From Anaerolineae bacterium (GTDB lineage Bacteria > Chloroflexota > Anaerolineae > Anaerolineales > Anaerolineaceae): a DNA stretch of 64,000 nucleotides. The notes beneath the pieces are model-generated. The model worked only from the letters and a program-made list of their open reading frames with translations. It ran no database searches and had not been told where the DNA came from. Below, one piece after another: positions 1-64,000 of this stretch; within the stretch, counting starts at the first letter, position 1, and every line of letters begins with the position of its first letter. Position numbers and translations under genes: made by a program. The DNA lies in contig JABUFD010000002.1 of the NCBI GenBank assembly GCA_013314735.1, forward strand, positions 310,001 through 374,000. Reading direction: 5' to 3'.

Positions 1-1
1 T

Positions 2-997
2 ACGACAGCGGGTGTGGTCAGCGATCAGGCGGGAACCATTGTCGTTGTGTACAGCGGGAATGAAGAAGGCAATGGTTTGTATGCCACCCAGTCCTTTGAT
101 TACGGAGACACATGGACTGTAGCGAGCCCTCTTTTTTTGACCGGGAATGAGGTCTTATGGCCGACCGCGTTAAAAATGATCATGTCAGAGGACGGTTCTG
201 TTCATATTGTATGGGCGGTTGCCGATGAAACCGGAAACAGCCGGCAGGTGTTCTATGCATCGCTGCCCTACGGACAAACCGATTGGTCATCGCCGGTAGT
301 TTTGGCAGAAGCAATCGATTTTGAAGCCGATACCCCCAATATCGTGGAATTTGATGGTCGTTTGATTGTGGTATTGCATAATGACTTTCCCACAACCCGG
401 TATATGACTGTGTCATCGGATAATGGAGTTACCTGGTTACCGCCGGTGCGCCTGTTTAGCCAGGTGGGCAGCAATGGACCAGCTTCATTTGTTATTGACG
501 GCAGCAATAATTTGCATATGTTTTTTGGTAATCGAGACGATACTTTACATGAACACGGTATCTGGCACAGCATCTGGTTGGGCGAGGGATGGAGTACGCC
601 CATGGCGGTGGTATCCGGTCCGCAAGTTCTGGGAGGTGAGAATGGGGAGGAAGGTTTTGATCCATCCTTTGTTCAGGCAGTGATCAGCCAGGGCAATTTG
701 CTGCTGTTGACCTGGCGACAGGACCCCATGGCAGGGCCGACCCATATCTGGTTCAGTTATCGCTATCTGGATGTTCCTTCGGAGACTTCGCAGTTGGATC
801 AGTCACCCGAAACAGAATTGACGCCAACCCCGGATGAGCTGGAACCGCAGAGCCCGTTATCGATTGAGAATGGAGAGTATGACCGAACACAGGATGTCAG
901 TAGAACATTTTCAACCGGTGTGATTTTAATGCTCGGTCTTGCACCCGTGTTCCTGGTAGTCGTTTTTTTGGCTGCGCGCAGGTGGTTACGACAATGA
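2..997 (+). CDS. Asp-box (BNR) sialidase-like membrane-anchored protein, 5' partial
   Basis: The reading frame is open at the window edge, so the N-terminus is missing; the first in-frame start-like codon (GTG at 14) is probably internal. The visible part has two Asp-box motifs of the S-x-D-x-G-x-T-W type (SFDYGDTW near the start and SSDNGVTW further on), the hallmark of sialidase/BNR beta-propellers. It ends with a Thr/Pro-rich linker, one hydrophobic helix (VILMLGLAPVFLVVVFLAA) and a basic tail (RRWLRQ), so the propeller is probably outside the cell and anchored by its C-terminus. It sits directly upstream of the Wzt gene (10-nt gap) and is likely co-transcribed. A glycan-binding or hydrolytic role is inferred; no catalytic residues can be assigned. 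Confidence 0.7.
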   Translation, partial: TTAGVVSDQAGTIVVVYSGNEEGNGLYATQSFDYGDTWTVASPLFLTGNEVLWPTALKMIMSEDGSVHIVWAVADETGNSRQVFYASLPYGQTDWSSPVVLAEAIDFEADTPNIVEFDGRLIVVLHNDFPTTRYMTVSSDNGVTWLPPVRLFSQVGSNGPASFVIDGSNNLHMFFGNRDDTLHEHGIWHSIWLGEGWSTPMAVVSGPQVLGGENGEEGFDPSFVQAVISQGNLLLLTWRQDPMAGPTHIWFSYRYLDVPSETSQLDQSPETELTPTPDELEPQSPLSIENGEYDRTQDVSRTFSTGVILMLGLAPVFLVVVFLAARRWLRQ

Positions 998-1007
998 GGA
1001 ATGGTTG

Positions 1008-2282
1008 ATGGCTGAGGTTGTTTCTTTCTTGAATGTTTCCAAAAAGTATCATCTCGGTATGACACGTACCAGCTTACCAGTCCTGTTATCACGCTGGATC
1101 AAGACTGTGATGCGGCGGTCAAACCAGGAATTCGGGCATACAGGGGATTTTTGGGCGTTACAGGATGTCAGTTTTTCACTGCGGGAAGGCGAATCTTTGG
1201 CGTTGGTGGGTGAAAATGGAGCCGGAAAAACCACGATCCTGAAATTGCTGGCGAAAATTACCAAACCTACGATGGGTACCATTCGGGCCAATGGTACGTT
1301 ATCGGCGTTGATCGAACTGGGTGCTGGATTTCACCCCGATCTTTCAGGGCGTGAAAACATATATCTCAACGGCACCATCCTTGGGTTGAAGCGACAGGAA
1401 ATTGAGCAGCGCTTTGACCAGATTGTGGATTTTGCAGAACTGGAAAAATTCATCGATACCCCGGTCAAACGCTACTCATCCGGGATGGCAGTACGATTGG
1501 GCTTCGCAGTGGCAGCATCCATTGATCCCGATATCCTCCTTGTGGATGAAGTGCTGGCCGTGGGCGATTCCGCTTTTCGATTGAAGTGTATGAACCGGAT
1601 CCAGGAATTGATTGAAAATGGGACAACATTGATCTTTGTATCTCACAACATGGGCCTGGTGAAGGCGGTTTGTGAAAAAGCGATCTACATCGAAAAAGGA
1701 ACGATCAAGCAATTTGGCGAAACTGGTGACGTGGTGGATGCCTACAACCATGCACTCGACCAGCGCAGGATCCATGCACATGACCATGTACGGGGAGGGG
1801 TAACGAATCAAAAAGGTGTATGTGAAATCTCCCGGGTAACAATCATCGGTAAGGGACTGGATCAAGACCCATTAATGCCTTCCCGGGCCGCATTGATTGG
1901 AATCGAATATCATGCATTCCGGGACGTGGGAGAAATTGCCATTGTTCTGCGCATCATCCGCTCCGATGGATTGCCCTGTGCCGCATTGTATTCCCAGAAG
2001 GACCAGGCATCCCTGCTCATTGAGAAGGGTGACGGAAGGATTGAAGTTACACTTTCACCACTGCAACTGTTCCCAGGCACTTATTACGTGGTTGTTACCA
2101 TTAAAGATAAAGACCAATGGGTGGTGCATGATATGGCTTATTCAGATTGGTTCCAGGTTCAATCAGGCTGGCCAGGAGAAAATGACCTCGATGCGGTTTT
2201 CGAACCCAACCGCCGATGGGAATGTAAACGAAGAGACCAGGAGAATCCTGATACATTGATTGCGCCGGGAGCGATGGGATGA
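1008..2282 (+). CDS. wzt: ABC transporter ATP-binding protein for polysaccharide export (Wzt-like)
   Basis: A 424-residue cytoplasmic ATPase that powers export of a lipid-linked glycan with the Wzm permease two genes downstream. Walker A GENGAGKT is at residues 68-75, the signature region reads YSSGM, and Walker B LLVDE ends near residue 181 followed by the D-loop VLAVGD. The region after about residue 250 matches the C-terminal extension of Wzt proteins, which in known O-antigen systems binds the glycan end and sets specificity. I chose ATG 1008 because GAGGA lies 8 nt upstream; an in-frame TTG at 1005 is less likely. The stop overlaps the next start (ATGA). Confidence 0.92.
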   Translation: MAEVVSFLNVSKKYHLGMTRTSLPVLLSRWIKTVMRRSNQEFGHTGDFWALQDVSFSLREGESLALVGENGAGKTTILKLLAKITKPTMGTIRANGTLSALIELGAGFHPDLSGRENIYLNGTILGLKRQEIEQRFDQIVDFAELEKFIDTPVKRYSSGMAVRLGFAVAASIDPDILLVDEVLAVGDSAFRLKCMNRIQELIENGTTLIFVSHNMGLVKAVCEKAIYIEKGTIKQFGETGDVVDAYNHALDQRRIHAHDHVRGGVTNQKGVCEISRVTIIGKGLDQDPLMPSRAALIGIEYHAFRDVGEIAIVLRIIRSDGLPCAALYSQKDQASLLIEKGDGRIEVTLSPLQLFPGTYYVVVTIKDKDQWVVHDMAYSDWFQVQSGWPGENDLDAVFEPNRRWECKRRDQENPDTLIAPGAMG

Positions 2283-4081
2283 ATGGCGCGGTTGGTTTCA
2301 CCTTGATTCGGAATGGTTCACCAGACCAGCAGCGAAAAGCAGATGCCGCACACCAGGCTGCGATTTCGCATTTCCCTGCATTAGGGGTGTTTTCTGTAAT
2401 CATTGGCCAGACGAACCTGACCATTTGGGGAAGAACAACGTTGGCTGAATGCGTGCATGAATTGCCGGATGGCTCCCACCTCGTTCTGGTGGGAACACCG
2501 GTAGGTGATTGTTCGTGGTCGGTCATCGAAAGTGAGTGGGTTGGGTTGAAACCGGCAGAGGATTTTCGTATCCCCTGGGATGGCCGGGTTGTATTGATAT
2601 GGATCAGTCCTGAAGGGAATCAATGGATCCTCTGGAACGATTGGCTGGGTAGTATCCCCGTCTATTATTGCGACTCTCCCTCCTGGCGGATCGCCAGCAC
2701 TCTGGAACCGGTTGTGGTTGCCGCCAACGCATTTGGGGCAGATGATATCTTTTTGCCTGGCCTGGTCTTGCTATTGACTCATGGCAACACATTAGCCGAT
2801 TGGACATTGTTCAGACAGATGCATACCATTCTTCCCGATAGTGTATCGATTTTCGCTCCACAGGGGCACCGGGTAATCACCTGTAAAACAGTACAGGCAA
2901 CGGACGAACGTTGGACACGGGGTTGGGACGAACTGATTGACGAAATGCATGATCTTTCTGTGACAGTAATAAAGCAAACACTGGGAACGAACCAACGATG
3001 GACTGTGCCGCTTTCCAGCGGTCTCGACTCCAGGCTGATTGCTGTTGTCGCTGCCAAAAATGGAAGCGATATTCACACCTGCACATGGGGGCCACCCATC
3101 ACCAGGGATGTGGTTTTTTCAAAACAAATCGCGCGGCAGTTGCATTTGCCATGGCAGCGCATTGACCTGGGGGATGATTACCTGGTGCGCTGCCGGCCTG
3201 TATGGATTGACCTTTTTGGCAGTGTGATGCATTTTCACGGCATGTACCAGGTCCCTTTTTATGAGCAATTGCTTCAAATATCCTCAATACCGGTCACGTC
3301 TGGTCTGATTGGCGATAGCCTGTCGGGTTATGATGTCCGTTTTCAGTGTGAGCATCATCATTCGGAGGCCTGTCGTTATCTCGTTCATCCTCCAGGTTAC
3401 ATTTTTTGGGATATCCCTGACCTGCTTGACCTGTTTGCGGTTCCAATACAACCAGCCCTTGACACAATCGCCGATATGATCAATACGGAGCGTTCTGCAG
3501 TCGAGGGCCCAGAATATCAAAGTCTTCGATTTCTCACGTTGTGGGGTAGGCAAAATCACTTCACCTATTTCCAATCATTGTTGGCTGACTATTTTACCGG
3601 TGTTGCCGTGCCGTATTTGAACCGTGCGTATGCAAGGTTCTGCTTATCATTGCCGAGGGCTGCGTTGGACGATCGCCGCTTGCAAATCGCGATGATGAGC
3701 CGTTATTACCCGGGCATGATGGCGATTGGGGGAACATATGCTCCTGAACCCGCGTTGTTGACCGGGCGTTACCTGGTAAAAAAGCGATTGGCCTCGGCCT
3801 TGTCCACTCCCCTGGTCAAGTGGTTCCTGCCAGAATTTTCAGCTGCCAGGCAGATCGCAACTGATATCGATGGCCTTCGCCGTTACGGGAAGGACGCTAC
3901 CTGGCCGATACCCCAAACCAGCAAGGTGTTGGAACAATGGATGGATATGGATCGGGTTGAAGGAGCATATCAATCTGCAATCAACGGTGACATGCGAAGT
4001 GTACGCAAGGTACAGGCGATCCAGGCATTTGCTTATCGGTTATTGCCTCATACTGGCGGCGCGGAAGGTCAACAACCATGA
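2279..4081 (+). CDS. Asparagine synthase-like protein in glycan operon
   Basis: A 600-residue protein with the PP-loop ATP-pyrophosphatase motif SSGLDSR (residues 246-252) typical of the C-terminal domain of glutamine-hydrolysing asparagine synthases (AsnB family). The N-terminal part is a divergent relative of the class II amidotransferase domain: it does not begin with the Met-Cys that provides the catalytic cysteine, so glutamine hydrolysis is doubtful. It lies between wzt and wzm, overlapping both by 4 nt. Family members in EPS clusters are thought to amidate sugar acids or make amide-linked decorations; that role here is inference. Confidence 0.75.
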   Translation: MNGAVGFTLIRNGSPDQQRKADAAHQAAISHFPALGVFSVIIGQTNLTIWGRTTLAECVHELPDGSHLVLVGTPVGDCSWSVIESEWVGLKPAEDFRIPWDGRVVLIWISPEGNQWILWNDWLGSIPVYYCDSPSWRIASTLEPVVVAANAFGADDIFLPGLVLLLTHGNTLADWTLFRQMHTILPDSVSIFAPQGHRVITCKTVQATDERWTRGWDELIDEMHDLSVTVIKQTLGTNQRWTVPLSSGLDSRLIAVVAAKNGSDIHTCTWGPPITRDVVFSKQIARQLHLPWQRIDLGDDYLVRCRPVWIDLFGSVMHFHGMYQVPFYEQLLQISSIPVTSGLIGDSLSGYDVRFQCEHHHSEACRYLVHPPGYIFWDIPDLLDLFAVPIQPALDTIADMINTERSAVEGPEYQSLRFLTLWGRQNHFTYFQSLLADYFTGVAVPYLNRAYARFCLSLPRAALDDRRLQIAMMSRYYPGMMAIGGTYAPEPALLTGRYLVKKRLASALSTPLVKWFLPEFSAARQIATDIDGLRRYGKDATWPIPQTSKVLEQWMDMDRVEGAYQSAINGDMRSVRKVQAIQAFAYRLLPHTGGAEGQQP

Positions 4082-4860
4082 ATTTGCCTCTCCCAGCCAT
4101 TATCCAATACAAGGATTTGCTGGCGGCCTGGACCAGGCGTACCATTCGGGGGCGGTACCAGCAATCCCTTCTAGGGTGGTTGTGGGCGATTGTGCAGCCG
4201 GTTGCTTCCGTTGCCATATTCTCGCTCATATTCACCACCTTTGTTCCCGTCGATACAGGCGAGATTCCGTACCCGGTGTTCTCGTATATCGCCATGGTAC
4301 CCTGGACTTTTTTCGCCAGCTCGATCCAGGATATGACCATCTCGTTGACCCTCAACTTCGGCCTGGTGACCAAGGTATATTTTCCCCGGGAGGTTCTGCC
4401 AATCTCTGCCATGTTGGCCAGGCTGTTGGATTTTGGAGTGGCATCGCTTGTGTTGGCATTGATGATGCTATTCTACCGGGTTGAAGTCAATCCTGAACTG
4501 GTTTTATTCCTGCCATTGGTGTTACTGGCGCAGGCTGTATTGATCACCGGCCTGGGGTTGATCACATCCGCCGCCAATGTGTTTTATCGCGACATGCAAC
4601 CTTTGCTGATCCTGTTATTGCAAGTATGGTTTTATGCTTCGCCAATCATTTATCCTGTATCTCTGGTACCGGAACAATGGCGGGTGTTTTATTACCTGAA
4701 CCCGATGGCAGGGATACTGGAGGCATACCGGTCTGTTTTGCTGTATCAACAGGTTCCTGACCACACATTCCTGATTGCCGCAGGAGAGGCAATGGTGGTT
4801 TTCGTTTTTGGTTACTGGTTGTTTAAACGGGTGGAATTTCAATTCGCCGATATCATCTGA
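4078..4860 (+). CDS. wzm: ABC-2 type polysaccharide export permease (Wzm-like)
   Basis: A 260-residue integral membrane protein with about six hydrophobic segments and the N-terminal amphipathic region RYQQSLLGWLWAIVQP, a signature of ABC2 O-antigen/teichoic acid permeases (Wzm, TagG). It would form the channel for the glycan exported by the Wzt ATPase at 1008. The start overlaps the asparagine-synthase stop by ATGA, and the stop lies 9 nt before the next GT2 gene. The length matches the family. Confidence 0.92.
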   Translation: MNLPLPAIIQYKDLLAAWTRRTIRGRYQQSLLGWLWAIVQPVASVAIFSLIFTTFVPVDTGEIPYPVFSYIAMVPWTFFASSIQDMTISLTLNFGLVTKVYFPREVLPISAMLARLLDFGVASLVLALMMLFYRVEVNPELVLFLPLVLLAQAVLITGLGLITSAANVFYRDMQPLLILLLQVWFYASPIIYPVSLVPEQWRVFYYLNPMAGILEAYRSVLLYQQVPDHTFLIAAGEAMVVFVFGYWLFKRVEFQFADII

Positions 4861-4869
4861 CAGGTTGCC

Positions 4870-6309
4870 ATGGCACCATTATTCAGTGTGGTTATTCCCG
4901 CTTATAATCAGGCAGAATATTTAAAGGAAGCGATCCAGAGTGTTCTGGGGCAATCCCTTCAGGATTTCGAAGTGGTGGTTGTGAATGATGGCTCCACAGA
5001 CCATACCGAAACTATTGTCAGAGGTTTTTCAGATACGCGTATCCGATATCTATGCCATCCAGTTAACAGAGGGCTGCCGGCCGCCCGGAACACAGGCATC
5101 TGCTCAGCGGTAGGTCGTAATATCGCATTGCTGGATTCAGATGATACTTATACCCCCGACAAATTGGAAGTTCATGCTAACTATCTGGCAGAACATCCAG
5201 GCATTCATATTACTTATAATGCACGGTATGAATTGCTTCCTGGCGGGAAGCAAATCGGTGGACTCTATCGCCCGAAACCGGTGGTCGAATTATCCGACCT
5301 GGTGATGGGTTTCCCCTTTTCACCCAGTGATATGGTGTTTCGGCGGGAGTGTATTGACCAGGCGGGAGTATTTGATGAGTCGTTGATCAACGGCGCCGAA
5401 GATCTCGATTTTCCATGCCGCCTCGCCCTGGCCGGTCGCCGATTTGCAAGCGTAGACAGGGTTTTGAATTACCGGCGTTACAATATCCGGAAATCCCGCC
5501 GGAGCATGGAAAAGAGAAAACAGGAGTACGAGATGGTACTCAACCGGGTGTTCCAGGACCCGCGGTGCCCGGAAGGGGTTCGGGCGATGAGAAATCTTGC
5601 CCTTGCAAGACACACCGTTGAACTTGCTTTTGTTTCGCTCGCAAATGAAGATTCATCCCTGGGGCAGGAATTCCTCAAGGAAGTGGTCGAATATGATCCC
5701 GCAATTGCTGCCGGCCAGCCAGCGCCGATCATGTCGGGCCTGGTGCGGTGGGGAGTGCACCATACAACCACTGACCATGCCGCCGTCATAGTGAAAATCA
5801 TCAACCAATTTCCTGATGTATTTCAATTTTTATCTTCACAAAGTGCCTGGGTCATTGCACAGGTATGCTTACAGAAACTTATGCGTGCTGTCATCTGGGA
5901 TGACCCTGAAGCTGTACAGGAACTCCTGCCACTGGCGCAGGAGGGAAATGCCCGAATTGACGACACTGTTTTACGGCAATTGCAGCACCAATTAATTGAT
6001 ATCGACGAATTGCTGGGAGAAGTATCTTGCGGACAGTCACTGAAAAGGCTGGAGCCTATGTTTGAGGTGCTTGGCAGCCAATCGCAGCAACGGGCATTGG
6101 ATGCCAGGATCAGGGTGACGCGCGCTTTTCGGATGTACCATTTGTCTGATTATCAATGTGTGCTGGTGAATATCCTGAATGCGTTTTGGAAACAACCAGC
6201 CATTTGTTGGGATCGAGGGGTTGCTTCGATTACTGCCCGATCTGTCGTTCGACAGGCAATTGCTGCAGTGGACAAATCAAATACGGGAATTGAGGGAAAT
6301 TGTGTATGA
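4870..6309 (+). CDS. GT2 family glycosyltransferase with long C-terminal extension
   Basis: A 479-residue cytoplasmic glycosyltransferase. The first 220 residues form a GT-A fold: FSVVIPAYNQAEYLKEAI at the N-terminus, the nucleotide-binding VVNDGSTD and the LLDSDD (DxD-type) metal-binding motif, plus the acceptor-loop NGAEDLDF. The remaining ~250 residues are helical and of unknown role. The architecture resembles the GT2 protein at 11998, so the two may be paralogues. Donor and acceptor cannot be told from sequence. The 3' end overlaps the GNAT gene by ATGA. Confidence 0.85.
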   Translation: MAPLFSVVIPAYNQAEYLKEAIQSVLGQSLQDFEVVVVNDGSTDHTETIVRGFSDTRIRYLCHPVNRGLPAARNTGICSAVGRNIALLDSDDTYTPDKLEVHANYLAEHPGIHITYNARYELLPGGKQIGGLYRPKPVVELSDLVMGFPFSPSDMVFRRECIDQAGVFDESLINGAEDLDFPCRLALAGRRFASVDRVLNYRRYNIRKSRRSMEKRKQEYEMVLNRVFQDPRCPEGVRAMRNLALARHTVELAFVSLANEDSSLGQEFLKEVVEYDPAIAAGQPAPIMSGLVRWGVHHTTTDHAAVIVKIINQFPDVFQFLSSQSAWVIAQVCLQKLMRAVIWDDPEAVQELLPLAQEGNARIDDTVLRQLQHQLIDIDELLGEVSCGQSLKRLEPMFEVLGSQSQQRALDARIRVTRAFRMYHLSDYQCVLVNILNAFWKQPAICWDRGVASITARSVVRQAIAAVDKSNTGIEGNCV

Positions 6310-7499
6310 ATCCAGAGAATTGGCAAATTATCCGGTACACGCCTGAATACAAAGAGCAGGTGATCCAGCTTCAGACTCATTTGTGGGGACCTGATCTGGC
6401 AGCAAATACCGCCTATTTTGATTGGAAATATGAGCAAAATCCATATCAAGAATCTCCCATCATGTACCTCGCGGTATGCGACGATATGGTGGCAGCGTTC
6501 GCCGGATACAGCACCAGTCGTTGGCAAGCCGGGGATCCGCCTCAAATTATCGATTGTTTAACCGGCACCGACGCAATTACTCACCCTGATTACCGCCGGC
6601 AAAGCCTGTTTTCCCGCATCAATGAAAGAGCACTCGAAGACCTGACCCAGGGACCGCATCCTTTTATCTTCACCTTGAGTGCAGGAATCATTACAACGCC
6701 AGCCTCTCACAGATTCGGATGGTATGACCTCGCGCCAAATGAGATCGGCATGTATGTTACGAACACCAGGTCAGGTGCAACCGGAAACTTGCGCCAGCTG
6801 GTAAAAAAAGTACCCGGCATATATCCCATCTACCGCTTCGTTCGCCGGATGCTGTCCCGGCAACAGGAGAACGAGCAACAAGGATGTGCCCATGTTCCAG
6901 AAACACAATTCCACTTCCTGGATGCAATGTATTCGGATAATTCTGGCATTAGGCGTGAAGCTGTTTTACCGATCCAGATGACACGTACACCGGACATTGA
7001 CAAAATTACCACCATATTGGCAAGGAAGACTCCAAACCCGAAGATTCGGCAGGTCCGGGATACAACATTTCTCCAGTGGCGGTACCGGAATCCGAAAGCT
7101 GGTTACAGGTTCCTGTATGCAGGGAACTGGGGCAACGCAGGATATATGGTTTTGCGTGAATCGGTATATCCCAAGCGTACAGAGGTGCAAATCGTCGACT
7201 GGGAGGTCGAGACCCTGGAATGCTTCCGGAACCTGATCCGATGCGTGGTCCGCGAAGGTCGGTTTCCAGCGTTGTCCATTTGGACGACGACGATGTCTAA
7301 AGCTGAAAAACAAATCCTGCGGGATGAAGGGTTTACGATTGAGATTGAACACCTGGAAGGAAAACCTGATTCCTACAGGCCAGTGGTGATGGTTCGGAAA
7401 TTGATCGAAAAACACACACCCGGTTGGGCGTTCACTGACGAATTTGTTGCGGATAGCCATAATTGGGATATCCGATCGATCTACTCGGACGGTTATTAA
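6306..7499 (+). CDS. GNAT-family N-acetyltransferase-like protein
   Basis: A 397-residue protein. The N-terminal half has GNAT-like features: a beta-strand with the start-of-domain pattern IIRYTPEYKEQVIQLQ and the acetyl-CoA loop region THPDYRRQSLFSRINERAL, where R-R-Q-S takes the place of the usual Q/R-x-x-G-x-G/A. The C-terminal half (from about residue 230, with FLQWRYRNPKAGYRFL) resembles a second GNAT-like lobe seen in EPS-cluster acyltransferases. ATG 6306 is chosen because it forms an ATGA overlap with the upstream stop. Probably acylates an amino sugar; the substrate is unknown. Confidence 0.65.
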   Translation: MNPENWQIIRYTPEYKEQVIQLQTHLWGPDLAANTAYFDWKYEQNPYQESPIMYLAVCDDMVAAFAGYSTSRWQAGDPPQIIDCLTGTDAITHPDYRRQSLFSRINERALEDLTQGPHPFIFTLSAGIITTPASHRFGWYDLAPNEIGMYVTNTRSGATGNLRQLVKKVPGIYPIYRFVRRMLSRQQENEQQGCAHVPETQFHFLDAMYSDNSGIRREAVLPIQMTRTPDIDKITTILARKTPNPKIRQVRDTTFLQWRYRNPKAGYRFLYAGNWGNAGYMVLRESVYPKRTEVQIVDWEVETLECFRNLIRCVVREGRFPALSIWTTTMSKAEKQILRDEGFTIEIEHLEGKPDSYRPVVMVRKLIEKHTPGWAFTDEFVADSHNWDIRSIYSDGY

Positions 7500-7518
7500 G
7501 CAAAGGCAGAGCAGGTTG

Positions 7519-8499
7519 ATGAATCTTCTACGACAGGTAAAGCAGACGGTTAAAAAGGTACTGGGCAGGCAGGAGCAGAGCGCAGTGATCCTGATGTATC
7601 ACCGTGTTGCAGATATTTCCACCTCGCCGTATCATGGCATTGTATCCGTTGCGCATTTTTCGCAACAAATGGCCTACCTGCACCAACGGGTACGGTTTTT
7701 ACCATTAATGGAATTGGCTGGAGCGCTTCAGCGCAGGATGATCCCAAAAAATTCCGTGGTGGTTACGTTTGATGATGGGTATGCTGACAATTTCCAGAAC
7801 GCCCTGCCGATCCTGGCACAACACCAAATTCCAGCAACCATTTTTTTGACCGGTGAAGCAATTGACAGTGGTAAAGAATACTGGTGGGATGAATTGGAAC
7901 GGATCTTAATCCTGCCAGAACAATTACCGCGCGATGTGCATCTTGCATTGGGGGGGCATGTTGTTCAGTGTGACTTTTGGCGGTTCGATCCGCAACAGCG
8001 GGTTCAATTCTTACGGGCTGTCCATGGCGTGTTGAAAACTTTGCGCTCGGATGAACGGGAAGCACTGTTGGAGGCGCTCCGGTCAGTAGTTGGTGCCCCC
8101 GGCGGCTGCAGGCCAGCGTATCGGCCGATGAGCCAGGCGGAAATTACTGACGCCATTCGAACTGGATTGGTGACATTCGGTGCGCACACCATGACTCATC
8201 CGGTTTTATCGATGCTGGGACAAGAGGACCAGCGGGATGAAATTATGGGATCCATCCGGCAGGTTGAAGCAGTGACCGGATGTTCGGTGTCTTCTTTCGC
8301 ATATCCATTCGGTACGATGAAAGATTTCAATTCTGCCACGCTGGATATTTTGACTAATGCTGGTATCCAGGTTGCAGTGACTACCGTTGAGGAACGTGTT
8401 TCTCTCCACAGCGATCCGCTGCAATTGCCCAGGTTCTGGGTTGGCGATTGGGATCAAACCATGTTCGCTGCCAGGCTGGGGGAGCAATTCCAGGCGTGA
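7519..8499 (+). CDS. Polysaccharide deacetylase (NodB/CE4 family)
   Basis: A 326-residue protein with the CE4 motif 1 VTFDDGYADN (catalytic base Asp plus metal-binding Asp), motif 2 region TFGAHTMTHPVLS (metal-binding His residues in H-T-M-T-H) and a motif-3-like SFAYPFG. It would remove N-acetyl groups from amino sugars of the glycan made by this operon. The frame is open back to 7444, but ATG 7519 with GCAGG upstream gives the normal family start. No signal peptide is obvious, so it may act inside the cell or on lipid-linked intermediates. Confidence 0.88.
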   Translation: MNLLRQVKQTVKKVLGRQEQSAVILMYHRVADISTSPYHGIVSVAHFSQQMAYLHQRVRFLPLMELAGALQRRMIPKNSVVVTFDDGYADNFQNALPILAQHQIPATIFLTGEAIDSGKEYWWDELERILILPEQLPRDVHLALGGHVVQCDFWRFDPQQRVQFLRAVHGVLKTLRSDEREALLEALRSVVGAPGGCRPAYRPMSQAEITDAIRTGLVTFGAHTMTHPVLSMLGQEDQRDEIMGSIRQVEAVTGCSVSSFAYPFGTMKDFNSATLDILTNAGIQVAVTTVEERVSLHSDPLQLPRFWVGDWDQTMFAARLGEQFQA

Positions 8500-8539
8500 T
8501 GTACCAGCAACTCAACACGATTCCAGTGAATGAAACCAA

Positions 8540-9556
8540 ATGACCTCCGATAAAACCACCAAACTGGGGATCATTTATGATGACCGGGCGCGCATCTTCC
8601 TGGCAGAGCTGCTTGCGGATTGGGAATGCCATTTCACGGTGGATGAATTTTCTTACAAGCCAATTGAATTTCCATTCGCGAAAGGGCGGATCAATCCGGT
8701 TGTACACTGGTTTTTGCTGCGAAGGTTCATGCGCCAGCACGATATTGTGTTCTTTGAATGGGTGGGCGAAAACCTGGTGCTGGCCAGCAAGATGCCGCAC
8801 ACAGCCAAAATTGTCGCCCGGTTGCATTCCTGGGAGCTTTTCCATCATGCAAAGGATGTCAACTGGCACAACGTCGACAGCATTGTACTCGTCAGTCGGG
8901 CGATGCAAGACCGTTTCCTGGCAATGTATCCTGGCCATGTCGAAAAAACTGTGGTGCTTCCATCCGGCAAATCACTCACCCGTTTCACACCCAGGGAGCA
9001 TCCCTTTTCCGGAAAGATTGCCATGCTTGGGAACATTCTACCGATCAAACGGGTGTACGAGATGATCCTGGCATTGGCAGAACTGCGTCGATCTGGACTT
9101 GACCTGTCGCTTCATATTGCCGGGAAATTAGATGATGAATTTAACAACCAGCGGTATTACGCCAGTGTACAGGAATTGATCACAAAATTACAGCTAACAG
9201 CCTACATCACCTTTTATGGATGGGTGGATGCGGCTGAATGGCTGCCAGATATGGATATGTTTGTCTCCAACAGCTTTTGGGAAGGCCAACAAAATGCGTT
9301 GATCGAAGCCATGGCCGCCGGATGTTATTGCCTGTCACATTTTTGGAATGGGGCTGAAGAAATTCTGCCGTCGGAGTACCTGTTTTCAACAGAAGCCGAG
9401 TTGGTGCAAAAAATCAGGGCTTATATCCAAATGCCTGACGTTGAGCAGCAACAGCTGTGCCAACAGTTGCGATCGATAGTGGCAGAGAAATTTGATCTGC
9501 AGGATTCGGTGATTCATTACCGGGACTTAATTCAAAAACTTGGTAACGACTGTTGA
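8540..9556 (+). CDS. GT4 family glycosyltransferase
   Basis: A 338-residue GT-B glycosyltransferase. The C-terminal nucleotide-sugar domain has the typical order: LGNILPIKRVYEMILALAEL, LHIAGK, ITFYGWVDAAEW and FWEGQQNALIEAMAAGC, the last being the E-x7-E region that holds the donor. The N-terminal domain is shorter than usual. It lies 40 nt after the deacetylase in the same operon. Sugar specificity is unknown. Confidence 0.85.
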   Translation: MTSDKTTKLGIIYDDRARIFLAELLADWECHFTVDEFSYKPIEFPFAKGRINPVVHWFLLRRFMRQHDIVFFEWVGENLVLASKMPHTAKIVARLHSWELFHHAKDVNWHNVDSIVLVSRAMQDRFLAMYPGHVEKTVVLPSGKSLTRFTPREHPFSGKIAMLGNILPIKRVYEMILALAELRRSGLDLSLHIAGKLDDEFNNQRYYASVQELITKLQLTAYITFYGWVDAAEWLPDMDMFVSNSFWEGQQNALIEAMAAGCYCLSHFWNGAEEILPSEYLFSTEAELVQKIRAYIQMPDVEQQQLCQQLRSIVAEKFDLQDSVIHYRDLIQKLGNDC

Positions 9557-9608
9557 TCATGTCCACCAGGGAGAAAGGTTTGGTTCGGTTCACAATGAGG
9601 AGAGCATC

Positions 9609-10925
9609 ATGAAAGTTGCCGTGTTTGGCCTTGGTTATGTGGGCTGTGTCATGGCTGCCTGCCTGGCCCATGATGGACACCAGGTGTTGGGGGTTGATAT
9701 CAACCCAACCAAGGTGGATTTGTTGAACGCAGGACAGTCACCGATTTTGGAATCGGGATTGCAGGAACTGGTCAGCATGGGGGTGCAATCTGGAAAGCTG
9801 GGTGCAACGGTGGATCATCAGTCGGTTGTGCAGCAGAGTGATATCAGTGTAATTTGTGTGGGAACGCCAAGCCGGGACAATGGCAGCCTGCGTGTGGAAG
9901 ATGTCGAGCATGTTTGCGAACAGATTGGAACCGATCTGCGCAACACGCCGGCATACCATGTCGTGGTAGTACGCAGCACAGTTTTACCCGGCACGGTGGA
10001 AGGACGGTTGATCCCCATCCTTGAACTCGCATCTGGCCGCAAAGCAGGGGTGGATTTTGGGGTATGCATGAACCCGGAGTTTTTACGTGAAGGTTCTGCT
10101 ATCCGTGACTACACCCAGCCTGGTCTTTTTGTCATTGGTGAATTGGATCAGCGAAGTGGTGATGTTCTCCAGGCGATCTATCAATCAATTCCATTATCGC
10201 CCATTCGCACCACGCTCCGCACAGCAGAGATGGTGAAATACACCTGCAATGCCTTTCACGCGATGAAGGTAGTTTTTGGTAATGAAATCGGCATGATTGC
10301 GAAAGCCAATGGTGTAGACGGGCAGGAAGTGATGCAAATCATTTGCCAGGACCATCACCTGAACATTTCACCGACGTATCTGCGTCCCGGTTTTGCCTTT
10401 GGCGGCTCTTGCCTTCCCAAGGATTTGCGAGCTATCCTGTACCGCGCGAAGGAACTGGATATAGACGTCCCCATGCTGGGATCCATTCTGCAAAGCAACC
10501 ACGGCCATGTTCAAACAGCCATACGCATGGTGGAAAAGACCGGAAAACATAAGGTCGGCGTTCTGGGACTCAGCTTTAAGCCTGGAACGGATGATGTGCG
10601 GGAAAGTCCGACCATTACCTTGATCGAAACCCTGATTGGAAGGGGATACCAGGTAAGGATCTTTGACCAGACTATTCAACTCGCCAGGTTGATTGGCGCA
10701 AATAAGGCATTTTTGGAAAAAGGGATTCCCCACATTACCACGTTGATGTGTGGTTCCATTGATGAATTGGTAGATCAGTCTGATGTGTTGGTAGTGTCCA
10801 ACCATTCCCCGGAGTTTCGCGATGTGCCAGGAAAAGTAAGACCCGGACAAATCCTGATCGACCTGGTTGGGATTGCCAAAGACGGGCAGCTTCCCGAGGG
10901 TCAATACCAGGGTATCTGTTGGTGA
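9609..10925 (+). CDS. algD: GDP-mannose 6-dehydrogenase (AlgD type)
   Basis: A 438-residue NAD-dependent nucleotide-sugar dehydrogenase that would oxidise GDP-mannose to GDP-mannuronate. The Rossmann motif is FGLGYVG near the N-terminus; the catalytic cysteine lies in FGGSCLPKDLRA; the C-terminal domain has LGLSFKPGTDDVRESP. The stretches GNEIGMIAKANGVDG, ICQDHHLN and RPGFAFGGSC resemble AlgD more than UDP-glucose dehydrogenase (Ugd), but a UDP-sugar enzyme is not excluded. ATG 9609 is chosen over the upstream frame opening because GAGGAG precedes it and it starts directly at the first beta-strand. It suggests the polymer contains a uronic acid. Confidence 0.8.
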   Translation: MKVAVFGLGYVGCVMAACLAHDGHQVLGVDINPTKVDLLNAGQSPILESGLQELVSMGVQSGKLGATVDHQSVVQQSDISVICVGTPSRDNGSLRVEDVEHVCEQIGTDLRNTPAYHVVVVRSTVLPGTVEGRLIPILELASGRKAGVDFGVCMNPEFLREGSAIRDYTQPGLFVIGELDQRSGDVLQAIYQSIPLSPIRTTLRTAEMVKYTCNAFHAMKVVFGNEIGMIAKANGVDGQEVMQIICQDHHLNISPTYLRPGFAFGGSCLPKDLRAILYRAKELDIDVPMLGSILQSNHGHVQTAIRMVEKTGKHKVGVLGLSFKPGTDDVRESPTITLIETLIGRGYQVRIFDQTIQLARLIGANKAFLEKGIPHITTLMCGSIDELVDQSDVLVVSNHSPEFRDVPGKVRPGQILIDLVGIAKDGQLPEGQYQGICW

Positions 10926-10949
10926 GATGATCACAAGGCAAGTACACCG

Positions 10950-11987
10950 ATGACTCCTGTTCGTTACGTCGTTTATCGCTATTCCCACCATTCGCCTCAT
11001 TCGGGGTATTCGCGATTGGCAGAATATGGCGAAAAGCTGCTCTCTGCCGAGATGATTCCTGTCGCGAAGCCAGTACCAAAATGGCTGTTCCGCGATCGAA
11101 TCTATTGGCGGTTGGCAAAGGGCACGCCCGGGTATACCCGGGAAGCGATTGCAGCAGAATTGGCTGTCGGTCTGCGCCTGTTGCGGGAAAAGGATACGAT
11201 ATTCCATTTCTTGTATGGGGAAACGACATACCATTATTGTGGATCGCTGAATCATCACCGGGGGAACCGCATATTGGCAACGTTTCATCTGCCGCCAGCC
11301 GGTATCCAACGATCCTGGATGATTGAGAAACCACTCCAGCAATTATCCGCCGTGGTTTGCGTGGGTACCAGCCAACAGGATTATCTTGGCAAGATTGTCG
11401 GCCATGAACGGGTATTTTTTGCTCCACTGGGGATTGATCTGGATTACTATACCCCGCTGCAATCTTTTTCAGAACGCGATCCTGATTTATGCCTGGTTGT
11501 GGGTGACAATTACCGCGATTTTGCGACATTGCGGGGGGTGATTGAGCTGGTATCGTATCTCCGACCGCAAACACATTTCGTCGCAGTCCTGCCGCAACGT
11601 TGTTATGCATTGGTAGGGGAGCATCCCAACCTGACAATGAAATCCAAAATTCCCGAAGCAGAACTACTGGCATTGTACCGGTCTGCCTCATTAATGGTAC
11701 TTCCACTTACTGATGCCACTGCGAATAACGCGGTGTTGGAAGCCATGGCTTGCGGACTGCCCATGGTGGTCACGGATGTGGGTTCAACCCGTGATTATGT
11801 GAGTGAAGATTGCTCATCGCTGACTCCGGTTGGTGCAGCGCGAAAAATGGCAGAGTGTGTGATTGATTTGTTGGCGTCACCGGATACGCTGGAAACAATG
11901 TCAAAAGCAGCCCTGACACAGGCCGCCAAATTTGCATGGCCGGTTGTTATGAACAAGGTTCAAATGATCTACTCGGTAATCCAATGA
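10950..11987 (+). CDS. GT4 family glycosyltransferase
   Basis: A 345-residue GT-B protein. The C-terminal half contains LALYRSASLMVLPLTDATANN followed by AVLEAMACGLPMVVTDVGS, the E-x7-E-type donor-binding segment of GT4 enzymes. The N-terminal half begins YVVYRYSHHSPHSGYSRLAEY, which resembles a nucleotide-free acceptor domain. It follows algD with a 24-nt gap in the same operon. Two long antisense open frames cover this gene but lack ribosome-binding sites and domain signals. Confidence 0.82.
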   Translation: MTPVRYVVYRYSHHSPHSGYSRLAEYGEKLLSAEMIPVAKPVPKWLFRDRIYWRLAKGTPGYTREAIAAELAVGLRLLREKDTIFHFLYGETTYHYCGSLNHHRGNRILATFHLPPAGIQRSWMIEKPLQQLSAVVCVGTSQQDYLGKIVGHERVFFAPLGIDLDYYTPLQSFSERDPDLCLVVGDNYRDFATLRGVIELVSYLRPQTHFVAVLPQRCYALVGEHPNLTMKSKIPEAELLALYRSASLMVLPLTDATANNAVLEAMACGLPMVVTDVGSTRDYVSEDCSSLTPVGAARKMAECVIDLLASPDTLETMSKAALTQAAKFAWPVVMNKVQMIYSVIQ

Positions 11988-11997
11988 ATCTGTTAAT

Positions 11998-13281
11998 ATG
12001 TTGGGACAAAGGAAGTCTTTACCTTTGAGCAGTCAGTTGGACAGACCCACACCAAAGGTATCGGTCATCATACCAGTTTACAACCAGGCGGAGTATCTTG
12101 GCCCGGCGATTGAGAGTGTCCTTACCCAATCTTTTCCTGCCCATGAGATCGTGGTGATTAACGATGGATCTACTGACCATTCCTCAGAGGTTGCTGCAAA
12201 GTATCATGACAGGATTCGGTACATTTCCCAGGCGAATCAGGGATTGGCTGGAGCCCGGAATACCGGAATTGAGGCTTCGCACGGTGATTGGATTGCATTC
12301 CTGGATTCGGATGATGCCTGGCTGCCGGATTATCTGGAATCCATGGTCGCCTTCGCCGGTCAGAACCCGCAGGCTGTGGTCTTCTATTGCGCTGCGCAAT
12401 GCATGGATCGGGATGGTAATGGACTGCCGCAGGTTGTCGGATATCGTTCTGTTGAATCGGCTGGTATGTACGAGGTGCTGCTGCGTACCAACTTTATCAT
12501 TCCAAGCACTGTTTTAGCACGCAGAGAGAGCTTGCAGGCAGCGGGAAGTTTTGATCGGAACCTTCGTTCCTGTGAAGACTGGGATTTGTGGCTGAATATC
12601 CTCGAACGCGGTGGCCAGATCATGGGATATCCTACCGTACTGGTTCAATATCGCATTCATGGAACCAGTCTGTCAGCGAACGTGGCCACTATGCAACATT
12701 CCCACCATGCGGTCATTCAGAAACATTTTGGACCTGACGATCAGCAATATGAGAGGTGGAACGACCTCAAGCGCTTTGCGTATGGTGGGCTGTACCGTTA
12801 TCAACTCTTAACCAATATCCAGCGAAAACAGGATTGGCAGGGATCGGCCATTTTGGAAAAAGCGTTTTTGGCAGATCCATCGAACTGTTCCGATATCGAT
12901 TTCTTTTATGATCTTGCGTTGGGCAGTCAACCGGTTGGATACCGCGGCAGCCGGTTGAAACTTAATCTCGAAGACAATGTGAGAAATCTGCAACAACTTC
13001 TGGATGGTTTATTTTCAGAGGTTATCCACCCGCATAATCCATTGCAACCCAGGCGCAGGGTCATTCTGGGTACCGCATATAAGGCGGTTGGCATGCTGGC
13101 ATACAATACCGATCGTTATGCGATGTGCCGCAAATACCTGCGTCATGCGCTGTGGCAACAACCAGCATTGCTGTTCAATGAGAAGTGGATCTGTGGATAT
13201 TTTGTGAAATCCTTGTTTGGAAAATTCGGGCTGGGTTGGGTTCGGCAGGCAAGGAAGGAAATGGCGGCGAATGTAAAATGA
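11998..13281 (+). CDS. GT2 family glycosyltransferase with C-terminal extension
   Basis: A 427-residue GT-A enzyme. VSVIIPVYNQAEYLGPAIESV, VINDGSTDHS and AFLDSDDAW give the donor- and metal-binding core in the first 120 residues; RSCEDWDLWLNI is the acceptor-side motif with the probable catalytic Asp. The remaining C-terminal part (about 190 residues) is helical and TPR-like in feel, similar to the GT2 at 4870. It overlaps the next gene by ATGA at 13278. Confidence 0.87.
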   Translation: MLGQRKSLPLSSQLDRPTPKVSVIIPVYNQAEYLGPAIESVLTQSFPAHEIVVINDGSTDHSSEVAAKYHDRIRYISQANQGLAGARNTGIEASHGDWIAFLDSDDAWLPDYLESMVAFAGQNPQAVVFYCAAQCMDRDGNGLPQVVGYRSVESAGMYEVLLRTNFIIPSTVLARRESLQAAGSFDRNLRSCEDWDLWLNILERGGQIMGYPTVLVQYRIHGTSLSANVATMQHSHHAVIQKHFGPDDQQYERWNDLKRFAYGGLYRYQLLTNIQRKQDWQGSAILEKAFLADPSNCSDIDFFYDLALGSQPVGYRGSRLKLNLEDNVRNLQQLLDGLFSEVIHPHNPLQPRRRVILGTAYKAVGMLAYNTDRYAMCRKYLRHALWQQPALLFNEKWICGYFVKSLFGKFGLGWVRQARKEMAANVK

Positions 13282-14618
13282 AGATTCTGCTGGTCGCTCA
13301 TTTTTTTCCACCTGAGCGCAATGCCGGTGCTGAAAAACGCGCACTGGGATATGCGGTTGAACTGTCAAACCGTGGGCACTCTGTGCAGGTGCTGTGTGCC
13401 GGTGACTGGGATACTGGTGCATCTCATTGGAATGGTACAACGGATGACCGGTATCAGGGGATATCCGTCCGGCGGGTAAATTTGAATTGGGCGCTTGCCG
13501 AAGATCCAAATCGTTTACTTTATGATAATCACCACGTAACGGCTCGTCTGGCAGAATGGCTGCTGGAATGGCAGCCGGATATTGTCCATATCATTTCATT
13601 AATCACCCTGGGAGCGGGTGTGGTGCGTGCCGTAAAAGAGCTTGCCATTCCGGTCGTGATGACCCTGACTGATTTCTGGATGGTATGCCCCAAAATAAGC
13701 CTGGTTCGGGGTGATGGTTTGTTTTGTGATGGTCAGGTTGTTCCGGTTACCTGTTTGAAATGTATGATGTGGAACACGAAAATTTTAAAATCGTCGTCTC
13801 TTTTATTGCCGGGATCCACTGTTGGAACCATTTTGGCATGGCTCAGCCGCCATCCACGTTTGAATCGCCTGCGTGGGCTGCGAGGGATGGCATTGGATAT
13901 GGAAGATCGTCGTGCAGTTCTTTCATCGATCGCCCGGTCGATTGACGTTGTACTCACACCGTCAAACAACATGAGCAGGATCATCGATGCATGCGGCATT
14001 TTCCCTGTTCCAGCCCGTACCATTCACTCCGGGCATGATCTTTCGTGGGTGTCCGAACAATCAGCGCCACATCAGAATCACCTGCAGCGGTTTGGATTCA
14101 TCGGGCAGTGGATTCCGGCCAAAGGACTGCACCAAATAGTGGAAGCCTTTCAGACCCTTAAAGACAGGCGATATGCGCAGCTATTCATATATGGGAATGC
14201 TGAAGAAAATTCTGCTTATGCTACTGCACTTCAAGAGCAAGTCGCCGATGATCCACAGATCCATTGGATGGGAGCATTTCCACACGAGCGACTGGGTACG
14301 GTGCTGAATGAACTGGATATCCTGATTGTGCCCTCGCAATGGCATGAAAATAATCCGCGTGTGGTCCAGGAGGCATTTGCCGCGAAAGTACCTGTGATTG
14401 CTTCCGATGTAGGCGGGATTGCCGAATTTGTGGAACACGGAGTGAATGGGCTACTCTATCCACATGCTTCGGTATCGGCACTTCGCGCACTACTCGAACG
14501 TGTTTTGGATGAACCTGACCTGGTTCAGCAGCTGCAAAACGGGATCAAGCCTGTAAAAACGATGGCAGAGGAAGTCGATGAGATCATCGAGATCTATCGT
14601 AACCTCGTGCCCATTTGA
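13278..14618 (+). CDS. GT4 family glycosyltransferase
   Basis: A 446-residue GT-B enzyme beginning MKILLVAHFFPPERNAGAEK, the classic N-terminal strand and Gly-rich acceptor loop. The C-terminal domain has FGFIGQWIPAKGLHQIVEAF, LFIYGNAEE and NNPRVVQEAFAAKVPVIASD (donor-binding region). An in-frame opening extends to 13185, but ATG 13278 overlaps the preceding stop as ATGA and matches the family start. Several Cys and Trp residues in the middle (FWMVCPKISL, VTCLKCMMW) are typical of a subgroup of GT4 proteins with a Cys cluster. Confidence 0.86.
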   Translation: MKILLVAHFFPPERNAGAEKRALGYAVELSNRGHSVQVLCAGDWDTGASHWNGTTDDRYQGISVRRVNLNWALAEDPNRLLYDNHHVTARLAEWLLEWQPDIVHIISLITLGAGVVRAVKELAIPVVMTLTDFWMVCPKISLVRGDGLFCDGQVVPVTCLKCMMWNTKILKSSSLLLPGSTVGTILAWLSRHPRLNRLRGLRGMALDMEDRRAVLSSIARSIDVVLTPSNNMSRIIDACGIFPVPARTIHSGHDLSWVSEQSAPHQNHLQRFGFIGQWIPAKGLHQIVEAFQTLKDRRYAQLFIYGNAEENSAYATALQEQVADDPQIHWMGAFPHERLGTVLNELDILIVPSQWHENNPRVVQEAFAAKVPVIASDVGGIAEFVEHGVNGLLYPHASVSALRALLERVLDEPDLVQQLQNGIKPVKTMAEEVDEIIEIYRNLVPI

Positions 14619-14722
14619 GCGGTGTGTTAAGTACTGGAAAACGGTCACATTCGGAGCTCAGCAGCTCTCGCGACAGATTGGTATTGATTGAGACATTTAA
14701 GACAACCGAGGAGGTAACAGCG

Positions 14723-15718
14723 ATGGAAAAGGCATTGGTAACCGGCGGCGCTGGTTTCATCGGCTCGCATGTGGCGGAAAGCCTGGTCGGGCTTGGTATG
14801 CAGGTGACTGTGCTGGATGACCTGAGCGGCGGATTCCTGGACAATGTGCCGGATGGCGCACGGTTTGTGGAGGGCAGCGTCAATGATATGGCGTTGGTCA
14901 ATGACTTGTTTGGTGATGAAAAATTTGATTATGTCTACCATCTGGCGGCGTATGCGGCGGAAGGGTTGAGCCATTTTATCAAGGTGTTTAACTACCAGAA
15001 CAACCTGATGGGCAGTATCCACCTGATCAACGCGGCAGTGAACCACAATGTGCGTTGTTTTGTATTTACCTCATCGATTGCCGTATATGGTACCAGCCCG
15101 GTCCTGCCAATGACCGAAGAAACGACACCGCATCCAGAAGATTCGTACGGGATAGCAAAGTTGGCGGTGGAGCAGGAATTGCGTGTTTGTAAAGAAATGT
15201 TTGACCTGAATTATGTCGTGTTCAGGCCGCACAATGTGTACGGCGAGCACCAGAACATCGGCGACAAGTATCGCAATGTGGTTGGGATTTTTATGAATCA
15301 GTTGATGCAGCAGAAGCCGATGACCATTTTTGGTGATGGGCAACAGCGGCGCGCCTTTACCTACATCGGTGATGTGGCGCCGATCATTGCAGAATCAGTC
15401 CACCATCCGGCTGCTTATAATCAAATTTTCAACATCGGCGCAGACCAGCATTTCTCGATCATAGAGCTGGCTGAGGCTGTTGCCCGGGCCATGGGATGTG
15501 AAGCAGAGATCATCCACTCCCCGGAACGGAATGAGGTCCAACTTGCCTATTCCTCCCATGATAAAGTACAACAGTTTTTTGGGCGGCATGATCCGGTATC
15601 GTTGGATGAGGGCCTCAAACGGATGGCAGACTGGGTCAAACTACACGGTGTACGCAGCAGTAAAAAATTTGAGCAGATCGAAATCGCAAAGAATTTCCCG
15701 CGCGCATGGATCAATTAG
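14723..15718 (+). CDS. NAD-dependent nucleotide-sugar epimerase/dehydratase
   Basis: A 331-residue extended SDR enzyme. The NAD-binding motif GGAGFIGSH is at residues 8-16, followed by VLDDLSGG, the catalytic-region strand FTSSIAVYG, and the active-site YGIAKLAVE (Y-x3-K). HNVYGEHQ is typical of UDP-glucose 4-epimerase-like members (GalE/WbpP type). The true start is ATG 14723, preceded by GAGGAGGT; an upstream frame opening at 14615 has no such signal. It makes a sugar precursor for the operon; the exact substrate is not readable. Confidence 0.88.
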   Translation: MEKALVTGGAGFIGSHVAESLVGLGMQVTVLDDLSGGFLDNVPDGARFVEGSVNDMALVNDLFGDEKFDYVYHLAAYAAEGLSHFIKVFNYQNNLMGSIHLINAAVNHNVRCFVFTSSIAVYGTSPVLPMTEETTPHPEDSYGIAKLAVEQELRVCKEMFDLNYVVFRPHNVYGEHQNIGDKYRNVVGIFMNQLMQQKPMTIFGDGQQRRAFTYIGDVAPIIAESVHHPAAYNQIFNIGADQHFSIIELAEAVARAMGCEAEIIHSPERNEVQLAYSSHDKVQQFFGRHDPVSLDEGLKRMADWVKLHGVRSSKKFEQIEIAKNFPRAWIN

Positions 15719-15736
15719 GCTCCAGTAAAAACCGTT

Positions 15737-16651
15737 ATGAATGAACCCTTTGTCATCTCAGTTATTCTCAATACCAATCGCCGGGATGACACGCTGGCGT
15801 GCCTGGCGAGCCTGGCCCAGACTACTTATACCAATCACCGGGTAATTGTGTTGGATAATGATTCCACGGATGGTTCTGTGCCGGCGGTACGAGAGCAGTA
15901 TCCGGACGTGAAGGTCGCACCACTTGAGGAGAACCTGGGCTATGCCGGGAATAACAATTTTGGAATTCAGATGGCATTAGATATGAGGGCGGATTGGGTT
16001 TTCGTGCTGAATGAAGATACGATCCTCGACCCAGATTGCCTGCGCAGTCTGGTGACGGCCGGGGAGCAGGATTCGAATGTTGGAATCGTTGGACCCATGG
16101 TGTATCATCATGATGAACCGACCATTATTCAATCCGGCGGTGGAATTCTGGGACCTGGCTGGGAGAGTATCCACCTTGAAAAAGATCAGATCGATGCGGG
16201 ACAATTGAGGCAGAATCATTTCGTAGAATGGGTGTCAGGTTGTGCCATCCTGGTGAGAAGATCGGTTATTGAAACTGCGGGGATGCTGGATGCGCGCTTC
16301 TTCTATTTTTGGGAAGAAACGGAATGGTGCCTGCGGGCAGGGAAAGCCGGATGGAAAATTCTGCATGTGCCGGCGGCCCGCATTTGGCACAAAGGTGTCC
16401 AGCGCAACTATACTCCCAAACCTTACTTAATATATTACGACACACGCAACCATCTGTTGCTGTTGCAAACACACCATGCGCCCTTGAAAGCCTGGCTGAA
16501 GACGTTGGCGGACATTTTGCGGACTTTGGTCAGCTGGTCGATCCGCCCGAAATGGCGCGGGAAGCGGCTGTACCGTGATGCTATGTGGCATGGATTACTG
16601 GATTTCACACTTGGTCATTGGGGAAAGCAACCGGAGAAATCTGCGCCATGA
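15737..16651 (+). CDS. GT2 family glycosyltransferase (rhamnosyltransferase-like)
   Basis: A 304-residue GT-A enzyme: VISVILNTNRRDDTLACL, VLDNDSTDGS, LGYAGNNNFGIQ and VLNEDTILDP (metal-binding DxD equivalent), then GCAILVRRSVIETAGMLDARFF and EETEWCLRAGKAGW. This pattern is shared by GT2 enzymes of the WcaA/rhamnosyltransferase type, as is the second copy at 20048. It overlaps the next GT4 gene by ATGA. Confidence 0.88.
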   Translation: MNEPFVISVILNTNRRDDTLACLASLAQTTYTNHRVIVLDNDSTDGSVPAVREQYPDVKVAPLEENLGYAGNNNFGIQMALDMRADWVFVLNEDTILDPDCLRSLVTAGEQDSNVGIVGPMVYHHDEPTIIQSGGGILGPGWESIHLEKDQIDAGQLRQNHFVEWVSGCAILVRRSVIETAGMLDARFFYFWEETEWCLRAGKAGWKILHVPAARIWHKGVQRNYTPKPYLIYYDTRNHLLLLQTHHAPLKAWLKTLADILRTLVSWSIRPKWRGKRLYRDAMWHGLLDFTLGHWGKQPEKSAP

Positions 16652-17871
16652 ATATCCTGTTTGTATCCCGCTGGTTTCCTGTACCGCAAGATAATGGCTC
16701 CAGATTACGGATCTATCATCTGCTGCAGGGTTTGGCAAGCCGCCATGCGGTGTACCTGCTCAGTTTCGCTGATGAGGTAGCAAGTGCCCAGGTGGATGCA
16801 CTGGGAAAAATTTGCCGGGATGTACAGCTGGTTCAATGGAAAGAATATGAGCCCAACAGTTTGAAGTCGTTGATGGGGTATTTTCGGTCAGAACCGCGGT
16901 CGCTGGTGGATACCTACTCCACCGATATGGAAACAGAAATTATTCACGCACTGAACTCATGGTCTATTGACATGGTGATTCTCTCCCAATGGCAGATGAC
17001 GGCGTACCGGCATCTCATCAGGGGGATCCCGATTTTGGTCGAGGAGGTTGAGGTCGGGGTTTTGCAAAGTCTGGCGCAGAATGCTTCGTCTATCATAGGT
17101 AAACTGCGGGCGAAATTGACATGGCACAAGCATCAATCCTATTTGCGGCGGGTGTTGGGAGCCGGGCAACCCTGTACAGTCGTTTCAGAGCCAGAACGAG
17201 CACTATTGGGTAGGATTGTGCCGAGGGCAGCCATTCATGTGGTTCCCAATGCGGTGTCAGTCGATACGATTGCGAAAGCGCATGTGGTTTCGCAACCCAA
17301 TCGCCTGATCTTTACCGGGTCTTTCCGCTACCGCCCCAATCATGAGGCCATGGTCTGGTTCATTGAACAGGTATTGCCCCTGATCCAGGAGAAAATACCA
17401 GGGGTGACATTAACGATTACGGGTGATGCAAGCGGGTTGACCTTACCTGACAATCCGGGTGTAATACAGACCGGGTTTGTGGAAGATGTCCATAGACTGA
17501 TCGCCGGATCGACGGTCAGCGTGGTTCCATTGCTGGTGGGTGGTGGTACCCGCCTGAAAATCCTGGAGGCGATGGCATTGCATATTCCCGTCGTGTCCAC
17601 CAGCAAGGGGGCTGAAGGGCTTGCGGTCACAGCCGGTGAGCATCTGTTGATTGCCGATACCCCGCAGGCCTTCGCTAACCAGACCGTTGCTCTCCTGGCA
17701 GATGAATCCTTGCGCCGCAACCTTGCTGATGCAGCGTATGCCCTGGTGCGTGAGAAGTATGATTGGCAGGCTGTGCTGCCGCCATTTCTTGCCCTGGTGG
17801 AGCAGGTTGGGATATCGCAGAACCAGGCTGATTTCCAACAGGCAGTTGGTGGGAGTCGCAGCGAAACATGA
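16648..17871 (+). CDS. GT4 family glycosyltransferase
   Basis: A 407-residue GT-B enzyme starting MNILFVSRWFPVPQDNGSRLR. The C-terminal part has RLIFTGSFRYRPNHEAMVWF, TLTITGDAS and VVPLLVGGGTRLKILEAMAL, a strongly conserved donor-binding segment of sugar transferases that act late in EPS assembly. ATG 16648 makes an ATGA overlap with the upstream gene, so the frame opening at 16585 is rejected. It overlaps the polymerase gene at the 3' end. Confidence 0.87.
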   Translation: MNILFVSRWFPVPQDNGSRLRIYHLLQGLASRHAVYLLSFADEVASAQVDALGKICRDVQLVQWKEYEPNSLKSLMGYFRSEPRSLVDTYSTDMETEIIHALNSWSIDMVILSQWQMTAYRHLIRGIPILVEEVEVGVLQSLAQNASSIIGKLRAKLTWHKHQSYLRRVLGAGQPCTVVSEPERALLGRIVPRAAIHVVPNAVSVDTIAKAHVVSQPNRLIFTGSFRYRPNHEAMVWFIEQVLPLIQEKIPGVTLTITGDASGLTLPDNPGVIQTGFVEDVHRLIAGSTVSVVPLLVGGGTRLKILEAMALHIPVVSTSKGAEGLAVTAGEHLLIADTPQAFANQTVALLADESLRRNLADAAYALVREKYDWQAVLPPFLALVEQVGISQNQADFQQAVGGSRSET

Positions 17872-19271
17872 ATTTACTTTCGAAAATTGAGCAATGGTTT
17901 GTTCGTTTGCAGCAACCGCAATGGCGTACACGCTTGATGTGGCTGTTGGTCATCGGCACAATGACTGCTGCTGCTTTGCTTCCCGCGCTGGCATCGTACA
18001 CACATTTGCTGTATTTATTGGTATTGTTGGTGGGACTGGCCGGGATGATGCTGGTTACACAGTGGCCAGGTCTTGCGCTGAGCGGAATCCTGCTTGGTAT
18101 TTATTTTGTCAGTTATATCGGTCCGGGTGGCGTGAACGCTGCCATTCTGGGGGTGGCAGGAGTTACTGCCTTCTGGTTGGCCGAGATGGTTATCCGGACG
18201 CACAGGCTGGAAATCGTGGAACATCGCACCGCAAGGGCGCTCCTGCTCTTTTTTGCGAGCGCGCTGTTATCTTTTATTGCCGGGCAACTCCCCTGGCATC
18301 CCCTGGCCCGCCATGCTCCACTGGCTGCCCAGGGGGGGGGGTTAATCATCAGCCTGTTGTCTGGTTTTGCCTTCCTGATCATGGGTAACCTGGTTCAAAA
18401 CTTGCGCTGGTTGAAATGGTTCACCTGGCTGTTCCTCCTGATTGGCGTCCTCTACGTAGCGGCACGGCTGGTTCCGGCGGTGGCGAATGTCCTGCGGAAT
18501 TACTTCGCGCCTGGGGCGTTCCAGGGCAGCCTGTTCTTTGTCTGGATCCTGGTCATTCCTTTGAGCCAGGCATTGCTCAATCGCGATTTACATCTCGTAT
18601 GGCGGGTTGCTCTATTCGGCTTTGTTCTCAGCGTTCTTTACATATCAATCATCCAGGCGGGTTCCTGGAAGTCCGGGTATATTCCTCCCCTGGTCGGGGC
18701 AACTGTTGTGGTGCTGGTGGCATTGAAGAAGAAGGCGATATATTTACTGTCATTATTGGCGGTCGCTGGTTATCTTTTGATGCGGGATGCGATTGCCTCC
18801 GATGAATACAGTGCCTTTACCCGTCTGGAGGCCTGGCGGATTGTTTCGGTGCTTACCTTGAAAAACCCCGTCCTTGGTTTGGGATTTGGTAATTACTACT
18901 TTTACACACCATTGACCGATATTAATGGCTGGCGGGTTAATTTCAGTTCGCATAGTCAATATATTGATCTGTTTGCCCAGACCGGTATCCTGGGTATGGC
19001 CAGCTTTCTCTGGTTTTTTGGTGAAGTCGCGGGCCTGGGTTGGCGCTTGCGTAGTACCGCTCCGCAAGGATTTGCCCATGCTTACGTGATTGGCGCATTG
19101 GGCGGCCTGGCAGGAACCCTGGTGGCCGGTTTGTTTGCGGATTGGGTTGTGCCGTTTGTGTATAACATCGGCATGGATGGATTTCGTTCGAGTGTATTAT
19201 CGTGGTTCTTTCTGGGTGGACTGGTTGTGATTTACAGAATCACCAGGCAAACCCGAGATGCTGGCCGTTGA
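17868..19271 (+). CDS. O-antigen polymerase/ligase-like membrane protein (Wzy/WaaL)
   Basis: A 467-residue protein with about ten to twelve hydrophobic helices. The segment GLGFGNYYFYTPLTD followed by FSSHSQYIDLFAQTGILG corresponds to the large periplasmic loop and the H-S/N-x-Y motif of the Wzy_C/O-antigen ligase family. It would polymerise or transfer the glycan outside the membrane. A second family member lies in the AT-rich island at 26554. Here the operon also carries Wzm/Wzt, so whether this one acts as a ligase or a polymerase is open. Confidence 0.8.
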   Translation: MNLLSKIEQWFVRLQQPQWRTRLMWLLVIGTMTAAALLPALASYTHLLYLLVLLVGLAGMMLVTQWPGLALSGILLGIYFVSYIGPGGVNAAILGVAGVTAFWLAEMVIRTHRLEIVEHRTARALLLFFASALLSFIAGQLPWHPLARHAPLAAQGGGLIISLLSGFAFLIMGNLVQNLRWLKWFTWLFLLIGVLYVAARLVPAVANVLRNYFAPGAFQGSLFFVWILVIPLSQALLNRDLHLVWRVALFGFVLSVLYISIIQAGSWKSGYIPPLVGATVVVLVALKKKAIYLLSLLAVAGYLLMRDAIASDEYSAFTRLEAWRIVSVLTLKNPVLGLGFGNYYFYTPLTDINGWRVNFSSHSQYIDLFAQTGILGMASFLWFFGEVAGLGWRLRSTAPQGFAHAYVIGALGGLAGTLVAGLFADWVVPFVYNIGMDGFRSSVLSWFFLGGLVVIYRITRQTRDAGR

Positions 19272-19291
19272 TTGATCATCAGGAGGTAACG

Positions 19292-20044
19292 ATGCAGGAT
19301 GACTGGATTGGTTTAATCCCCGCTGCGGGAAGGGGGATACGGCTGGGTCTGCCATACCCCAAAGAATTGTATCCGGTAATTCAGAATAACCGCTATAAAC
19401 CCATTGCGCAATACGTGTTGGATAACCTGACCTATGCCGGGATCCGGCATGTGGTGTTTGTGATCAATGAAACCAAGCATCAACTGATTGGTTTTTTTGG
19501 CAATGGGAATCGCTTTGGCTGCGATATCAGTTATGTTGTCCAGGAGCAGATGCTCGCTGATGGATCTTCCACTTCTCCTGGCCTGGCACATGCCCTCGAT
19601 TCCGCTTACCACCTGGTCAGGGGGAAAACGGTATTTTTTGGGATGGCAGATACCATCATGCGACCTCACAACGTGTTTGCTACCGCTTTCCAGCATATGC
19701 TGGAAAATGATGACGTGATGCTGGTTTTGTTTGACACAGAACGGCCCGAAAAATTTGGTATGGTTGAGGTGGATATGGATGGCTGTGTCCAGCGGATTGT
19801 TGATAAACCCAAACAAACCCTCCTGACCCGCATGTGGGGATGTATCGTGTGGCGGCCGCGGTTCACAGAGTACCTGCATGACAGCGTCCAAAGTAAAGGA
19901 TTTTCTGATTTTGCACGGATCATGAATGAGGCAATCCAGGAGGGGTTTAACTTCCGTGGGGTGCATATTGCGCAAGGAACCTACATTGATTTGGGAACCT
20001 ATGACGAGATCATGGAAATGGATCGTCAGTTCCGGGAGGGATGA
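19292..20044 (+). CDS. Sugar-phosphate nucleotidyltransferase
   Basis: A 250-residue NTP_transferase-fold enzyme: GLIPAAGRGIRLGLPYPKEL is the nucleotide-binding signature (normally G-x-G-T-R-L-x-P-x-T-K), followed by FFGMADTIMRPHN with the metal-binding Asp and YIDLGTYDEIMEMD near the C-terminus. It would activate a sugar-1-phosphate as a nucleotide sugar, most like RmlA/GalU relatives. ATG 19292 has a strong AGGAGGT 5 nt upstream. The signature differs from consensus (GIRLG in place of GTRL), so substrate specificity is uncertain. Confidence 0.82.
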   Translation: MQDDWIGLIPAAGRGIRLGLPYPKELYPVIQNNRYKPIAQYVLDNLTYAGIRHVVFVINETKHQLIGFFGNGNRFGCDISYVVQEQMLADGSSTSPGLAHALDSAYHLVRGKTVFFGMADTIMRPHNVFATAFQHMLENDDVMLVLFDTERPEKFGMVEVDMDGCVQRIVDKPKQTLLTRMWGCIVWRPRFTEYLHDSVQSKGFSDFARIMNEAIQEGFNFRGVHIAQGTYIDLGTYDEIMEMDRQFREG

Positions 20045-20047
20045 GCG

Positions 20048-20959
20048 ATGGCATCGGTGGATATGTCAATTGTGCTGGTGTGTTGGAATAACAAAGCCTA
20101 CCTGGGGCCTTGCCTGGAATCGCTGTATGGGAGCCGCCTTGACAGTTCTTTTGATGTGATTGTGGTCGATAATGGATCCACTGACGGCAGCCTGGAGATG
20201 CTGCGCAGTGAATGGCCGGAGATCATGATCATCGAGAACGGCAGCAACGTTGGGTTGAGTAAGGCCAGCAACCAGGGGATCGAGGCGACATCAGGCAGGT
20301 ATGTATTGCTTTTGAATAACGATACATTGGTCAATAAGGACGCCCTCGACAGCATGGTCGCTTATCTGGATCATCACCCAGAGGCTGGCGCGGTTGGCGG
20401 CAAGCTGTTAAATGAAGATGGGTCATTCCAGGGGGGATATGCCAAATTTTCAACTTTGTGGGAAGAACTGTTGATTGTCACAGGCTTGGGGTTCCAGTTG
20501 AAACCTGGGTATCCCTCTCATTTTGATGCCAGGCAGCCATTGCCTGTCGACTGGCTCAGCTCTGCCTGTCTGCTTCTGCGGCGGTCTGCGCTCGATCAGG
20601 TTGGCTTGTTGGATGAGGTGTATTTCATTTACGGGGATGAGGTGGATTTGCAATACCGCCTGAACAAGTCAGGCTGGCAGGTGGTGTATTTGCCGGAGGC
20701 GACCACGATCCATTTTGGCGGGCGCAGCATGAACCGCTGGAAGCGGCGTAAAATGGTGTACCGCGGCAAACTCCTGTTCTACCAGAAAAACTATGGCTGG
20801 CTGGCCGGATTTGCCTTACGAATTTTGTTCAGCATCACCAGCTTACTGAAAGCGATCCTGTGGGCCCTGGTCTACCCGATTCGCAAACAACGCGAACGGG
20901 CAGGAAAAGAACTACAGGCAAATTGGGATGTGTTGAAGTTATGTGCAAAACTGCAATAG
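20048..20959 (+). CDS. GT2 family glycosyltransferase (rhamnosyltransferase-like)
   Basis: A 303-residue GT-A enzyme: MSIVLVCWNNKAYLGPCLES, VVDNGSTDGSLEML, VGLSKASNQGIEA and LLNNDTLVNKDA, followed by SACLLLRRSALDQVGLLDEV and YGDEVDLQYRLNKSGW. The motif set matches the protein at 15737, and the C-terminus has a hydrophobic membrane-associated helix (ALRILFSITSLLKAILWALVY). It sits 3 nt after the nucleotidyltransferase. Confidence 0.88.
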   Translation: MASVDMSIVLVCWNNKAYLGPCLESLYGSRLDSSFDVIVVDNGSTDGSLEMLRSEWPEIMIIENGSNVGLSKASNQGIEATSGRYVLLLNNDTLVNKDALDSMVAYLDHHPEAGAVGGKLLNEDGSFQGGYAKFSTLWEELLIVTGLGFQLKPGYPSHFDARQPLPVDWLSSACLLLRRSALDQVGLLDEVYFIYGDEVDLQYRLNKSGWQVVYLPEATTIHFGGRSMNRWKRRKMVYRGKLLFYQKNYGWLAGFALRILFSITSLLKAILWALVYPIRKQRERAGKELQANWDVLKLCAKLQ

Positions 20960-21002
20960 CAGCAACGATTGGTGTCCAGCATGACAGGAAGGAACAACAA
21001 AA

Positions 21003-22568
21003 ATGAATATTCTGGCATACATTAAACCTCTTTTCCGGTATTGGTGGCTGCTGGTTGCAGCAGGCCTTGTGGCGATGATGGCCACCATCGTGGTAACGTA
21101 CCGCCAACCGGCAGTCTACCAGACCCGGGCGACATTGGTGGTGGGTAACATGATGTATGAGACCAACCCATCCGGCAATGACCTCTACCTGGCGCAGCAG
21201 CTGGCGAATTATTACGCGCGCATCGGGATGCAGGCTGAGGTGAGTCAATCCACCCGGGCCGCCCTCGAGATGACCTGGCTGCCGCAATATACCGTCAACC
21301 CGCTTCCCAACAGCCAATTCATCGAAATTGTGGTCAACGATACCGATCCGGTACGGGCACAGGCGGTAGCCAACGAATTGGCCAGGCAATTGATCGCCAA
21401 CAGCCCGACCTCCGACCTCAATCAGAGCGGAGACCAGCAAGCCTTCATCGCAGAGCAGGTCAGTTACCTGGAGGAGAAGATTGGCGAGACCCTCGACGAT
21501 ATTGAGTCTGCCGAAAGGGAGTTGTCAGAAACCAACAGCGCTCAAAAAATTACCGAGATCCAATCGGAAATATCCGCCTTGCAATTAAAGTTATCTCAAA
21601 TGCAAAGCAATTACGCTGCCCTGGTGGCGAACACCGGCCAGGGGGCGATCAATACCCTGTCGATCATCGAACCTGCCCCGCTCCCCACCGCCACCGTTGG
21701 GCCCAGCCGTACGATGGTGACCCTGATCGCTGGCGCCGTTGCGGTGGGGATGGCTTCGGTTGCGGCGTATGTGCTTGAGTTCCTGGATGACACCTTGAAA
21801 ACTGCTGAGGAAATTCAACCGTTGCTGGGGCAGCCGGTCATCGGGACGATTGCTGCCATGGGGTCTGGTCTCGCGGGGCGTTTTCAGCAGATGATCCATC
21901 TCACGGGTTTCCACAAGCACCGCCCGACTGATGGAATATCCGGTACTACTGGCGACTATTTCCAACAACATCCACACTCGTCACTGGCTGAGGCGTTCCG
22001 GAATCTGCGGCTGCATCTCGATATTGCCGGAAAAAATGAGCCAATGCGTTCGATCTTGGTGACCAGCCCCTCACCTGAAGAGGGGAAAACCACCATCGCT
22101 TCCAACCTGGCAGCGGCCATGGCAGAAAGCGGGCGAAAGGTGCTGCTGTTGGGTGCAAATTTCGAGCCGCAGCCGCACCCAGGCGAAACCATGGAGATTG
22201 GCACGCCCGGGCTGGTTGATTACTTGAACGGCGCAGCTCAGATGGATGAGGTCATTCAACATTGGGATGCAAACCTGAACCGCATCGAAGCCGGGCAAGC
22301 CGCGGAAAGCGCGGTGGATTTTCTGCATTCTCAACCGATGCAAGACCTGATGCGGCAGTTGTCAGATCGGTATGACACGGTGATCGTCGATGGGCCATCA
22401 CTCGCCTCGACGCATGCGCTGGCGTTATCCACCATGACAGATGGTGTGCTTGTGGTTGTGCGCCACGGATTCACCCGCCGCAAAACCGCGCAAACGCAGG
22501 TCGAGAAGCTATCAAGAGTGGATGCACGGGTGATGGGGATTGTGTTGAACATGGTGCCAGGCCATTAG
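21003..22568 (+). CDS. Wzz/Wzc-like chain-length protein with degenerate tyrosine kinase domain
   Basis: A 521-residue protein: two membrane helices (residues ~13-35 and ~238-260) flank a periplasmic Wzz domain with a coiled-coil segment, and a cytoplasmic P-loop domain follows. The Walker A is SPEEGKTT and the Walker B is VIVDGPS. The Walker A' motif, normally LLVDxDxR in BY-kinases, reads LLLGANFEP, so both Asp residues are missing, and there is no Tyr-rich tail. It may be a chain-length regulator with little or no kinase activity. It is the last gene of the long EPS operon and is followed by a terminator. Confidence 0.83.
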   Translation: MNILAYIKPLFRYWWLLVAAGLVAMMATIVVTYRQPAVYQTRATLVVGNMMYETNPSGNDLYLAQQLANYYARIGMQAEVSQSTRAALEMTWLPQYTVNPLPNSQFIEIVVNDTDPVRAQAVANELARQLIANSPTSDLNQSGDQQAFIAEQVSYLEEKIGETLDDIESAERELSETNSAQKITEIQSEISALQLKLSQMQSNYAALVANTGQGAINTLSIIEPAPLPTATVGPSRTMVTLIAGAVAVGMASVAAYVLEFLDDTLKTAEEIQPLLGQPVIGTIAAMGSGLAGRFQQMIHLTGFHKHRPTDGISGTTGDYFQQHPHSSLAEAFRNLRLHLDIAGKNEPMRSILVTSPSPEEGKTTIASNLAAAMAESGRKVLLLGANFEPQPHPGETMEIGTPGLVDYLNGAAQMDEVIQHWDANLNRIEAGQAAESAVDFLHSQPMQDLMRQLSDRYDTVIVDGPSLASTHALALSTMTDGVLVVVRHGFTRRKTAQTQVEKLSRVDARVMGIVLNMVPGH

Positions 22569-22720
22569 GCGTGCTTTACCCTGGCGGCATGCGGTCGATC
22601 ATCAGCATCGATTGTGCGCGGGGATCATGGTAGATTGATCCAGCATGCGTGACCATCCCAGGGAAGCCCAATCCCTGGTGACCCCGGCTGGTATTTAATC
22701 CAGCAATGACAGGTAACCCG

Positions 22721-22758
22721 GCCACGGGAAAAGCACAGTTTTGTGCTTTTCCCGTGGC
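22721..22758. terminator. Bidirectional intrinsic terminator
   Basis: A perfect 16-bp inverted repeat (GCCACGGGAAAAGCAC and its complement) with the 6-nt loop AGTTTT. The A and T runs inside the arms give a U-tract on either strand. It separates the end of the long + operon from the convergent NusG-like gene and can serve both. Confidence 0.88.
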
Positions 22759-22764
22759 TTTGTG

Positions 22765-23307
22765 TTAATCGCGCTTTTTCACCATCCCGGCCTGGATCTC
22801 CATCGGGACGTAGCGGTCGGAGAGCATTTTCAACAGCACCCGCACGCGTTCTTCACCTTGCAGGCGCTCCTCAAATACGGCTTCATAGCCGGCAAAGGCG
22901 CCGCTGGTGATCTCGACGGTATCTCCTGGGTTGATGGCGAAAAAGGTTTGTCCGCCGGCAGCGGAGATATCCGCCAGCTTGCGGTCGATTTTTTTCAACA
23001 GCGTCTCCGATACCGGCGGCACATATTCGCCAAACATCACCAGCCCGATCGAATCCGGGATGCGATTCAGCGGCCGCGTGCCGGTTTCTGCCAGGTTGGC
23101 CTTGATGAACATGTAACCGGGAAAATAGGGCACCAGTTTGCGCGAACGCGGGTTGACCGGATTGACCCGCAATTGCGGATAATACACATCAAAGTTACGC
23201 GACAACAGCTCCCGATACAGGCAGCTTTCCTTGTTGGGCTTGCTGCGAATGGCGTACCATTGTTTCTGGTCTTCGGTGACCGTGGGATTGCCATCTTGTT
23301 CCGTCAT
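22765..23307 (-). CDS. NusG/RfaH-like transcription antitermination protein
   Basis: A 180-residue protein with the NGN domain pattern QWYAIRSKPNKESCLYREL at its start, then VPYFPGYMFIKANL in the hydrophobic core, and a C-terminal KOW motif (AINPGDTVEITSGAFAGYEA). RfaH/LoaP/UpxY-type paralogues load on RNA polymerase to let it read through long EPS operons. The start is ATG 23307, preceded by AAAGGGGA; the opening to 23415 is ignored. It is convergent with the first EPS operon and divergent from the island at 23888, as is common for specialised NusG proteins. Its target is inferred. Confidence 0.85.
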   Translation of the reverse strand: MTEQDGNPTVTEDQKQWYAIRSKPNKESCLYRELLSRNFDVYYPQLRVNPVNPRSRKLVPYFPGYMFIKANLAETGTRPLNRIPDSIGLVMFGEYVPPVSETLLKKIDRKLADISAAGGQTFFAINPGDTVEITSGAFAGYEAVFEERLQGEERVRVLLKMLSDRYVPMEIQAGMVKKRD

Positions 23308-23391
23308 GATTTTTCCCCTTTCGTTGAACCATTTGTTCTCATTGACTGGGCAGCTTGTTTTTGGTTTCCACCCGTTTTGCCCAATGTGTAC

Positions 23392-23400
23392 AGTATACCA
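23392..23400 (-). promoter_or_regulatory. Possible extended -10 promoter for NusG-like gene
   Basis: Read on the minus strand the bases are TGGTATACT, an extended -10 (TG-N-TATACT) about 85 nt upstream of the ATG at 23307. No good -35 is seen, which fits an extended -10 type. Weak evidence. Confidence 0.35.
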
Positions 23401-23887
23401 CGGAACACAACCCATGCTGCGGTGCCGAGGGCATTGGATAGGAAAGCGGATGCATTTTCACTGTTTGCCATTTTCTAATCCAAATTTTGTTCCGGGATGG
23501 GGCAGAATGTGATAGAATGGTGATGTTTGAGATGGGGGTGCATCACCTCGCTTGAGCCAACGGCTTGTTCTCATTCACCGGATGGATTTCCTTGTTCCTT
23601 CGTGAGACCCTTTGTTACCGGGTTCCTTCCAATGATCAATTTTCATTTCCGTGCTCCTCTGTTCTGACCGATGTCGGAAGGGCGGAGCGCTGGATAAAAT
23701 ATCAGGTTCATCAATTTTTGACCGGGTATAGGATTCTTTCCTAAGAATTTCTATAGGTTTCCAAATCAGTTTCCTTATAAATGATGTTAAATGGATTTTT
23801 TCACCAACGCTAATTATTTATTGCAGGATATTAATGATTTACTCGTATATCATTTGACAATTTTAAACATGAAACCACATTCAATCA
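23401..23887. other. Intergenic region before AT-rich glycan island
   Basis: About 490 nt without a supported gene between the divergent NusG-like and flippase genes. Base composition shifts from mixed to clearly AT-rich at about 23,690. TTGACC at 23718-23723 with TAAGAA 18 nt downstream is a weak promoter candidate for the island. No terminal repeats, tRNA or integrase remnant were seen. Confidence 0.5.
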
Positions 23888-25210
23888 ATGAAAAAAATTT
23901 CAAAAAATTTACATTTTTCTGAATTCTTTAGTAATGTATCACACCTATTTATTGGCAGAATAACATCGCTTTTTTTTCAATTTTTAAGTGGTATATTGTT
24001 TGCCCGTTTACTTGGCCCAGAACAAAAAGGGATCATTACTGTCGCTCTTGTTATACCTGGATTGTTAGTGTCGTTTGCTGATTTGGGCATAAGGCAAGCT
24101 ACAATGTTTTTTATGGGGAAAAAAAAGTACACTGATCAGGAATTAATTTCTTCGGTATTATTTACAACGCAATTTACTTCCATATTAGGTATCAGCATTG
24201 CCCTAATAATATATCTGATAACTGGTTTTCATACGCGATATGACTGGGCACTTATGCTTATCCCACTAGCCATTATACCAGTGACATTTCTCTATACATA
24301 TTCGAGTGGGGTTTTATTAGCCAAGCTTGAAATTAAAAAAGTCGCTTTTCTGAGTATTTTAAATGATGCAGGTTTTATGTTAATTATTTTTTTTCTCTAT
24401 ATTTTTAACATAAAATCTGTTGTTTTAATATTAACTTGTAAGGTTTTATGTGCTTTAATTCCTGCGATTTCAGCTTTAAATTTATTAAAGAAATATGGCA
24501 TATTAATGCCTTCTTATCAGCCAAAATTAATCATGGAGTTGATCAAGAAAGGAATAATTTTTGCAATCGCATTATTTCTCCTAGATTTAAACTTTAGTCT
24601 TGATATCATTCTTTTAAACCAATTTTCTACTGCGTCCGAAGTAGGAATTTATTCAATAGGGGTTAGCATTGCTAATATACTTTGGATGTTACCAAATGCT
24701 TTAACCACCGTAAATTTCTCTTATAGTAGTAATGCTCAATCAGAAATGGAATATGCAAAAAAAACTGTAAATATTCTACGATTTACACTTTTATTTGCAT
24801 TGGTTCCTTTGATTCTTTTATACTTTTTTTCCCCTATTGTCATACCATGGATATATTCGACCCAATTTACCAAGAGTGCTTCTGTTGTTCAAGCGATTTT
24901 ACCTGGGGTTTGGGCAATGCTTATTTATAAAATTCTGAATAGTGATTTGGCTGGCAGAGGAATGCCAGGTGCTGGTATTTGGGTTTGCTTTGTGGCATTA
25001 CTTGTCAACATATTTTTGAACTATTGGTGGGATCCCATTTGGGGGGCAATAGGGAGTGCTTGGGCATCTTCAGTTAGTTATACCCTTGTTGCAATTATCT
25101 ATTCAATGGTTTATTGCAAATTAAGTCACTTAAGAATTGCGGAAATTTTTATTATAACTAAAGATGACATAAAAATTATTCAAAATTTTTTTAAGAGAAT
25201 CGCATCATAA
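23888..25210 (+). CDS. wzx: Polysaccharide flippase (Wzx/MATE-like)
   Basis: A 440-residue protein with 12 or so hydrophobic helices. The start SHLFIGRITSLFFQFLSGIL and GILFARLLGPEQKGIITVAL are typical of the polysaccharide biosynthesis (Wzx/RfbX) family, which flips undecaprenyl-linked repeat units across the membrane. It opens the AT-rich island and is probably co-transcribed with the GT4 gene 30 nt downstream. Codon use is much more AT-biased than in the first operon. Together with the polymerase at 26554 it makes a Wzx/Wzy pathway. Confidence 0.88.
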   Translation: MKKISKNLHFSEFFSNVSHLFIGRITSLFFQFLSGILFARLLGPEQKGIITVALVIPGLLVSFADLGIRQATMFFMGKKKYTDQELISSVLFTTQFTSILGISIALIIYLITGFHTRYDWALMLIPLAIIPVTFLYTYSSGVLLAKLEIKKVAFLSILNDAGFMLIIFFLYIFNIKSVVLILTCKVLCALIPAISALNLLKKYGILMPSYQPKLIMELIKKGIIFAIALFLLDLNFSLDIILLNQFSTASEVGIYSIGVSIANILWMLPNALTTVNFSYSSNAQSEMEYAKKTVNILRFTLLFALVPLILLYFFSPIVIPWIYSTQFTKSASVVQAILPGVWAMLIYKILNSDLAGRGMPGAGIWVCFVALLVNIFLNYWWDPIWGAIGSAWASSVSYTLVAIIYSMVYCKLSHLRIAEIFIITKDDIKIIQNFFKRIAS

Positions 25211-25240
25211 TTTATATTGAAAGTATGGAGTTTTCAAGCA

Positions 25241-26428
25241 ATGGATCGGTACCGAATATTATTTATCATTGGGTATGACCCTAAGAGCATAGGTGGTGTA
25301 TTTATATCAACCATTTCTATAGCAAAGGGTCTTCAAGCACTTGGGCATCAAGTAGGAATTTTGTTAGCACCTATTAGTATTCCTATTAACGAATTTGATA
25401 ACCCAAATATTAGAATGCATTTTGTGCCATATCCAAAAGGGAAAACTGCTTTTTTTACACGCCCATTCGCGATAAATAAAATTATTCGGAAAGGAAAATA
25501 TACCCATGTGATTACAGTTGATTCATATAGCGCATTACAAACCTTTTACTCAGCTATCCTAAATAAATTATCAATTATTCAAATAATTCCAGGCGGAACT
25601 GCAGATATCCCGCCAATAAATTTACCCGGCATTATTGTTTTTTCTGAGGAAATTTATGAAAAAATAATATCAAAATATAAAATCCAGCCAGACTACATAC
25701 TTTTATCATGTGGTCAAGTGGAATTTGACAGCTTTTCTTCAAAGAAGAAGACAGATGAAAATAGCGTATTAGGATTCAAAGAGGGCTACAAAAAAGTATT
25801 ATCTATATCGAGACTTATTGGACCTAAAATTACCGCAATGATGAAGTTACTTGACCAAGTTGAGATTGCTTCGAGATATTATCCGATTCACTGTTTACTG
25901 ATTGGTGATGGTCGCGATCGTCCAAAATTGGAACAATATTGCAATAGAATTTTAAAAAGAAATGGCGATTCCTTAGACATAGAATTTATTGGAGGATTTC
26001 GTGTAACCAGTGAGCATTTATCACAGGCAGATATAATCGTAGGTCAGGGAAGGACTGTGATTGAAGGAATTGCTTGTCATATTCCTTCGGCGGTATGTGG
26101 TACAAATGGATATTATGGTTTATTAAATAGTGATAATTTTTCCGCTATGACATCAACCAATTTAACTGGAAGAGGGTTAGCTTCTTATTCAGATTTGGTT
26201 AATGATTTAGAATATTTGAGTGAATACAAAAAAAACGACATGGATAAAGTCTATTGGTTATCGTTTGATCGATATGATGTAAAACAAGGGGTTAACAAGG
26301 TAAATGCATTATTATCCACATTAGAACCCTTTAAGTTGAACCGGTTTGATTTATTGTTTCGTTATTCTAAAACACTTCTACAGACAATAATGATATGGGT
26401 CAAGGAAAAACTGAGAAAGAGAATTTAA
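25241..26428 (+). CDS. GT4-like glycosyltransferase
   Basis: A 395-residue GT-B-like protein: YRILFIIGYDPKSIGGVFIS at the N-terminus, VLSISRLIGPK at the start of the donor domain, LLIGDGRDRPKLEQYC and then ADIIVGQGRTVIEGIACHIP, which occupies the place of the GT4 E-x7-E motif. ATG 25241 has GGAG 10 nt upstream; a TTG at 25217 is an alternative start. The family match is weaker than for the other GT4 proteins here. AT-rich like the rest of the island. Confidence 0.72.
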   Translation: MDRYRILFIIGYDPKSIGGVFISTISIAKGLQALGHQVGILLAPISIPINEFDNPNIRMHFVPYPKGKTAFFTRPFAINKIIRKGKYTHVITVDSYSALQTFYSAILNKLSIIQIIPGGTADIPPINLPGIIVFSEEIYEKIISKYKIQPDYILLSCGQVEFDSFSSKKKTDENSVLGFKEGYKKVLSISRLIGPKITAMMKLLDQVEIASRYYPIHCLLIGDGRDRPKLEQYCNRILKRNGDSLDIEFIGGFRVTSEHLSQADIIVGQGRTVIEGIACHIPSAVCGTNGYYGLLNSDNFSAMTSTNLTGRGLASYSDLVNDLEYLSEYKKNDMDKVYWLSFDRYDVKQGVNKVNALLSTLEPFKLNRFDLLFRYSKTLLQTIMIWVKEKLRKRI

Positions 26429-26553
26429 ATTAATACGTAAAAATTCTCGCCGAACACCGCCAAATTTTCTAATTGCTTTACTGGAGAAATTCTTCTTGAA
26501 TGATGAATTTTTTCATTGATTAAGTATAATCTGGTCTGTGTAATGGATAAATT

Positions 26554-27840
26554 ATGAAATTATTTATTGAACCTTTATTAATATGTATTTTTATAGCCGG
26601 TGTTTTCTTCTTTTTTGTAAGACCCAAATATACATTATATTTACTCATAGCATCAGTGCCTTTGGAAATGTTGAGTACCAATGAAATGTTTACATTACCA
26701 AAATTACTTGGACTTGGAGCATTTGTTAGTTTTTTGTTAATGATAATGTTTGAGAAACAAAAGTTAATTATTGATAAGGCGACATTGGTGATGACCTTAT
26801 TTCTCATCTGGGGTTGTATATCATCTTTTTGGAGTTCTCATCCGCAAGATTCATTGGTGCGGATTTTCTCTCTTTTACAGTTGTTGATCCTCTATTTCTT
26901 AATAATCAACCAAATTCGAACACCAAAAGATTTTGACACAGTTATGCTTTTTCAATTCATCGGAGCGATAATTTTCTCGGTTTTTGGCATTGGCGATCTT
27001 ATATCGTCTACAACAGGAAGTCGATTATCCAGTATTGCTCAGAATCCAAATTTGTATTTTGTTATCTCGATTAGTTTGCTACCATCAATTATTTGGGTAT
27101 TAATTTCTACAAAGATAAAGGTGGTTAAAATTATCGCTATTTTGGTGTTATCAGGGCTGTTGATTACATCAATTAATACACAGTCCCGAGGTGGTTTAAT
27201 ATCATTAGGTGTCTTCTTTTTATTTTATTTATCATTAACTAGGAAAAAATTTTCTTGGATCATGCTAATACTCATAATTGGCATCTCTGTATATTGGATC
27301 GCTCCCGTAGATTTCCTAAGCCGATTTTCAATCATCGGAAATGATTATCTGGATAGATTCCGAGATATATGGCCAGCAGGATGGCGGGCGTTTACAGATA
27401 GAATTTGGTTAGGGTATGGTATCGGAGTGAGTGAGAAAATTTTACCTCAATACTTGCAATTTACTAGGAGAACGTTTCAGACACTTTCTGCACACAATTC
27501 GATTCTAGCAATTGGTATTGAAATGGGAATACCAGGAATTATACTTTACCTCTTTTTCATAACTATTCCTACTTATCGTTTGTTTCACACTATAAAAAAA
27601 TTTAATGAAGATAACGATGAACTTCATTTATTAATGGCAAGTAAAATTCTTCTTAGTGTTGTTTTTGCTTATCTCGTGAGTTGGATAAAGACAGGTGGCA
27701 TGGAGTATGGCAAAATGCTTTGGATTCTTGTGGGATTAGAATCAGTTCTGTTTAACATGATATCCGCAACAGAAAATTTGAGTACGAATGGCATTACTAC
27801 TGCGTTCGAAAAAAAACAGGTAAGTGCTCAAAAATGTTAA
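26554..27840 (+). CDS. O-antigen polymerase (Wzy-like)
   Basis: A 428-residue protein with about ten hydrophobic helices. The periplasmic loop contains SAHNSILAIGIEMGIPGI, the H-N-x7-E-x-G signature of the Wzy_C/O-antigen ligase family, and NTQSRGG is the arginine-bearing segment common in these proteins. It would polymerise repeat units delivered by the flippase at 23888. No clear Shine-Dalgarno precedes ATG 26554. It overlaps the frame of the downstream methyltransferase by a few bases if that gene uses its first ATG. Confidence 0.82.
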   Translation: MKLFIEPLLICIFIAGVFFFFVRPKYTLYLLIASVPLEMLSTNEMFTLPKLLGLGAFVSFLLMIMFEKQKLIIDKATLVMTLFLIWGCISSFWSSHPQDSLVRIFSLLQLLILYFLIINQIRTPKDFDTVMLFQFIGAIIFSVFGIGDLISSTTGSRLSSIAQNPNLYFVISISLLPSIIWVLISTKIKVVKIIAILVLSGLLITSINTQSRGGLISLGVFFLFYLSLTRKKFSWIMLILIIGISVYWIAPVDFLSRFSIIGNDYLDRFRDIWPAGWRAFTDRIWLGYGIGVSEKILPQYLQFTRRTFQTLSAHNSILAIGIEMGIPGIILYLFFITIPTYRLFHTIKKFNEDNDELHLLMASKILLSVVFAYLVSWIKTGGMEYGKMLWILVGLESVLFNMISATENLSTNGITTAFEKKQVSAQKC

Positions 27841-27872
27841 AGGGGAACGATAAAAATGACGAGGATAAAAAA

Positions 27873-28583
27873 ATGGACCAGTACCAAAAATTAAGCAAAA
27901 TTTCAGAGAGGGTTGGCTATATAAATGTAGGCCGTTATATTTCTAGGGGAAATTTTTTATTTCAGAATATATCATTCGAAGGTAAACGAGTTTTAGATGT
28001 CGGTTGTGGAAATGGTTCACTGGCTTTATGGGCGGCTGTACATGGCGCCAGCCACGTTGTTGGGTTAGAACCTGAGTCCGATGGGAGCAGGTCAGGGACT
28101 TTTCAAATTTTTCAAAAATTAATATATGATCTGGAACTTAACTCCACGGTAGAAGCAAGTCGGAATACGATTCAACAATTATGTGGGGTTCAACCTTTTG
28201 ATATAATCATTTCATACAATGTGATTAACCACCTCGATGAACAAGCCGTTCAGCAACTTACTGTGAATTATGAATCTGTTCAAAAATATCTTTTTTTGAT
28301 CGAATACTTCAGAGCTTTGATTAATGAAGATGGAATATTAATAATCGCTGATTGTGCAAGAGATAATATATGGGGAAATCTTGGGTTGCGTTCTCCATTT
28401 GCGCCAATGATTGAATGGAACAAACATCAAAACCCAGAAGTTTGGATTGACTTGTTTTCAAAAAAAGGTTTCAAACTAATAGACTTGCGGTGGTCTCCCA
28501 TTAATCCAGTGAAAAAATTATCTCAAAATAGACTTTTTCACTTCCTTACTCTCTCACATTTTGTACTAAGAATGAGTAGCTAA
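27873..28583 (+). CDS. Class I SAM-dependent methyltransferase
   Basis: A 236-residue protein with SAM-binding motif I VLDVGCGNGSLALWAA, then VVGLEPE (ribose-binding acidic residue), FDIIISYNVINHLDE (motif IV region) and a Rossmann-like remainder. It may methylate a sugar of the glycan or an unrelated small substrate. ATG 27873 has GAGGA 7 nt upstream and is preferred to ATG 27834, which lies inside the polymerase gene. Confidence 0.8.
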   Translation: MDQYQKLSKISERVGYINVGRYISRGNFLFQNISFEGKRVLDVGCGNGSLALWAAVHGASHVVGLEPESDGSRSGTFQIFQKLIYDLELNSTVEASRNTIQQLCGVQPFDIIISYNVINHLDEQAVQQLTVNYESVQKYLFLIEYFRALINEDGILIIADCARDNIWGNLGLRSPFAPMIEWNKHQNPEVWIDLFSKKGFKLIDLRWSPINPVKKLSQNRLFHFLTLSHFVLRMSS

Positions 28584-28636
28584 TTGTGTTATTAATTGAT
28601 TTTGTAAAGATCCAACACTATTTGTAAAAGGATTTG

Positions 28637-29728
28637 ATGATAAGTGGAAGTTATCTAAAGGTAAGCTTTATTGTAGGCACTTTGGGCCAGGGAGGCGCAG
28701 AACGCCAACTCTACTATTACATAAAAGCATTGGTTGAAGGTAGAAGCAAGGTTTATGTTCTATGCCTGACTAAAGGTGATTATTGGGAAAAGCGGATCAA
28801 AGAATTAGGCGTTCCGGTTATGTGGGTTGGACAATCACACATCCGACTGTTGAGGTTAATGTCTATTGTCCAACATATCAGAAGACACCCCGTCGACATT
28901 ATATATAGCCAGCATTTTCATACAAATCTGTATGCCTCGTTTGCGGCTTTTATGACGGGAAAAAGGGTATATGGTTCAATTCGGAATAATGCTTATCAAG
29001 AGATTGATAGTGTAGGGAATTTTTTGGGCACTTTAAGTCTACGTCTGCCAAAAATGATAGTGGCAAATTCGAAAACTGGGATGCAGAATGCAGTTAAGTT
29101 GGGCAAAAAGGAAGATCGATTATTTTTATTGCCTAATGTGGTAGACGAAAGTATCTTTTTCCCCGGCTCTCGAGAAAAGATAACCACCAAATTTATTGTG
29201 ACTTTTATCGGGAGGTTGTATCAACAAAAGAGGGTAGACCGAATTATTTGTCTAGCTAAAAAATTTATTCATAAACAATGCGACATTGAGTTTAGAATAT
29301 ACGGGGATGGTCCATTGCTCGAGGAGTTAACTGAGTTAGCAAACCATCAAGGTGTGTTGAATCAAAACTTGTTTTTCTACGGATTAACTAGTGATGCTGT
29401 TAGTGCTTATCAAGAATCTGATGTCCTGCTGTTAACCTCAGATTATGAAGGAACCCCCAATGTCGTTTTGGAGGCTTTGTCATGTGGATTACCAATCGTG
29501 GCCTCTGACGTTGGTGATGTGTCAGAGTTGGTAAAAGATGGAGAAAATGGGTTTATATTTTCACCATCAGACCTTGATACGGCTTATGAAAAATTATTGT
29601 TGCTATATAGAGATCAAGCTTTACGAGCGCGTATGGGGCATAAAAATCGACAATATGTCCTTGATCAGCGATCATATGCAACACTTCATAAAACGCTAGA
29701 TGACCTTTTCACCCACACACATCATTAA
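28637..29728 (+). CDS. GT4 family glycosyltransferase
   Basis: A 363-residue GT-B enzyme starting VSFIVGTLGQGGAERQLYYY, the Gly-rich acceptor loop of GT4. The donor domain contains TFIGRLYQQKRVDRII, RIYGDGPLLEEL, FFYGLTSD and SDYEGTPNVVLEALSCGLP, a textbook E-x7-E segment. ATG 28637 is preceded by AAAGGA. The family is sure; sugar specificity is unknown. Confidence 0.9.
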   Translation: MISGSYLKVSFIVGTLGQGGAERQLYYYIKALVEGRSKVYVLCLTKGDYWEKRIKELGVPVMWVGQSHIRLLRLMSIVQHIRRHPVDIIYSQHFHTNLYASFAAFMTGKRVYGSIRNNAYQEIDSVGNFLGTLSLRLPKMIVANSKTGMQNAVKLGKKEDRLFLLPNVVDESIFFPGSREKITTKFIVTFIGRLYQQKRVDRIICLAKKFIHKQCDIEFRIYGDGPLLEELTELANHQGVLNQNLFFYGLTSDAVSAYQESDVLLLTSDYEGTPNVVLEALSCGLPIVASDVGDVSELVKDGENGFIFSPSDLDTAYEKLLLLYRDQALRARMGHKNRQYVLDQRSYATLHKTLDDLFTHTHH

Positions 29729-29826
29729 CCAGTTCCCGAAGGATGAAATCTGTTTTTTTACGAGAAAATTAAAATGCGCGCGAAAAAATTGACGAGATAT
29801 TCTGTTAATGGGGTTGGCTGAGTTGA

Positions 29827-30960
29827 ATGAATAAACAGATCAAGGTTTTGTACGCTTCTCATTTTGGGCACCCATGGGGTGGGATTTCAATCCAAAATGA
29901 ACTGTTAATGGAGACAGACTTGCCAAAATGGATTGATATCATTCCCCTTGAGACATCCTCGGGAAAATTGGACTTCAATCAAAGAGGAAAAGTAAAAGCA
30001 AAAAATCTTATCAATGCGATTGCCAATATATTCCGATTTATGAGGGAGTATCTCCGGTGTAAGCCGGACATCGTTGACATAGGTACAGCTTATGGGGTGT
30101 CATTTATTAAACATAGCATCATGGCGATTTTATCACACTGGTTGGGCACCAAGGTTGTTGTGACTTTTCATTGTAGCCCAGAGATAATTTTTACGAATTC
30201 ACCGTTATCAAAAATGTTCCTACGGTTTTTCTTTCAAAGGATAAATGCGGTCGTGGCTATTTCCAAAGAATGGCTAGGGTATCTGGAAGATTATCCGCAT
30301 CTGATTGTCAGGTATATCCCAAACGGTGTTGATTTAAACTACTTCAAACCCAGAGAAACAAGTACTTACTCAACTCCTAAAAAAGAAGGCATAAATATCC
30401 TGTATATCGGACATATACATAGAGAAAAAGGCATTTTCGAGTTATTGGAAGCCATAGAATTATTGACCAACCAGAAAACCGACAACTTTTCATTGAATAT
30501 TGTAGGGAATATAGCTGAAGCCCAAAAAGATCCACTGATTTATGCCAGGTTGCAAAAAATAACCAGCAATAATTACATAAAAATATTTTCACCGGTTTTT
30601 GGTGAAGAAAAATTGCGATATTTTCGAGAGGCAGATATTTTGGTATTGCCATCCTATCATGAGGGAATGCCAAATGTGATACTTGAGGGAATGGCAGCAG
30701 GATTGGCAATTATTGCCACAAACGTGGGGGGAATACCCGATTTGGTAGCGAATGGAGACACAGGCATTTTAATACCGCCTAGGGACGTATTCAGCCTGGC
30801 GAACGCATTGTGTAAATTAATTAATGACAAAATTGTTCGCCAAAGAATGGGCGAATACGGGCTTGCGAGAGCAAGAATGCTTTTTGATATTAATAACAAA
30901 GCAAAGATGTTATTTGATTTGTATTCTACACTTACTTCATACACACAAGTTGTGAATTAA
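29827..30960 (+). CDS. GT4 family glycosyltransferase
   Basis: A 377-residue GT-B enzyme. The N-terminus has VLYASHFGHPWGGISIQNEL, then VVVTFHCSPE; the donor domain has NILYIGHIHREKGIFELLEA, FSPVFGEEKLRYFREADILV and SYHEGMPNVILEGMAAGLA with the conserved glutamates. It belongs to the AT-rich island. A 98-nt gap separates it from the previous gene and contains no obvious terminator. Confidence 0.9.
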   Translation: MNKQIKVLYASHFGHPWGGISIQNELLMETDLPKWIDIIPLETSSGKLDFNQRGKVKAKNLINAIANIFRFMREYLRCKPDIVDIGTAYGVSFIKHSIMAILSHWLGTKVVVTFHCSPEIIFTNSPLSKMFLRFFFQRINAVVAISKEWLGYLEDYPHLIVRYIPNGVDLNYFKPRETSTYSTPKKEGINILYIGHIHREKGIFELLEAIELLTNQKTDNFSLNIVGNIAEAQKDPLIYARLQKITSNNYIKIFSPVFGEEKLRYFREADILVLPSYHEGMPNVILEGMAAGLAIIATNVGGIPDLVANGDTGILIPPRDVFSLANALCKLINDKIVRQRMGEYGLARARMLFDINNKAKMLFDLYSTLTSYTQVVN

Positions 30961-31000
30961 GATAGGTAGTATAGTTGAGTTTCAAAATTAGATACAAAAA

Positions 31001-32233
31001 ATGAACCTTTTAATTATAAGTCCGGTTTTTCCTCCTGAACCCATCATTTCAGCGCGGACAAGTTGGTTGCTGGCAGATGAAATGGGAAAAGCTGATAATA
31101 TTGTCAGGGTGGTCACATCTTTTCCAAGTCGTCCTGGCGGAAAACTATATGAAGGATACCATAAGAAGTTATGGGAATATTCGCAGAATGGTGACAAGTT
31201 GTTCATAACTCGCACATTTTCCATTTTTTCAAATAAATCAGAGATATTCAACAGGTTATTAGAAAATATCAGTTTTGGGATTAGCTCAAGCATTGCATTG
31301 CTTTTTTCAAAAAGACCAGATGTAGTATACATCAACACCTGGCCGATTTTCGCCCAGGGCCTTAATGCGATGTTTTGCAGGATAAAGCATATCAAGTTTG
31401 TGTTAAGCATACAGGATGTTTACCCGGAGTCACTGCTCTCACAAAAGCGTTTCTCTGAAAGCTCACTGATTATTCGCGTCCTAAGATGGTTAGATGCTAA
31501 AATTGCAAAATCAGCCGCAGCTGTCATCGGTATCTCTGATCATTTCAAAGCAATCTATATTCAAGAACGTGGGATAGATGAAGGCAAAGTTTTTGTAGTC
31601 CCCAATTTCATTCAAGACCATTTTGTGCCTGGCTGGAATGACATTCATGTTCGTGATTTGGCGGATATAAAACTAAACTCTTTCGTATTTTTATATGCAG
31701 GCAACATAGGCGTCGCAGCTGGGGTTGAAACGATTGTAAAGTATTTTAAGAAGTTCCAGGGCGATGCTGTCCTATTAATCGCAGGGGGAGGAAGCCAATT
31801 GGCGTTTTGCGTAAAAGAAGCAGCCGAGGTGGGTAATGTAAAATTCTGGTCTCCATGGGAAAGTGATGATACCAACAAAGTGTTGGCTTCAGGTGATGTT
31901 TTTCTATTACCTACTGTTAACGATCAGAGCCTGGCATCGGTCCCTTCAAAATTAATCACCTATATGCTGGCCGGGAAGCCGGTACTGGCGCTTGTTCATC
32001 CTGATTCCGAAGTTGCTCGGGTGATCACTCAGGCTGCCTGTGGTTGGGTAATACCTCCCGTAAATGAACCAATTTTCCTTGAATCCATATCAAAAATCAG
32101 GAGCCTGCCAAAAAGCCAACTTGCAGAATTGGGTAAAAATGGTAGAAATTACGCACTTAAGCATTTTACCAGTGATGTTTGTGTGCCACAGGTGATTAAC
32201 ATTATCGAAGAGGTGGCAGCGAAACATGATTGA
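31001..32233 (+). CDS. GT4 family glycosyltransferase (WcaI/WbuB-like)
   Basis: A 410-residue GT-B enzyme: LLIISPVFPPEPIISARTSW, SIQDVYPES (typical of the WcaI/WbuB fucosyl/aminosugar transferase group), FLYAGNIGVAAGVETIVKYF, FWSPWESDDTNKVLASGDVF and SVPSKLITYMLAGKPVLALV. G+C content starts to rise towards the 3' end, so the island boundary may lie near here. It overlaps the GNAT gene by 8 nt. Confidence 0.88.
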   Translation: MNLLIISPVFPPEPIISARTSWLLADEMGKADNIVRVVTSFPSRPGGKLYEGYHKKLWEYSQNGDKLFITRTFSIFSNKSEIFNRLLENISFGISSSIALLFSKRPDVVYINTWPIFAQGLNAMFCRIKHIKFVLSIQDVYPESLLSQKRFSESSLIIRVLRWLDAKIAKSAAAVIGISDHFKAIYIQERGIDEGKVFVVPNFIQDHFVPGWNDIHVRDLADIKLNSFVFLYAGNIGVAAGVETIVKYFKKFQGDAVLLIAGGGSQLAFCVKEAAEVGNVKFWSPWESDDTNKVLASGDVFLLPTVNDQSLASVPSKLITYMLAGKPVLALVHPDSEVARVITQAACGWVIPPVNEPIFLESISKIRSLPKSQLAELGKNGRNYALKHFTSDVCVPQVINIIEEVAAKHD

Positions 32234-32834
32234 GCCCATGAAAGTATCGGAATTGCGTTATGTGGTTTCGGTTCACCTTGACTCATTTCCTGGTTTTTTT
32301 CTCTCATTTCTGGGGCCTGCCTTCCTATACCATCTCTATCATGGTTTGGCCAGTGATGAAACAGGCATCCATTTTGTCTATAAAAAGGATCAATCCATTG
32401 TGGGTTTTGTTTGTGGCAGTTCCCATCCAGAAGGACTATACCGGAGGTTAATCAAAAAACGATGGTGGGCTTTTGCCCTGGCTTCGCTCCCAGCCGTTTT
32501 GAAAAATCCAGGAATTCTCTCTCGCCTGGTACGTGCGTTGAAAAAGCCCTCTGAATATGCAGCGGGAGATCATTCAGCTACGCTGATGTCGATTGCAGTC
32601 TCACCTGAACATCAGGGCAAAGGCATTGGTGATGCTCTGGTGAAGGCTTTTGTTTCAGAGGCAAAGCAGCGTGGTTGTGGCGCCATCAACCTGACCACAG
32701 ATCGGTTGGAGAATGATGCCGTCAATCACTTCTACCGGAAGATGGGTTTTGAACTTGTCCGTACCTTTGTTACACCAGAGGGTCGCGCGATGAATGAATA
32801 CGAATTGTTAATCGATCAAGCCATATATGCATAA
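32226..32834 (+). CDS. GNAT-family N-acetyltransferase
   Basis: A 202-residue protein with the GNAT core: LMSIAVSPEHQGKGIGDALV is motif A with Q-x-x-G-x-G for acetyl-CoA pyrophosphate, followed by INLTTDRLENDAVNHFYRKM and GFELVRTF (motif B). It ends the glycan island operon and is followed by a terminator. It may acetylate an amino sugar precursor (WecD/PglD-like role), which is inferred only from context. Confidence 0.85.
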   Translation: MIEPMKVSELRYVVSVHLDSFPGFFLSFLGPAFLYHLYHGLASDETGIHFVYKKDQSIVGFVCGSSHPEGLYRRLIKKRWWAFALASLPAVLKNPGILSRLVRALKKPSEYAAGDHSATLMSIAVSPEHQGKGIGDALVKAFVSEAKQRGCGAINLTTDRLENDAVNHFYRKMGFELVRTFVTPEGRAMNEYELLIDQAIYA

Positions 32835-32899
32835 TGTGGTTATTTCTGATTAACGCTGGAATTCCGCCACCAACACAGGCTACTCTACTATCAAATTTT

Positions 32900-32929
32900 A
32901 CCGCCTCCTGCCATCACGCCGGAGGCGGT
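32900..32929 (+). terminator. Intrinsic terminator after glycan island
   Basis: A 9-bp inverted repeat (ACCGCCTCC / GGAGGCGGT) with a 12-nt loop, followed by TTTCTCTTT on the + strand. It closes the operon ending at 32834. Confidence 0.75.
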
Positions 32930-32975
32930 TTCTCTTTCCACTCATTGCCACCGCGCCAGGTATGCCACATTGGTG

Positions 32976-33003
32976 TTATCCTTTGACAAAAATTGAGTAT
33001 AAT
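32976..33003 (+). promoter_or_regulatory. Probable promoter of propeller-GGDEF gene
   Basis: A perfect TATAAT lies at 32998-33003, about 38 nt before the ATG at 33042. The nearest -35 at 16-nt spacing is the weak TTATCC (32976). A perfect TTGACA at 32983 is only 9 nt from TATAAT and cannot pair with it, but could pair with TAAATA at 33005. Confidence 0.5.
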
Positions 33004-33041
33004 GTAAATACTTACCAAACAAGAATTCTCAACAGGTGAAT

Positions 33042-36000
33042 ATGAAAATACGTTTTCAGTTTGCAGTGATCGCATGGATCAGCTTAAGCTTGCTGATGAT
33101 GACCCATATCTCCCCGGCGGCGGCTGACCTTACAGCAACGGATACCCCCATCGACGGTCCGCTGCGTTTCACCCGCTGGTCGGTGGAGGATGGCCTCTCG
33201 AATTCGACGGTTTTGTCAGCGATCCAGGACACGGAAGGATACCTGTGGTTCGCCACCCAGGATGGGTTGAACCGGTTTGACGGCAACCGTTTCACCGTCT
33301 TTCGCCACCAGGAGCAGGACCCTAACTCGCTCTCATCCAACAACACCTTTGCGTTGACGCTGGATGCCGAAGGTGTGTTATGGATTGGCACAGACGGCGG
33401 CGGGGTGAACCGCTATGATGCGGCCACGGAAACCTTCACCGCGTATCGCTTCGATGAAGCCAACCCGGGTTCGTTGAGCAATGATAACGTATGGTCGATT
33501 TACAGTGATTCCAGGGATCGCTTATGGGTGGGTACGCGCGGTGGTTTGAACCTGCTGCAGGAAGATACCCAACAATTTACCCGCTTTCTGCATGATCCTG
33601 ACAATCCCCGTTCCCTGCCCAATGATGTTGTGCTGCGCATCTACGAGGACCGGAGCGGGGTGATCTGGGTGGGGACGCGCGGTGGGTTGGCGCGGTTTGA
33701 CGAAAGCAGCAGCGATTTTACGGTTTTTGCCCATGACGCGGAGAATCCGAATAGTATTTCGGACAACCAGGTGTGGGATATGGTGGAAGACAGTGCCGGT
33801 AACTTCTGGGTCGCCACCCGCTACGGCGGGTTGAACCGGATGGACCGCACAACTGGCACTTTTCAGGCCTTCCTGCATGATGCCGGCGATCCCTCAACGA
33901 TTAGTGATAACAGCGTGTTTAAGGTGTTTGAGGACAGCCGCCAACAGTTATGGGTGGCAACCGAAAAGGGCGGGCTGAACCGGATGGACCGCGATAGCGG
34001 TAGTTTTGCTTCCTACCAGCATGATCCCAATGATCCGCTCAGTATCAGCAATAATGACCTGTTCTGGATTATGGAAGACCGTTCCGGCTCGTTGTGGTTC
34101 ACCAGCCGGCGCAACGGCATCAGCCAGTTGATGCCGGATTTCCAGAAATTTCAGCATTACCGCTATTCGATCAACCAGCCGTTGTCACTCAGCAATAACA
34201 ATGTCTACAGCATCTGGTCCTACGGCGATGGCATTTATTGGGTGGGCACAGGCGGGGGCGGGTTGAACCGGATCGATACACAGCAGCAAACCAGCACGTA
34301 CTATGTCAATGATCCTGAGAATCCGAACAGCCTTCCGAATGACACCATTTACGCGTTATATGGCGATCCTGGCGGAGAAGTGTTGTGGATTGGCACGGTG
34401 GGGGGCGGCCTCAGCCGATTCGACCTGGCAAGCCAAACGTTTACCAATTATCAACGAAATCCTGAAAATCCGGCATCGCTGGCGAGTAATTACATCACGG
34501 CAATTGCGCCGGCGGATGACGGTCGGTTGTGGGTCGGCACCCTGGGCTTTGGGATCGACTTGTTTGACCCCGCTACCGGAACGGTGGTGGAGCATATGGT
34601 TAATGATCCGGAAAATGTCGAATCACTCAGTGAGAATACCGTCTACGCCTTGCTGCCTGCGATGGATGGTACGCTGTGGGTTGGCACTGGACGGGGTGGG
34701 TTGAACCAGTTTGATCCGCTTACCGGGCAAAACCGGATCTATCGTTATGACCCTGAAAATGTCGAGACGATCTCTTCTGATACGGTGCATGCATTGGCAA
34801 CCAGCGCGGATGGGTTCATCTGGTGCGGAACAGCAAACGGCCTTTCGGTACTCGACCCACTAACCGGTGCCTTCCGGCGGTATTCCATCAAAGATGGCCT
34901 CCCCAGCGATACGATCTATGGGGTGGTCTTTGATGATGATGGCTATGCATGGATCAGCACCGCCAGCGGCCTGGTACGGGCTGGAATGGCGGGTGGTGAA
35001 TGGCGGGTGTTCGATGTCCATGATGGCCTGCAAGGGACCCAGTTCAACCTGTTTGCCTACGCGAGAAGTCACCAGGGGGAATTGCTGTTTGGCGGAACGG
35101 GAGGGATGAACGTATTCGACCCTGATGGAATCTACCCCAATGATTATCAACCATATATCATCCTGACCGACCTCCAGATCTCGAATCAATCCATTCTGCC
35201 CGGCAGCGAGTTACTGCCGGCCGCGATTAATCATGTGGCAGGTGTGCAAATTCCTGCGCAGGATGAGGTGTTCGCCGTTGAGTTCACAGTCGATGATTAC
35301 CAGATTCGCCAGCATCTCCAATACCAGACATGGCTGGAAGGATTTGAAGACGACTGGTCGCCGCCGACCAACCGGAACCGGGTATCATATACCAATTTGA
35401 ATCCCGGAGACTATACCTTAAGGATCCGTGCCGCCAATCATGATGGCGTCTGGAATGAAGAATCCAGGCAACTGGTGATCACGGTGCTTCCACATTGGTG
35501 GGAAACGGCCTGGTTCCGGATCCTGGCCATGCTGGCTGTGTTTGGGTTGCTGTTCCTGGGGCTGCGGATGCGGATGCAGGCACTGCAACGGCAAAACACA
35601 CATTTGGAGCAGATGGTTGCCCAGCGAACCAATGAATTGCAGCAAACCAATGAGCAATTGCAGGCGCAAATTGCAGAGGTCACCCGGCTGCATTCCCAAC
35701 TCAAGGAACAGGCGATTCGTGATGACCTTACCGATCTATATAATCGCCGATACCTGAATGAGGTGCTGGCGCATGAGGTCGCGCAGGCCCAACGGGCGAA
35801 TGCTGCCCTGGCACTGATGATGGTGGATATCGACCACTTTAAATTGGTGAATGATACTCACGGTCATGTGGTGGGTGATGCGGTACTGGTCGCTTTTGCG
35901 CAAAAACTGCAACAATTTACCCGCATGATGGATATTATCAGCCGTTACGGGGGTGAGGAATTCGTGGTCGTGCTGCCCGGAATGGGAATCGACGATGCAT

Positions 36001-36236
36001 ATCGGCGGGCGGAAGAAATCCGTTTGAGCATCCAGAATGAAGTGATCCGTATCAGCGGGGACGTTGCTGGTTTGTCACTGACCGTGTCGATCGGGGTGGC
36101 TGTGTACCCGCTCCAGGTTGCTGATGGTAAATCGCTGCTGGACGCTGCAGACCGGGCGTTATACACGGCCAAATCCCGCGGGAGGAATCAGACCTGTCTG
36201 TTTGATGGTTCGGTGTCGCCAGTCAATGGCGAATAA
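33042..36236 (+). CDS. Two-component-propeller sensor with C-terminal diguanylate cyclase
   Basis: A 1064-residue membrane sensor. A signal-like helix (residues ~6-24) leads to about a dozen ~45-residue propeller repeats of the form LWIGTxGGGLNRxD, each preceded by a PNSLS-type loop. A Y_Y_Y domain follows (YTNLNPGDYTLRIRAAN), then one membrane helix (FRILAMLAVFGLLFLGL), a coiled coil (LQQTNEQLQAQIAEV) and a GGDEF domain. The active site is GGEEF (residues 970-974), with a likely inhibitory I-site RMMD just before it. It would make cyclic di-GMP in response to an extracellular ligand, plausibly to control EPS output. The start could also be GTG 33036. Confidence 0.92.
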   Translation: MKIRFQFAVIAWISLSLLMMTHISPAAADLTATDTPIDGPLRFTRWSVEDGLSNSTVLSAIQDTEGYLWFATQDGLNRFDGNRFTVFRHQEQDPNSLSSNNTFALTLDAEGVLWIGTDGGGVNRYDAATETFTAYRFDEANPGSLSNDNVWSIYSDSRDRLWVGTRGGLNLLQEDTQQFTRFLHDPDNPRSLPNDVVLRIYEDRSGVIWVGTRGGLARFDESSSDFTVFAHDAENPNSISDNQVWDMVEDSAGNFWVATRYGGLNRMDRTTGTFQAFLHDAGDPSTISDNSVFKVFEDSRQQLWVATEKGGLNRMDRDSGSFASYQHDPNDPLSISNNDLFWIMEDRSGSLWFTSRRNGISQLMPDFQKFQHYRYSINQPLSLSNNNVYSIWSYGDGIYWVGTGGGGLNRIDTQQQTSTYYVNDPENPNSLPNDTIYALYGDPGGEVLWIGTVGGGLSRFDLASQTFTNYQRNPENPASLASNYITAIAPADDGRLWVGTLGFGIDLFDPATGTVVEHMVNDPENVESLSENTVYALLPAMDGTLWVGTGRGGLNQFDPLTGQNRIYRYDPENVETISSDTVHALATSADGFIWCGTANGLSVLDPLTGAFRRYSIKDGLPSDTIYGVVFDDDGYAWISTASGLVRAGMAGGEWRVFDVHDGLQGTQFNLFAYARSHQGELLFGGTGGMNVFDPDGIYPNDYQPYIILTDLQISNQSILPGSELLPAAINHVAGVQIPAQDEVFAVEFTVDDYQIRQHLQYQTWLEGFEDDWSPPTNRNRVSYTNLNPGDYTLRIRAANHDGVWNEESRQLVITVLPHWWETAWFRILAMLAVFGLLFLGLRMRMQALQRQNTHLEQMVAQRTNELQQTNEQLQAQIAEVTRLHSQLKEQAIRDDLTDLYNRRYLNEVLAHEVAQAQRANAALALMMVDIDHFKLVNDTHGHVVGDAVLVAFAQKLQQFTRMMDIISRYGGEEFVVVLPGMGIDDAYRRAEEIRLSIQNEVIRISGDVAGLSLTVSIGVAVYPLQVADGKSLLDAADRALYTAKSRGRNQTCLFDGSVSPVNGE

Positions 36237-36240
36237 TGAA

Positions 36241-36360
36241 GAGGCTGTCCCAAAAGTCACCTGTAAAACCATCGAACCGCCAGATTTGGCGGTTCGATTC
36301 TTAATTTAAGCCCAGATGTAGGTGCGCGGCTCAGCCGCGCTGGACTTTTGGGACAGCCCC
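36241..36360. mobile_element. MITE-like inverted-repeat element
   Basis: A 120-nt non-coding element whose ends are inverted repeats matching at 17 of 19 positions: GAGGCTGTCCCAAAAGTCA at the left and the complement of GGGGCTGTCCCAAAAGTCC at the right. Ends of the type GGCTGTCCCAAAA are common in bacterial insertion sequences. Inside are a perfect 12-bp hairpin (36271-36298) and a GCGCGGC/GCCGCGC hairpin (36324-36340). ATAATG occurs just outside both ends (36233 and 36361), a possible but slightly offset target duplication. It lies between convergent genes and could also act as a terminator. Confidence 0.65.
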
Positions 36361-36392
36361 ATAATGGTACGGTATTCCAGAGGTAAACTCGG

Positions 36393-36893
36393 TCAGGCAG
36401 CCGGCGCTGTTCCGGCAGAGATGGTCTTGCTGCGCTCGATCGATTGCAGCGCCAGGTAGCGTTCACCGAATTGTTTCACCTTGTCCCATTCGTTGTCAAA
36501 TTGGTCGTAATGAATTTCCTCCTGCGCCACCAGGTCTTCGAAAATCTTTTTGGAAACCGAATCTGCGTTGGCAGAACATTCGTTGGCCCAGCGGTTATAA
36601 TCCAGGATTGTGGATTCTTCCAGTTGGCAAGCCATTTGCAGCATTCCTGCCACATCGTGAATGGGTTTGACCGGTTCGCCGACCTCCATGATGACTTCGC
36701 CCTTAAGGAACAGGATGCGCTCCGCGAGGAGCTCCACATGGGTCATCTCTTCAATGGCAATTCGCCGGAACAGGGATGAAAGCAGATCGTATCCCTGGTC
36801 ATCCAGGTGAAAATGGAAGTACATATATTGATGGACAGCGGCCAATTCATCGCGGACAGCGTTATTCAATAGAACGATGCTTTTCTCGTGCAT
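36393..36893 (-). CDS. Ferritin-like (bacterioferritin family) protein
   Basis: A 166-residue four-helix protein. NNAVRDELAAVHQYMYFHFH provides the first iron-ligand Glu, IAIEEMTHVELLAERI is the E-x-x-H of helix B, LEESTILDYNRWANEC supplies a helix C Glu, and LVAQEEIHYDQFDNEW is the second E-x-x-H. These are the di-iron ligands of bacterioferritin/ferritin-like proteins. The start is preceded by AGGAGG. It probably stores iron or protects from oxidants; no haem-binding Met is obvious. It is transcribed divergently from the metallophosphoesterase. Confidence 0.85.
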   Translation of the reverse strand: MHEKSIVLLNNAVRDELAAVHQYMYFHFHLDDQGYDLLSSLFRRIAIEEMTHVELLAERILFLKGEVIMEVGEPVKPIHDVAGMLQMACQLEESTILDYNRWANECSANADSVSKKIFEDLVAQEEIHYDQFDNEWDKVKQFGERYLALQSIERSKTISAGTAPAA

Positions 36894-37155
36894 TTAATCC
36901 TCCTATGCTCATTCATCTTTGGGTTAATATCTTCATTATAAACCTTAACCTCCTGACCTGAACGGGATTTCATATCACAAAGGAACGATCGCTGGCAGGG
37001 TGGCTATTCACCTTCTGACCGCCCTTTCAATTCTTCGATGGACCTGTGAGTGGTGCTTTTTGGGAAGAATTGTCTTGTCTGGCCAGAGACTCACCTTCCA
37101 TCTGTGATACCATTACTGGGCATAGAGCCATTACCACGCAGGAGGTTCAATTCAG

Positions 37156-38115
37156 GTGGAACCAGATCAGCTGGCATATGATCAATTCAAGGCTTTTCAG
37201 GAACGGATTGGCGATACCCACCTGGGGACGCGCTTATGGCTTCAGGCTGTGCCCAGACAAAAAGTAGTTCCGCGTTGGCGTGCAAAATTTCACTTTGAAA
37301 ATTTTCCCTTCTTGCTAAAATTATTCAAATTGATTCTTCGTACCACAGGCTTAACACGTCTCGGTTATCAGAATGCTTTGCGAATTCAGGTGGTTCATAA
37401 TGAAGTGAGTCTACCTCAACTGCCCGCTGCTTTCGATGGGTACCGCATTTTGCATCTCTCTGATTTGCATCTGGATGGGGTAGCGGGGTTTGGAACGGTG
37501 GTTGCCAATGCGATCCATGGTTTGGTATATGATTTGTGTATCATCACCGGCGACTTTCGGTACCATGATAACGGGCCGTATGAATTGATGCTGGAAGAAA
37601 TGAAACCGATCATGGATGAGATTTACTGCGCCAAAAGTGTTCTGGCGATCCTGGGTAATCATGATTACCTGCAACCGGTACCCCTTCTCGAACAGAGGGG
37701 CATACGCTTCCTCATCAATGAACAATATCGGGTTGAGCGAAATGGGGCAACGATGTGGATTGTTGGTGTGGATGATCCCCATTATTACGAGTTGGATGAT
37801 CTCGATCTTTCAATGGAGACGATCCCGGGCGAAGCCTTTGTAGTGGCCCTAGTTCACTCTCCTGAATTGTACAAGGAGGCTGCGATTAAGAATGTGGCCT
37901 TGTATTTGTGCGGCCATACCCACGGGGGACAGGTTTGTTTGCCCGGCGGTATTCCAATAATGACCAATGCTGATTGCCCCCGCAAATTGATTTCCGGCCC
38001 CTGGCAATACCAATCAATGAAGGGATATACTTCCCGTGGCACCGGTTCCTCGGGAACGTTTGTTCGTTATTTTTGTCCACCCGAAGTGACACTTCATACA
38101 CTGGTTACGGGCTAA
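37156..38115 (+). CDS. Metallophosphoesterase (calcineurin-like)
   Basis: A 319-residue protein with all five metal-binding motifs of the family: ILHLSDLHLDG (D-x-H), ITGDFRYHD (GD), LAILGNHDYL (GNHD), ALVHSPEL (H) and CGHTHGGQ (GH-x-H). The N-terminal 90 residues contain no signal peptide, so it may act in the cytoplasm or at the membrane face. It resembles YkuE/UDP-diacylglucosamine hydrolase relatives, but the substrate is unknown. Translation is assigned to GTG 37156, which has AGGAGG 10 nt upstream. Confidence 0.85.
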   Translation: MEPDQLAYDQFKAFQERIGDTHLGTRLWLQAVPRQKVVPRWRAKFHFENFPFLLKLFKLILRTTGLTRLGYQNALRIQVVHNEVSLPQLPAAFDGYRILHLSDLHLDGVAGFGTVVANAIHGLVYDLCIITGDFRYHDNGPYELMLEEMKPIMDEIYCAKSVLAILGNHDYLQPVPLLEQRGIRFLINEQYRVERNGATMWIVGVDDPHYYELDDLDLSMETIPGEAFVVALVHSPELYKEAAIKNVALYLCGHTHGGQVCLPGGIPIMTNADCPRKLISGPWQYQSMKGYTSRGTGSSGTFVRYFCPPEVTLHTLVTG

Positions 38116-38404
38116 CATGAATCCCCACCTGGTACCAGGGATGGGAATCGCAGCCAACAGAAAAATTGTGGTTGAAACTTCGGCCTGCATTGGAAAAATA
38201 CACCGGTAATGTGCCTCGTTGGCGAAATTTATTGTGGGCAGTCAACAGTGTAAGATCATTCATGTCCATTTCAGTCCTAACTGAAATGAAGGTGTGCTAT
38301 ATCCTGATGGTATTGGGAATACCACACAGAACCCTTGTAAAGGAGTTCCCACGCCTCGAATTTTGCGATATAGTTATCCTATGCAAAAGGGTGAGCGAAA
38401 ACAA

Positions 38405-38878
38405 ATGATTGGCCGGTATCTGTACCGATGGCTGCCGATGTTCGTGATGATGACTTTGATCTACGCCCTCTCCAGTATGAGTTCGGAAAGTGTGGCGGAA
38501 CAGGTGGGACCGATCACCTCGCCGTTGGTGGTGGCGCAGCGCAACACCACATTGTTCTCGGGTTTGTCGGATCTGCCGTGGCTAAAAATTGGGCACATTG
38601 TCGGGTATGCGTTATTGGGGGTGAGTGCCTGGCGTGGATTCTACCTGTCGAAGCACGATACCATCTGGCTGCCGGTGTTGATTTGCTTTTTGTATGCGTG
38701 CAGCGATGAATATCATCAGAACTTCGTTCCCGGACGCAGCGGTTCGTTAAATGATGTGGCACTCGATACCCTGGCTGCATTGGCAGCGATTGAGCTGGCG
38801 CTGCTGTTCCGGGTGTGGACGAAGAAGTGGGACTTGTGGGGGCGGCTCCAGGCTGATGATGAAGATGTTTCACCTTGA
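38405..38878 (+). CDS. VanZ-like membrane protein
   Basis: A 157-residue protein with about four hydrophobic helices. IYALSSMSSESV at the start of the periplasmic loop, KIGHIVGYALLGVSAWRGF and DEYHQNFVPGRSGSLNDVALDTLAA are the conserved stretches of the VanZ family. The function of the family outside teicoplanin resistance is unclear. ATG 38405 is chosen because GGTGAG precedes it and the first membrane helix follows directly; ATG 38381 and 38294 lack a ribosome site. The 289 nt upstream hold only a 9-bp hairpin (38267-38288). Confidence 0.82.
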   Translation: MIGRYLYRWLPMFVMMTLIYALSSMSSESVAEQVGPITSPLVVAQRNTTLFSGLSDLPWLKIGHIVGYALLGVSAWRGFYLSKHDTIWLPVLICFLYACSDEYHQNFVPGRSGSLNDVALDTLAALAAIELALLFRVWTKKWDLWGRLQADDEDVSP

Positions 38879-38903
38879 TTTGGTGTGACCGATGGTCATA
38901 TTG

Positions 38904-38942
38904 CAACAAAAAACCTCCGCGCTTGCCGGAGGTTTTTTGTTG
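38904..38942. terminator. Bidirectional intrinsic terminator
   Basis: A perfect 16-bp inverted repeat (CAACAAAAAACCTCCG and complement) around the 7-nt loop CGCTTGC, with A and T runs in the arms. It separates convergent VanZ and Wzc genes. Confidence 0.9.
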
Positions 38943-38964
38943 TAACAGAGGGTGATACAGGTCT

Positions 38965-40908
38965 TTATGACTCTGTCAGGATTGCGTTCGTGTCGTCTGA
39001 GGCTGCTTCTTTTGGCTCATTGTAATAGCTGCGATATTTGTTACTGTACTTATAGGCATAAGAAGAGTAGTAATGTTCATAGTAATAGCCATGCTTCTTT
39101 TCGGAAACCTGATTGAACAGAATTCCCACCACCTTCGCACCTATCCAGTTCATCTGTTCCAGCAGGCGTTTCAAGGACTTTATCTTCGTTTCACCGGGCT
39201 TGATGATCACAACAACGCCGTCGACTTCCTTGGCCAGGGCGAACGTTTCGGAGAAGAGCACCGGTGGGCAGTCGAAGACCAGGCGGTCTGCATGTTGTTC
39301 CAGTTGATGGACAAAAACGGGTGCCTGCTCCGCGATCATGTCCGGGGTTTCATCCGACAGCGAGCCGGAAGTTATGACAGACAGGTTACGGGTAATGGCC
39401 TGGGTGACTTCCTGTATAGATTGTTCTGTCATGCCGTCGATGAGCAGGTTGGAAAAGCCCTGCTTATTGTCCAGATGGTATAGTTTGTGGATCATCGGCT
39501 TGCGCAGGTCACTATCCACCAGTAAAGTTTTACGCCCTTGTTGCGCATAGGCAGCAGCCAGGTTGGCGGATACCGTGCTTTTCCCATCTCCGGGGTTGGG
39601 ACTGATCACCATTAAGGAGCGTACTTCATGCCCGTCGGTCTGGGTCAGTTCAATATTGTTGCGCATGATGCGGAACGCCTCCACCATCGGGGAACGCGGT
39701 TTCTCATTCATCAGTACAGTATCGCGGTACTGTTTGGGGATTTCGGATATCACGCCAATCACTGGCAGATCACACATCGCTTCCACCTGTTCCGGCAGCT
39801 GGATTTTGTCATTGAGATATTCAATCAGGAAAACGGTACCACCCGCCAACATCAGACCCAGGGCGATGCCAAGGCCAATATTGTTAACCAGTTTGGGGCT
39901 GACCGGTTCCTCTGGGGCGATCGCCATTTCGACCTGAACGATGATCGGTGTATTACGAAGCCGCTCGAGCCGGACGTTCTCATAGTTGGCTACAAGGGAG
40001 GTGTACATTTGCTGATAAAGAGCAAGATTAGACTTTAACTGTTGCAGCTCGTAGTTATCTTCGTTAGTCGTGCCATCATCCAATGCTGCATCATATTCCA
40101 ATAAGGTGAAATATTTTGTGCGGTAAAAATCCAGTTCCGCATTTGCCTGATCAAGGTCAAATTGCCGTTGGAAAATTTCCTGGTTGAGAGCATCAATTTC
40201 CTCTTGTGTGCCAACTGGTGCGCCTGTATAAATATTGATCGTTTGTATTGCCTCCAATTCGCGCTGAAGGCTTACCAACCCGGTTTTCTGAGGGATAATC
40301 GCTTGCTCAAGGCGGGTCATTTGGTCTTGAATTGAAGCGATCTGGTCAGAGATGTTCTCGCTGGACTTGTTGTCCATCGATTGTTCCAGATCGGAAATTT
40401 CCTGTTGGGAAGCAGCAATCTGATTTTCCATCTGGGTGATCTGAGCCTGAAGTGATTCTTCGGAACTGGCGAATTGCTGTGCCTGGAGGTTGGTGTTGTA
40501 ATCCATTAATACTGTCACCGCTGAATTCGCAATTTTCGCTGCATATTCGGGTTCGGGATGGGTGGCGGTAATCTGAAAAATGCGGGTGTTATTAATCAGG
40601 TTTCCGGTAATCTCCCCTTTCTTCACCTCCAAACCAACTATGGTGGAGATTTGATCAAGGATCGGCTGGGTGGAAAGGATCTGCGTGTATGTCTGCACCA
40701 GTTGATCCTGGTTGTACAGATAGTAATAATCCGATGAGCTCATGCTTCCATTATTGGAGGGGGAGGAGATCATCACCTTGGTGGTTGATGAGTACAAAGG
40801 GGTTTGAAAGCGTGTCAACAGGTAACCACCGACAGCTCCCACCGTAATCCCAACAATTAAAAGCCACAACCACTTTTTTATGATTTCCCAATAGTAACGA
40901 ATTTCCAT
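38965..40908 (-). CDS. Wzc-like tyrosine kinase / polysaccharide chain-length protein (copy 1)
   Basis: A 647-residue membrane protein: N-terminal Wzz domain between two helices, a long periplasmic coiled coil (Gln/Glu-rich, residues ~155-330), then a cytoplasmic BY-kinase. Walker A is SPNPGDGKST, Walker A' is LLVDSDLRKP and Walker B is LVFDCPP. The C-terminal tail is Tyr-rich (KKHGYYYEHYYSSYAYKYS), the site of autophosphorylation in this family. The start is ATG 40908 (GAAGGA upstream), by analogy with copy 2 which also begins MEIRYYWEI; the opening to 40920 is not used. Its leader carries the shared 22-nt element. Confidence 0.92.
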   Translation of the reverse strand: MEIRYYWEIIKKWLWLLIVGITVGAVGGYLLTRFQTPLYSSTTKVMISSPSNNGSMSSSDYYYLYNQDQLVQTYTQILSTQPILDQISTIVGLEVKKGEITGNLINNTRIFQITATHPEPEYAAKIANSAVTVLMDYNTNLQAQQFASSEESLQAQITQMENQIAASQQEISDLEQSMDNKSSENISDQIASIQDQMTRLEQAIIPQKTGLVSLQRELEAIQTINIYTGAPVGTQEEIDALNQEIFQRQFDLDQANAELDFYRTKYFTLLEYDAALDDGTTNEDNYELQQLKSNLALYQQMYTSLVANYENVRLERLRNTPIIVQVEMAIAPEEPVSPKLVNNIGLGIALGLMLAGGTVFLIEYLNDKIQLPEQVEAMCDLPVIGVISEIPKQYRDTVLMNEKPRSPMVEAFRIMRNNIELTQTDGHEVRSLMVISPNPGDGKSTVSANLAAAYAQQGRKTLLVDSDLRKPMIHKLYHLDNKQGFSNLLIDGMTEQSIQEVTQAITRNLSVITSGSLSDETPDMIAEQAPVFVHQLEQHADRLVFDCPPVLFSETFALAKEVDGVVVIIKPGETKIKSLKRLLEQMNWIGAKVVGILFNQVSEKKHGYYYEHYYSSYAYKYSNKYRSYYNEPKEAASDDTNAILTES

Positions 40909-40970
40909 AGTGTCCTTCATGTCTCAGTCATGGAACAATGATTGGCTTGATGAAACCTGGACAATTTTGG

Positions 40971-40992
40971 TCAAAGCTCCGCCCAGCCGACA
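40971..40992 (-). promoter_or_regulatory. Conserved leader element, copy upstream of Wzc-like kinase
   Basis: On the minus strand this reads TGTCGGCTGGGCGGAGCT then TTGA, 62 nt before the kinase start. It matches the element before the tyrosine phosphatase (52296-52317) at 20 of 22 positions, in the same orientation relative to the gene. A short stem (AUCAU/AUGAU enclosing UUCGG/CCGAA) can be drawn just upstream in RNA. The function is unknown. Confidence 0.55.
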
Positions 40993-41312
40993 TCATTCGG
41001 GTATATAAACCGAACCAGGTTAATTATGATCTGCGCCTGCCCCTATATAGAAACGGGATTCCCATCTTTAGGAACATTTAGAATTCTACCACGGAAGTAT
41101 CGTTTGCACTTTGGCTATACAGATTGAAAAATTCCTGTTCGGGTACAGTAACAATCCTGGAGCACATTGGCCATCGCACACGTATGATGGACATCTGGCG
41201 ACAGCATGTTACTGGTTACCCTGCATGCCGCTTGATTAAGTTTGACGTGAAACCAGGCAGTGTTACATCGCCAGGTGTTCTTTCCAGTGATTGATTGACA
41301 TCAGGTTTGCGC

Positions 41313-41341
41313 TTGACCCGCCAGAGTAGAGACGGTACAAT
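41313..41341 (+). promoter_or_regulatory. Sigma70-type promoter of LysM/FecR/LCP operon
   Basis: TTGACC (41313-41318), a 17-nt spacer and TACAAT (41336-41341) fit a housekeeping promoter well. Transcription would start near 41348, giving a leader of about 160 nt before ATG 41507 that includes a copy of the conserved element. Confidence 0.65.
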
Positions 41342-41406
41342 AAGTAAGTATCAATATCGACACGGGGTAACAATGGCAATCACCCACTTTTCATACGGGT
41401 TCTAAC

Positions 41407-41428
41407 TGTCGAATTGGCGGAGCCATGC
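41407..41428 (+). promoter_or_regulatory. Divergent copy of conserved leader element
   Basis: TGTCGAATTGGCGGAGCCAT then GC, matching the phosphatase copy at 17 of 22 positions and lying in sense orientation 78 nt before the LysM start. Its first bases TGTCGA can pair perfectly with TCGACA at 41357-41362, closing a ~56-nt RNA domain. Less certain than the other two copies. Confidence 0.4.
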
Positions 41429-41506
41429 AAATTCCACATAATGCCTGGTTACCCATATACAGAACGTCTAACCTGGGCATGGGTCCAGCGAACAATGTGA
41501 TGGATC

Positions 41507-42814
41507 ATGTCCGAGTATAGCCAACAACCAACCATACCTACCATCGGGCAGCGATGTCCATGCCTGGGATTCATCGATGACCCGGACACCTGTTACAGGA
41601 ACTCTTCAGCGCAGAATTATTGTCATCGTCTCCAGCATCCAACACCAGTAGCACTGCATCACCAACGAGAAGTGTGCCTGACGGAAAAATTCGTGGATTG
41701 CCCTGTGTTTCAGGTGAAGCCGCATTCCTTCCCGCCGAAACTCGCGATTCGGCACGCCACGCAGACTACAGTAAAAAAAACAGTTGTGTTGACAAGGCTT
41801 TTCGCCTTATTGGTGTTATGCCTGGCCGCATTGGCGATTGCTCTGTGGATACCTTCTCTCATCTCGGGCCTACCAGATAGGTCGCCTGTCGATGAAACAG
41901 GCAACCTTCCGGCAGTGATCCACATGGAAACTCCGTCTGACGCTGCGGAAAACAAAAATGAACCGACCCCAACGGTTGATGTCATATACACTGCCACCAA
42001 TGGTATATCAACGGCGAAACCCCGGATTTTTTGGGGAGCTGGTTTGGAAACGCCTATTGGACGAGATAGGCAATATGTCGTGCACCAGGTGAAGGTCAAT
42101 GAAAGTTTGTCATTCCTGGCAGCTACTTACCACACCGATCTCGAGAAAATCAAGCAAGTCAATGTCATTCCGGACGGGGTCGGTGTATGGGTTGGTGATG
42201 TTCTTGTTATCCCGTACCACGAACTCGGCGATGAAGGATTACCGCCATTGCGAGCGGTGTTTGTTGATGGCTTTCATACCCTCGCTGATTTTGCATCTGA
42301 ACATGGGATGTCAAAGAGCGAGTTGATATCACTTAATGGCATGCCTGACGATACGGACGTTATCGCCTCTAACCAGTGGCTATTGCTGCCGAATGACCTG
42401 ACCGAAGTTTTCCATGCGGTGTTAACACCAACCCCGATTTTTGGGGGTGAATATTTTTCCACATCGATGGGACCATCAGGCGAATATGTTCTGCATCAGG
42501 TGACGCTCGAAAAAAAACTCAGTGAAATCGCCGTGAGATACGGCACAACATCGGAAGTACTGGCTGGAATTAATGGATTGGATCACGCCATGACTCTGGT
42601 TACCGGGCAGGTGATCGTAGTCCGGCCCAATTTCCGCCTGGTTTCATTGGCAGATAGAATTTATTTGTTCCACATTGGGCCATCGGTTTTGGTGGAAGAT
42701 GTGTTAAAATTAATGGAATGGGATGATGCTGTTTTTTACGCCTACAACCCGGAGAGGCTGGCGCAGCCATCTGAATCCCAAACCGAACAGTGGGTGATTT
42801 ATCCGGAGATGTAG
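41507..42814 (+). CDS. LysM-domain membrane protein with Cys-rich N-terminus
   Basis: A 435-residue protein. Residues ~18-68 form a Cys-rich cytoplasmic module (CPCLGFIDDPDTC, NYCHRLQHP, REVCLTEK, DCPVF) that looks like a zinc ribbon. One membrane helix follows (LFALLVLCLAALAIALWIP), then a Thr/Pro linker and at least two LysM repeats (YVVHQVKVNESLSFLAATYH and YVLHQVTLEKKLSEIAVRYG) that would bind peptidoglycan or another glycan outside the cell. It is first in an operon with the FecR-like and LCP genes. Cys modules like this recur, to my recollection, in Chloroflexota LysM proteins. Confidence 0.8.
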   Translation: MSEYSQQPTIPTIGQRCPCLGFIDDPDTCYRNSSAQNYCHRLQHPTPVALHHQREVCLTEKFVDCPVFQVKPHSFPPKLAIRHATQTTVKKTVVLTRLFALLVLCLAALAIALWIPSLISGLPDRSPVDETGNLPAVIHMETPSDAAENKNEPTPTVDVIYTATNGISTAKPRIFWGAGLETPIGRDRQYVVHQVKVNESLSFLAATYHTDLEKIKQVNVIPDGVGVWVGDVLVIPYHELGDEGLPPLRAVFVDGFHTLADFASEHGMSKSELISLNGMPDDTDVIASNQWLLLPNDLTEVFHAVLTPTPIFGGEYFSTSMGPSGEYVLHQVTLEKKLSEIAVRYGTTSEVLAGINGLDHAMTLVTGQVIVVRPNFRLVSLADRIYLFHIGPSVLVEDVLKLMEWDDAVFYAYNPERLAQPSESQTEQWVIYPEM

Positions 42815-42939
42815 CTTGATTAAAGCCATTTGTGATTTTTTTACAGAAGTTTTGATTACCAGTGAAAACCAATTTCATTGGATGACTGCCTATCCATGAT
42901 GAACCTTGATGGGGGTATAAAACCATCAGGAGAGAGACA

Positions 42940-44016
42940 ATGAAACTAAAAAAAATGATTTATCTGCTTGGTAGCATCGCCATTATCGGTGCTGCAGTGT
43001 TTGCTTTCACTCAGCAGCCGATTGACTCGATCTTCGCCAAAGGAGGTTTGGCACAGGCGCCAGCAGCCAAGATACCAGAAGTGCCTGTCGTTGAGGCAGA
43101 AGCACCTGTTGCTGTTGATTCAGATGTGGAAGCGGCGGACCCGGTTGATCTTCCAACTGCCCCGATGACTGTGCTGGAAGACGAGGTATTCTACTTCGAT
43201 AAAGACAGTGCCATGTTTGTTCTGGTTGAAACAGAAACCGAGGACCTTCAGCAGGATGATTGTATCCGCACAGGAAAAGAGGGTCTGGCTGAAGTGGTTT
43301 TTGCCGACGACCTGACATTGAATCTCGAACCGAATACGGAAATCTGTATTGTCAAATTCGCGCCTGATGCAGAGGATGAGACCGTGACGGATTTGACGAT
43401 ATCGCTTGCGATTGGGGAAGTCTTTTTCAATGTAAACGATCCGGATGAAATCTGGGATGTTTCTTTATTAACACCAAACAGCTATGTTTGGAGTGAAGAA
43501 TTGGGATATTCCTATACCGCTCAGGTCATATATCCAGGAACGGAAGAATTTACACCCGAGGAGATGGAAGAATTCATCAAGGATTTCCCGCCGCTCAATC
43601 CGAAAACTGTGTGTGAACGGTCCGATGGCACCAAGTATTTCTGTAACGGCTGCGTTACCTGTTCGTTGTTGGTCGACAGCAGTCCTGTCAGGGTTGTGGT
43701 ACTATCACAAACAGGGCTTGTGAAGGTTACCTACCTGCAAATTCCGGACGGATTGATGACCGATGAGTTACAGCCAGGTGAGCAATTTGGTTACGCCTTT
43801 CCGGGGTATGAAGATCAAGCCCTCTGGCGGCTGTTCTGCGAAACGATGACAGCGTTGGCGAACGGCGAAGAGGTCGAAGATAGCGTTATTGAAAAACTGC
43901 TGAAACCGGAACCTGGTCCCAAACCAACGATCGTGGTTCCGAAGCCATGCGGTGACGGCGTCTGCGATATATACGGTGGGGAAAACGCAGAGAATTGCCC
44001 GCAAGATTGCCAGTAA
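42940..44016 (+). CDS. Secreted FecR-domain protein with C-terminal Cys-rich module
   Basis: A 358-residue exported protein. An N-terminal signal or anchor helix (MIYLLGSIAIIGAAVFAF) leads to an Ala/Pro/Val-rich linker, then a FecR-like domain (CIRTGKEGLAEVVFADDLTL, LEPNTEICI, SLAIGEVFFNV). The C-terminus carries CGDGVCDIYGGENAENCPQD, a six-Cys pattern like modules found at the ends of secreted proteins in several phyla. The product is very acidic. It lies between LysM and LCP genes and is likely a cell-envelope component; the exact role is unknown. Confidence 0.7.
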   Translation: MKLKKMIYLLGSIAIIGAAVFAFTQQPIDSIFAKGGLAQAPAAKIPEVPVVEAEAPVAVDSDVEAADPVDLPTAPMTVLEDEVFYFDKDSAMFVLVETETEDLQQDDCIRTGKEGLAEVVFADDLTLNLEPNTEICIVKFAPDAEDETVTDLTISLAIGEVFFNVNDPDEIWDVSLLTPNSYVWSEELGYSYTAQVIYPGTEEFTPEEMEEFIKDFPPLNPKTVCERSDGTKYFCNGCVTCSLLVDSSPVRVVVLSQTGLVKVTYLQIPDGLMTDELQPGEQFGYAFPGYEDQALWRLFCETMTALANGEEVEDSVIEKLLKPEPGPKPTIVVPKPCGDGVCDIYGGENAENCPQDCQ

Positions 44017-44039
44017 GGCAACCATACTAGAAAACCGAA

Positions 44040-45119
44040 ATGGGGAAATCCAGACGGTATTACGATACTGATACAAACCAAAAAGGGAAGCCCAGGCTTC
44101 CCTTTTTGGTTATTGGAATTGCTTTGATCGTCCTTTCGATCGGGGCGGGGGTCTGGATTGTCGGAAGCACATTGCGAACGGCGCAATCTGGTTCGGTCCG
44201 TCCTTACTTGCCAACCATTACCCTGGAAGGGCTTCAGACCACCAGTACAGGAACAACCATGCCAGTTGCCAACGCCACAGCAACGCCCACACCTACCGCA
44301 ACGTTGGCACCCCGATGTAATGTGAAGCGGCCAGTCTGGTATGTGTTGATGATTGCCAAGGATTATGAGGAAGGCAACAAGGAAGGGGCTTCGCCAGATG
44401 ACTATGCCACCGGTTTTGCAGACGCAATCCGACTGGTCCGGGTGGATTTCCGCGATGGCAGTGTCCATATGTTGGCGATTCCCCGGGATTTGATGGTATC
44501 CATTCCCGGTCTCGAGAAATACGGAATTTACCAGGAACGGTTGAAAATGACATATGCGTATGGTTACCAGTATGAATATCCAGGAATGGGGCCGGGGTTG
44601 TTGATTGATACACTGCAATCCAACTTTGGCTTTCACATTGATCATGTGGTAACCATTAATTTTTCCACCTTCTCGCAGGTGGTAGAAACCCTTGGAGGGC
44701 TGACCGTGGTCGTGCCGGAGGGGGCTGGTGAATTTTCGCCTGGTGAAATCGTAATGGATGGAGAAACAGCCTTGGATTATGCCCGTTTGCGTGACAAAGC
44801 GGGTGAAGACACTTCCGACCTGAGCCGGATTGACCGGCAGACCCAGATATTGTTTGCCTTGCGCGAAAAAATTCTATCGCCCGAGGTTGTGACCAAAATA
44901 CCAGCTTTGATTCCCCAGTTCATCGATTTGGTGTCGACCGACCTTGGCCTGGCTCAAATCAACCAGTTGTTGTGTTTCTCAAACATCATGACAGCGGTTG
45001 AGAATTCTGAGATGGGAACAGAGTATTTCACCATCCAGATCGATGCCTTTGGGCATGAACGGTATGTGCCCTCTTATGTCGATATCCGCCACCTGGCAGA
45101 GGAATTCCAATCTCCATAA
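44040..45119 (+). CDS. LytR-CpsA-Psr (LCP) family glycopolymer transferase
   Basis: A 359-residue membrane-anchored enzyme: a short basic cytoplasmic tail, one helix (LPFLVIGIALIVLSIGAGVWIV), a Thr/Pro linker and an LCP domain. The core shows RLVRVDFRDGSVHMLAIPRD (phosphate-binding Arg and R-D), HVVTINFSTFSQVVETLGGL and LDYARLRDKAGEDTSDLSRI with the RIDRQ motif. LCP enzymes attach undecaprenyl-linked glycans to the wall or other acceptors. The first ~25 codons coincide with a perfect hairpin (44076-44111), and the ATG lacks a clear ribosome site, so a downstream TTG start is possible. Confidence 0.86.
   Translation: MGKSRRYYDTDTNQKGKPRLPFLVIGIALIVLSIGAGVWIVGSTLRTAQSGSVRPYLPTITLEGLQTTSTGTTMPVANATATPTPTATLAPRCNVKRPVWYVLMIAKDYEEGNKEGASPDDYATGFADAIRLVRVDFRDGSVHMLAIPRDLMVSIPGLEKYGIYQERLKMTYAYGYQYEYPGMGPGLLIDTLQSNFGFHIDHVVTINFSTFSQVVETLGGLTVVVPEGAGEFSPGEIVMDGETALDYARLRDKAGEDTSDLSRIDRQTQILFALREKILSPEVVTKIPALIPQFIDLVSTDLGLAQINQLLCFSNIMTAVENSEMGTEYFTIQIDAFGHERYVPSYVDIRHLAEEFQSP
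44076..44111 (+). terminator. Terminator-like hairpin inside start of LCP gene
   Basis: A perfect 16-bp inverted repeat (AACCAAAAAGGGAAGC and complement) with loop CCAG lies about 12-24 codons into the LCP frame, 60 nt after the FecR stop. It has the shape of an intrinsic terminator, but the T-run is in the arm and no long U-tract follows. It may attenuate expression of the LCP gene. Confidence 0.55.
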
Positions 45120-45160
45120 ACAGTGAAATTCAGAAGATATGGCTCTCCCCCATATTGTGA

Positions 45161-45194
45161 AAAAACCCCGCAGCGATCTCGCTGCGGGGTTTTT
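45161..45194. terminator. Bidirectional intrinsic terminator
   Basis: AAAAACCCCGCAGCGA, a short TC loop and the exact complement ending in TTTTT. It lies between the convergent LCP and second Wzc-like genes and works on either strand. Confidence 0.9.
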
Positions 45195-45225
45195 GCTATT
45201 GGTACTGGTACAGACGTTTATTTAT

Positions 45226-47181
45226 TTATTCTGCCGTTGGCTGCAGCGGCTCTTCGGGTGTTTGCGTCATTTCTGCGGTGGCTGGTTTGGAAGGATTGGA
45301 TTGTTGCTGTTCATGGTAATATTTTCGCGAATATTGATAACCATAGGCGGAGTAATAATGTTGATAATAATAACCATGCTTGCGTTCGGAAACCTGGTTG
45401 AATACAATCCCGATCACCTTCGCATTAATCCAGGTCATCTGGTCGATCAGGCGTTTTAGCGCGTTGATCTTGGTTTCGCCGGGTTTCACCACCACTATTA
45501 CGCCGTCGACTTCTTTGGCAAGCGTGAATGTTTCCGCAAACAATACAGGAGGGCAATCGAAGATGATCCGGTCTGCAGCACCGCGGAATTTCTTGACAAA
45601 CACCGGCGCCTGTTCTGTGATCATATCCGCAGTATCATCATTTATGATACCGCTGGGCATGACCATCAGGTTGCGTCCGACCATCTGAACCGCGGCACTG
45701 ATGTTATCACGGGTCAGGCCGTCACGCAGCAGGAGAGAAAAGCCGTTCTCATTTTTCAAATGGAACAGCCGGTGTACCATTGGCTTACGCAAATCGGCAT
45801 CCACCAACAGGGTTTTTCGGCCCTGTTGGGAATAAGCGGTTGCCAGGTTGGTTGAGATCGTGCTCTTCCCATCGCCGGGGTTGGGGCTGACGATCAAAAT
45901 AGATTTGAATTCTGTGTTGTTATCTTTCTGGATTAATTCGATGTTGGTTCGCAGGATACGGAACGATTCCACCAGTGGGGAGCGGGGTTTTTCATGCATC
46001 AGAACCGTATCACGGTATTCTTTGGGAATATCCGCAATGACACCAACCACCGGGAAATCACAGAGCGCTTCCACCTGTTCTGGCAGTTGGATGGTATCGT
46101 TCAGGTATTCGATCAGGAACACAATCCCGCCGGCCAGCATCAGTCCCAATGCTGCGCCCAGGCCGATGTTATTGAGCAGTACCGGCCGAATCGGGGTGTA
46201 ATCAGCGGTAGCGGCTTCCACCTGGACGATGGTGGAACTGTTTCGCAGGCGTTCGAGGCGGACATTCTCATAATTGCCTAACAATGTGCTGTACATCTGC
46301 TGGTATAGTGCCAATGTGGATTTTAATTGCTGTAATTGGCTGTTATTGCTGCCTGCCACGCTCTGGTTCTCATCGATCATCAATAGGTCAAAGTATTCTT
46401 GCCGATAAAAATTTAACGTCGCACGCAGCTCTTCCAAATCTAATTGTTGTTTAAAAAGCTGGGTATTGATATCAGCAATTTCCTCGTCAGTTCCATTGGA
46501 GCGCCCGGTGTAGGAATTATATTCTTTCAAAGTCTTCAGTTGAAGCTCCAATGCGATGATCTCTGAATTTTTATCGACCAGTTGGGTTTCCAGTGTATTG
46601 ATCTCCATCTGAATACCGGCGAGTTTCCCGGAGATGGTTTCAGTTGATTCATTGACTACGGTTTCTTCCAGCTCTGCGATCTGGTTTTGGGTATCGGTTA
46701 TTTGAGCCTCCACCTGTGAAATCTGTGCCTGCAATGATGATTCCGAGGTGGTAAATTGCCCGGACTGAAGTGTTTCGTTCTGGACCGTCAACACTCGAAC
46801 CAGTCCATTGGCGATGTCGGCAGCATTTTGGGGGTGGGAAGCTTCGACCGTGATTTGTAATACGCGGGTACCAGTGATCAGCCGGGCACTGACCTGGTTG
46901 ACTGAAATGGTGTAGCCGAGTTCCTGTGCAAGAGCATCCAGGATCGGCTGGGTTGTCAGAATTTGGATGTAGGTCTGGGCGAGTTGTTCTGCGTTATAAG
47001 AGGAGTAAAAATCGACAGAGGAACCGCTATTCGGTTGGGAGATCATGACCTTGGTGCTGGCGGCAAAAACCGGAGCCTGGTAATAGGTCAGCAGGTAACC
47101 GCCTGCGGCCCCCAACACCAATCCGAGAGCCAGCAGCCAGATCCATTTCTTTACAATTTCCCAGTAATAACGAATTTCCAT
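45226..47181 (-). CDS. Wzc-like tyrosine kinase / polysaccharide chain-length protein (copy 2)
   Basis: A 651-residue paralogue of the protein at 38965, with the same order: MEIRYYWEIVKKWIW start, two helices around a Wzz domain with coiled coil, BY-kinase with SPNPGDGKST (Walker A), LLVDADLRKP (Walker A'), IIFDCPP (Walker B) and a Tyr-rich tail (KHGYYYQHYYSAYGYQYS). It is the last gene of the minus-strand operon that begins with the sugar transferase at 51626, separated from the DegT gene by 16 nt. Expected to control length and export of the glycan through phosphorylation cycles. Confidence 0.92.
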   Translation of the reverse strand: MEIRYYWEIVKKWIWLLALGLVLGAAGGYLLTYYQAPVFAASTKVMISQPNSGSSVDFYSSYNAEQLAQTYIQILTTQPILDALAQELGYTISVNQVSARLITGTRVLQITVEASHPQNAADIANGLVRVLTVQNETLQSGQFTTSESSLQAQISQVEAQITDTQNQIAELEETVVNESTETISGKLAGIQMEINTLETQLVDKNSEIIALELQLKTLKEYNSYTGRSNGTDEEIADINTQLFKQQLDLEELRATLNFYRQEYFDLLMIDENQSVAGSNNSQLQQLKSTLALYQQMYSTLLGNYENVRLERLRNSSTIVQVEAATADYTPIRPVLLNNIGLGAALGLMLAGGIVFLIEYLNDTIQLPEQVEALCDFPVVGVIADIPKEYRDTVLMHEKPRSPLVESFRILRTNIELIQKDNNTEFKSILIVSPNPGDGKSTISTNLATAYSQQGRKTLLVDADLRKPMVHRLFHLKNENGFSLLLRDGLTRDNISAAVQMVGRNLMVMPSGIINDDTADMITEQAPVFVKKFRGAADRIIFDCPPVLFAETFTLAKEVDGVIVVVKPGETKINALKRLIDQMTWINAKVIGIVFNQVSERKHGYYYQHYYSAYGYQYSRKYYHEQQQSNPSKPATAEMTQTPEEPLQPTAE

Positions 47182-47197
47182 AAGTACCTGTCACCTG

Positions 47198-48346
47198 TTA
47201 ACGTTTGGATTGGATAATTTCCTGAATGGTTTCTGCAATGTAACGGATTGTGTCGCGTGTCATGGCAGGATAGAGCGGTAAAGTGACCTCTCGGGCAGCA
47301 ACATGCTCTGTTTGGGGTAAATCGAATCCACCTGGGGGCGCCATATCCTGATACACGCTGAATTGGTGGATGGGTGGATAATGGAAGCTGGTTTGAATCC
47401 CAGCAGCCTTCATGGAGGCAAAGAATTCTGCTTTCTCCACCCCGGGAGGTAAAAGCGCCGGTTGGACATGGTAGGCGCTCTTGCCACGGAATTCGCGGAA
47501 GGGGAGGTGTAAATCGGGGCAAATTTCCTGGCACACCGCATGGTAAGTTTCGACTGCTGTTTGACGCTGCAAATTCCATGCCGGTAATTTTTTTAGCTGT
47601 TCAATCCCAATCGCCGACCTGATTTCGTCAATGCGATAATTATACCCTACTGCCACAACATCATAGGTATGCGCATGGCCCCGGTGGCGGTCCCAGGTCA
47701 GGGTGGTCATACCATGTGAGCGTAGCAGACGGATGCGTTCAGCCAGTTCGGGATTCCGCGTTACCACCATCCCTCCTTCCCCTGTGGTCATGTTCTTATT
47801 GGAAAAGAAACTATAACAGGCGATATCGCTCCAGTGGCCGATCGGTATATCGTTGAGTGATGCCCCGACCGCATGGGCGGCATCTTCGATGACCGCCAGA
47901 CGGTGGCGTTGCGCCAGCTGCTGGATGGCTTCCATGTCGCACGGGTATCCTGCGTAGTGCATTACCAGGATCGCACGGGTGCGGGGGGTGATGCGCCGTT
48001 CAATCTCGGCAGGAGACAGAGTCAGGTCATCATCACCGCAGATGTCAGCAAAGACAGGAACCGCACCTGCGTAGCGCACCGCGTTTGCTGTGGCGACGAA
48101 TGTGAGTGAAGGCAGGATTACCTCATCGCCGGGCCGCAGATTCAGCGCCAGGCAGGCAAGGTGCAAAGCGGCCGTGCAGTTAGTCACGGCAAAGCTGTAG
48201 GGGATTTGAAGAAATTGGCTGAATGCTTGCTCGAAGGCTTCAGTACGGCTGCCCATTGTCAGCCAGCCGCTGTCCATCACGGACAGAACTGCCTGCCGCT
48301 CCTCTTCACCCAGTTGAACCTCCGCCAGGGGGACTTTCCAGTTCAT
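47198..48346 (-). CDS. DegT/DnrJ/EryC1/StrS-family sugar aminotransferase
   Basis: A 382-residue PLP enzyme. VTNCTAALHLACLAL binds the PLP phosphate, VIEDAAHAVGA carries the Asp that contacts the pyridine nitrogen, and FFSNKNMTTGEGGMV holds the Schiff-base Lys. These are standard for sugar aminotransferases (such as ArnB, PglE, WecE), which aminate a keto-sugar nucleotide. The neighbouring epimerase/dehydratase and nucleotidyltransferase suggest a route to an amino sugar. It is 5 nt downstream of the nucleotidyltransferase. Confidence 0.9.
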   Translation of the reverse strand: MNWKVPLAEVQLGEEERQAVLSVMDSGWLTMGSRTEAFEQAFSQFLQIPYSFAVTNCTAALHLACLALNLRPGDEVILPSLTFVATANAVRYAGAVPVFADICGDDDLTLSPAEIERRITPRTRAILVMHYAGYPCDMEAIQQLAQRHRLAVIEDAAHAVGASLNDIPIGHWSDIACYSFFSNKNMTTGEGGMVVTRNPELAERIRLLRSHGMTTLTWDRHRGHAHTYDVVAVGYNYRIDEIRSAIGIEQLKKLPAWNLQRQTAVETYHAVCQEICPDLHLPFREFRGKSAYHVQPALLPPGVEKAEFFASMKAAGIQTSFHYPPIHQFSVYQDMAPPGGFDLPQTEHVAAREVTLPLYPAMTRDTIRYIAETIQEIIQSKR

Positions 48347-48351
48347 ATCTG

Positions 48352-49062
48352 CTATTCTCCTTCAAAAATTTGCTGTCGTAACGTGGGAAAATCGAGGTTG
48401 GCTTGCTGATAATCCTCTGGATTGCCGAGGTCCTGCCAGTACCCATCAAAAGTAAATCCGCAAACATGCTCTCCGTTGGCGATCAGGATTTTGACGAGGT
48501 CGGGGAAATCCAGGTATTTGCCTTTGGGAATGTAATGCAGCACTGCCGGTTCAAACACATAGATGCCCATGCTGACAAGGTAATCGAAGGTCGGTTTCTC
48601 GATGTAACCGGTCACGGTATGATCGTTATTGGTTTCAATCACTCCCAGGTTGATTTTCACATTGCGCTGATGCATCGCGATTGTGGCTGCTGCCTTTTGC
48701 TCTTTGTGGAAAGCAACAAGTTGTGACAACGGCAGGGTGGTCAACACATCGCCATTGGTGACGATGAATGTTTCGGTGAGGCCTTTCAACAAGGAAAGCG
48801 GTCCTGCGGTGCCAAGGGGGGCATCTTCAAAACTGTAATTGATGTGTACGCCAAACCGTTCTCCATCCTGGAAATAGGCTTGCATTAACGATGCAAGGTG
48901 CCCGACGGTGAGGATCACCTCATCCACCCCGATATTTCGCATCTGACGAATCAGTACTTCAAGGATTGGCATTTCGCCGATTGGCATCAACGGTTTGGGT
49001 AAAACGTTAGTATAGGGCGCAAGGCGTGTTCCTTTCCCCCCCGCAAGAACAACTGCTTTCAT
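48352..49062 (-). CDS. Sugar-phosphate nucleotidyltransferase
   Basis: A 236-residue NTP_transferase: AVVLAGGKGTRLAPYTNVLP then KPLMPIGEMPILE is the nucleotide/Mg-binding signature, EVILTVGHLA follows, FIVTNGDVLT contains the metal-binding Asp and GYWQDLGNPEDYQ closes the active site. It resembles glucose-1-phosphate and mannose-1-phosphate nucleotidyltransferases of the short type. It lies between the aminotransferase and the epimerase on the minus strand, 27 nt from the latter. Confidence 0.88.
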   Translation of the reverse strand: MKAVVLAGGKGTRLAPYTNVLPKPLMPIGEMPILEVLIRQMRNIGVDEVILTVGHLASLMQAYFQDGERFGVHINYSFEDAPLGTAGPLSLLKGLTETFIVTNGDVLTTLPLSQLVAFHKEQKAAATIAMHQRNVKINLGVIETNNDHTVTGYIEKPTFDYLVSMGIYVFEPAVLHYIPKGKYLDFPDLVKILIANGEHVCGFTFDGYWQDLGNPEDYQQANLDFPTLRQQIFEGE

Positions 49063-49089
49063 GATGTCTTTCTCCTGATAAATAAATGG

Positions 49090-50088
49090 CTAGAATACAT
49101 AATGGTCTGGATCATATAAATCGAGGTGATTGCGAATCCAGTCAATCGTGGTCTCGATTCCCCCTTGCAGACTGACAGTCGGCTGCCACCCCAGCGCTTT
49201 TTGGGCTTTCTGGTTGTTGGACAATAGCCTTGTAACCTCCGATTTTTCAGGACGCAACCGGTTGGGGTCCTGAACAATTTTCACTGCTTTCCCTGTGATG
49301 GTAATGATGGTCTGGGCCAGAGCTCCGATTGAAATTTCCGTACCTGTGCCCAGGTTAAAAACATCTCCCAGGACGGATTGTTGTGCTTCCGCAGCTTTGA
49401 TGAAACCTTGAACAGTGTCTGAAACGAATGTGAAATCACGCGTGGTATCTTTATTCCCCATTAATAATGTATCGCGGCTTAATACCTGGCAGATGATGGC
49501 AGGGATCACCGCACGGGCGGATTGGCGCGGCCCGTAAGTATTGAATGGGCGTACTGTCACTACTGGCAACCCATATGCGCAGTAGAAACTCTCCGCCAAT
49601 TTATCGGCGGCAATTTTGGAAGCGGAATACGGTGACTGGCCCTGCAGTGGATGCAGCTCGTCGATCGGGACATACTTGGCGCTGCCGTACACTTCACTCG
49701 TGGAAGTGTGGATCAGGCGGGGCGTACCCATTTCACGGCATGCTTGCAGGATATTCATGGTGCCAATGATATTGGTGGATACGACGGCATCCGGGTACCG
49801 GTAAGAAAAGGGGATCGAGATCAGCGCGCCAAGGTGAAAGACATATTCCTGATCTTTGACTGCCTGTCGTACCGTTTCCCGGTCACACAGATCCCCCGGG
49901 AAGATTTCGATGGTGCCATGGGTTTGCAGGATTGATTGGTTTAAAAATCCTGCTGCTCCGCGGCTGTTGTAACGCACCATGGCCCGAACGATTGCGCCTG
50001 AGCGACTGAGGGTTTCAACAAGATGGCTGGCGATAAATCCGCCAGCCCCGGTAACCAATACTTTTTTACCATGCCAATCAATACTCAT
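49090..50088 (-). CDS. NAD-dependent epimerase/dehydratase
   Basis: A 332-residue extended SDR enzyme: VLVTGAGGFIASHLVETL (NAD-binding loop, with Ala in the place of the last Gly), VFHLGALISIPFSY, LIHTSTSEVYGSAKYVPIDE, the active-site YSASKIAADKLAE and RPFNTYGPRQSARAV. The T-S-E-V-Y-G segment has the Glu typical of nucleotide-sugar 4,6-dehydratases (RmlB/GMD-like). With the aminotransferase it may supply a 4-amino-dideoxy sugar. ATG 50088 forms an ATGA overlap with the sugar transferase stop. Confidence 0.87.
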   Translation of the reverse strand: MSIDWHGKKVLVTGAGGFIASHLVETLSRSGAIVRAMVRYNSRGAAGFLNQSILQTHGTIEIFPGDLCDRETVRQAVKDQEYVFHLGALISIPFSYRYPDAVVSTNIIGTMNILQACREMGTPRLIHTSTSEVYGSAKYVPIDELHPLQGQSPYSASKIAADKLAESFYCAYGLPVVTVRPFNTYGPRQSARAVIPAIICQVLSRDTLLMGNKDTTRDFTFVSDTVQGFIKAAEAQQSVLGDVFNLGTGTEISIGALAQTIITITGKAVKIVQDPNRLRPEKSEVTRLLSNNQKAQKALGWQPTVSLQGGIETTIDWIRNHLDLYDPDHYVF

Positions 50089-51626
50089 CTGAATTGCTCC
50101 ACTTGTTTTTGTTCTATGTTCTCCTTGATGCAAGGTTTGAAGGCATCATACATGATGCCAAAGAAATCCGGCATCTCCACAGTTCGTACTCCAGTCTGGC
50201 TGCATATGTTGAGGATGCGTTGACGGTTATCGGATGAGATATTCTTGATTGTGAAACAGATCAACCCGATATTGTACTTTTCCACAACTTCGGGAATGTT
50301 TTCAGTGGTGCCCAGCACCTTATTTAGCCCGACTTGTAATAATTGCAGGGTGTGCTCATCATCTATAAATCCGGCAATTCGGAACCATCGGTGGAATTCA
50401 CTCTGATCAAACAACCATTGCACCGCGTATGCGTTGCGTCCGGCGCCAATAATCAATACATTTTCTGCCATACTGTTGGCGTTGTTGCGAGCTTTGATCC
50501 ACCGACTGGCGACAGTAGTGATCAATCGTTCCCGATACCGGACAGCGACCGATAGGAACCAGGTCAACATTGTTGCAACCAGGGAAACCACCACAGGTAA
50601 TGGCTTCAGCGACGAGTGAAAAATGAATTCGATCAGGTTGACACCAAGCATTCCGGCAGCGGCTGAAAATAACAAATTGATCGCAAGGCGGCTGGGTGCC
50701 CTGGACCATTCAATGGCATACAACTGAAAGGCATAGTTGCTGGCGCCAAAACAAGAAACAAAAATAAAGGCGTACAGTAACGAAATCGGCCAACCCACAT
50801 CCAAAGGAGCATTCACGCGGTACACGGCAGCAGTAGCACCCAGGGAGAATGTCGCCAGGAAGGTGTCAATAAAGAACCACATCGCATAACGCCTGGCAAA
50901 ACGATGCAATGGACCATAATACAGCTCCCAACGGCGGATGGGTGTTTTTCGCCAGTATGGCAGCAGAGACAACAGCGTGCTGAAAATCACATCGATATCG
51001 AACAGAACATTTTTCTTGTTGACGTAAAGCATGTCCATCCGCAGCTTATCTGGCAGAATTTCTGAAAGGTATTGGTGGAGCAGGTTATCCTGGTTCAACA
51101 TTTGTTCTTCATCACGGTACATGACTGATGCGGGACTGGTCATACCGGGGCGGACTGACAAAATCACTGTTTTTTGATGATCCGACCAGCCTGAAGCGAT
51201 CTCAAAGTCTTCAGGGCGCGGGCCTACCAGGCTCATTTCTCCCTTAAGCACATTGATTAACTGCGGCAGTTCATTCATCTTGGTGTCACGCAGCCATTGT
51301 CCGAAGGGGGTGATCCGCGGATCCCCGGATGCGGTTACTTTTGAGCCCTTATAGCTCTCGGGTGCTTCATACATGGTGCGGAACTTCAGGATCTGAAATG
51401 GCTTCCCGTACCGTCCCATCCGTTTTCCTCGATAAAATGTCGGACCTGCGCTGTCCATACGGATTTTGATGGCGATGAAAATGAATAACGGCGATAACAT
51501 CAGCAGTCCCAGGGCAGCAACTGTGAAATCCAACATGCGGCACATAGCGCAGTTGAACCTGGTGGGCAGTTTGCAGGTGCTTTCTTGTTTCACATTTAAT
51601 TTGGTTTCGATTGCTTGGTGTTCCAT
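50085..51626 (-). CDS. Polyprenyl-phosphate sugar transferase with reversed domain order
   Basis: A 513-residue membrane enzyme. The catalytic bacterial-sugar-transferase domain is N-terminal: RMLDFTVAALGLLMLSPLFI (membrane helix), KRMGRYGKPFQILKFRTM, TKMNELPQLINVLKGEMSLV followed by GPRP. It is followed by about five helices (residues ~245-375) and a C-terminal nucleotide-binding-like domain (ENVLIIGAGRNAYAVQWLFD). In WbaP/WcaJ-type proteins the order is the reverse: helices and CoA-binding-like domain first, catalytic domain last. It would start glycan synthesis by moving a sugar-phosphate onto undecaprenyl phosphate. It is first in its operon. Confidence 0.85.
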   Translation of the reverse strand: MEHQAIETKLNVKQESTCKLPTRFNCAMCRMLDFTVAALGLLMLSPLFIFIAIKIRMDSAGPTFYRGKRMGRYGKPFQILKFRTMYEAPESYKGSKVTASGDPRITPFGQWLRDTKMNELPQLINVLKGEMSLVGPRPEDFEIASGWSDHQKTVILSVRPGMTSPASVMYRDEEQMLNQDNLLHQYLSEILPDKLRMDMLYVNKKNVLFDIDVIFSTLLSLLPYWRKTPIRRWELYYGPLHRFARRYAMWFFIDTFLATFSLGATAAVYRVNAPLDVGWPISLLYAFIFVSCFGASNYAFQLYAIEWSRAPSRLAINLLFSAAAGMLGVNLIEFIFHSSLKPLPVVVSLVATMLTWFLSVAVRYRERLITTVASRWIKARNNANSMAENVLIIGAGRNAYAVQWLFDQSEFHRWFRIAGFIDDEHTLQLLQVGLNKVLGTTENIPEVVEKYNIGLICFTIKNISSDNRQRILNICSQTGVRTVEMPDFFGIMYDAFKPCIKENIEQKQVEQFR

Positions 51627-51823
51627 TTCTTTGATAACTCCCCTGTATGGATGAATCGTATTTGATTAATGAAGGTAATCAGATTGGGTTCTGATTGATA
51701 GATGAAGCAATGTTAGTGCGCCGGTAAAGTGGTTGGGGTGAAGCTGTCGATTCAGGCGACGATTGTTAGCTAGCGTGGCCGGAGATAAGTATTCCTACAA
51801 GCAAGGAAATATAAGCAGATTGA

Positions 51824-52282
51824 CTAATCCTCTACGATTTTCGTGAAGCCAGAGAGGATGATCTCGTTGAGTAATTCTGCGGTTTTGCGGAATTCCTGCA
51901 TTGGCTTCCCCACCGGATCTGGTATCTCGAAATGTTGACCGATCATTTCGCTCAACAGGAAGACTGAGGATGCCTGGGCAGGGAATTCATATTGCAAGGC
52001 TTCTTTATGGGAATTTTCCATTACCAGAACCCGGCGATGGACTTGTATATTGGCTTCGGTCAGCAATTTGGACCGATGGTTTCGTAAGTCCAGCCCACGT
52101 TCCTGCATGACCCTGATGGCTTTTGGGTCGGCTGCAAGCCCGTCGATTGCATAGGTGCCCAGGGATGCGGCTGTAATGGAATCATGGAGATGCAGTTCGG
52201 CAACCCGGGCAGCAAACAACTTTTCTGCCATGGGCGACCGGCAAATATTGGCAGTGCAGACAAAAACGATGGATTTTATCAA
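51824..52282 (-). CDS. Low-molecular-weight protein-tyrosine phosphatase (Wzb-like)
   Basis: A 152-residue cytoplasmic phosphatase. The catalytic P-loop is VCTANICRSP (C-x5-R-S) near the N-terminus and the general-acid Asp lies in IPDPVGKP. Such enzymes dephosphorylate the Tyr tails of Wzc-type kinases and so drive EPS export; two such kinases lie within 13 kb. I assign the start to TTG 52282, just before KSIVFVCTANICR, because AAGGA is 7 nt upstream; the frame opens to 52327, but that part overlaps the conserved leader element. It stands alone between the EPS operon and the CRISPR locus. Confidence 0.88.
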   Translation of the reverse strand: MIKSIVFVCTANICRSPMAEKLFAARVAELHLHDSITAASLGTYAIDGLAADPKAIRVMQERGLDLRNHRSKLLTEANIQVHRRVLVMENSHKEALQYEFPAQASSVFLLSEMIGQHFEIPDPVGKPMQEFRKTAELLNEIILSGFTKIVED

Positions 52283-52295
52283 CCAGTGATCCTTA

Positions 52296-52317
52296 TCATA
52301 GCTCCGCCCAACCGACA
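52296..52317 (-). promoter_or_regulatory. Conserved leader element, copy upstream of tyrosine phosphatase
   Basis: On the minus strand TGTCGGTTGGGCGGAGCT then ATGA, ending 13 nt before the TTG start and next to the ribosome site. In RNA, ACCGAU (52351-52356) can pair with GUCGGU inside the element, enclosing a perfect 6-bp hairpin (52328-52344). It matches the Wzc-leader copy at 20 of 22 positions. Confidence 0.55.
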
Positions 52318-52392
52318 CAACTATCAATCATCGTGCCTCGATGACACACAATCGGTGAGCGAGGGAATGTTCTACCCCTGTACCTTCCATGT

Positions 52393-52398
52393 ATTATA
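52393..52398 (-). promoter_or_regulatory. Possible -10 of tyrosine phosphatase gene
   Basis: Reads TATAAT on the minus strand, about 110 nt upstream of the TTG start, giving a leader that contains the conserved element. No strong -35 is seen at the expected distance. Confidence 0.4.
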
Positions 52399-52494
52399 CT
52401 GCCTAATTTTATCATAGATAGAATCTTGTTTATGAAAGTTGGACATATGCATCATTAAAAACACTTAATTCATTTCCTGTACCAAATATCAAGG

Positions 52495-52500
52495 TATAAT
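52495..52500 (+). promoter_or_regulatory. Probable -10 of the CRISPR regulator gene
   Basis: A perfect TATAAT 32 nt before the regulator ATG. The -35 is weak (TTTCCT at 52473, 16-nt spacing), as would suit a promoter that needs an activator. A short leader follows. Confidence 0.5.
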
Positions 52501-52532
52501 GGAAAAACCTCATTTTGGAAAAGGGGATTTGG

Positions 52533-53435
52533 ATGGGTCACCAAGTAATACACCGAGAATCCGTTACACTATTGGCTACTTTGGGGAGTGAAGCCCAAGT
52601 GATTACCAGTACGGTCGATTTATTAATTCGTACTGGTCAGCAAATCAAGTGCCTCGTTGTTTTTCATACAGACGCCGGGTTGGACCCGATCGCGAATTCC
52701 CTCGTGAGGTTGAAGGCGGAAATAGATTCAGGGGTGTATGCGGGGCTTCAGGTGGTTTATGAAGAAATCGTAGACCACCTCGGGCATCCATTATCAGATT
52801 TTGATGATACTACGGGTACGGAAAGTTTTTTCCGTATGTTTTACCGTGTATTATGGCGATTAAAGCAACAGAACGCACGCGTGCATATCTGTGCTTCCGG
52901 CGGGCGGAAGACCATGTCGATTTATGCGATGGTGGCGGCCCAACTGTTATTTGATGAAGATGACCGCTTTTGGCATTTGTTTTCAGGGGGGAATTTCCTG
53001 AAAGAAAAAAGGTTGCATCCGCAGTTGGAAGATCTGGCGGAGTTAATAGAGGTTCCGGTGATCCATTGGGGTTTACTCAGCCCAGTGGTATCGACACTGC
53101 GGAAGGTGGAAGATCCCTACCAGGCGATTGCGGCTATCCGGGAATTGCAGCTGCGGCAGAAATGGAGTTTGGCTGATCAGTTTGTCCAGAACCAGTTGAC
53201 GCCAGCACAGCGATCAGTAGTCGCGCTCCTGGTGCGGGAGGGGTTATCTGATCAACAGATCGCGGACCGGTTGGTCTTATCAGCGCGCACGATCGAACGT
53301 CACCTGGGGGATGCTTACCAGCGTGCGACCGACTTTTGGGGATTCCGGGAACGTGTATCCCGCTCTCAATTAATTACCTTATTGCAACTGTATTACAGTA
53401 CCCGATTGGGGGATATCCCTCATGACACAAGATGA
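52533..53435 (+). CDS. CARF-domain protein (NE0113/Csm6-CARF-like) fused to LuxR-type HTH
   Basis: A 300-residue protein. Residues ~8-190 form a CARF domain: VTLLATLGSEAQVITSTVDL matches the A-T-L-G-x-x-P-Q-V-(V/I)-T start of the Cas_NE0113 family, and CASGGRKTMSIYAMVAAQL (GGRKTMS at residues 123-129) is the ligand-binding loop. Residues ~222-290 are a GerE/LuxR-type helix-turn-helix: LTPAQRSVVALLVREGLSDQ, then QIADRLVLSARTIERHL. No HEPN R-x4-H is present, so it is not a Csm6 ribonuclease. It is best read as a transcription factor sensing cyclic oligoadenylate, with possible ring-nuclease activity. ATG 52533 has AAAAGGGGA 6 nt upstream. Confidence 0.8.
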   Translation: MGHQVIHRESVTLLATLGSEAQVITSTVDLLIRTGQQIKCLVVFHTDAGLDPIANSLVRLKAEIDSGVYAGLQVVYEEIVDHLGHPLSDFDDTTGTESFFRMFYRVLWRLKQQNARVHICASGGRKTMSIYAMVAAQLLFDEDDRFWHLFSGGNFLKEKRLHPQLEDLAELIEVPVIHWGLLSPVVSTLRKVEDPYQAIAAIRELQLRQKWSLADQFVQNQLTPAQRSVVALLVREGLSDQQIADRLVLSARTIERHLGDAYQRATDFWGFRERVSRSQLITLLQLYYSTRLGDIPHDTR

Positions 53436-53522
53436 TGATTCCTGTATCATCATGGATGATGTCGTCACGGTCTGATCAAGGGGAGACTCACGGGGGACAG
53501 CAGAGGGGGATCGCCCGTGACG
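53432..53522 (+). promoter_or_regulatory. Repeat-rich candidate operator between CARF-HTH gene and cas10
   Basis: The 118-nt gap holds an 8-bp inverted repeat ATGATGAT/ATCATCAT (53432-53453, overlapping the stop codon) and an inverted repeat CGTCACGG (53463-53470)/CCGTGACG (53515-53522). TCACGG occurs a third time at 53488-53493. This is a likely binding region for the upstream HTH protein or a processing signal. AAGGAGGT then precedes the cas10 start. Confidence 0.45.
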
Positions 53523-53553
53523 GCATCACAACTTTTTTTCATAAGGAGGTGTA

Positions 53554-56076
53554 ATGGCAGAAAATCGAATCAGAGCCGCAATGGCAGGATTGCTTCACGA
53601 TATAGGGAAACTGGCGCAGCGTGCCAGTGATGATCCCACCCGGCCGCCGGGAGACACTCGTGAAGAAGGTCAGCCCGTGCATGCCGCCTATTCGATCCGC
53701 TGGATCGAGCAGGAATTGCTAAAGAAGAATGACCTATATCGTCAGTTCGCCCTTCCAGGGGCGTACCATCATCGCCCAAGCGTGTATGTTGGCGCTGATA
53801 CAGCTTTGGTATGGGCGGTTGCATTGGCGGATAAACTCAGCGCGGGTGAACGGGATGACCGCGAACGGAAAAACCAGGAACTGGTTCCCCGGCAGATGTT
53901 GACCATTTTTGATAGCCTTTCCCTTGCTGGCGAAAATCAGCGAAGTCAGCATTACCTGCCGTTGGCGCCGTTGGCGCTGTCTGCAAAATCCATTTTTCCT
54001 GAGGAGCCTTGTTCTCCGGAAGAGAGCCGCAGGCAGTACCGGCAGTTGTTGGAATCCCTCGCCCAGGGTTTTACGGCCTTGTCTTCTGGTGCAGCAGCTG
54101 CACTTGAGCAGATGATGTCTCTGCTACAGCGCCACACCTGGTGCGTGCCTTCTTCCTATTATTACAACCGCCCGGATATCTCTTTGTATGACCACAGCCG
54201 GATGACGGCAGCATTGGCGGTATGCCTGTCTGAGATGCCGGAAGCAGGCCTTAAAGCGACTCACCAGGCTGTGGTGGAGTTGTTCAAGCTTGACGGCAAG
54301 ATGGATAAGCTGCCTGCACCCGCACAGGATGTACTGAACAAGGATGCTGTAATGTTGATTGGCGGTGATATTTCCGGCATCCAGGATTTCATCTATACCA
54401 TTGGCAGCAAAAATGCTGCGAAAACACTGCGCGGACGATCTTTCTACCTGCAATTACTGACCGAAGCGGTGCTGCGCTTTGTGCTACGTGAACTGGATTT
54501 GCCCTATACTAACGTGATCTATAGCGGTGGTGGTCATTTCTTCCTGCTGGCACCACTCAGTGCTTATGATCAATTGCCTGCACTTCGCCGCAAAGTTAGT
54601 GAACGTTTATTGGCAGCACATGGGGTGAAGTTGTACCTCGCGCTGGATGGGGTTGCCGTGCCGTTCTCGGGTTTCCGGGTGGGTGCGTTCCCGGAACATT
54701 GGGGAAGGATGCACACCCGGATCGCTGAAGCCAAGAACCATCGGTTCAGTGAACTGGGAGACGATCTGTACCAGAAAGTGTTTGCTCCCAAGCCCCACGG
54801 TGGGAACCAGGAGCATACCTGCCGGGTATGTGGCGTAGAAGATGAGCACGGCTATTCGAACAAAGAACAAGATGATACCGGGGAACCGTTTTTCCTGTGT
54901 TCATTATGCGATTCGTTCGATGCCGAAATTGGGAAGGATCTCCCGGGGAGTGATCTCATCGCCCTGGCATTGGGGAATGATGTTCCGCTGGGTGACAAAA
55001 TCACTGCCAGTACCATCCTTGCTTCCTTCGGGATGCAGATCGAATTTCTGAAGCGCGGTACTGAGAAGATCAATATTGACGACGCGGACCGGGTGATTTT
55101 ATGGGCACTGGATGATCCGAAAGATGGAAAGTTCCCGACCCACGCTGTCATCCCATCGGTTCCATGGCTCCATTACACTGTCAACCAGGTCCCGAAGATG
55201 ACGTTTGATGCATTGCAAAAAAAGTCAAAGGGCATCGAACGGCTGGGTGTGCTGCGGATGGATGTGGATAACCTGGGCAGTATCTTCCAGGAGGGCTTTG
55301 GCAAAGGCGACCAATCACGGGCAACCTTATCCCGTCTGGCGACGCTCAGTTTTCAGTTATCCCTGTTTTTCGAAGGCTGGCTGAAACGGCTGATCGAATC
55401 GGAAAATCACCTTGATGGGAGTGCCCCCTTGATCTATGCCGTTTATACCGGAGGCGATGATTTATTCCTGATTGGACCGTGGGACAACATGCCAGCACTC
55501 GCGCAGGAAATTGCGGCGTCCTTTGATCAATATACCGGCGGTAACCCGGGCTTGCATCTGAGCGGGGGACTGGCGTTCATCCATGGCAAGTACCCGGTGC
55601 ATGCCGCGGCGGAGGACGCAGGAGACCTGGAAAAGCAAGCCAAGGATGCCGGACGGAACCGGATCGCCTTTCTTGGGGAGGTGTGGACCTGGATGGAATT
55701 TTCCAGCCTGGTAGATAAAAAAGAGAAACTGGTGCAGATCGTTGGGAATGAGACCAACGGCGGATTGGGTGGATCCCACAGCTTGCTGCAGCGGTTGCAG
55801 GAACTGGATCATAAACAGACGGAAGCCAGCCGGTCGCGGAAAGATGGCAAGGCCATCTGGGGACCATGGATGTGGCTGGCCGACTACCAATTGGTGCGCA
55901 TGGCTGACCAGGTGAAGAAAAAATCACCAGCATTGCATACTGCGTTGGTGAACCTGCGGGAGGATTTGCACCAGACTAATCCCCCTTACGCTGAATTGCA
56001 TATCTGGGCAAAGGGTGCCCGGTGGGCGCAGTTGGAATTGAGAAAAAAGAAGCATCATGATGATGAATCGGAATAA
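53554..56076 (+). CDS. cas10: Type III-A Cas10 (Csm1), cyclic oligoadenylate synthase
   Basis: An 840-residue large subunit of the Csm complex. The HD nuclease motif LLHDIGK has His15-Asp16. A first palm domain contains GGDISGIQDFIYTIGSKNA; a zinc finger has C423-x2-C426 and C449-x2-C452; the second palm domain has the catalytic GGDD at residues 633-636 (YTGGDDLFL). Both HD (ssDNA cleavage) and GGDD (conversion of ATP to cyclic oligoadenylate) therefore look active. It lies directly upstream of csm2 (21-nt gap). AAGGAGGT precedes the ATG. Confidence 0.96.
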   Translation: MAENRIRAAMAGLLHDIGKLAQRASDDPTRPPGDTREEGQPVHAAYSIRWIEQELLKKNDLYRQFALPGAYHHRPSVYVGADTALVWAVALADKLSAGERDDRERKNQELVPRQMLTIFDSLSLAGENQRSQHYLPLAPLALSAKSIFPEEPCSPEESRRQYRQLLESLAQGFTALSSGAAAALEQMMSLLQRHTWCVPSSYYYNRPDISLYDHSRMTAALAVCLSEMPEAGLKATHQAVVELFKLDGKMDKLPAPAQDVLNKDAVMLIGGDISGIQDFIYTIGSKNAAKTLRGRSFYLQLLTEAVLRFVLRELDLPYTNVIYSGGGHFFLLAPLSAYDQLPALRRKVSERLLAAHGVKLYLALDGVAVPFSGFRVGAFPEHWGRMHTRIAEAKNHRFSELGDDLYQKVFAPKPHGGNQEHTCRVCGVEDEHGYSNKEQDDTGEPFFLCSLCDSFDAEIGKDLPGSDLIALALGNDVPLGDKITASTILASFGMQIEFLKRGTEKINIDDADRVILWALDDPKDGKFPTHAVIPSVPWLHYTVNQVPKMTFDALQKKSKGIERLGVLRMDVDNLGSIFQEGFGKGDQSRATLSRLATLSFQLSLFFEGWLKRLIESENHLDGSAPLIYAVYTGGDDLFLIGPWDNMPALAQEIAASFDQYTGGNPGLHLSGGLAFIHGKYPVHAAAEDAGDLEKQAKDAGRNRIAFLGEVWTWMEFSSLVDKKEKLVQIVGNETNGGLGGSHSLLQRLQELDHKQTEASRSRKDGKAIWGPWMWLADYQLVRMADQVKKKSPALHTALVNLREDLHQTNPPYAELHIWAKGARWAQLELRKKKHHDDESE

Positions 56077-56097
56077 AAGTAAAGGAGTTTTCGAAAA

Positions 56098-56490
56098 ATG
56101 GCAAATTCTGCAATTACAAGAATAATGATGGCGGACGAAAGCGGGAAGGAATTGGTCCAATTCGCTGAACAAACCGCGGACAAACTGGTCAAAGATAACT
56201 TGAGGGCGACTCAGATCCGCAATATCTTTACCGAGGTACGTCAGATCGGCGCTTTATGGAAACAGGATAATGCCCGTGCCATGCGCCGTCTGCAAATGCT
56301 GAAGCCCAAGATGGCTTACCAGACAGCGCGCCAGCGCCAGGTTGGCGGCCTGCGGGATGTGCTTTCTGATGCGATTGATGAGGTGGAAAAACGCCCAGCG
56401 GGTCCCGAGCGCGAGGCTGCATTCCAGCGTTTTTTGGATTTATTTGAAGCGATCCTTGCGTACCATAAAGCACTCGGTGGAAAGAACTGA
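56098..56490 (+). CDS. csm2: Csm2 small subunit
   Basis: A 130-residue, mostly helical protein of the size and position expected for Csm2 (Cas11 of type III-A), which forms the inner filament of the complex along the crRNA. Conserved-looking segments are LRATQIRNIFTEVRQI and MLKPKMAYQTARQRQVGGLR. It is preceded by AAAGGAG and lies 16 nt before csm3. Confidence 0.92.
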   Translation: MANSAITRIMMADESGKELVQFAEQTADKLVKDNLRATQIRNIFTEVRQIGALWKQDNARAMRRLQMLKPKMAYQTARQRQVGGLRDVLSDAIDEVEKRPAGPEREAAFQRFLDLFEAILAYHKALGGKN

Positions 56491-56506
56491 TTAGGAGGAA
56501 TGTACA

Positions 56507-57280
56507 ATGGAAACGATTAAAATGTCAGGCCGGATTATATTGTTAATGAACATTAAAGCCCTTAGCGGTTTGCATATCGGCGGTTCATCAAGTGGGTTGG
56601 AAATTGGCGGAGTTGACAATCCCGTCATCCGTGATGCGGTATCGCAGCAACCCTATATCCCCGGTTCCAGCCTCAAAGGTAAAATGCGTTCACAACTGGA
56701 GAAATTCATGGGGCTGCGGCAAAACAATACCATGGGCAACCGGGTGACAATCCACACCTGCAACACACAAGCAGATTATGCTGACTGTGACCTGTGCCAG
56801 ATCTTTGGAGTGCCAGGCGAAGTGGATGCAACGGGACCAACTCGCCTGGTGGTGCGGGATGTGCGCATGACAGACCATAGTGTCAGCGCTTTGCAAAATG
56901 CACAGACAGACCTGGCATACACCGAGTTGAAAACGGAAGTCTCGATCGACCGTGTGACCAGTGCTGCTTCTCCTCGCAATATTGAGCGGGTACCGGCGGG
57001 AACAGATTTTGGGCCTGCTGAGATGGTATTTACCCTGTACAGCAAAGAAGACTTGAAGCTCTTCAAGCATATCCTCGAAGGATTGCAGCTGTTGGAGGAT
57101 GATTACCTGGGTGGCAGCGGTTCACGCGGCAGCGGAAAGATCGCTTTCACCGACATCAAACTCACTGGCCGCAATCGCAAGGATTACAACCAGCCAATTG
57201 TTCTTGGTCAATATGATTCCCTTCAGGCTTTTTCACAGGCGTATGAGAATTTGGACTTCACGCCGTTGTTCGAGGAGTGA
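56507..57280 (+). CDS. csm3: Csm3 backbone subunit, target RNA endonuclease
   Basis: A 257-residue RAMP (Cas7 group). SGLHIGGSSSGLEIGGVDNP and VIRDAVSQQPYIPGSSLKGK carry the crRNA-binding core; the Asp in GGVDNPVIRD corresponds to the catalytic Asp that cuts target RNA every six bases in known Csm3. A Cys-rich insert (HTCNTQADYADCDLC) may bind zinc. LGGSGSRGSGKIAF is the C-terminal Gly-rich loop. The stop overlaps the csm4 start region. Confidence 0.95.
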   Translation: METIKMSGRIILLMNIKALSGLHIGGSSSGLEIGGVDNPVIRDAVSQQPYIPGSSLKGKMRSQLEKFMGLRQNNTMGNRVTIHTCNTQADYADCDLCQIFGVPGEVDATGPTRLVVRDVRMTDHSVSALQNAQTDLAYTELKTEVSIDRVTSAASPRNIERVPAGTDFGPAEMVFTLYSKEDLKLFKHILEGLQLLEDDYLGGSGSRGSGKIAFTDIKLTGRNRKDYNQPIVLGQYDSLQAFSQAYENLDFTPLFEE

Positions 57281-57285
57281 TGCCG

Positions 57286-58350
57286 ATGAACGTGGAAACC
57301 TGGAAAATACAACCTACAGGTCTTTCCGGATTGCACCTTGGTCGGCATGGGATTGAGCAGGAACATTCCTCGGTATTGTTCAGTTCTGACAGCCTGTTTT
57401 CGGCATTGACCGCCGCGGTGGCCCAGTTGGATGGAGAGGAAGGCGTGGAGCGCTGGATGGCATCACTGCCGGGTGATGACCCGCCATTCCTGCTCACTTC
57501 AGCTTTCCCGTATGCCGGTGAGGTACGGTTTTACCCGGCCCCACAGCTGGGTTTCACCACCGGTGTCGCAACGCCTGGCGTAGATACGGTGCGCCCCAAG
57601 GACCTGAAGAAAATCCGGTTTGTTTCCGAGGGTGCCTTTAAGGCGCTCGTTGACGGGTCGCAGAGCCTGGCAGGTATGGTTATGGATGCGAAGTGCCGTA
57701 ACGGAGAATTCCTGTGGCTGCCTTCGGAAAGTGCCCATTTGCCAGAAGCGGTTTCCAACAGGAAGCAGCCCATTGTTACCAGTGATGAACGTCCGCGGGT
57801 ACTGATTGACCGCGTGAGTAACGCCTCTGCACTCTTTTTTACCGGCTTTGTGCAGTTTGCGCCGAATTGCGGTTTGTGGTTCGGAGTGCGCTGGCGAAAA
57901 ATGAATACTGCCTTACGGCAGCAATTTCAAGAAGGGGTGCAACTGCTGGAGAGCAGCGGTATTGGCGGTGAACGCAACGCCGGGTATGGGCAGGTGGCGA
58001 TCGAAGCGTGGGATGCGGTGGAAATGCCAGATCCTACCGGCAAATCCTGGGTCAGTCTCAGCCGTTACCTCCCACGGGAGGATGAAATGCCCGCCTTGCG
58101 AGAAGCTTTTGCTGCCTACCAGTTGGAGGGCGTCGGCGGTTGGCTGCAAAGCACGGGCAGCAAGGCAGAACGCCGGCGGACGGTGAACATGCTCAAGGAA
58201 GGCGCGGTATTGGGTGCCCTGCCAAAAGATTGGGCCGGGCAGATCGCTGACGTGCAGCCGGACTACAATGGAACAAAGCCCATCGGCCACCCGGTCTATC
58301 GCAGCGGACTGGCATTGGGGGTTGGCCTGACAATAGGAGGCACAGTATGA
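57286..58350 (+). CDS. csm4: Csm4 subunit (Cas5 group)
   Basis: A 354-residue RAMP that binds the 5' tag of crRNA and docks Cas10. IQPTGLSGLHLGRHGIEQEH and SVLFSSDSLFSALTAAVAQL form the N-terminal RAMP strand and helix; the late segment LLESSGIGGERNAGYGQVAI is the Gly-rich loop. ATG 57286 is preferred to ATG 57280 because GAGGAG lies 8 nt before it; the earlier ATG would be only 2 nt from that site. Overlaps csm5 by ATGA. Confidence 0.93.
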   Translation: MNVETWKIQPTGLSGLHLGRHGIEQEHSSVLFSSDSLFSALTAAVAQLDGEEGVERWMASLPGDDPPFLLTSAFPYAGEVRFYPAPQLGFTTGVATPGVDTVRPKDLKKIRFVSEGAFKALVDGSQSLAGMVMDAKCRNGEFLWLPSESAHLPEAVSNRKQPIVTSDERPRVLIDRVSNASALFFTGFVQFAPNCGLWFGVRWRKMNTALRQQFQEGVQLLESSGIGGERNAGYGQVAIEAWDAVEMPDPTGKSWVSLSRYLPREDEMPALREAFAAYQLEGVGGWLQSTGSKAERRRTVNMLKEGAVLGALPKDWAGQIADVQPDYNGTKPIGHPVYRSGLALGVGLTIGGTV

Positions 58351-59423
58351 CCAACTACACGATGAAGATCACCACACTCTCGCCACTGCATATCGGCAGC
58401 GGTGATGAACTTCGCCTTGGTTTTGATTTCATCATCAACGGTGGGCGTACCTATCGATTAAATGTGGACGCGATTCTTGAAGATCATCAGGCATTGCTGA
58501 AACCGCCCTACCCACTGCCTGGTAGTGTTGTGCGTGAAGCCGACCTGGCCAGGGACGACTATTTTCGCTATATCCTCCGTGGTGAACCGCGTTCAATAAA
58601 GGCAGATGCGCGGCTGCAAGCCTGCATCAAGGATGTGTATGACCAACCGTATTTACCAGGCTCCTCCCTCAAGGGTGCCCTGCGTACTGCCCTGGCATGG
58701 ACCGGCTGGAAGGAAGTCGGCATCAAGCTGGATCGGCGCGATGTGGGATACAACCGTGTCTTTGCCGGCCAGGGACTGGAGCATCGTATTTTCGGGGAAG
58801 ATCCCAATCACGATTTGTTGCGCGCGCTGCAGGTCAGTGACAGTTTCGCAAAGGATGCCCAGGGACGCCTGTTTGTTGCCAACGCGCAGGTGTTGAATCA
58901 GAACAGCATGGGCACGCCGATCGAGCTGGAATCGGTGCTGCCGGAAACCGGCTTCATCGGTTCGCTGAAAGTGGATGATATCCTGCTCAGTCAACCGATG
59001 GCACGTAACCTGGGTTTCAACGAACGCGGCCGTTGGTTGTCTGAATTGACGGACCGTGTGCAGCGCCACAGTCATGCGCGGCTCGAGAAGATGCGGGAGT
59101 GGTTCAAAGATGCGGACGGAGCCAGCAGGATTTCCAGTTTTATTGATCAACTGTACAGTGTAAAACCTGCCAGCAACCAGGCATTGCTCCAGGTAGGCTG
59201 GGGCACCGGCTGGGATGGAAAAACCTTCTGGACGCACTTGCAGCAGGATGAATACCTGTTTGAGAAACTGGTCAGCGATTTCCGTATGATCCGGCAGGGA
59301 AAACGCAACATGGGGGATACCTTCCCCAAGTCCCGGCGGGTGGCCATGTCGGTTGGAAAAGCTGGGACGAAACCGTTGGTCACTTTCGGCTGGTGCTTGC
59401 TGGAATTGAAGGAAATCCAATGA
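58347..59423 (+). CDS. csm5: Csm5 subunit (Cas7 group)
   Basis: A 358-residue RAMP at the 3' end of the crRNA in the Csm complex. The start MKITTLSPLHIGSGDELRLG and YLPGSSLKGALRTALAWTG are the typical Csm5 RAMP motifs. The C-terminus carries GWGTGWDGKTFW, also usual in the family. It is flanked by overlaps with csm4 and csx1, consistent with tight translational coupling. Confidence 0.94.
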   Translation: MTNYTMKITTLSPLHIGSGDELRLGFDFIINGGRTYRLNVDAILEDHQALLKPPYPLPGSVVREADLARDDYFRYILRGEPRSIKADARLQACIKDVYDQPYLPGSSLKGALRTALAWTGWKEVGIKLDRRDVGYNRVFAGQGLEHRIFGEDPNHDLLRALQVSDSFAKDAQGRLFVANAQVLNQNSMGTPIELESVLPETGFIGSLKVDDILLSQPMARNLGFNERGRWLSELTDRVQRHSHARLEKMREWFKDADGASRISSFIDQLYSVKPASNQALLQVGWGTGWDGKTFWTHLQQDEYLFEKLVSDFRMIRQGKRNMGDTFPKSRRVAMSVGKAGTKPLVTFGWCLLELKEIQ

Positions 59424-60670
59424 AATTGTTAACATTCTTCGGGATTGGCAATTACCAACCTACCATTTATGCCTGGGATGGGCGGCAGGTGCAGGCTTCT
59501 TATGCGCCGGTTGCCAGCGCCGCTTTCCTTGCGCCGGATGAGGTGATTATCTTTCTGACTGAGGACGTCCGTCAGCATGCGCATTTTGGTGCTCTGTGCC
59601 AGGCTTTACCACAGGGCATCACCGTGCGCCCGGTGGGTATCCCCCTGGGCCGGAACGAGTCTGAATTGTGGACAATTTTCAATATTGTGGCATCCCAGGT
59701 AAATCCCGGGGAAACGGTGGCGTTCGACATCACCCACGGTCTGCGGTCATTCCCCTTGCTTGGTCTCCTGGTGGCAGCTTATCTACGCAGCGGACTGGAT
59801 GTGCGGTTGGAAGCTGTTTTCTACGGCGCGTATGACGTGGGGCGGGAAAACGGTGACGGGATCACACCATTTTTTGATCTCACCCCCATGCTGCAATTGC
59901 TGGATTGGGCCGAGGCAGCTGATCGCTTGAACCGCACCGGCGATTCGCGTTACCTTGCCTCGCTGTTGGGGCAAAAGAAAAAAGAAATGGCACAACAGAG
60001 CGGTACAGGCAAGGCTCGGTTTGAGATTCTCAGCCCGGTTGACCGCCTGATGGGAACCCTGACCCAGCTTTCGAACAACACCCATCTAATTCGTCCCGTG
60101 GATGCGGTGGCAGATGCCGCCAGGCTTGCGTCTCATCTGGAGGAAGCCAACCCCATCTTTGAGCGCTTTCCCAACACCGCTCCATTTGCGTTGTTGTTGA
60201 ATGCAATCCATCACACCTACCAGCCGCTGGCAGGCGACCAACCTTCCGATGGCGAAAACAGTTTCAGGGAGAGCCTTCTGCGCCAGAAGAGCCTGATTGA
60301 TTGGTATGTGGAACGTGAACACTGGGTGCAGGCAGTGACCGTTGCCCGGGAGTGGCTGGTGAGTTGGGTCATGTACCGGTTTGGTCTGCCTGACATGGTC
60401 AGTTCAAATGACCGTCATCGGATCGAACAGGCCATTAATGTGGAATCGCACGCGCTGATTGATGCGAAGAAGGAATCACGGGAATACCAGCCAATCTTTC
60501 TGCGCAGCCTTCCCAATGTGAAGGAGGTTCTGGACCTATGGAACAAGACCGCAATGGTGCGCAATGATATTGACCATGCCGGCATGCGGAGTGATCCGAA
60601 AAAACCTGACAGCCTGATCCGCGACATTCGTGAGGTTGCACTTCGAATTGCCGGGCTCTCGTTGGAGTGA
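59420..60670 (+). CDS. csx1: Csx1 (TM1812-type) CARF-HEPN ribonuclease
   Basis: A 416-residue protein. The N-terminal CARF domain starts LLTFFGIGNYQPTIYAWDGR, followed by VAFDITHGLRSFPLLGLLVA, the ligand-binding loop of the TM1812/Csx1 family. The C-terminal HEPN domain has the R-x4-H motif at R381-H386 (VRNDIDHAG). Binding of cyclic oligoadenylate (usually cA4) should activate unspecific RNA cleavage. It overlaps csm5 by ATGA at 59420, so the frame opening at 59393 is not the start. Confidence 0.92.
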   Translation: MKLLTFFGIGNYQPTIYAWDGRQVQASYAPVASAAFLAPDEVIIFLTEDVRQHAHFGALCQALPQGITVRPVGIPLGRNESELWTIFNIVASQVNPGETVAFDITHGLRSFPLLGLLVAAYLRSGLDVRLEAVFYGAYDVGRENGDGITPFFDLTPMLQLLDWAEAADRLNRTGDSRYLASLLGQKKKEMAQQSGTGKARFEILSPVDRLMGTLTQLSNNTHLIRPVDAVADAARLASHLEEANPIFERFPNTAPFALLLNAIHHTYQPLAGDQPSDGENSFRESLLRQKSLIDWYVEREHWVQAVTVAREWLVSWVMYRFGLPDMVSSNDRHRIEQAINVESHALIDAKKESREYQPIFLRSLPNVKEVLDLWNKTAMVRNDIDHAGMRSDPKKPDSLIRDIREVALRIAGLSLE

Positions 60671-60673
60671 ATC

Positions 60674-61606
60674 ATGTTATTAATTTCCCTTGTCGGTGAA
60701 CAACCGATTCCCAATGTTCTCCCTTTCTGGCAGTACCCGGGGCGGTATCACCTGGCGCAGTTCGCGGCCACGGAACGGACGTTGCCGATCGCGCAGGCGC
60801 TGGCAACCACGATTGCCGAAGACCCCGCCCTGGGCAATATGGAAGTACTGCCACCGCTGGTGCTGGATGCGTATGATCTGCAGGGCTGCCGGCGACATAT
60901 CGCGAAAACGATCTCGGAAGTTGAGAACCGCGGCGAAGCCATTGCCATCAACCTGACCGGCGGTACCAAGATCATGGTGATGGGCGCCATGTTGGCAGCG
61001 TTCGGTACCACGATGCCATTGATGTATATCAGCACGGAGTGTTCTGAGATCATCCATTATCACTCCGACGGCACCGAAAAATTCCGTGATCCTTTCCAGG
61101 TTTCGGTTTCGATTGAGCAATACCTGAAGGCCCATGGCTTTGAGGTCAGCAATAATTCTGCGTTCAATCCGCACCTGGGGCAATACCAGGGGGTGGATAA
61201 AATTGGGGATACATTGGAGCTGCGTGTGGAGCGCCTGTTGAAAGAGAGCGGTTATTTCGATGATGTACGCCGGGGGGTGCATATCCGCCGCCAGGGAAAA
61301 CAGGGTCCGGTGGTCAATGAACTGGATGTAGTGGCGATCAAGAACGGTGTCCTGGCAATCTGTTCCTGTAAATCGGGGAAAAATGTGACCAAGGAAATGA
61401 TCTATGAATTGGATTCACTGTCGAGCCGTGAAAACATGGGCATCTACTGCGGCAAGGTCATGTGTTTTGACCATGCCGAGTTGACTTCCGGTTTCAAAGC
61501 GCGTACCCAGGTTGAGGGAGTGAAACTGGTGTACGGCGAAAAAATCAATGTGATCGCAGACGTGATGCTGAGTACGATCGAGCCTGCTGCGGGGAGGTCT
61601 GGATGA
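60674..61606 (+). CDS. Can2/Card1-like CARF nuclease
   Basis: A 310-residue protein. The CARF part contains AIAINLTGGTKIMVMGAMLA (ligand loop), and the C-terminal part is a PD-(D/E)xK-like nuclease of the DUF1887/Card1/Can2 type: LRVERLLKESGYFDDVRRGV and NELDVVAIKNGVLAICSCKSG. The residue before Cys-Lys, often Glu (E-x-K), is Ser231 here; E216/D218 and K233 remain. Activity is therefore likely but not sure. Known relatives nick DNA and/or RNA when bound to cA4. It overlaps csx15 by ATGA. Confidence 0.85.
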   Translation: MLLISLVGEQPIPNVLPFWQYPGRYHLAQFAATERTLPIAQALATTIAEDPALGNMEVLPPLVLDAYDLQGCRRHIAKTISEVENRGEAIAINLTGGTKIMVMGAMLAAFGTTMPLMYISTECSEIIHYHSDGTEKFRDPFQVSVSIEQYLKAHGFEVSNNSAFNPHLGQYQGVDKIGDTLELRVERLLKESGYFDDVRRGVHIRRQGKQGPVVNELDVVAIKNGVLAICSCKSGKNVTKEMIYELDSLSSRENMGIYCGKVMCFDHAELTSGFKARTQVEGVKLVYGEKINVIADVMLSTIEPAAGRSG

Positions 61607-61986
61607 TCCTGTTAAACTTCTCCCATCCCATCACACCTGACCAGGTGGCGCAGATCGAGGCGATCACCGGGGGAACGGTTGATCGGGTGGTCAACCTGCC
61701 GACGCATTTTGACAATACGCAATCATTCCTGCCGCAGTTTGCGGCGTTAATGGCCGCGGTGCCATTAACCGCTGTAGAACTGCAAACGCTGCCAATCCTG
61801 GTGAACCTGCCGTCGTTGAATTTTATCGCCGGGCTGGTACTGGCGGAATTGCATGGGCGCATGGGATATTTCCCGCCAATCCTGCGCACCCGCCCGGTGC
61901 CCGAGGCACTGCCCCCGCGTTATGAGGTGGTGGAAATTTTAAACCTCAACCAGGTTCGGGAGGATGCCCGTGGCAAACGTTACTGA
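61603..61986 (+). CDS. csx15: Csx15-family CRISPR accessory protein
   Basis: A 127-residue protein that starts MILLNFSHPITPDQVAQIEA, the hallmark start of the Csx15 family, and is conserved in NLPSLNFIAGLVLAELHGRM. Csx15 is regularly found beside type III effectors with CARF domains. It has been suggested to bind or degrade cyclic oligoadenylate and so limit signalling; I treat that role as a hypothesis. It overlaps cas6 by about 20 nt. Confidence 0.85.
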   Translation: MILLNFSHPITPDQVAQIEAITGGTVDRVVNLPTHFDNTQSFLPQFAALMAAVPLTAVELQTLPILVNLPSLNFIAGLVLAELHGRMGYFPPILRTRPVPEALPPRYEVVEILNLNQVREDARGKRY

Positions 61987-62821
61987 TCTGCTCTCGCTGG
62001 AAATCTCCCTGCGCGTGGCGGAGTTGCCGCAGGAACGCGCCGAACTGCCGCAGTGGTGGGGACGGGCGGCACACCAGTTGCTGCTGGACCTGGTGCGCGG
62101 TGACGATGCCGGACTGGCGGAACAATTGCATGCGGGGGAGCAAACGCAACGCCCATTCACGGTGTCTTCCCTGGTGGGTTGGCAGCCGCGGCGCGGATTA
62201 CAGCCGGGCGATACCTACCGCCTGAAATTCACCGCACTCTCGGCGCCGCTGGCGGCATTGCTGCAGCGGTTGACCGCGCCGGGCGGACGCCTGGCACAGG
62301 GCGCGGCGGTGGAGCTGGACCACGTGCCCTTCACCGTGGCAGCGGCCCCGGTGGTGGCGGAGGCCAGTTACCGTGATTGGATTGAGCGTTACCTGCTGCC
62401 CGGGCGGTATGTGGCGCCCGTGGCGCGGCTGCAGCTGCTGAGTCCGACCGGGTTCAAGAAGGACGGGGTGATGCAGCAGTTGTTTCCCGAAGCGGCGCTG
62501 GTGTTCGGCAGCCTGCTGCGGCGCTGGAATGAATTCGCGCCGCTGGCGCTGCCGGAGGAATTGCAGCGCTACGCGCGCGAGTGCCTGGTGGTGCAGGCAT
62601 TTTCCCTTTCCACGCGCCAGGTGCAGCTGACGCCGCAGATGCGCGTGACCGGGGCGGCGGGTTGGGTTACCTACCGCGCGGCACATTTTGACCGCTACTG
62701 GATGAGCCTGGTGGAAACGATGACCGCCTTCAGCGCCTTCAGCGGGATTGGGGCCAAGGTGACCATGGGCCTGGGGCAGGCCTGCGTCGTGGCAGGGCCA
62801 GGCGGGGCGCAGACCGACTGA
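61964..62821 (+). CDS. cas6: Cas6 CRISPR repeat endoribonuclease
   Basis: A 285-residue RAMP. The N-terminal region has LPQWWGRAAHQLLLDLV, with a His in the place expected for the catalytic residue. The C-terminus has the Gly-rich loop (FSGIGAKVTMGLGQACVV) typical of Cas6. It would cut the repeat hairpin of the array that starts 268 nt downstream, leaving an 8-nt 5' tag. The gene is visibly more GC-rich than the other cas genes. Confidence 0.9.
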   Translation: MPVANVTDLLSLEISLRVAELPQERAELPQWWGRAAHQLLLDLVRGDDAGLAEQLHAGEQTQRPFTVSSLVGWQPRRGLQPGDTYRLKFTALSAPLAALLQRLTAPGGRLAQGAAVELDHVPFTVAAAPVVAEASYRDWIERYLLPGRYVAPVARLQLLSPTGFKKDGVMQQLFPEAALVFGSLLRRWNEFAPLALPEELQRYARECLVVQAFSLSTRQVQLTPQMRVTGAAGWVTYRAAHFDRYWMSLVETMTAFSAFSGIGAKVTMGLGQACVVAGPGGAQTD

Positions 62822-62884
62822 CGCACCCGGTTGACAGCAGGCAGCACCTTAACAATTGAATACCATTAATTTAAGAAACAGGCC

Positions 62885-62984
62885 GGGAAGCGGGTTTTGC
62901 ATACACCTCAAAAAAAGGGGCGTTTTTTTACCCTTTTTTTCAAGGTGGATGCAGGAACCTTAAAGAAGGGGAAAACCCGCTCCC
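62885..62984. terminator. Large imperfect hairpin between cas6 and CRISPR array
   Basis: Inner stem: TGCAT-CACCT-AAAAAAAGGG (62898-62920) pairs with CCCTTTTTTT-AGGTG-ATGCA (62931-62953), interrupted by single mismatches. Outer stem: GGGAAGCGGGTTTT (62885) pairs with AAAACCCGCTCCC (62972). The T-runs make a terminator on either strand; it probably ends the cas transcript and insulates the array. Confidence 0.75.
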
Positions 62985-63089
62985 TGGGCGGATTTTTCCA
63001 CCACTTTGCAGGCAAAATCTGGACAAAATGGCATATATAGTGGGAATATCGTTGAAAATGTGGTATGATGATGGGAGAGTGAAAGAGCA
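62985..63089 (+). promoter_or_regulatory. CRISPR leader with extended -10 promoter
   Basis: AT-rich leader just before the first repeat. TGGTATGAT at 63061-63069 is an extended -10 (TG-N-TATGAT), placing the start of transcription near 63076, inside the leader. No matching -35 is present. Direction agrees with the crRNA tag read from the repeat. Confidence 0.5.
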
Positions 63090-64000
63090 GTCTAAAACAA
63101 TAAACCCCCGTTTAGGGGATTAAGACAATCATTATATAGGCAATGCTTAGATGATAGGCATTTGTCTAAAACAATAAACCCCCGTTTAGGGGATTAAGAC
63201 GAATTAATTCTCATTAATTTCATATTGCTTACATTTATTTGTCTAAAACAATAAACCCCCGTTTAGGGGATTAAGACCCCCCAACAAATCTTGAGGGTAT
63301 CCACTCCGCTTTAACGTCTAAAACAATAAACCCCCGTTTAGGGGATTAAGACGCTGTAACGTAAATGAATTTATCGTCATCCCAGAATCTTATGGGTCTA
63401 AAACAATAAACCCCCGTTTAGGGGATTAAGACCTCCAGTTAGCAGGCTGATATTGCCGCAGCTGCCGCCTCTCGTCTAAAACAATAAACCCCCGTTTAGG
63501 GGATTAAGACGCTGATTGCAACTTGCGCGTCCATTCCAACGTTATCGACCAGTCTAAAACAATAAACCCCCGTTTAGGGGATTAAGACCCGCCTTAATAT
63601 CTGCGGAGTTAACCGCAGTTATTTTTGTCTAAAACAATAAACCCCCGTTTAGGGGATTAAGACCAAAAATACGTAGCCGGTCATACTATCTTCTTTCTGG
63701 TCTAAAACAATAAACCCCCGTTTAGGGGATTAAGACACGGCCGGCCATCGTTGAGATAGAATACTTCCGAATCCCTCGTCTAAAACAATAAACCCCCGTT
63801 TAGGGGATTAAGACGGGAATATACCTTTATATTTATTTTCACCTTTATTGTTGTCTAAAACAATAAACCCCCGTTTAGGGGATTAAGACTAGAAAATAAC
63901 CGATTATAAAATAGTGTTTTTTCTGTGAGTCTAAAACAATAAACCCCCGTTTAGGGGATTAAGACATAACTGTTATACCATTTTACAACTCCAATAATTG
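63090..64000 (+). CRISPR. CRISPR array, 12 identical 37-nt repeats, 3' end outside window
   Basis: Twelve repeats start at 63090, 63164, 63241, 63316, 63396, 63474, 63552, 63627, 63700, 63778, 63853 and 63929. Each begins GTCTAAAACAATAAA, has the hairpin CCCC-CGTTTA-GGGG and ends ATTAAGAC. I saw no variation between copies. Eleven complete spacers are 36-43 nt and differ from each other; a twelfth is cut by the window end (35 nt seen). The last 8 nt, ATTAAGAC, resemble the type III crRNA 5' tag and lie right after the hairpin, the expected Cas6 cut point, so transcription runs to the right from the leader. Confidence 0.98.

Follow-up and report, generated by a model that had tools for sequence, protein, structure and literature searches.

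Organisation of the locus

The window, i.e. the whole stretch of 64,000 nucleotides that was analysed, carries a CRISPR locus at its right end. A gene coding for a CARF domain fused to a LuxR-type helix-turn-helix (HTH) lies directly upstream of cas10-csm2-csm3-csm4-csm5-csx1-can2-csx15-cas6, and the array follows:

52533-53435, + strand: CARF-LuxR regulator gene, 300 amino acids from the ATG at 52533; alternative start TTG at 52515
52560-53057, + strand: CARF domain, about residues 10-175 (Pfam PF09623; Sso2081 profile match; Cad1/Crn1 fold match with Z 17-18)
53190-53411, + strand: LuxR/GerE-type HTH, about residues 220-293 (Pfam, PDB profile search, AlphaFold2)
53554-56076, + strand: cas10/csm1 with GGDD and HDIGK (TIGR02578, 1.2e-191; motifs)
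56098-56490, + strand: csm2 (profile match)
56507-57280, + strand: csm3 (profile match)
57277-58350, + strand: csm4 (profile match)
58347-59423, + strand: csm5 (profile match)
59420-60670, + strand: Csx1-like CARF-HEPN RNase, RNDIDH at residue 381 (profile match; motif)
60674-61606, + strand: Can2/Card1-like CARF-PD-(D/E)xK nuclease (profile match)
61603-61986, + strand: csx15, cA4 ring nuclease/sponge family (NF040560, 9.4e-47; PMC13148439)
61964-62821, + strand: cas6 (profile match)
63090-64000, + strand: CRISPR array, repeat GTCTAAAACAATAAACCCCCGTTTAGGGGATTAAGAC, 24 repeats, continuing beyond the window to the equivalent of 64882

The first-pass annotation had placed the fusion gene at the head of a type III-A operon. 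This assignment held, Cas10/Csm1, Csm2, Csm3, Csm4 and Csm5 all scoring above cut-off. With GGDD and the HD motif kept in Cas10 and RNDIDH in the HEPN protein, both the production of the signal and the nuclease output appear intact. The signal at this locus is likely to be cA4: the families of the Csx1-like and Can2/Card1-like nucleases include cA4-activated members (PMC9704534), and binding or degradation of cA4 is known for members of the Csx15 family (PMC13148439).

Upstream of the regulator gene, on the opposite strand, lies an exopolysaccharide-type cluster, in which two similar Wzc-like chain-length/tyrosine-kinase genes were read from the sequence (38965-40920 and 45226-47181, - strand). 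A low-molecular-weight phosphatase-like gene, read in the same way, is found beside the CRISPR locus (51824-52327). The leader of the array contains GGGGAAAACCCGC (62968-62980), which equals the operator core of relatives (see below) and pairs with GCGGGTTTT at 62890. As a leader operator this sequence was rejected: it is part of an inverted repeat of the leader, and it was absent from the other leaders read.

The CARF-LuxR protein

In Pfam the N-terminal part of the protein matched Cas_NE0113 (PF09623) at residues 22-203 (E 5.6e-28, 98.6 bits versus a cut-off of 23). At residues 220-263 GerE/LuxR (PF00196) was narrowly above cut-off (1e-5, 25.5 bits versus 23.5) and about tied with Sigma70_r4_2 (7.7e-6, barely above cut-off). 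When a profile of 28 relatives was compared with the PDB, the C-terminal part matched NarL (6.8e-8), GerE (1.3e-7), VraR and other LuxR-type proteins first, and sigma factors scored 5.5e-5 or weaker. The sigma-factor reading of the HTH was therefore put in second place, and the LuxR/GerE-type HTH of the first-pass annotation was retained. Its recognition helix is SARTIERHL (residues 250-258). The GGRKTMS loop described earlier is present as CARF motif II (residues 123-129), and motif I is ATLGSE (residues 15-20). No HEPN family was reported for the protein, in line with the earlier reading.

In the same PDB search the CARF half matched the ring nuclease Sso2081 (3.5e-10). The PADLOC model CARF3 (PDLC01851) covered nearly the whole protein (306.9 bits, 3.1e-92, residues 11-290 of 300, profile positions 3-276 of 279). 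Three other models scored below their cut-offs: Csx14 (TIGR03642, 51.8 versus 90.35), the NCBIfam NE0113/Csm6 ring nuclease (TIGR02584, 32.3 versus 80.65) and Csa3 (TIGR01884, 15.7 versus 60.2), the HTH of the regulator being of LuxR type and not winged.

The AlphaFold2 model (15-sequence alignment) had a pLDDT of 89.8 and a pTM of 0.78. It contained a CARF Rossmann fold, the point on which a structure prediction had been proposed as a check, and a four-helix HTH (helices 224-236, 240-247, 251-269 and 277-293). The best structure match of the CARF domain was Cad1 (Z 18.4, rmsd 2.3, 182 aligned residues), followed by Crn1 (Z 17.4), with Csa3 behind at about Z 12. The CARF domain, earlier called NE0113/Csm6-type, is nearest to the Crn1 ring nucleases and to Cad1, not to Csm6.

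Sso2081 relies chiefly on D75 and R105 for cA4 binding; K106 acts by stabilising the intermediate of the cleavage reaction, and efficient cleavage requires S11, the serine of motif I. Can2 and Card1 have no GTS and do not cleave (PMC10018336). In the profile alignment D75, R105 and K106 correspond to D89, R125 and K126 of the regulator, whereas S11 corresponds to E20, so that motif I reads GSE instead of GTS. The ring-nuclease motif I GTS with its catalytic serine is thus not found in the regulator. Within the 28-sequence alignment D89 and R125 are nearly invariant, and K or R predominates at the position of K126; motif I varies in relatives (GSK, STE, GGQ). Since D89, R125 and K126 are kept and S11 is replaced by E20, we infer that the protein is a sensor that binds cyclic oligoadenylate without cleaving it.

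Relatives and the regulator-cas10 junction

Of 396 genomes of the same class, 139 had a match, and among the matches listed from these genomes 111 were essentially full length; a scan of genome contigs that used this one protein as query yielded no relatives. At least 50 of the 111 had a listed Cas10 palm-domain hit no more than 8 kb away (a lower bound; many contigs are short). All 50 were on the same strand as cas10 and 49 were upstream of it, usually 1.8-2.2 kb ahead of the palm domain, which makes the regulator gene the one adjoining cas10. With the proteins of the window as tblastn queries the whole operon was found, its order kept, in Ornatilinea, Anaerolinea and other genomes, and the fusion is conserved beside csm genes, the point for which a homologue search had been proposed as a check. 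Single relatives occurred in records labelled KSB1, Abditibacteriales and Deltaproteobacteria; viral contigs yielded none. Because relatives from many genera keep both halves, including the HTH and its recognition helix, and also the place beside cas10, the fusion is, as judged from sequence comparison, well beyond chance. An in-frame stop interrupts the CARF-LuxR gene of Anaerolinea thermolimosa IMO-1 (L052, 10496-10498), where the operator and the cas operon are retained.

Reading the junctions between the regulator gene and cas10 across loci revealed a shared element composed of GGG-N4-CCC, two bases, ATGAC(A/G), 17 bases and TANNNT. In the window it corresponds to the first three of these features:

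53410-53419, no strand assigned: predicted operator, dyad GGGATATCCC, which overlaps the regulator gene at its 3' end (cross-locus comparison)
53422-53427, + strand: -35 hexamer ATGACA of the predicted cas10 promoter (cross-locus comparison)
53445-53450, + strand: -10 hexamer TATCAT, 17 bp from the -35 (cross-locus comparison)
53457-53528, + strand: predicted hairpin in the 5' leader, with a G-run loop between the arms 53457-53470 and 53515-53528 (sequence)

The predicted promoter agrees with the sigma-70 consensus at 10 of 12 positions and has a 17-bp spacer; transcription is predicted to start near 53457, about 7 bases past the -10. Loci of the Anaerolineaceae have the element across the final codons of the regulator gene. 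At five other loci (L034, L035, L036, L039, L041) it lies beyond the stop codon, so that it is not explained by coding constraint. Generic palindrome scoring of single loci was powerless and was abandoned: short dyads were equally common in shuffled DNA, which leaves the shared motif as the sole informative signal.

Within the 4.09-Mb genome the dyad and -35 in their exact form are found a single time, at the regulator-cas10 junction; looser matches across the genome occurred at the chance rate given by a reversed control. The exact dyad and promoter had 12 matches in the 396 genomes of the class, six of them at a regulator-cas10 junction (reversed control, 3). An exact search across the order gave nine matches in 251 genomes (reversed control, 0), all between a CARF-LuxR gene and cas10; most operator counts use loci from which the motif was defined, and two of these nine (G411 and G528) come from genomes outside that definition. 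The element was absent from two genomes of the same order (G280 and G367) that have Cas10 and are without CARF-LuxR among the matches listed. The first-pass annotation had named the cas operon or other genes as targets; the conserved dyad and promoter between the regulator gene and cas10 allow this to be narrowed to the cas operon as the likely target. The full operator-promoter pattern was also seen at L098 (G247:C41:31613-31653) after a short LuxR-HTH sequence (41-43% identity) that has no CARF hit, with an unrelated gene downstream.

Loci were grouped by recognition helix into class A (n=15), class B (n=16) and class C (n=33). The dyad followed by ATGAC (one mismatch at most) was present at 11 of the 15 class A loci (shuffle mean 0.03) and at none of the class B or class C loci. 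AGGRA-N4-TTCC was found at 8 of the 16 class B loci versus 0.77 in shuffles, and TCAGAG-N4-CTCTGA at 10 of the 33 class C loci versus 1.55, most class C loci being without a clear dyad. One genome (G271) has both a class A and a class B protein, and the dyad after each of them is of the kind that goes with its class (L053, L050). The operator class tracks the protein tree with two changes, so that the matching of helix and operator is not independent evidence; the pairing is consistent with co-evolution in about two events. TCAGAG-N4-CTCTGA dyads were observed between the regulator gene and cas10 in a distant subfamily with the helix KTVDTHKT (L109-L113, L117, L120-L122), apparently in tandem at some loci.

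The leader hairpin is followed by T7 and then by the cas10 ribosome-binding site. Rfam had no match at the junction. A long hairpin opens the predicted cas10 transcript in about 10 of the 16 leaders read (besides the window, L051-L056, L036, L039, L041, L142); its stem sequence varies by locus, most loops carry G-runs ((A)GGGGG..(A)GGGG), and a T-run often precedes the ribosome-binding site. The hairpin may act as an attenuator or as a leader to which a protein binds.

Proposed mode of action and its meaning

These results support the earlier reading of the protein as a cyclic-oligoadenylate-responsive transcription factor. That it is a transcription factor is almost certain; it very likely acts on the GGG-N4-CCC dyad, and sensing of cyclic oligoadenylate is highly probable. 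Combining these parts, we regard it as probable that the protein is a LuxR-type regulator which responds to cyclic oligoadenylate and controls the type III-A operon through the dyad, more likely as an activator. The Csm complex would meet foreign RNA, and Cas10 would then make cyclic oligoadenylate, most likely cA4. A dimer of the regulator's CARF domains would bind the ligand without cleaving it, and binding would alter the action of the paired LuxR-type HTHs on the dyad abutting the cas10 -35. From a position at about -42.5 the regulator would contact RNA polymerase, most likely boosting transcription of cas10-csm-csx1-can2-csx15-cas6. The result would be a feed-forward loop, which Csx15 would close by removing cA4.

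The sign of regulation is the least firm part, with activation somewhat favoured over repression. As a repressor relieved by the signal, the protein would sit on the dyad in quiet cells, block RNA polymerase at the -35 and leave on binding the ligand. The promoter, being near consensus, may not need an activator and could fire unaided, and the operator abuts the -35. Sites of repressors, however, are more often found over the -10 or the start. The centre of the dyad falls before the -35, at about -42.5 relative to the predicted start, where sites of LuxR-type activators usually lie; the lux box, a 20-bp inverted repeat, has its centre at -42.5 (PMC3376562). Activation is favoured because of this position, and repression appears unlikely.

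In a negative-feedback scheme the regulator would drive cas10 at rest, and cyclic oligoadenylate would remove it from the DNA to limit a toxic response. Ring nucleases and sponges show that damping is needed (PMC12409355), and in models of Csa3 the cA4-induced movement of the winged HTH looked incompatible with DNA binding (PMC8844856). Damping would, however, already be provided by Csx15 of the same operon, and we consider the scheme quite improbable. The same holds for the reading that dyad and promoter are real but serve another regulator, the CARF-LuxR protein acting elsewhere in the genome. Protein and dyad are indeed linked by position and co-occurrence only, but all nine order-wide matches adjoin a CARF-LuxR gene, the two Cas10 genomes in which no such gene was listed have no element, and the genome with two CARF-LuxR proteins has a different dyad beside each. 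It is very unlikely that the protein is a Crn1/Csx14-like ring nuclease or cA4 sponge with an HTH that only aids dimerisation: Crn1 is among the closest CARF relatives and the Csx14 model matched below cut-off (Csx14 has been counted as Crn1; PMC12409355), but motif I is GSE and not GTS, the HTH and recognition helix are conserved, and an operator-like dyad adjoins the gene.

The proposed activator resembles several known proteins in part. Csa3 likewise combines a CARF sensor with a C-terminal DNA-binding domain, regulates CRISPR genes and binds cA4 (PMC8844856, PMC8699464), both of which are predicted for the regulator; DNA binding of archaeal Csa3 was unchanged by cA4 (PMC8844856), a point against the proposed mode of action. 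The literature confirms the earlier statement that its HTH is winged (MarR-like; PMC8844856), whereas that of the regulator is of LuxR type. The CARF domains of the two are only distantly similar, and Csa3 is encoded with archaeal type I cassettes whereas the regulator is bacterial and lies inside a type III-A locus. Crn1 (Sso2081, Sis0455) and Csx14 have the closest CARF domains by sequence profile and share the D, R and K of the cA4 site; Crn1, however, is a stand-alone CARF protein with the motif-I serine, and the regulator has E20 and a C-terminal LuxR domain. Cad1, the best fold match, was solved with cA4 and cA6, and its effector is an adenosine deaminase. LuxR, NarL and GerE share the HTH family and the lux-box-like dyad position predicted here, but their sensor is an acyl-homoserine-lactone or receiver domain instead of CARF. 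The NE0113/CARF3 proteins (PF09623, PDLC01851) belong to the same CARF family; a 2014 paper predicted NE0113 proteins to be transcription regulators (PMC4012209), the PADLOC label of PDLC01851 names only the CARF part, and the literature consulted describes no LuxR domain, operator or target promoter for them. Transcriptional regulators appear among the effectors in a 2025 survey, whose main text gives no details of them (PMC12669027).

In the literature consulted no account was found of a LuxR-type output, of the place before cas10 or of the operator; the 2020 CARF classification may mention the HTH. To our knowledge, nearly all known bacterial cyclic-oligoadenylate outputs are enzymes or membrane proteins. 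We consider it an evenly balanced question whether a widespread class of bacterial type III loci has a transcription factor of its own that is gated by the second messenger, together with an operator, so that the cyclic oligoadenylate from Cas10 would act back on cas10 transcription as a built-in amplifier switch with a LuxR-type output. If the proposed reading is true, proteins counted as Crn1/Csx14 or as plain CARF3 may include regulators, and a cA4-responsive promoter would be usable as a reporter tool. The cas operon, with its short and defined operator, would become a target that the signal reaches directly at the level of transcription.
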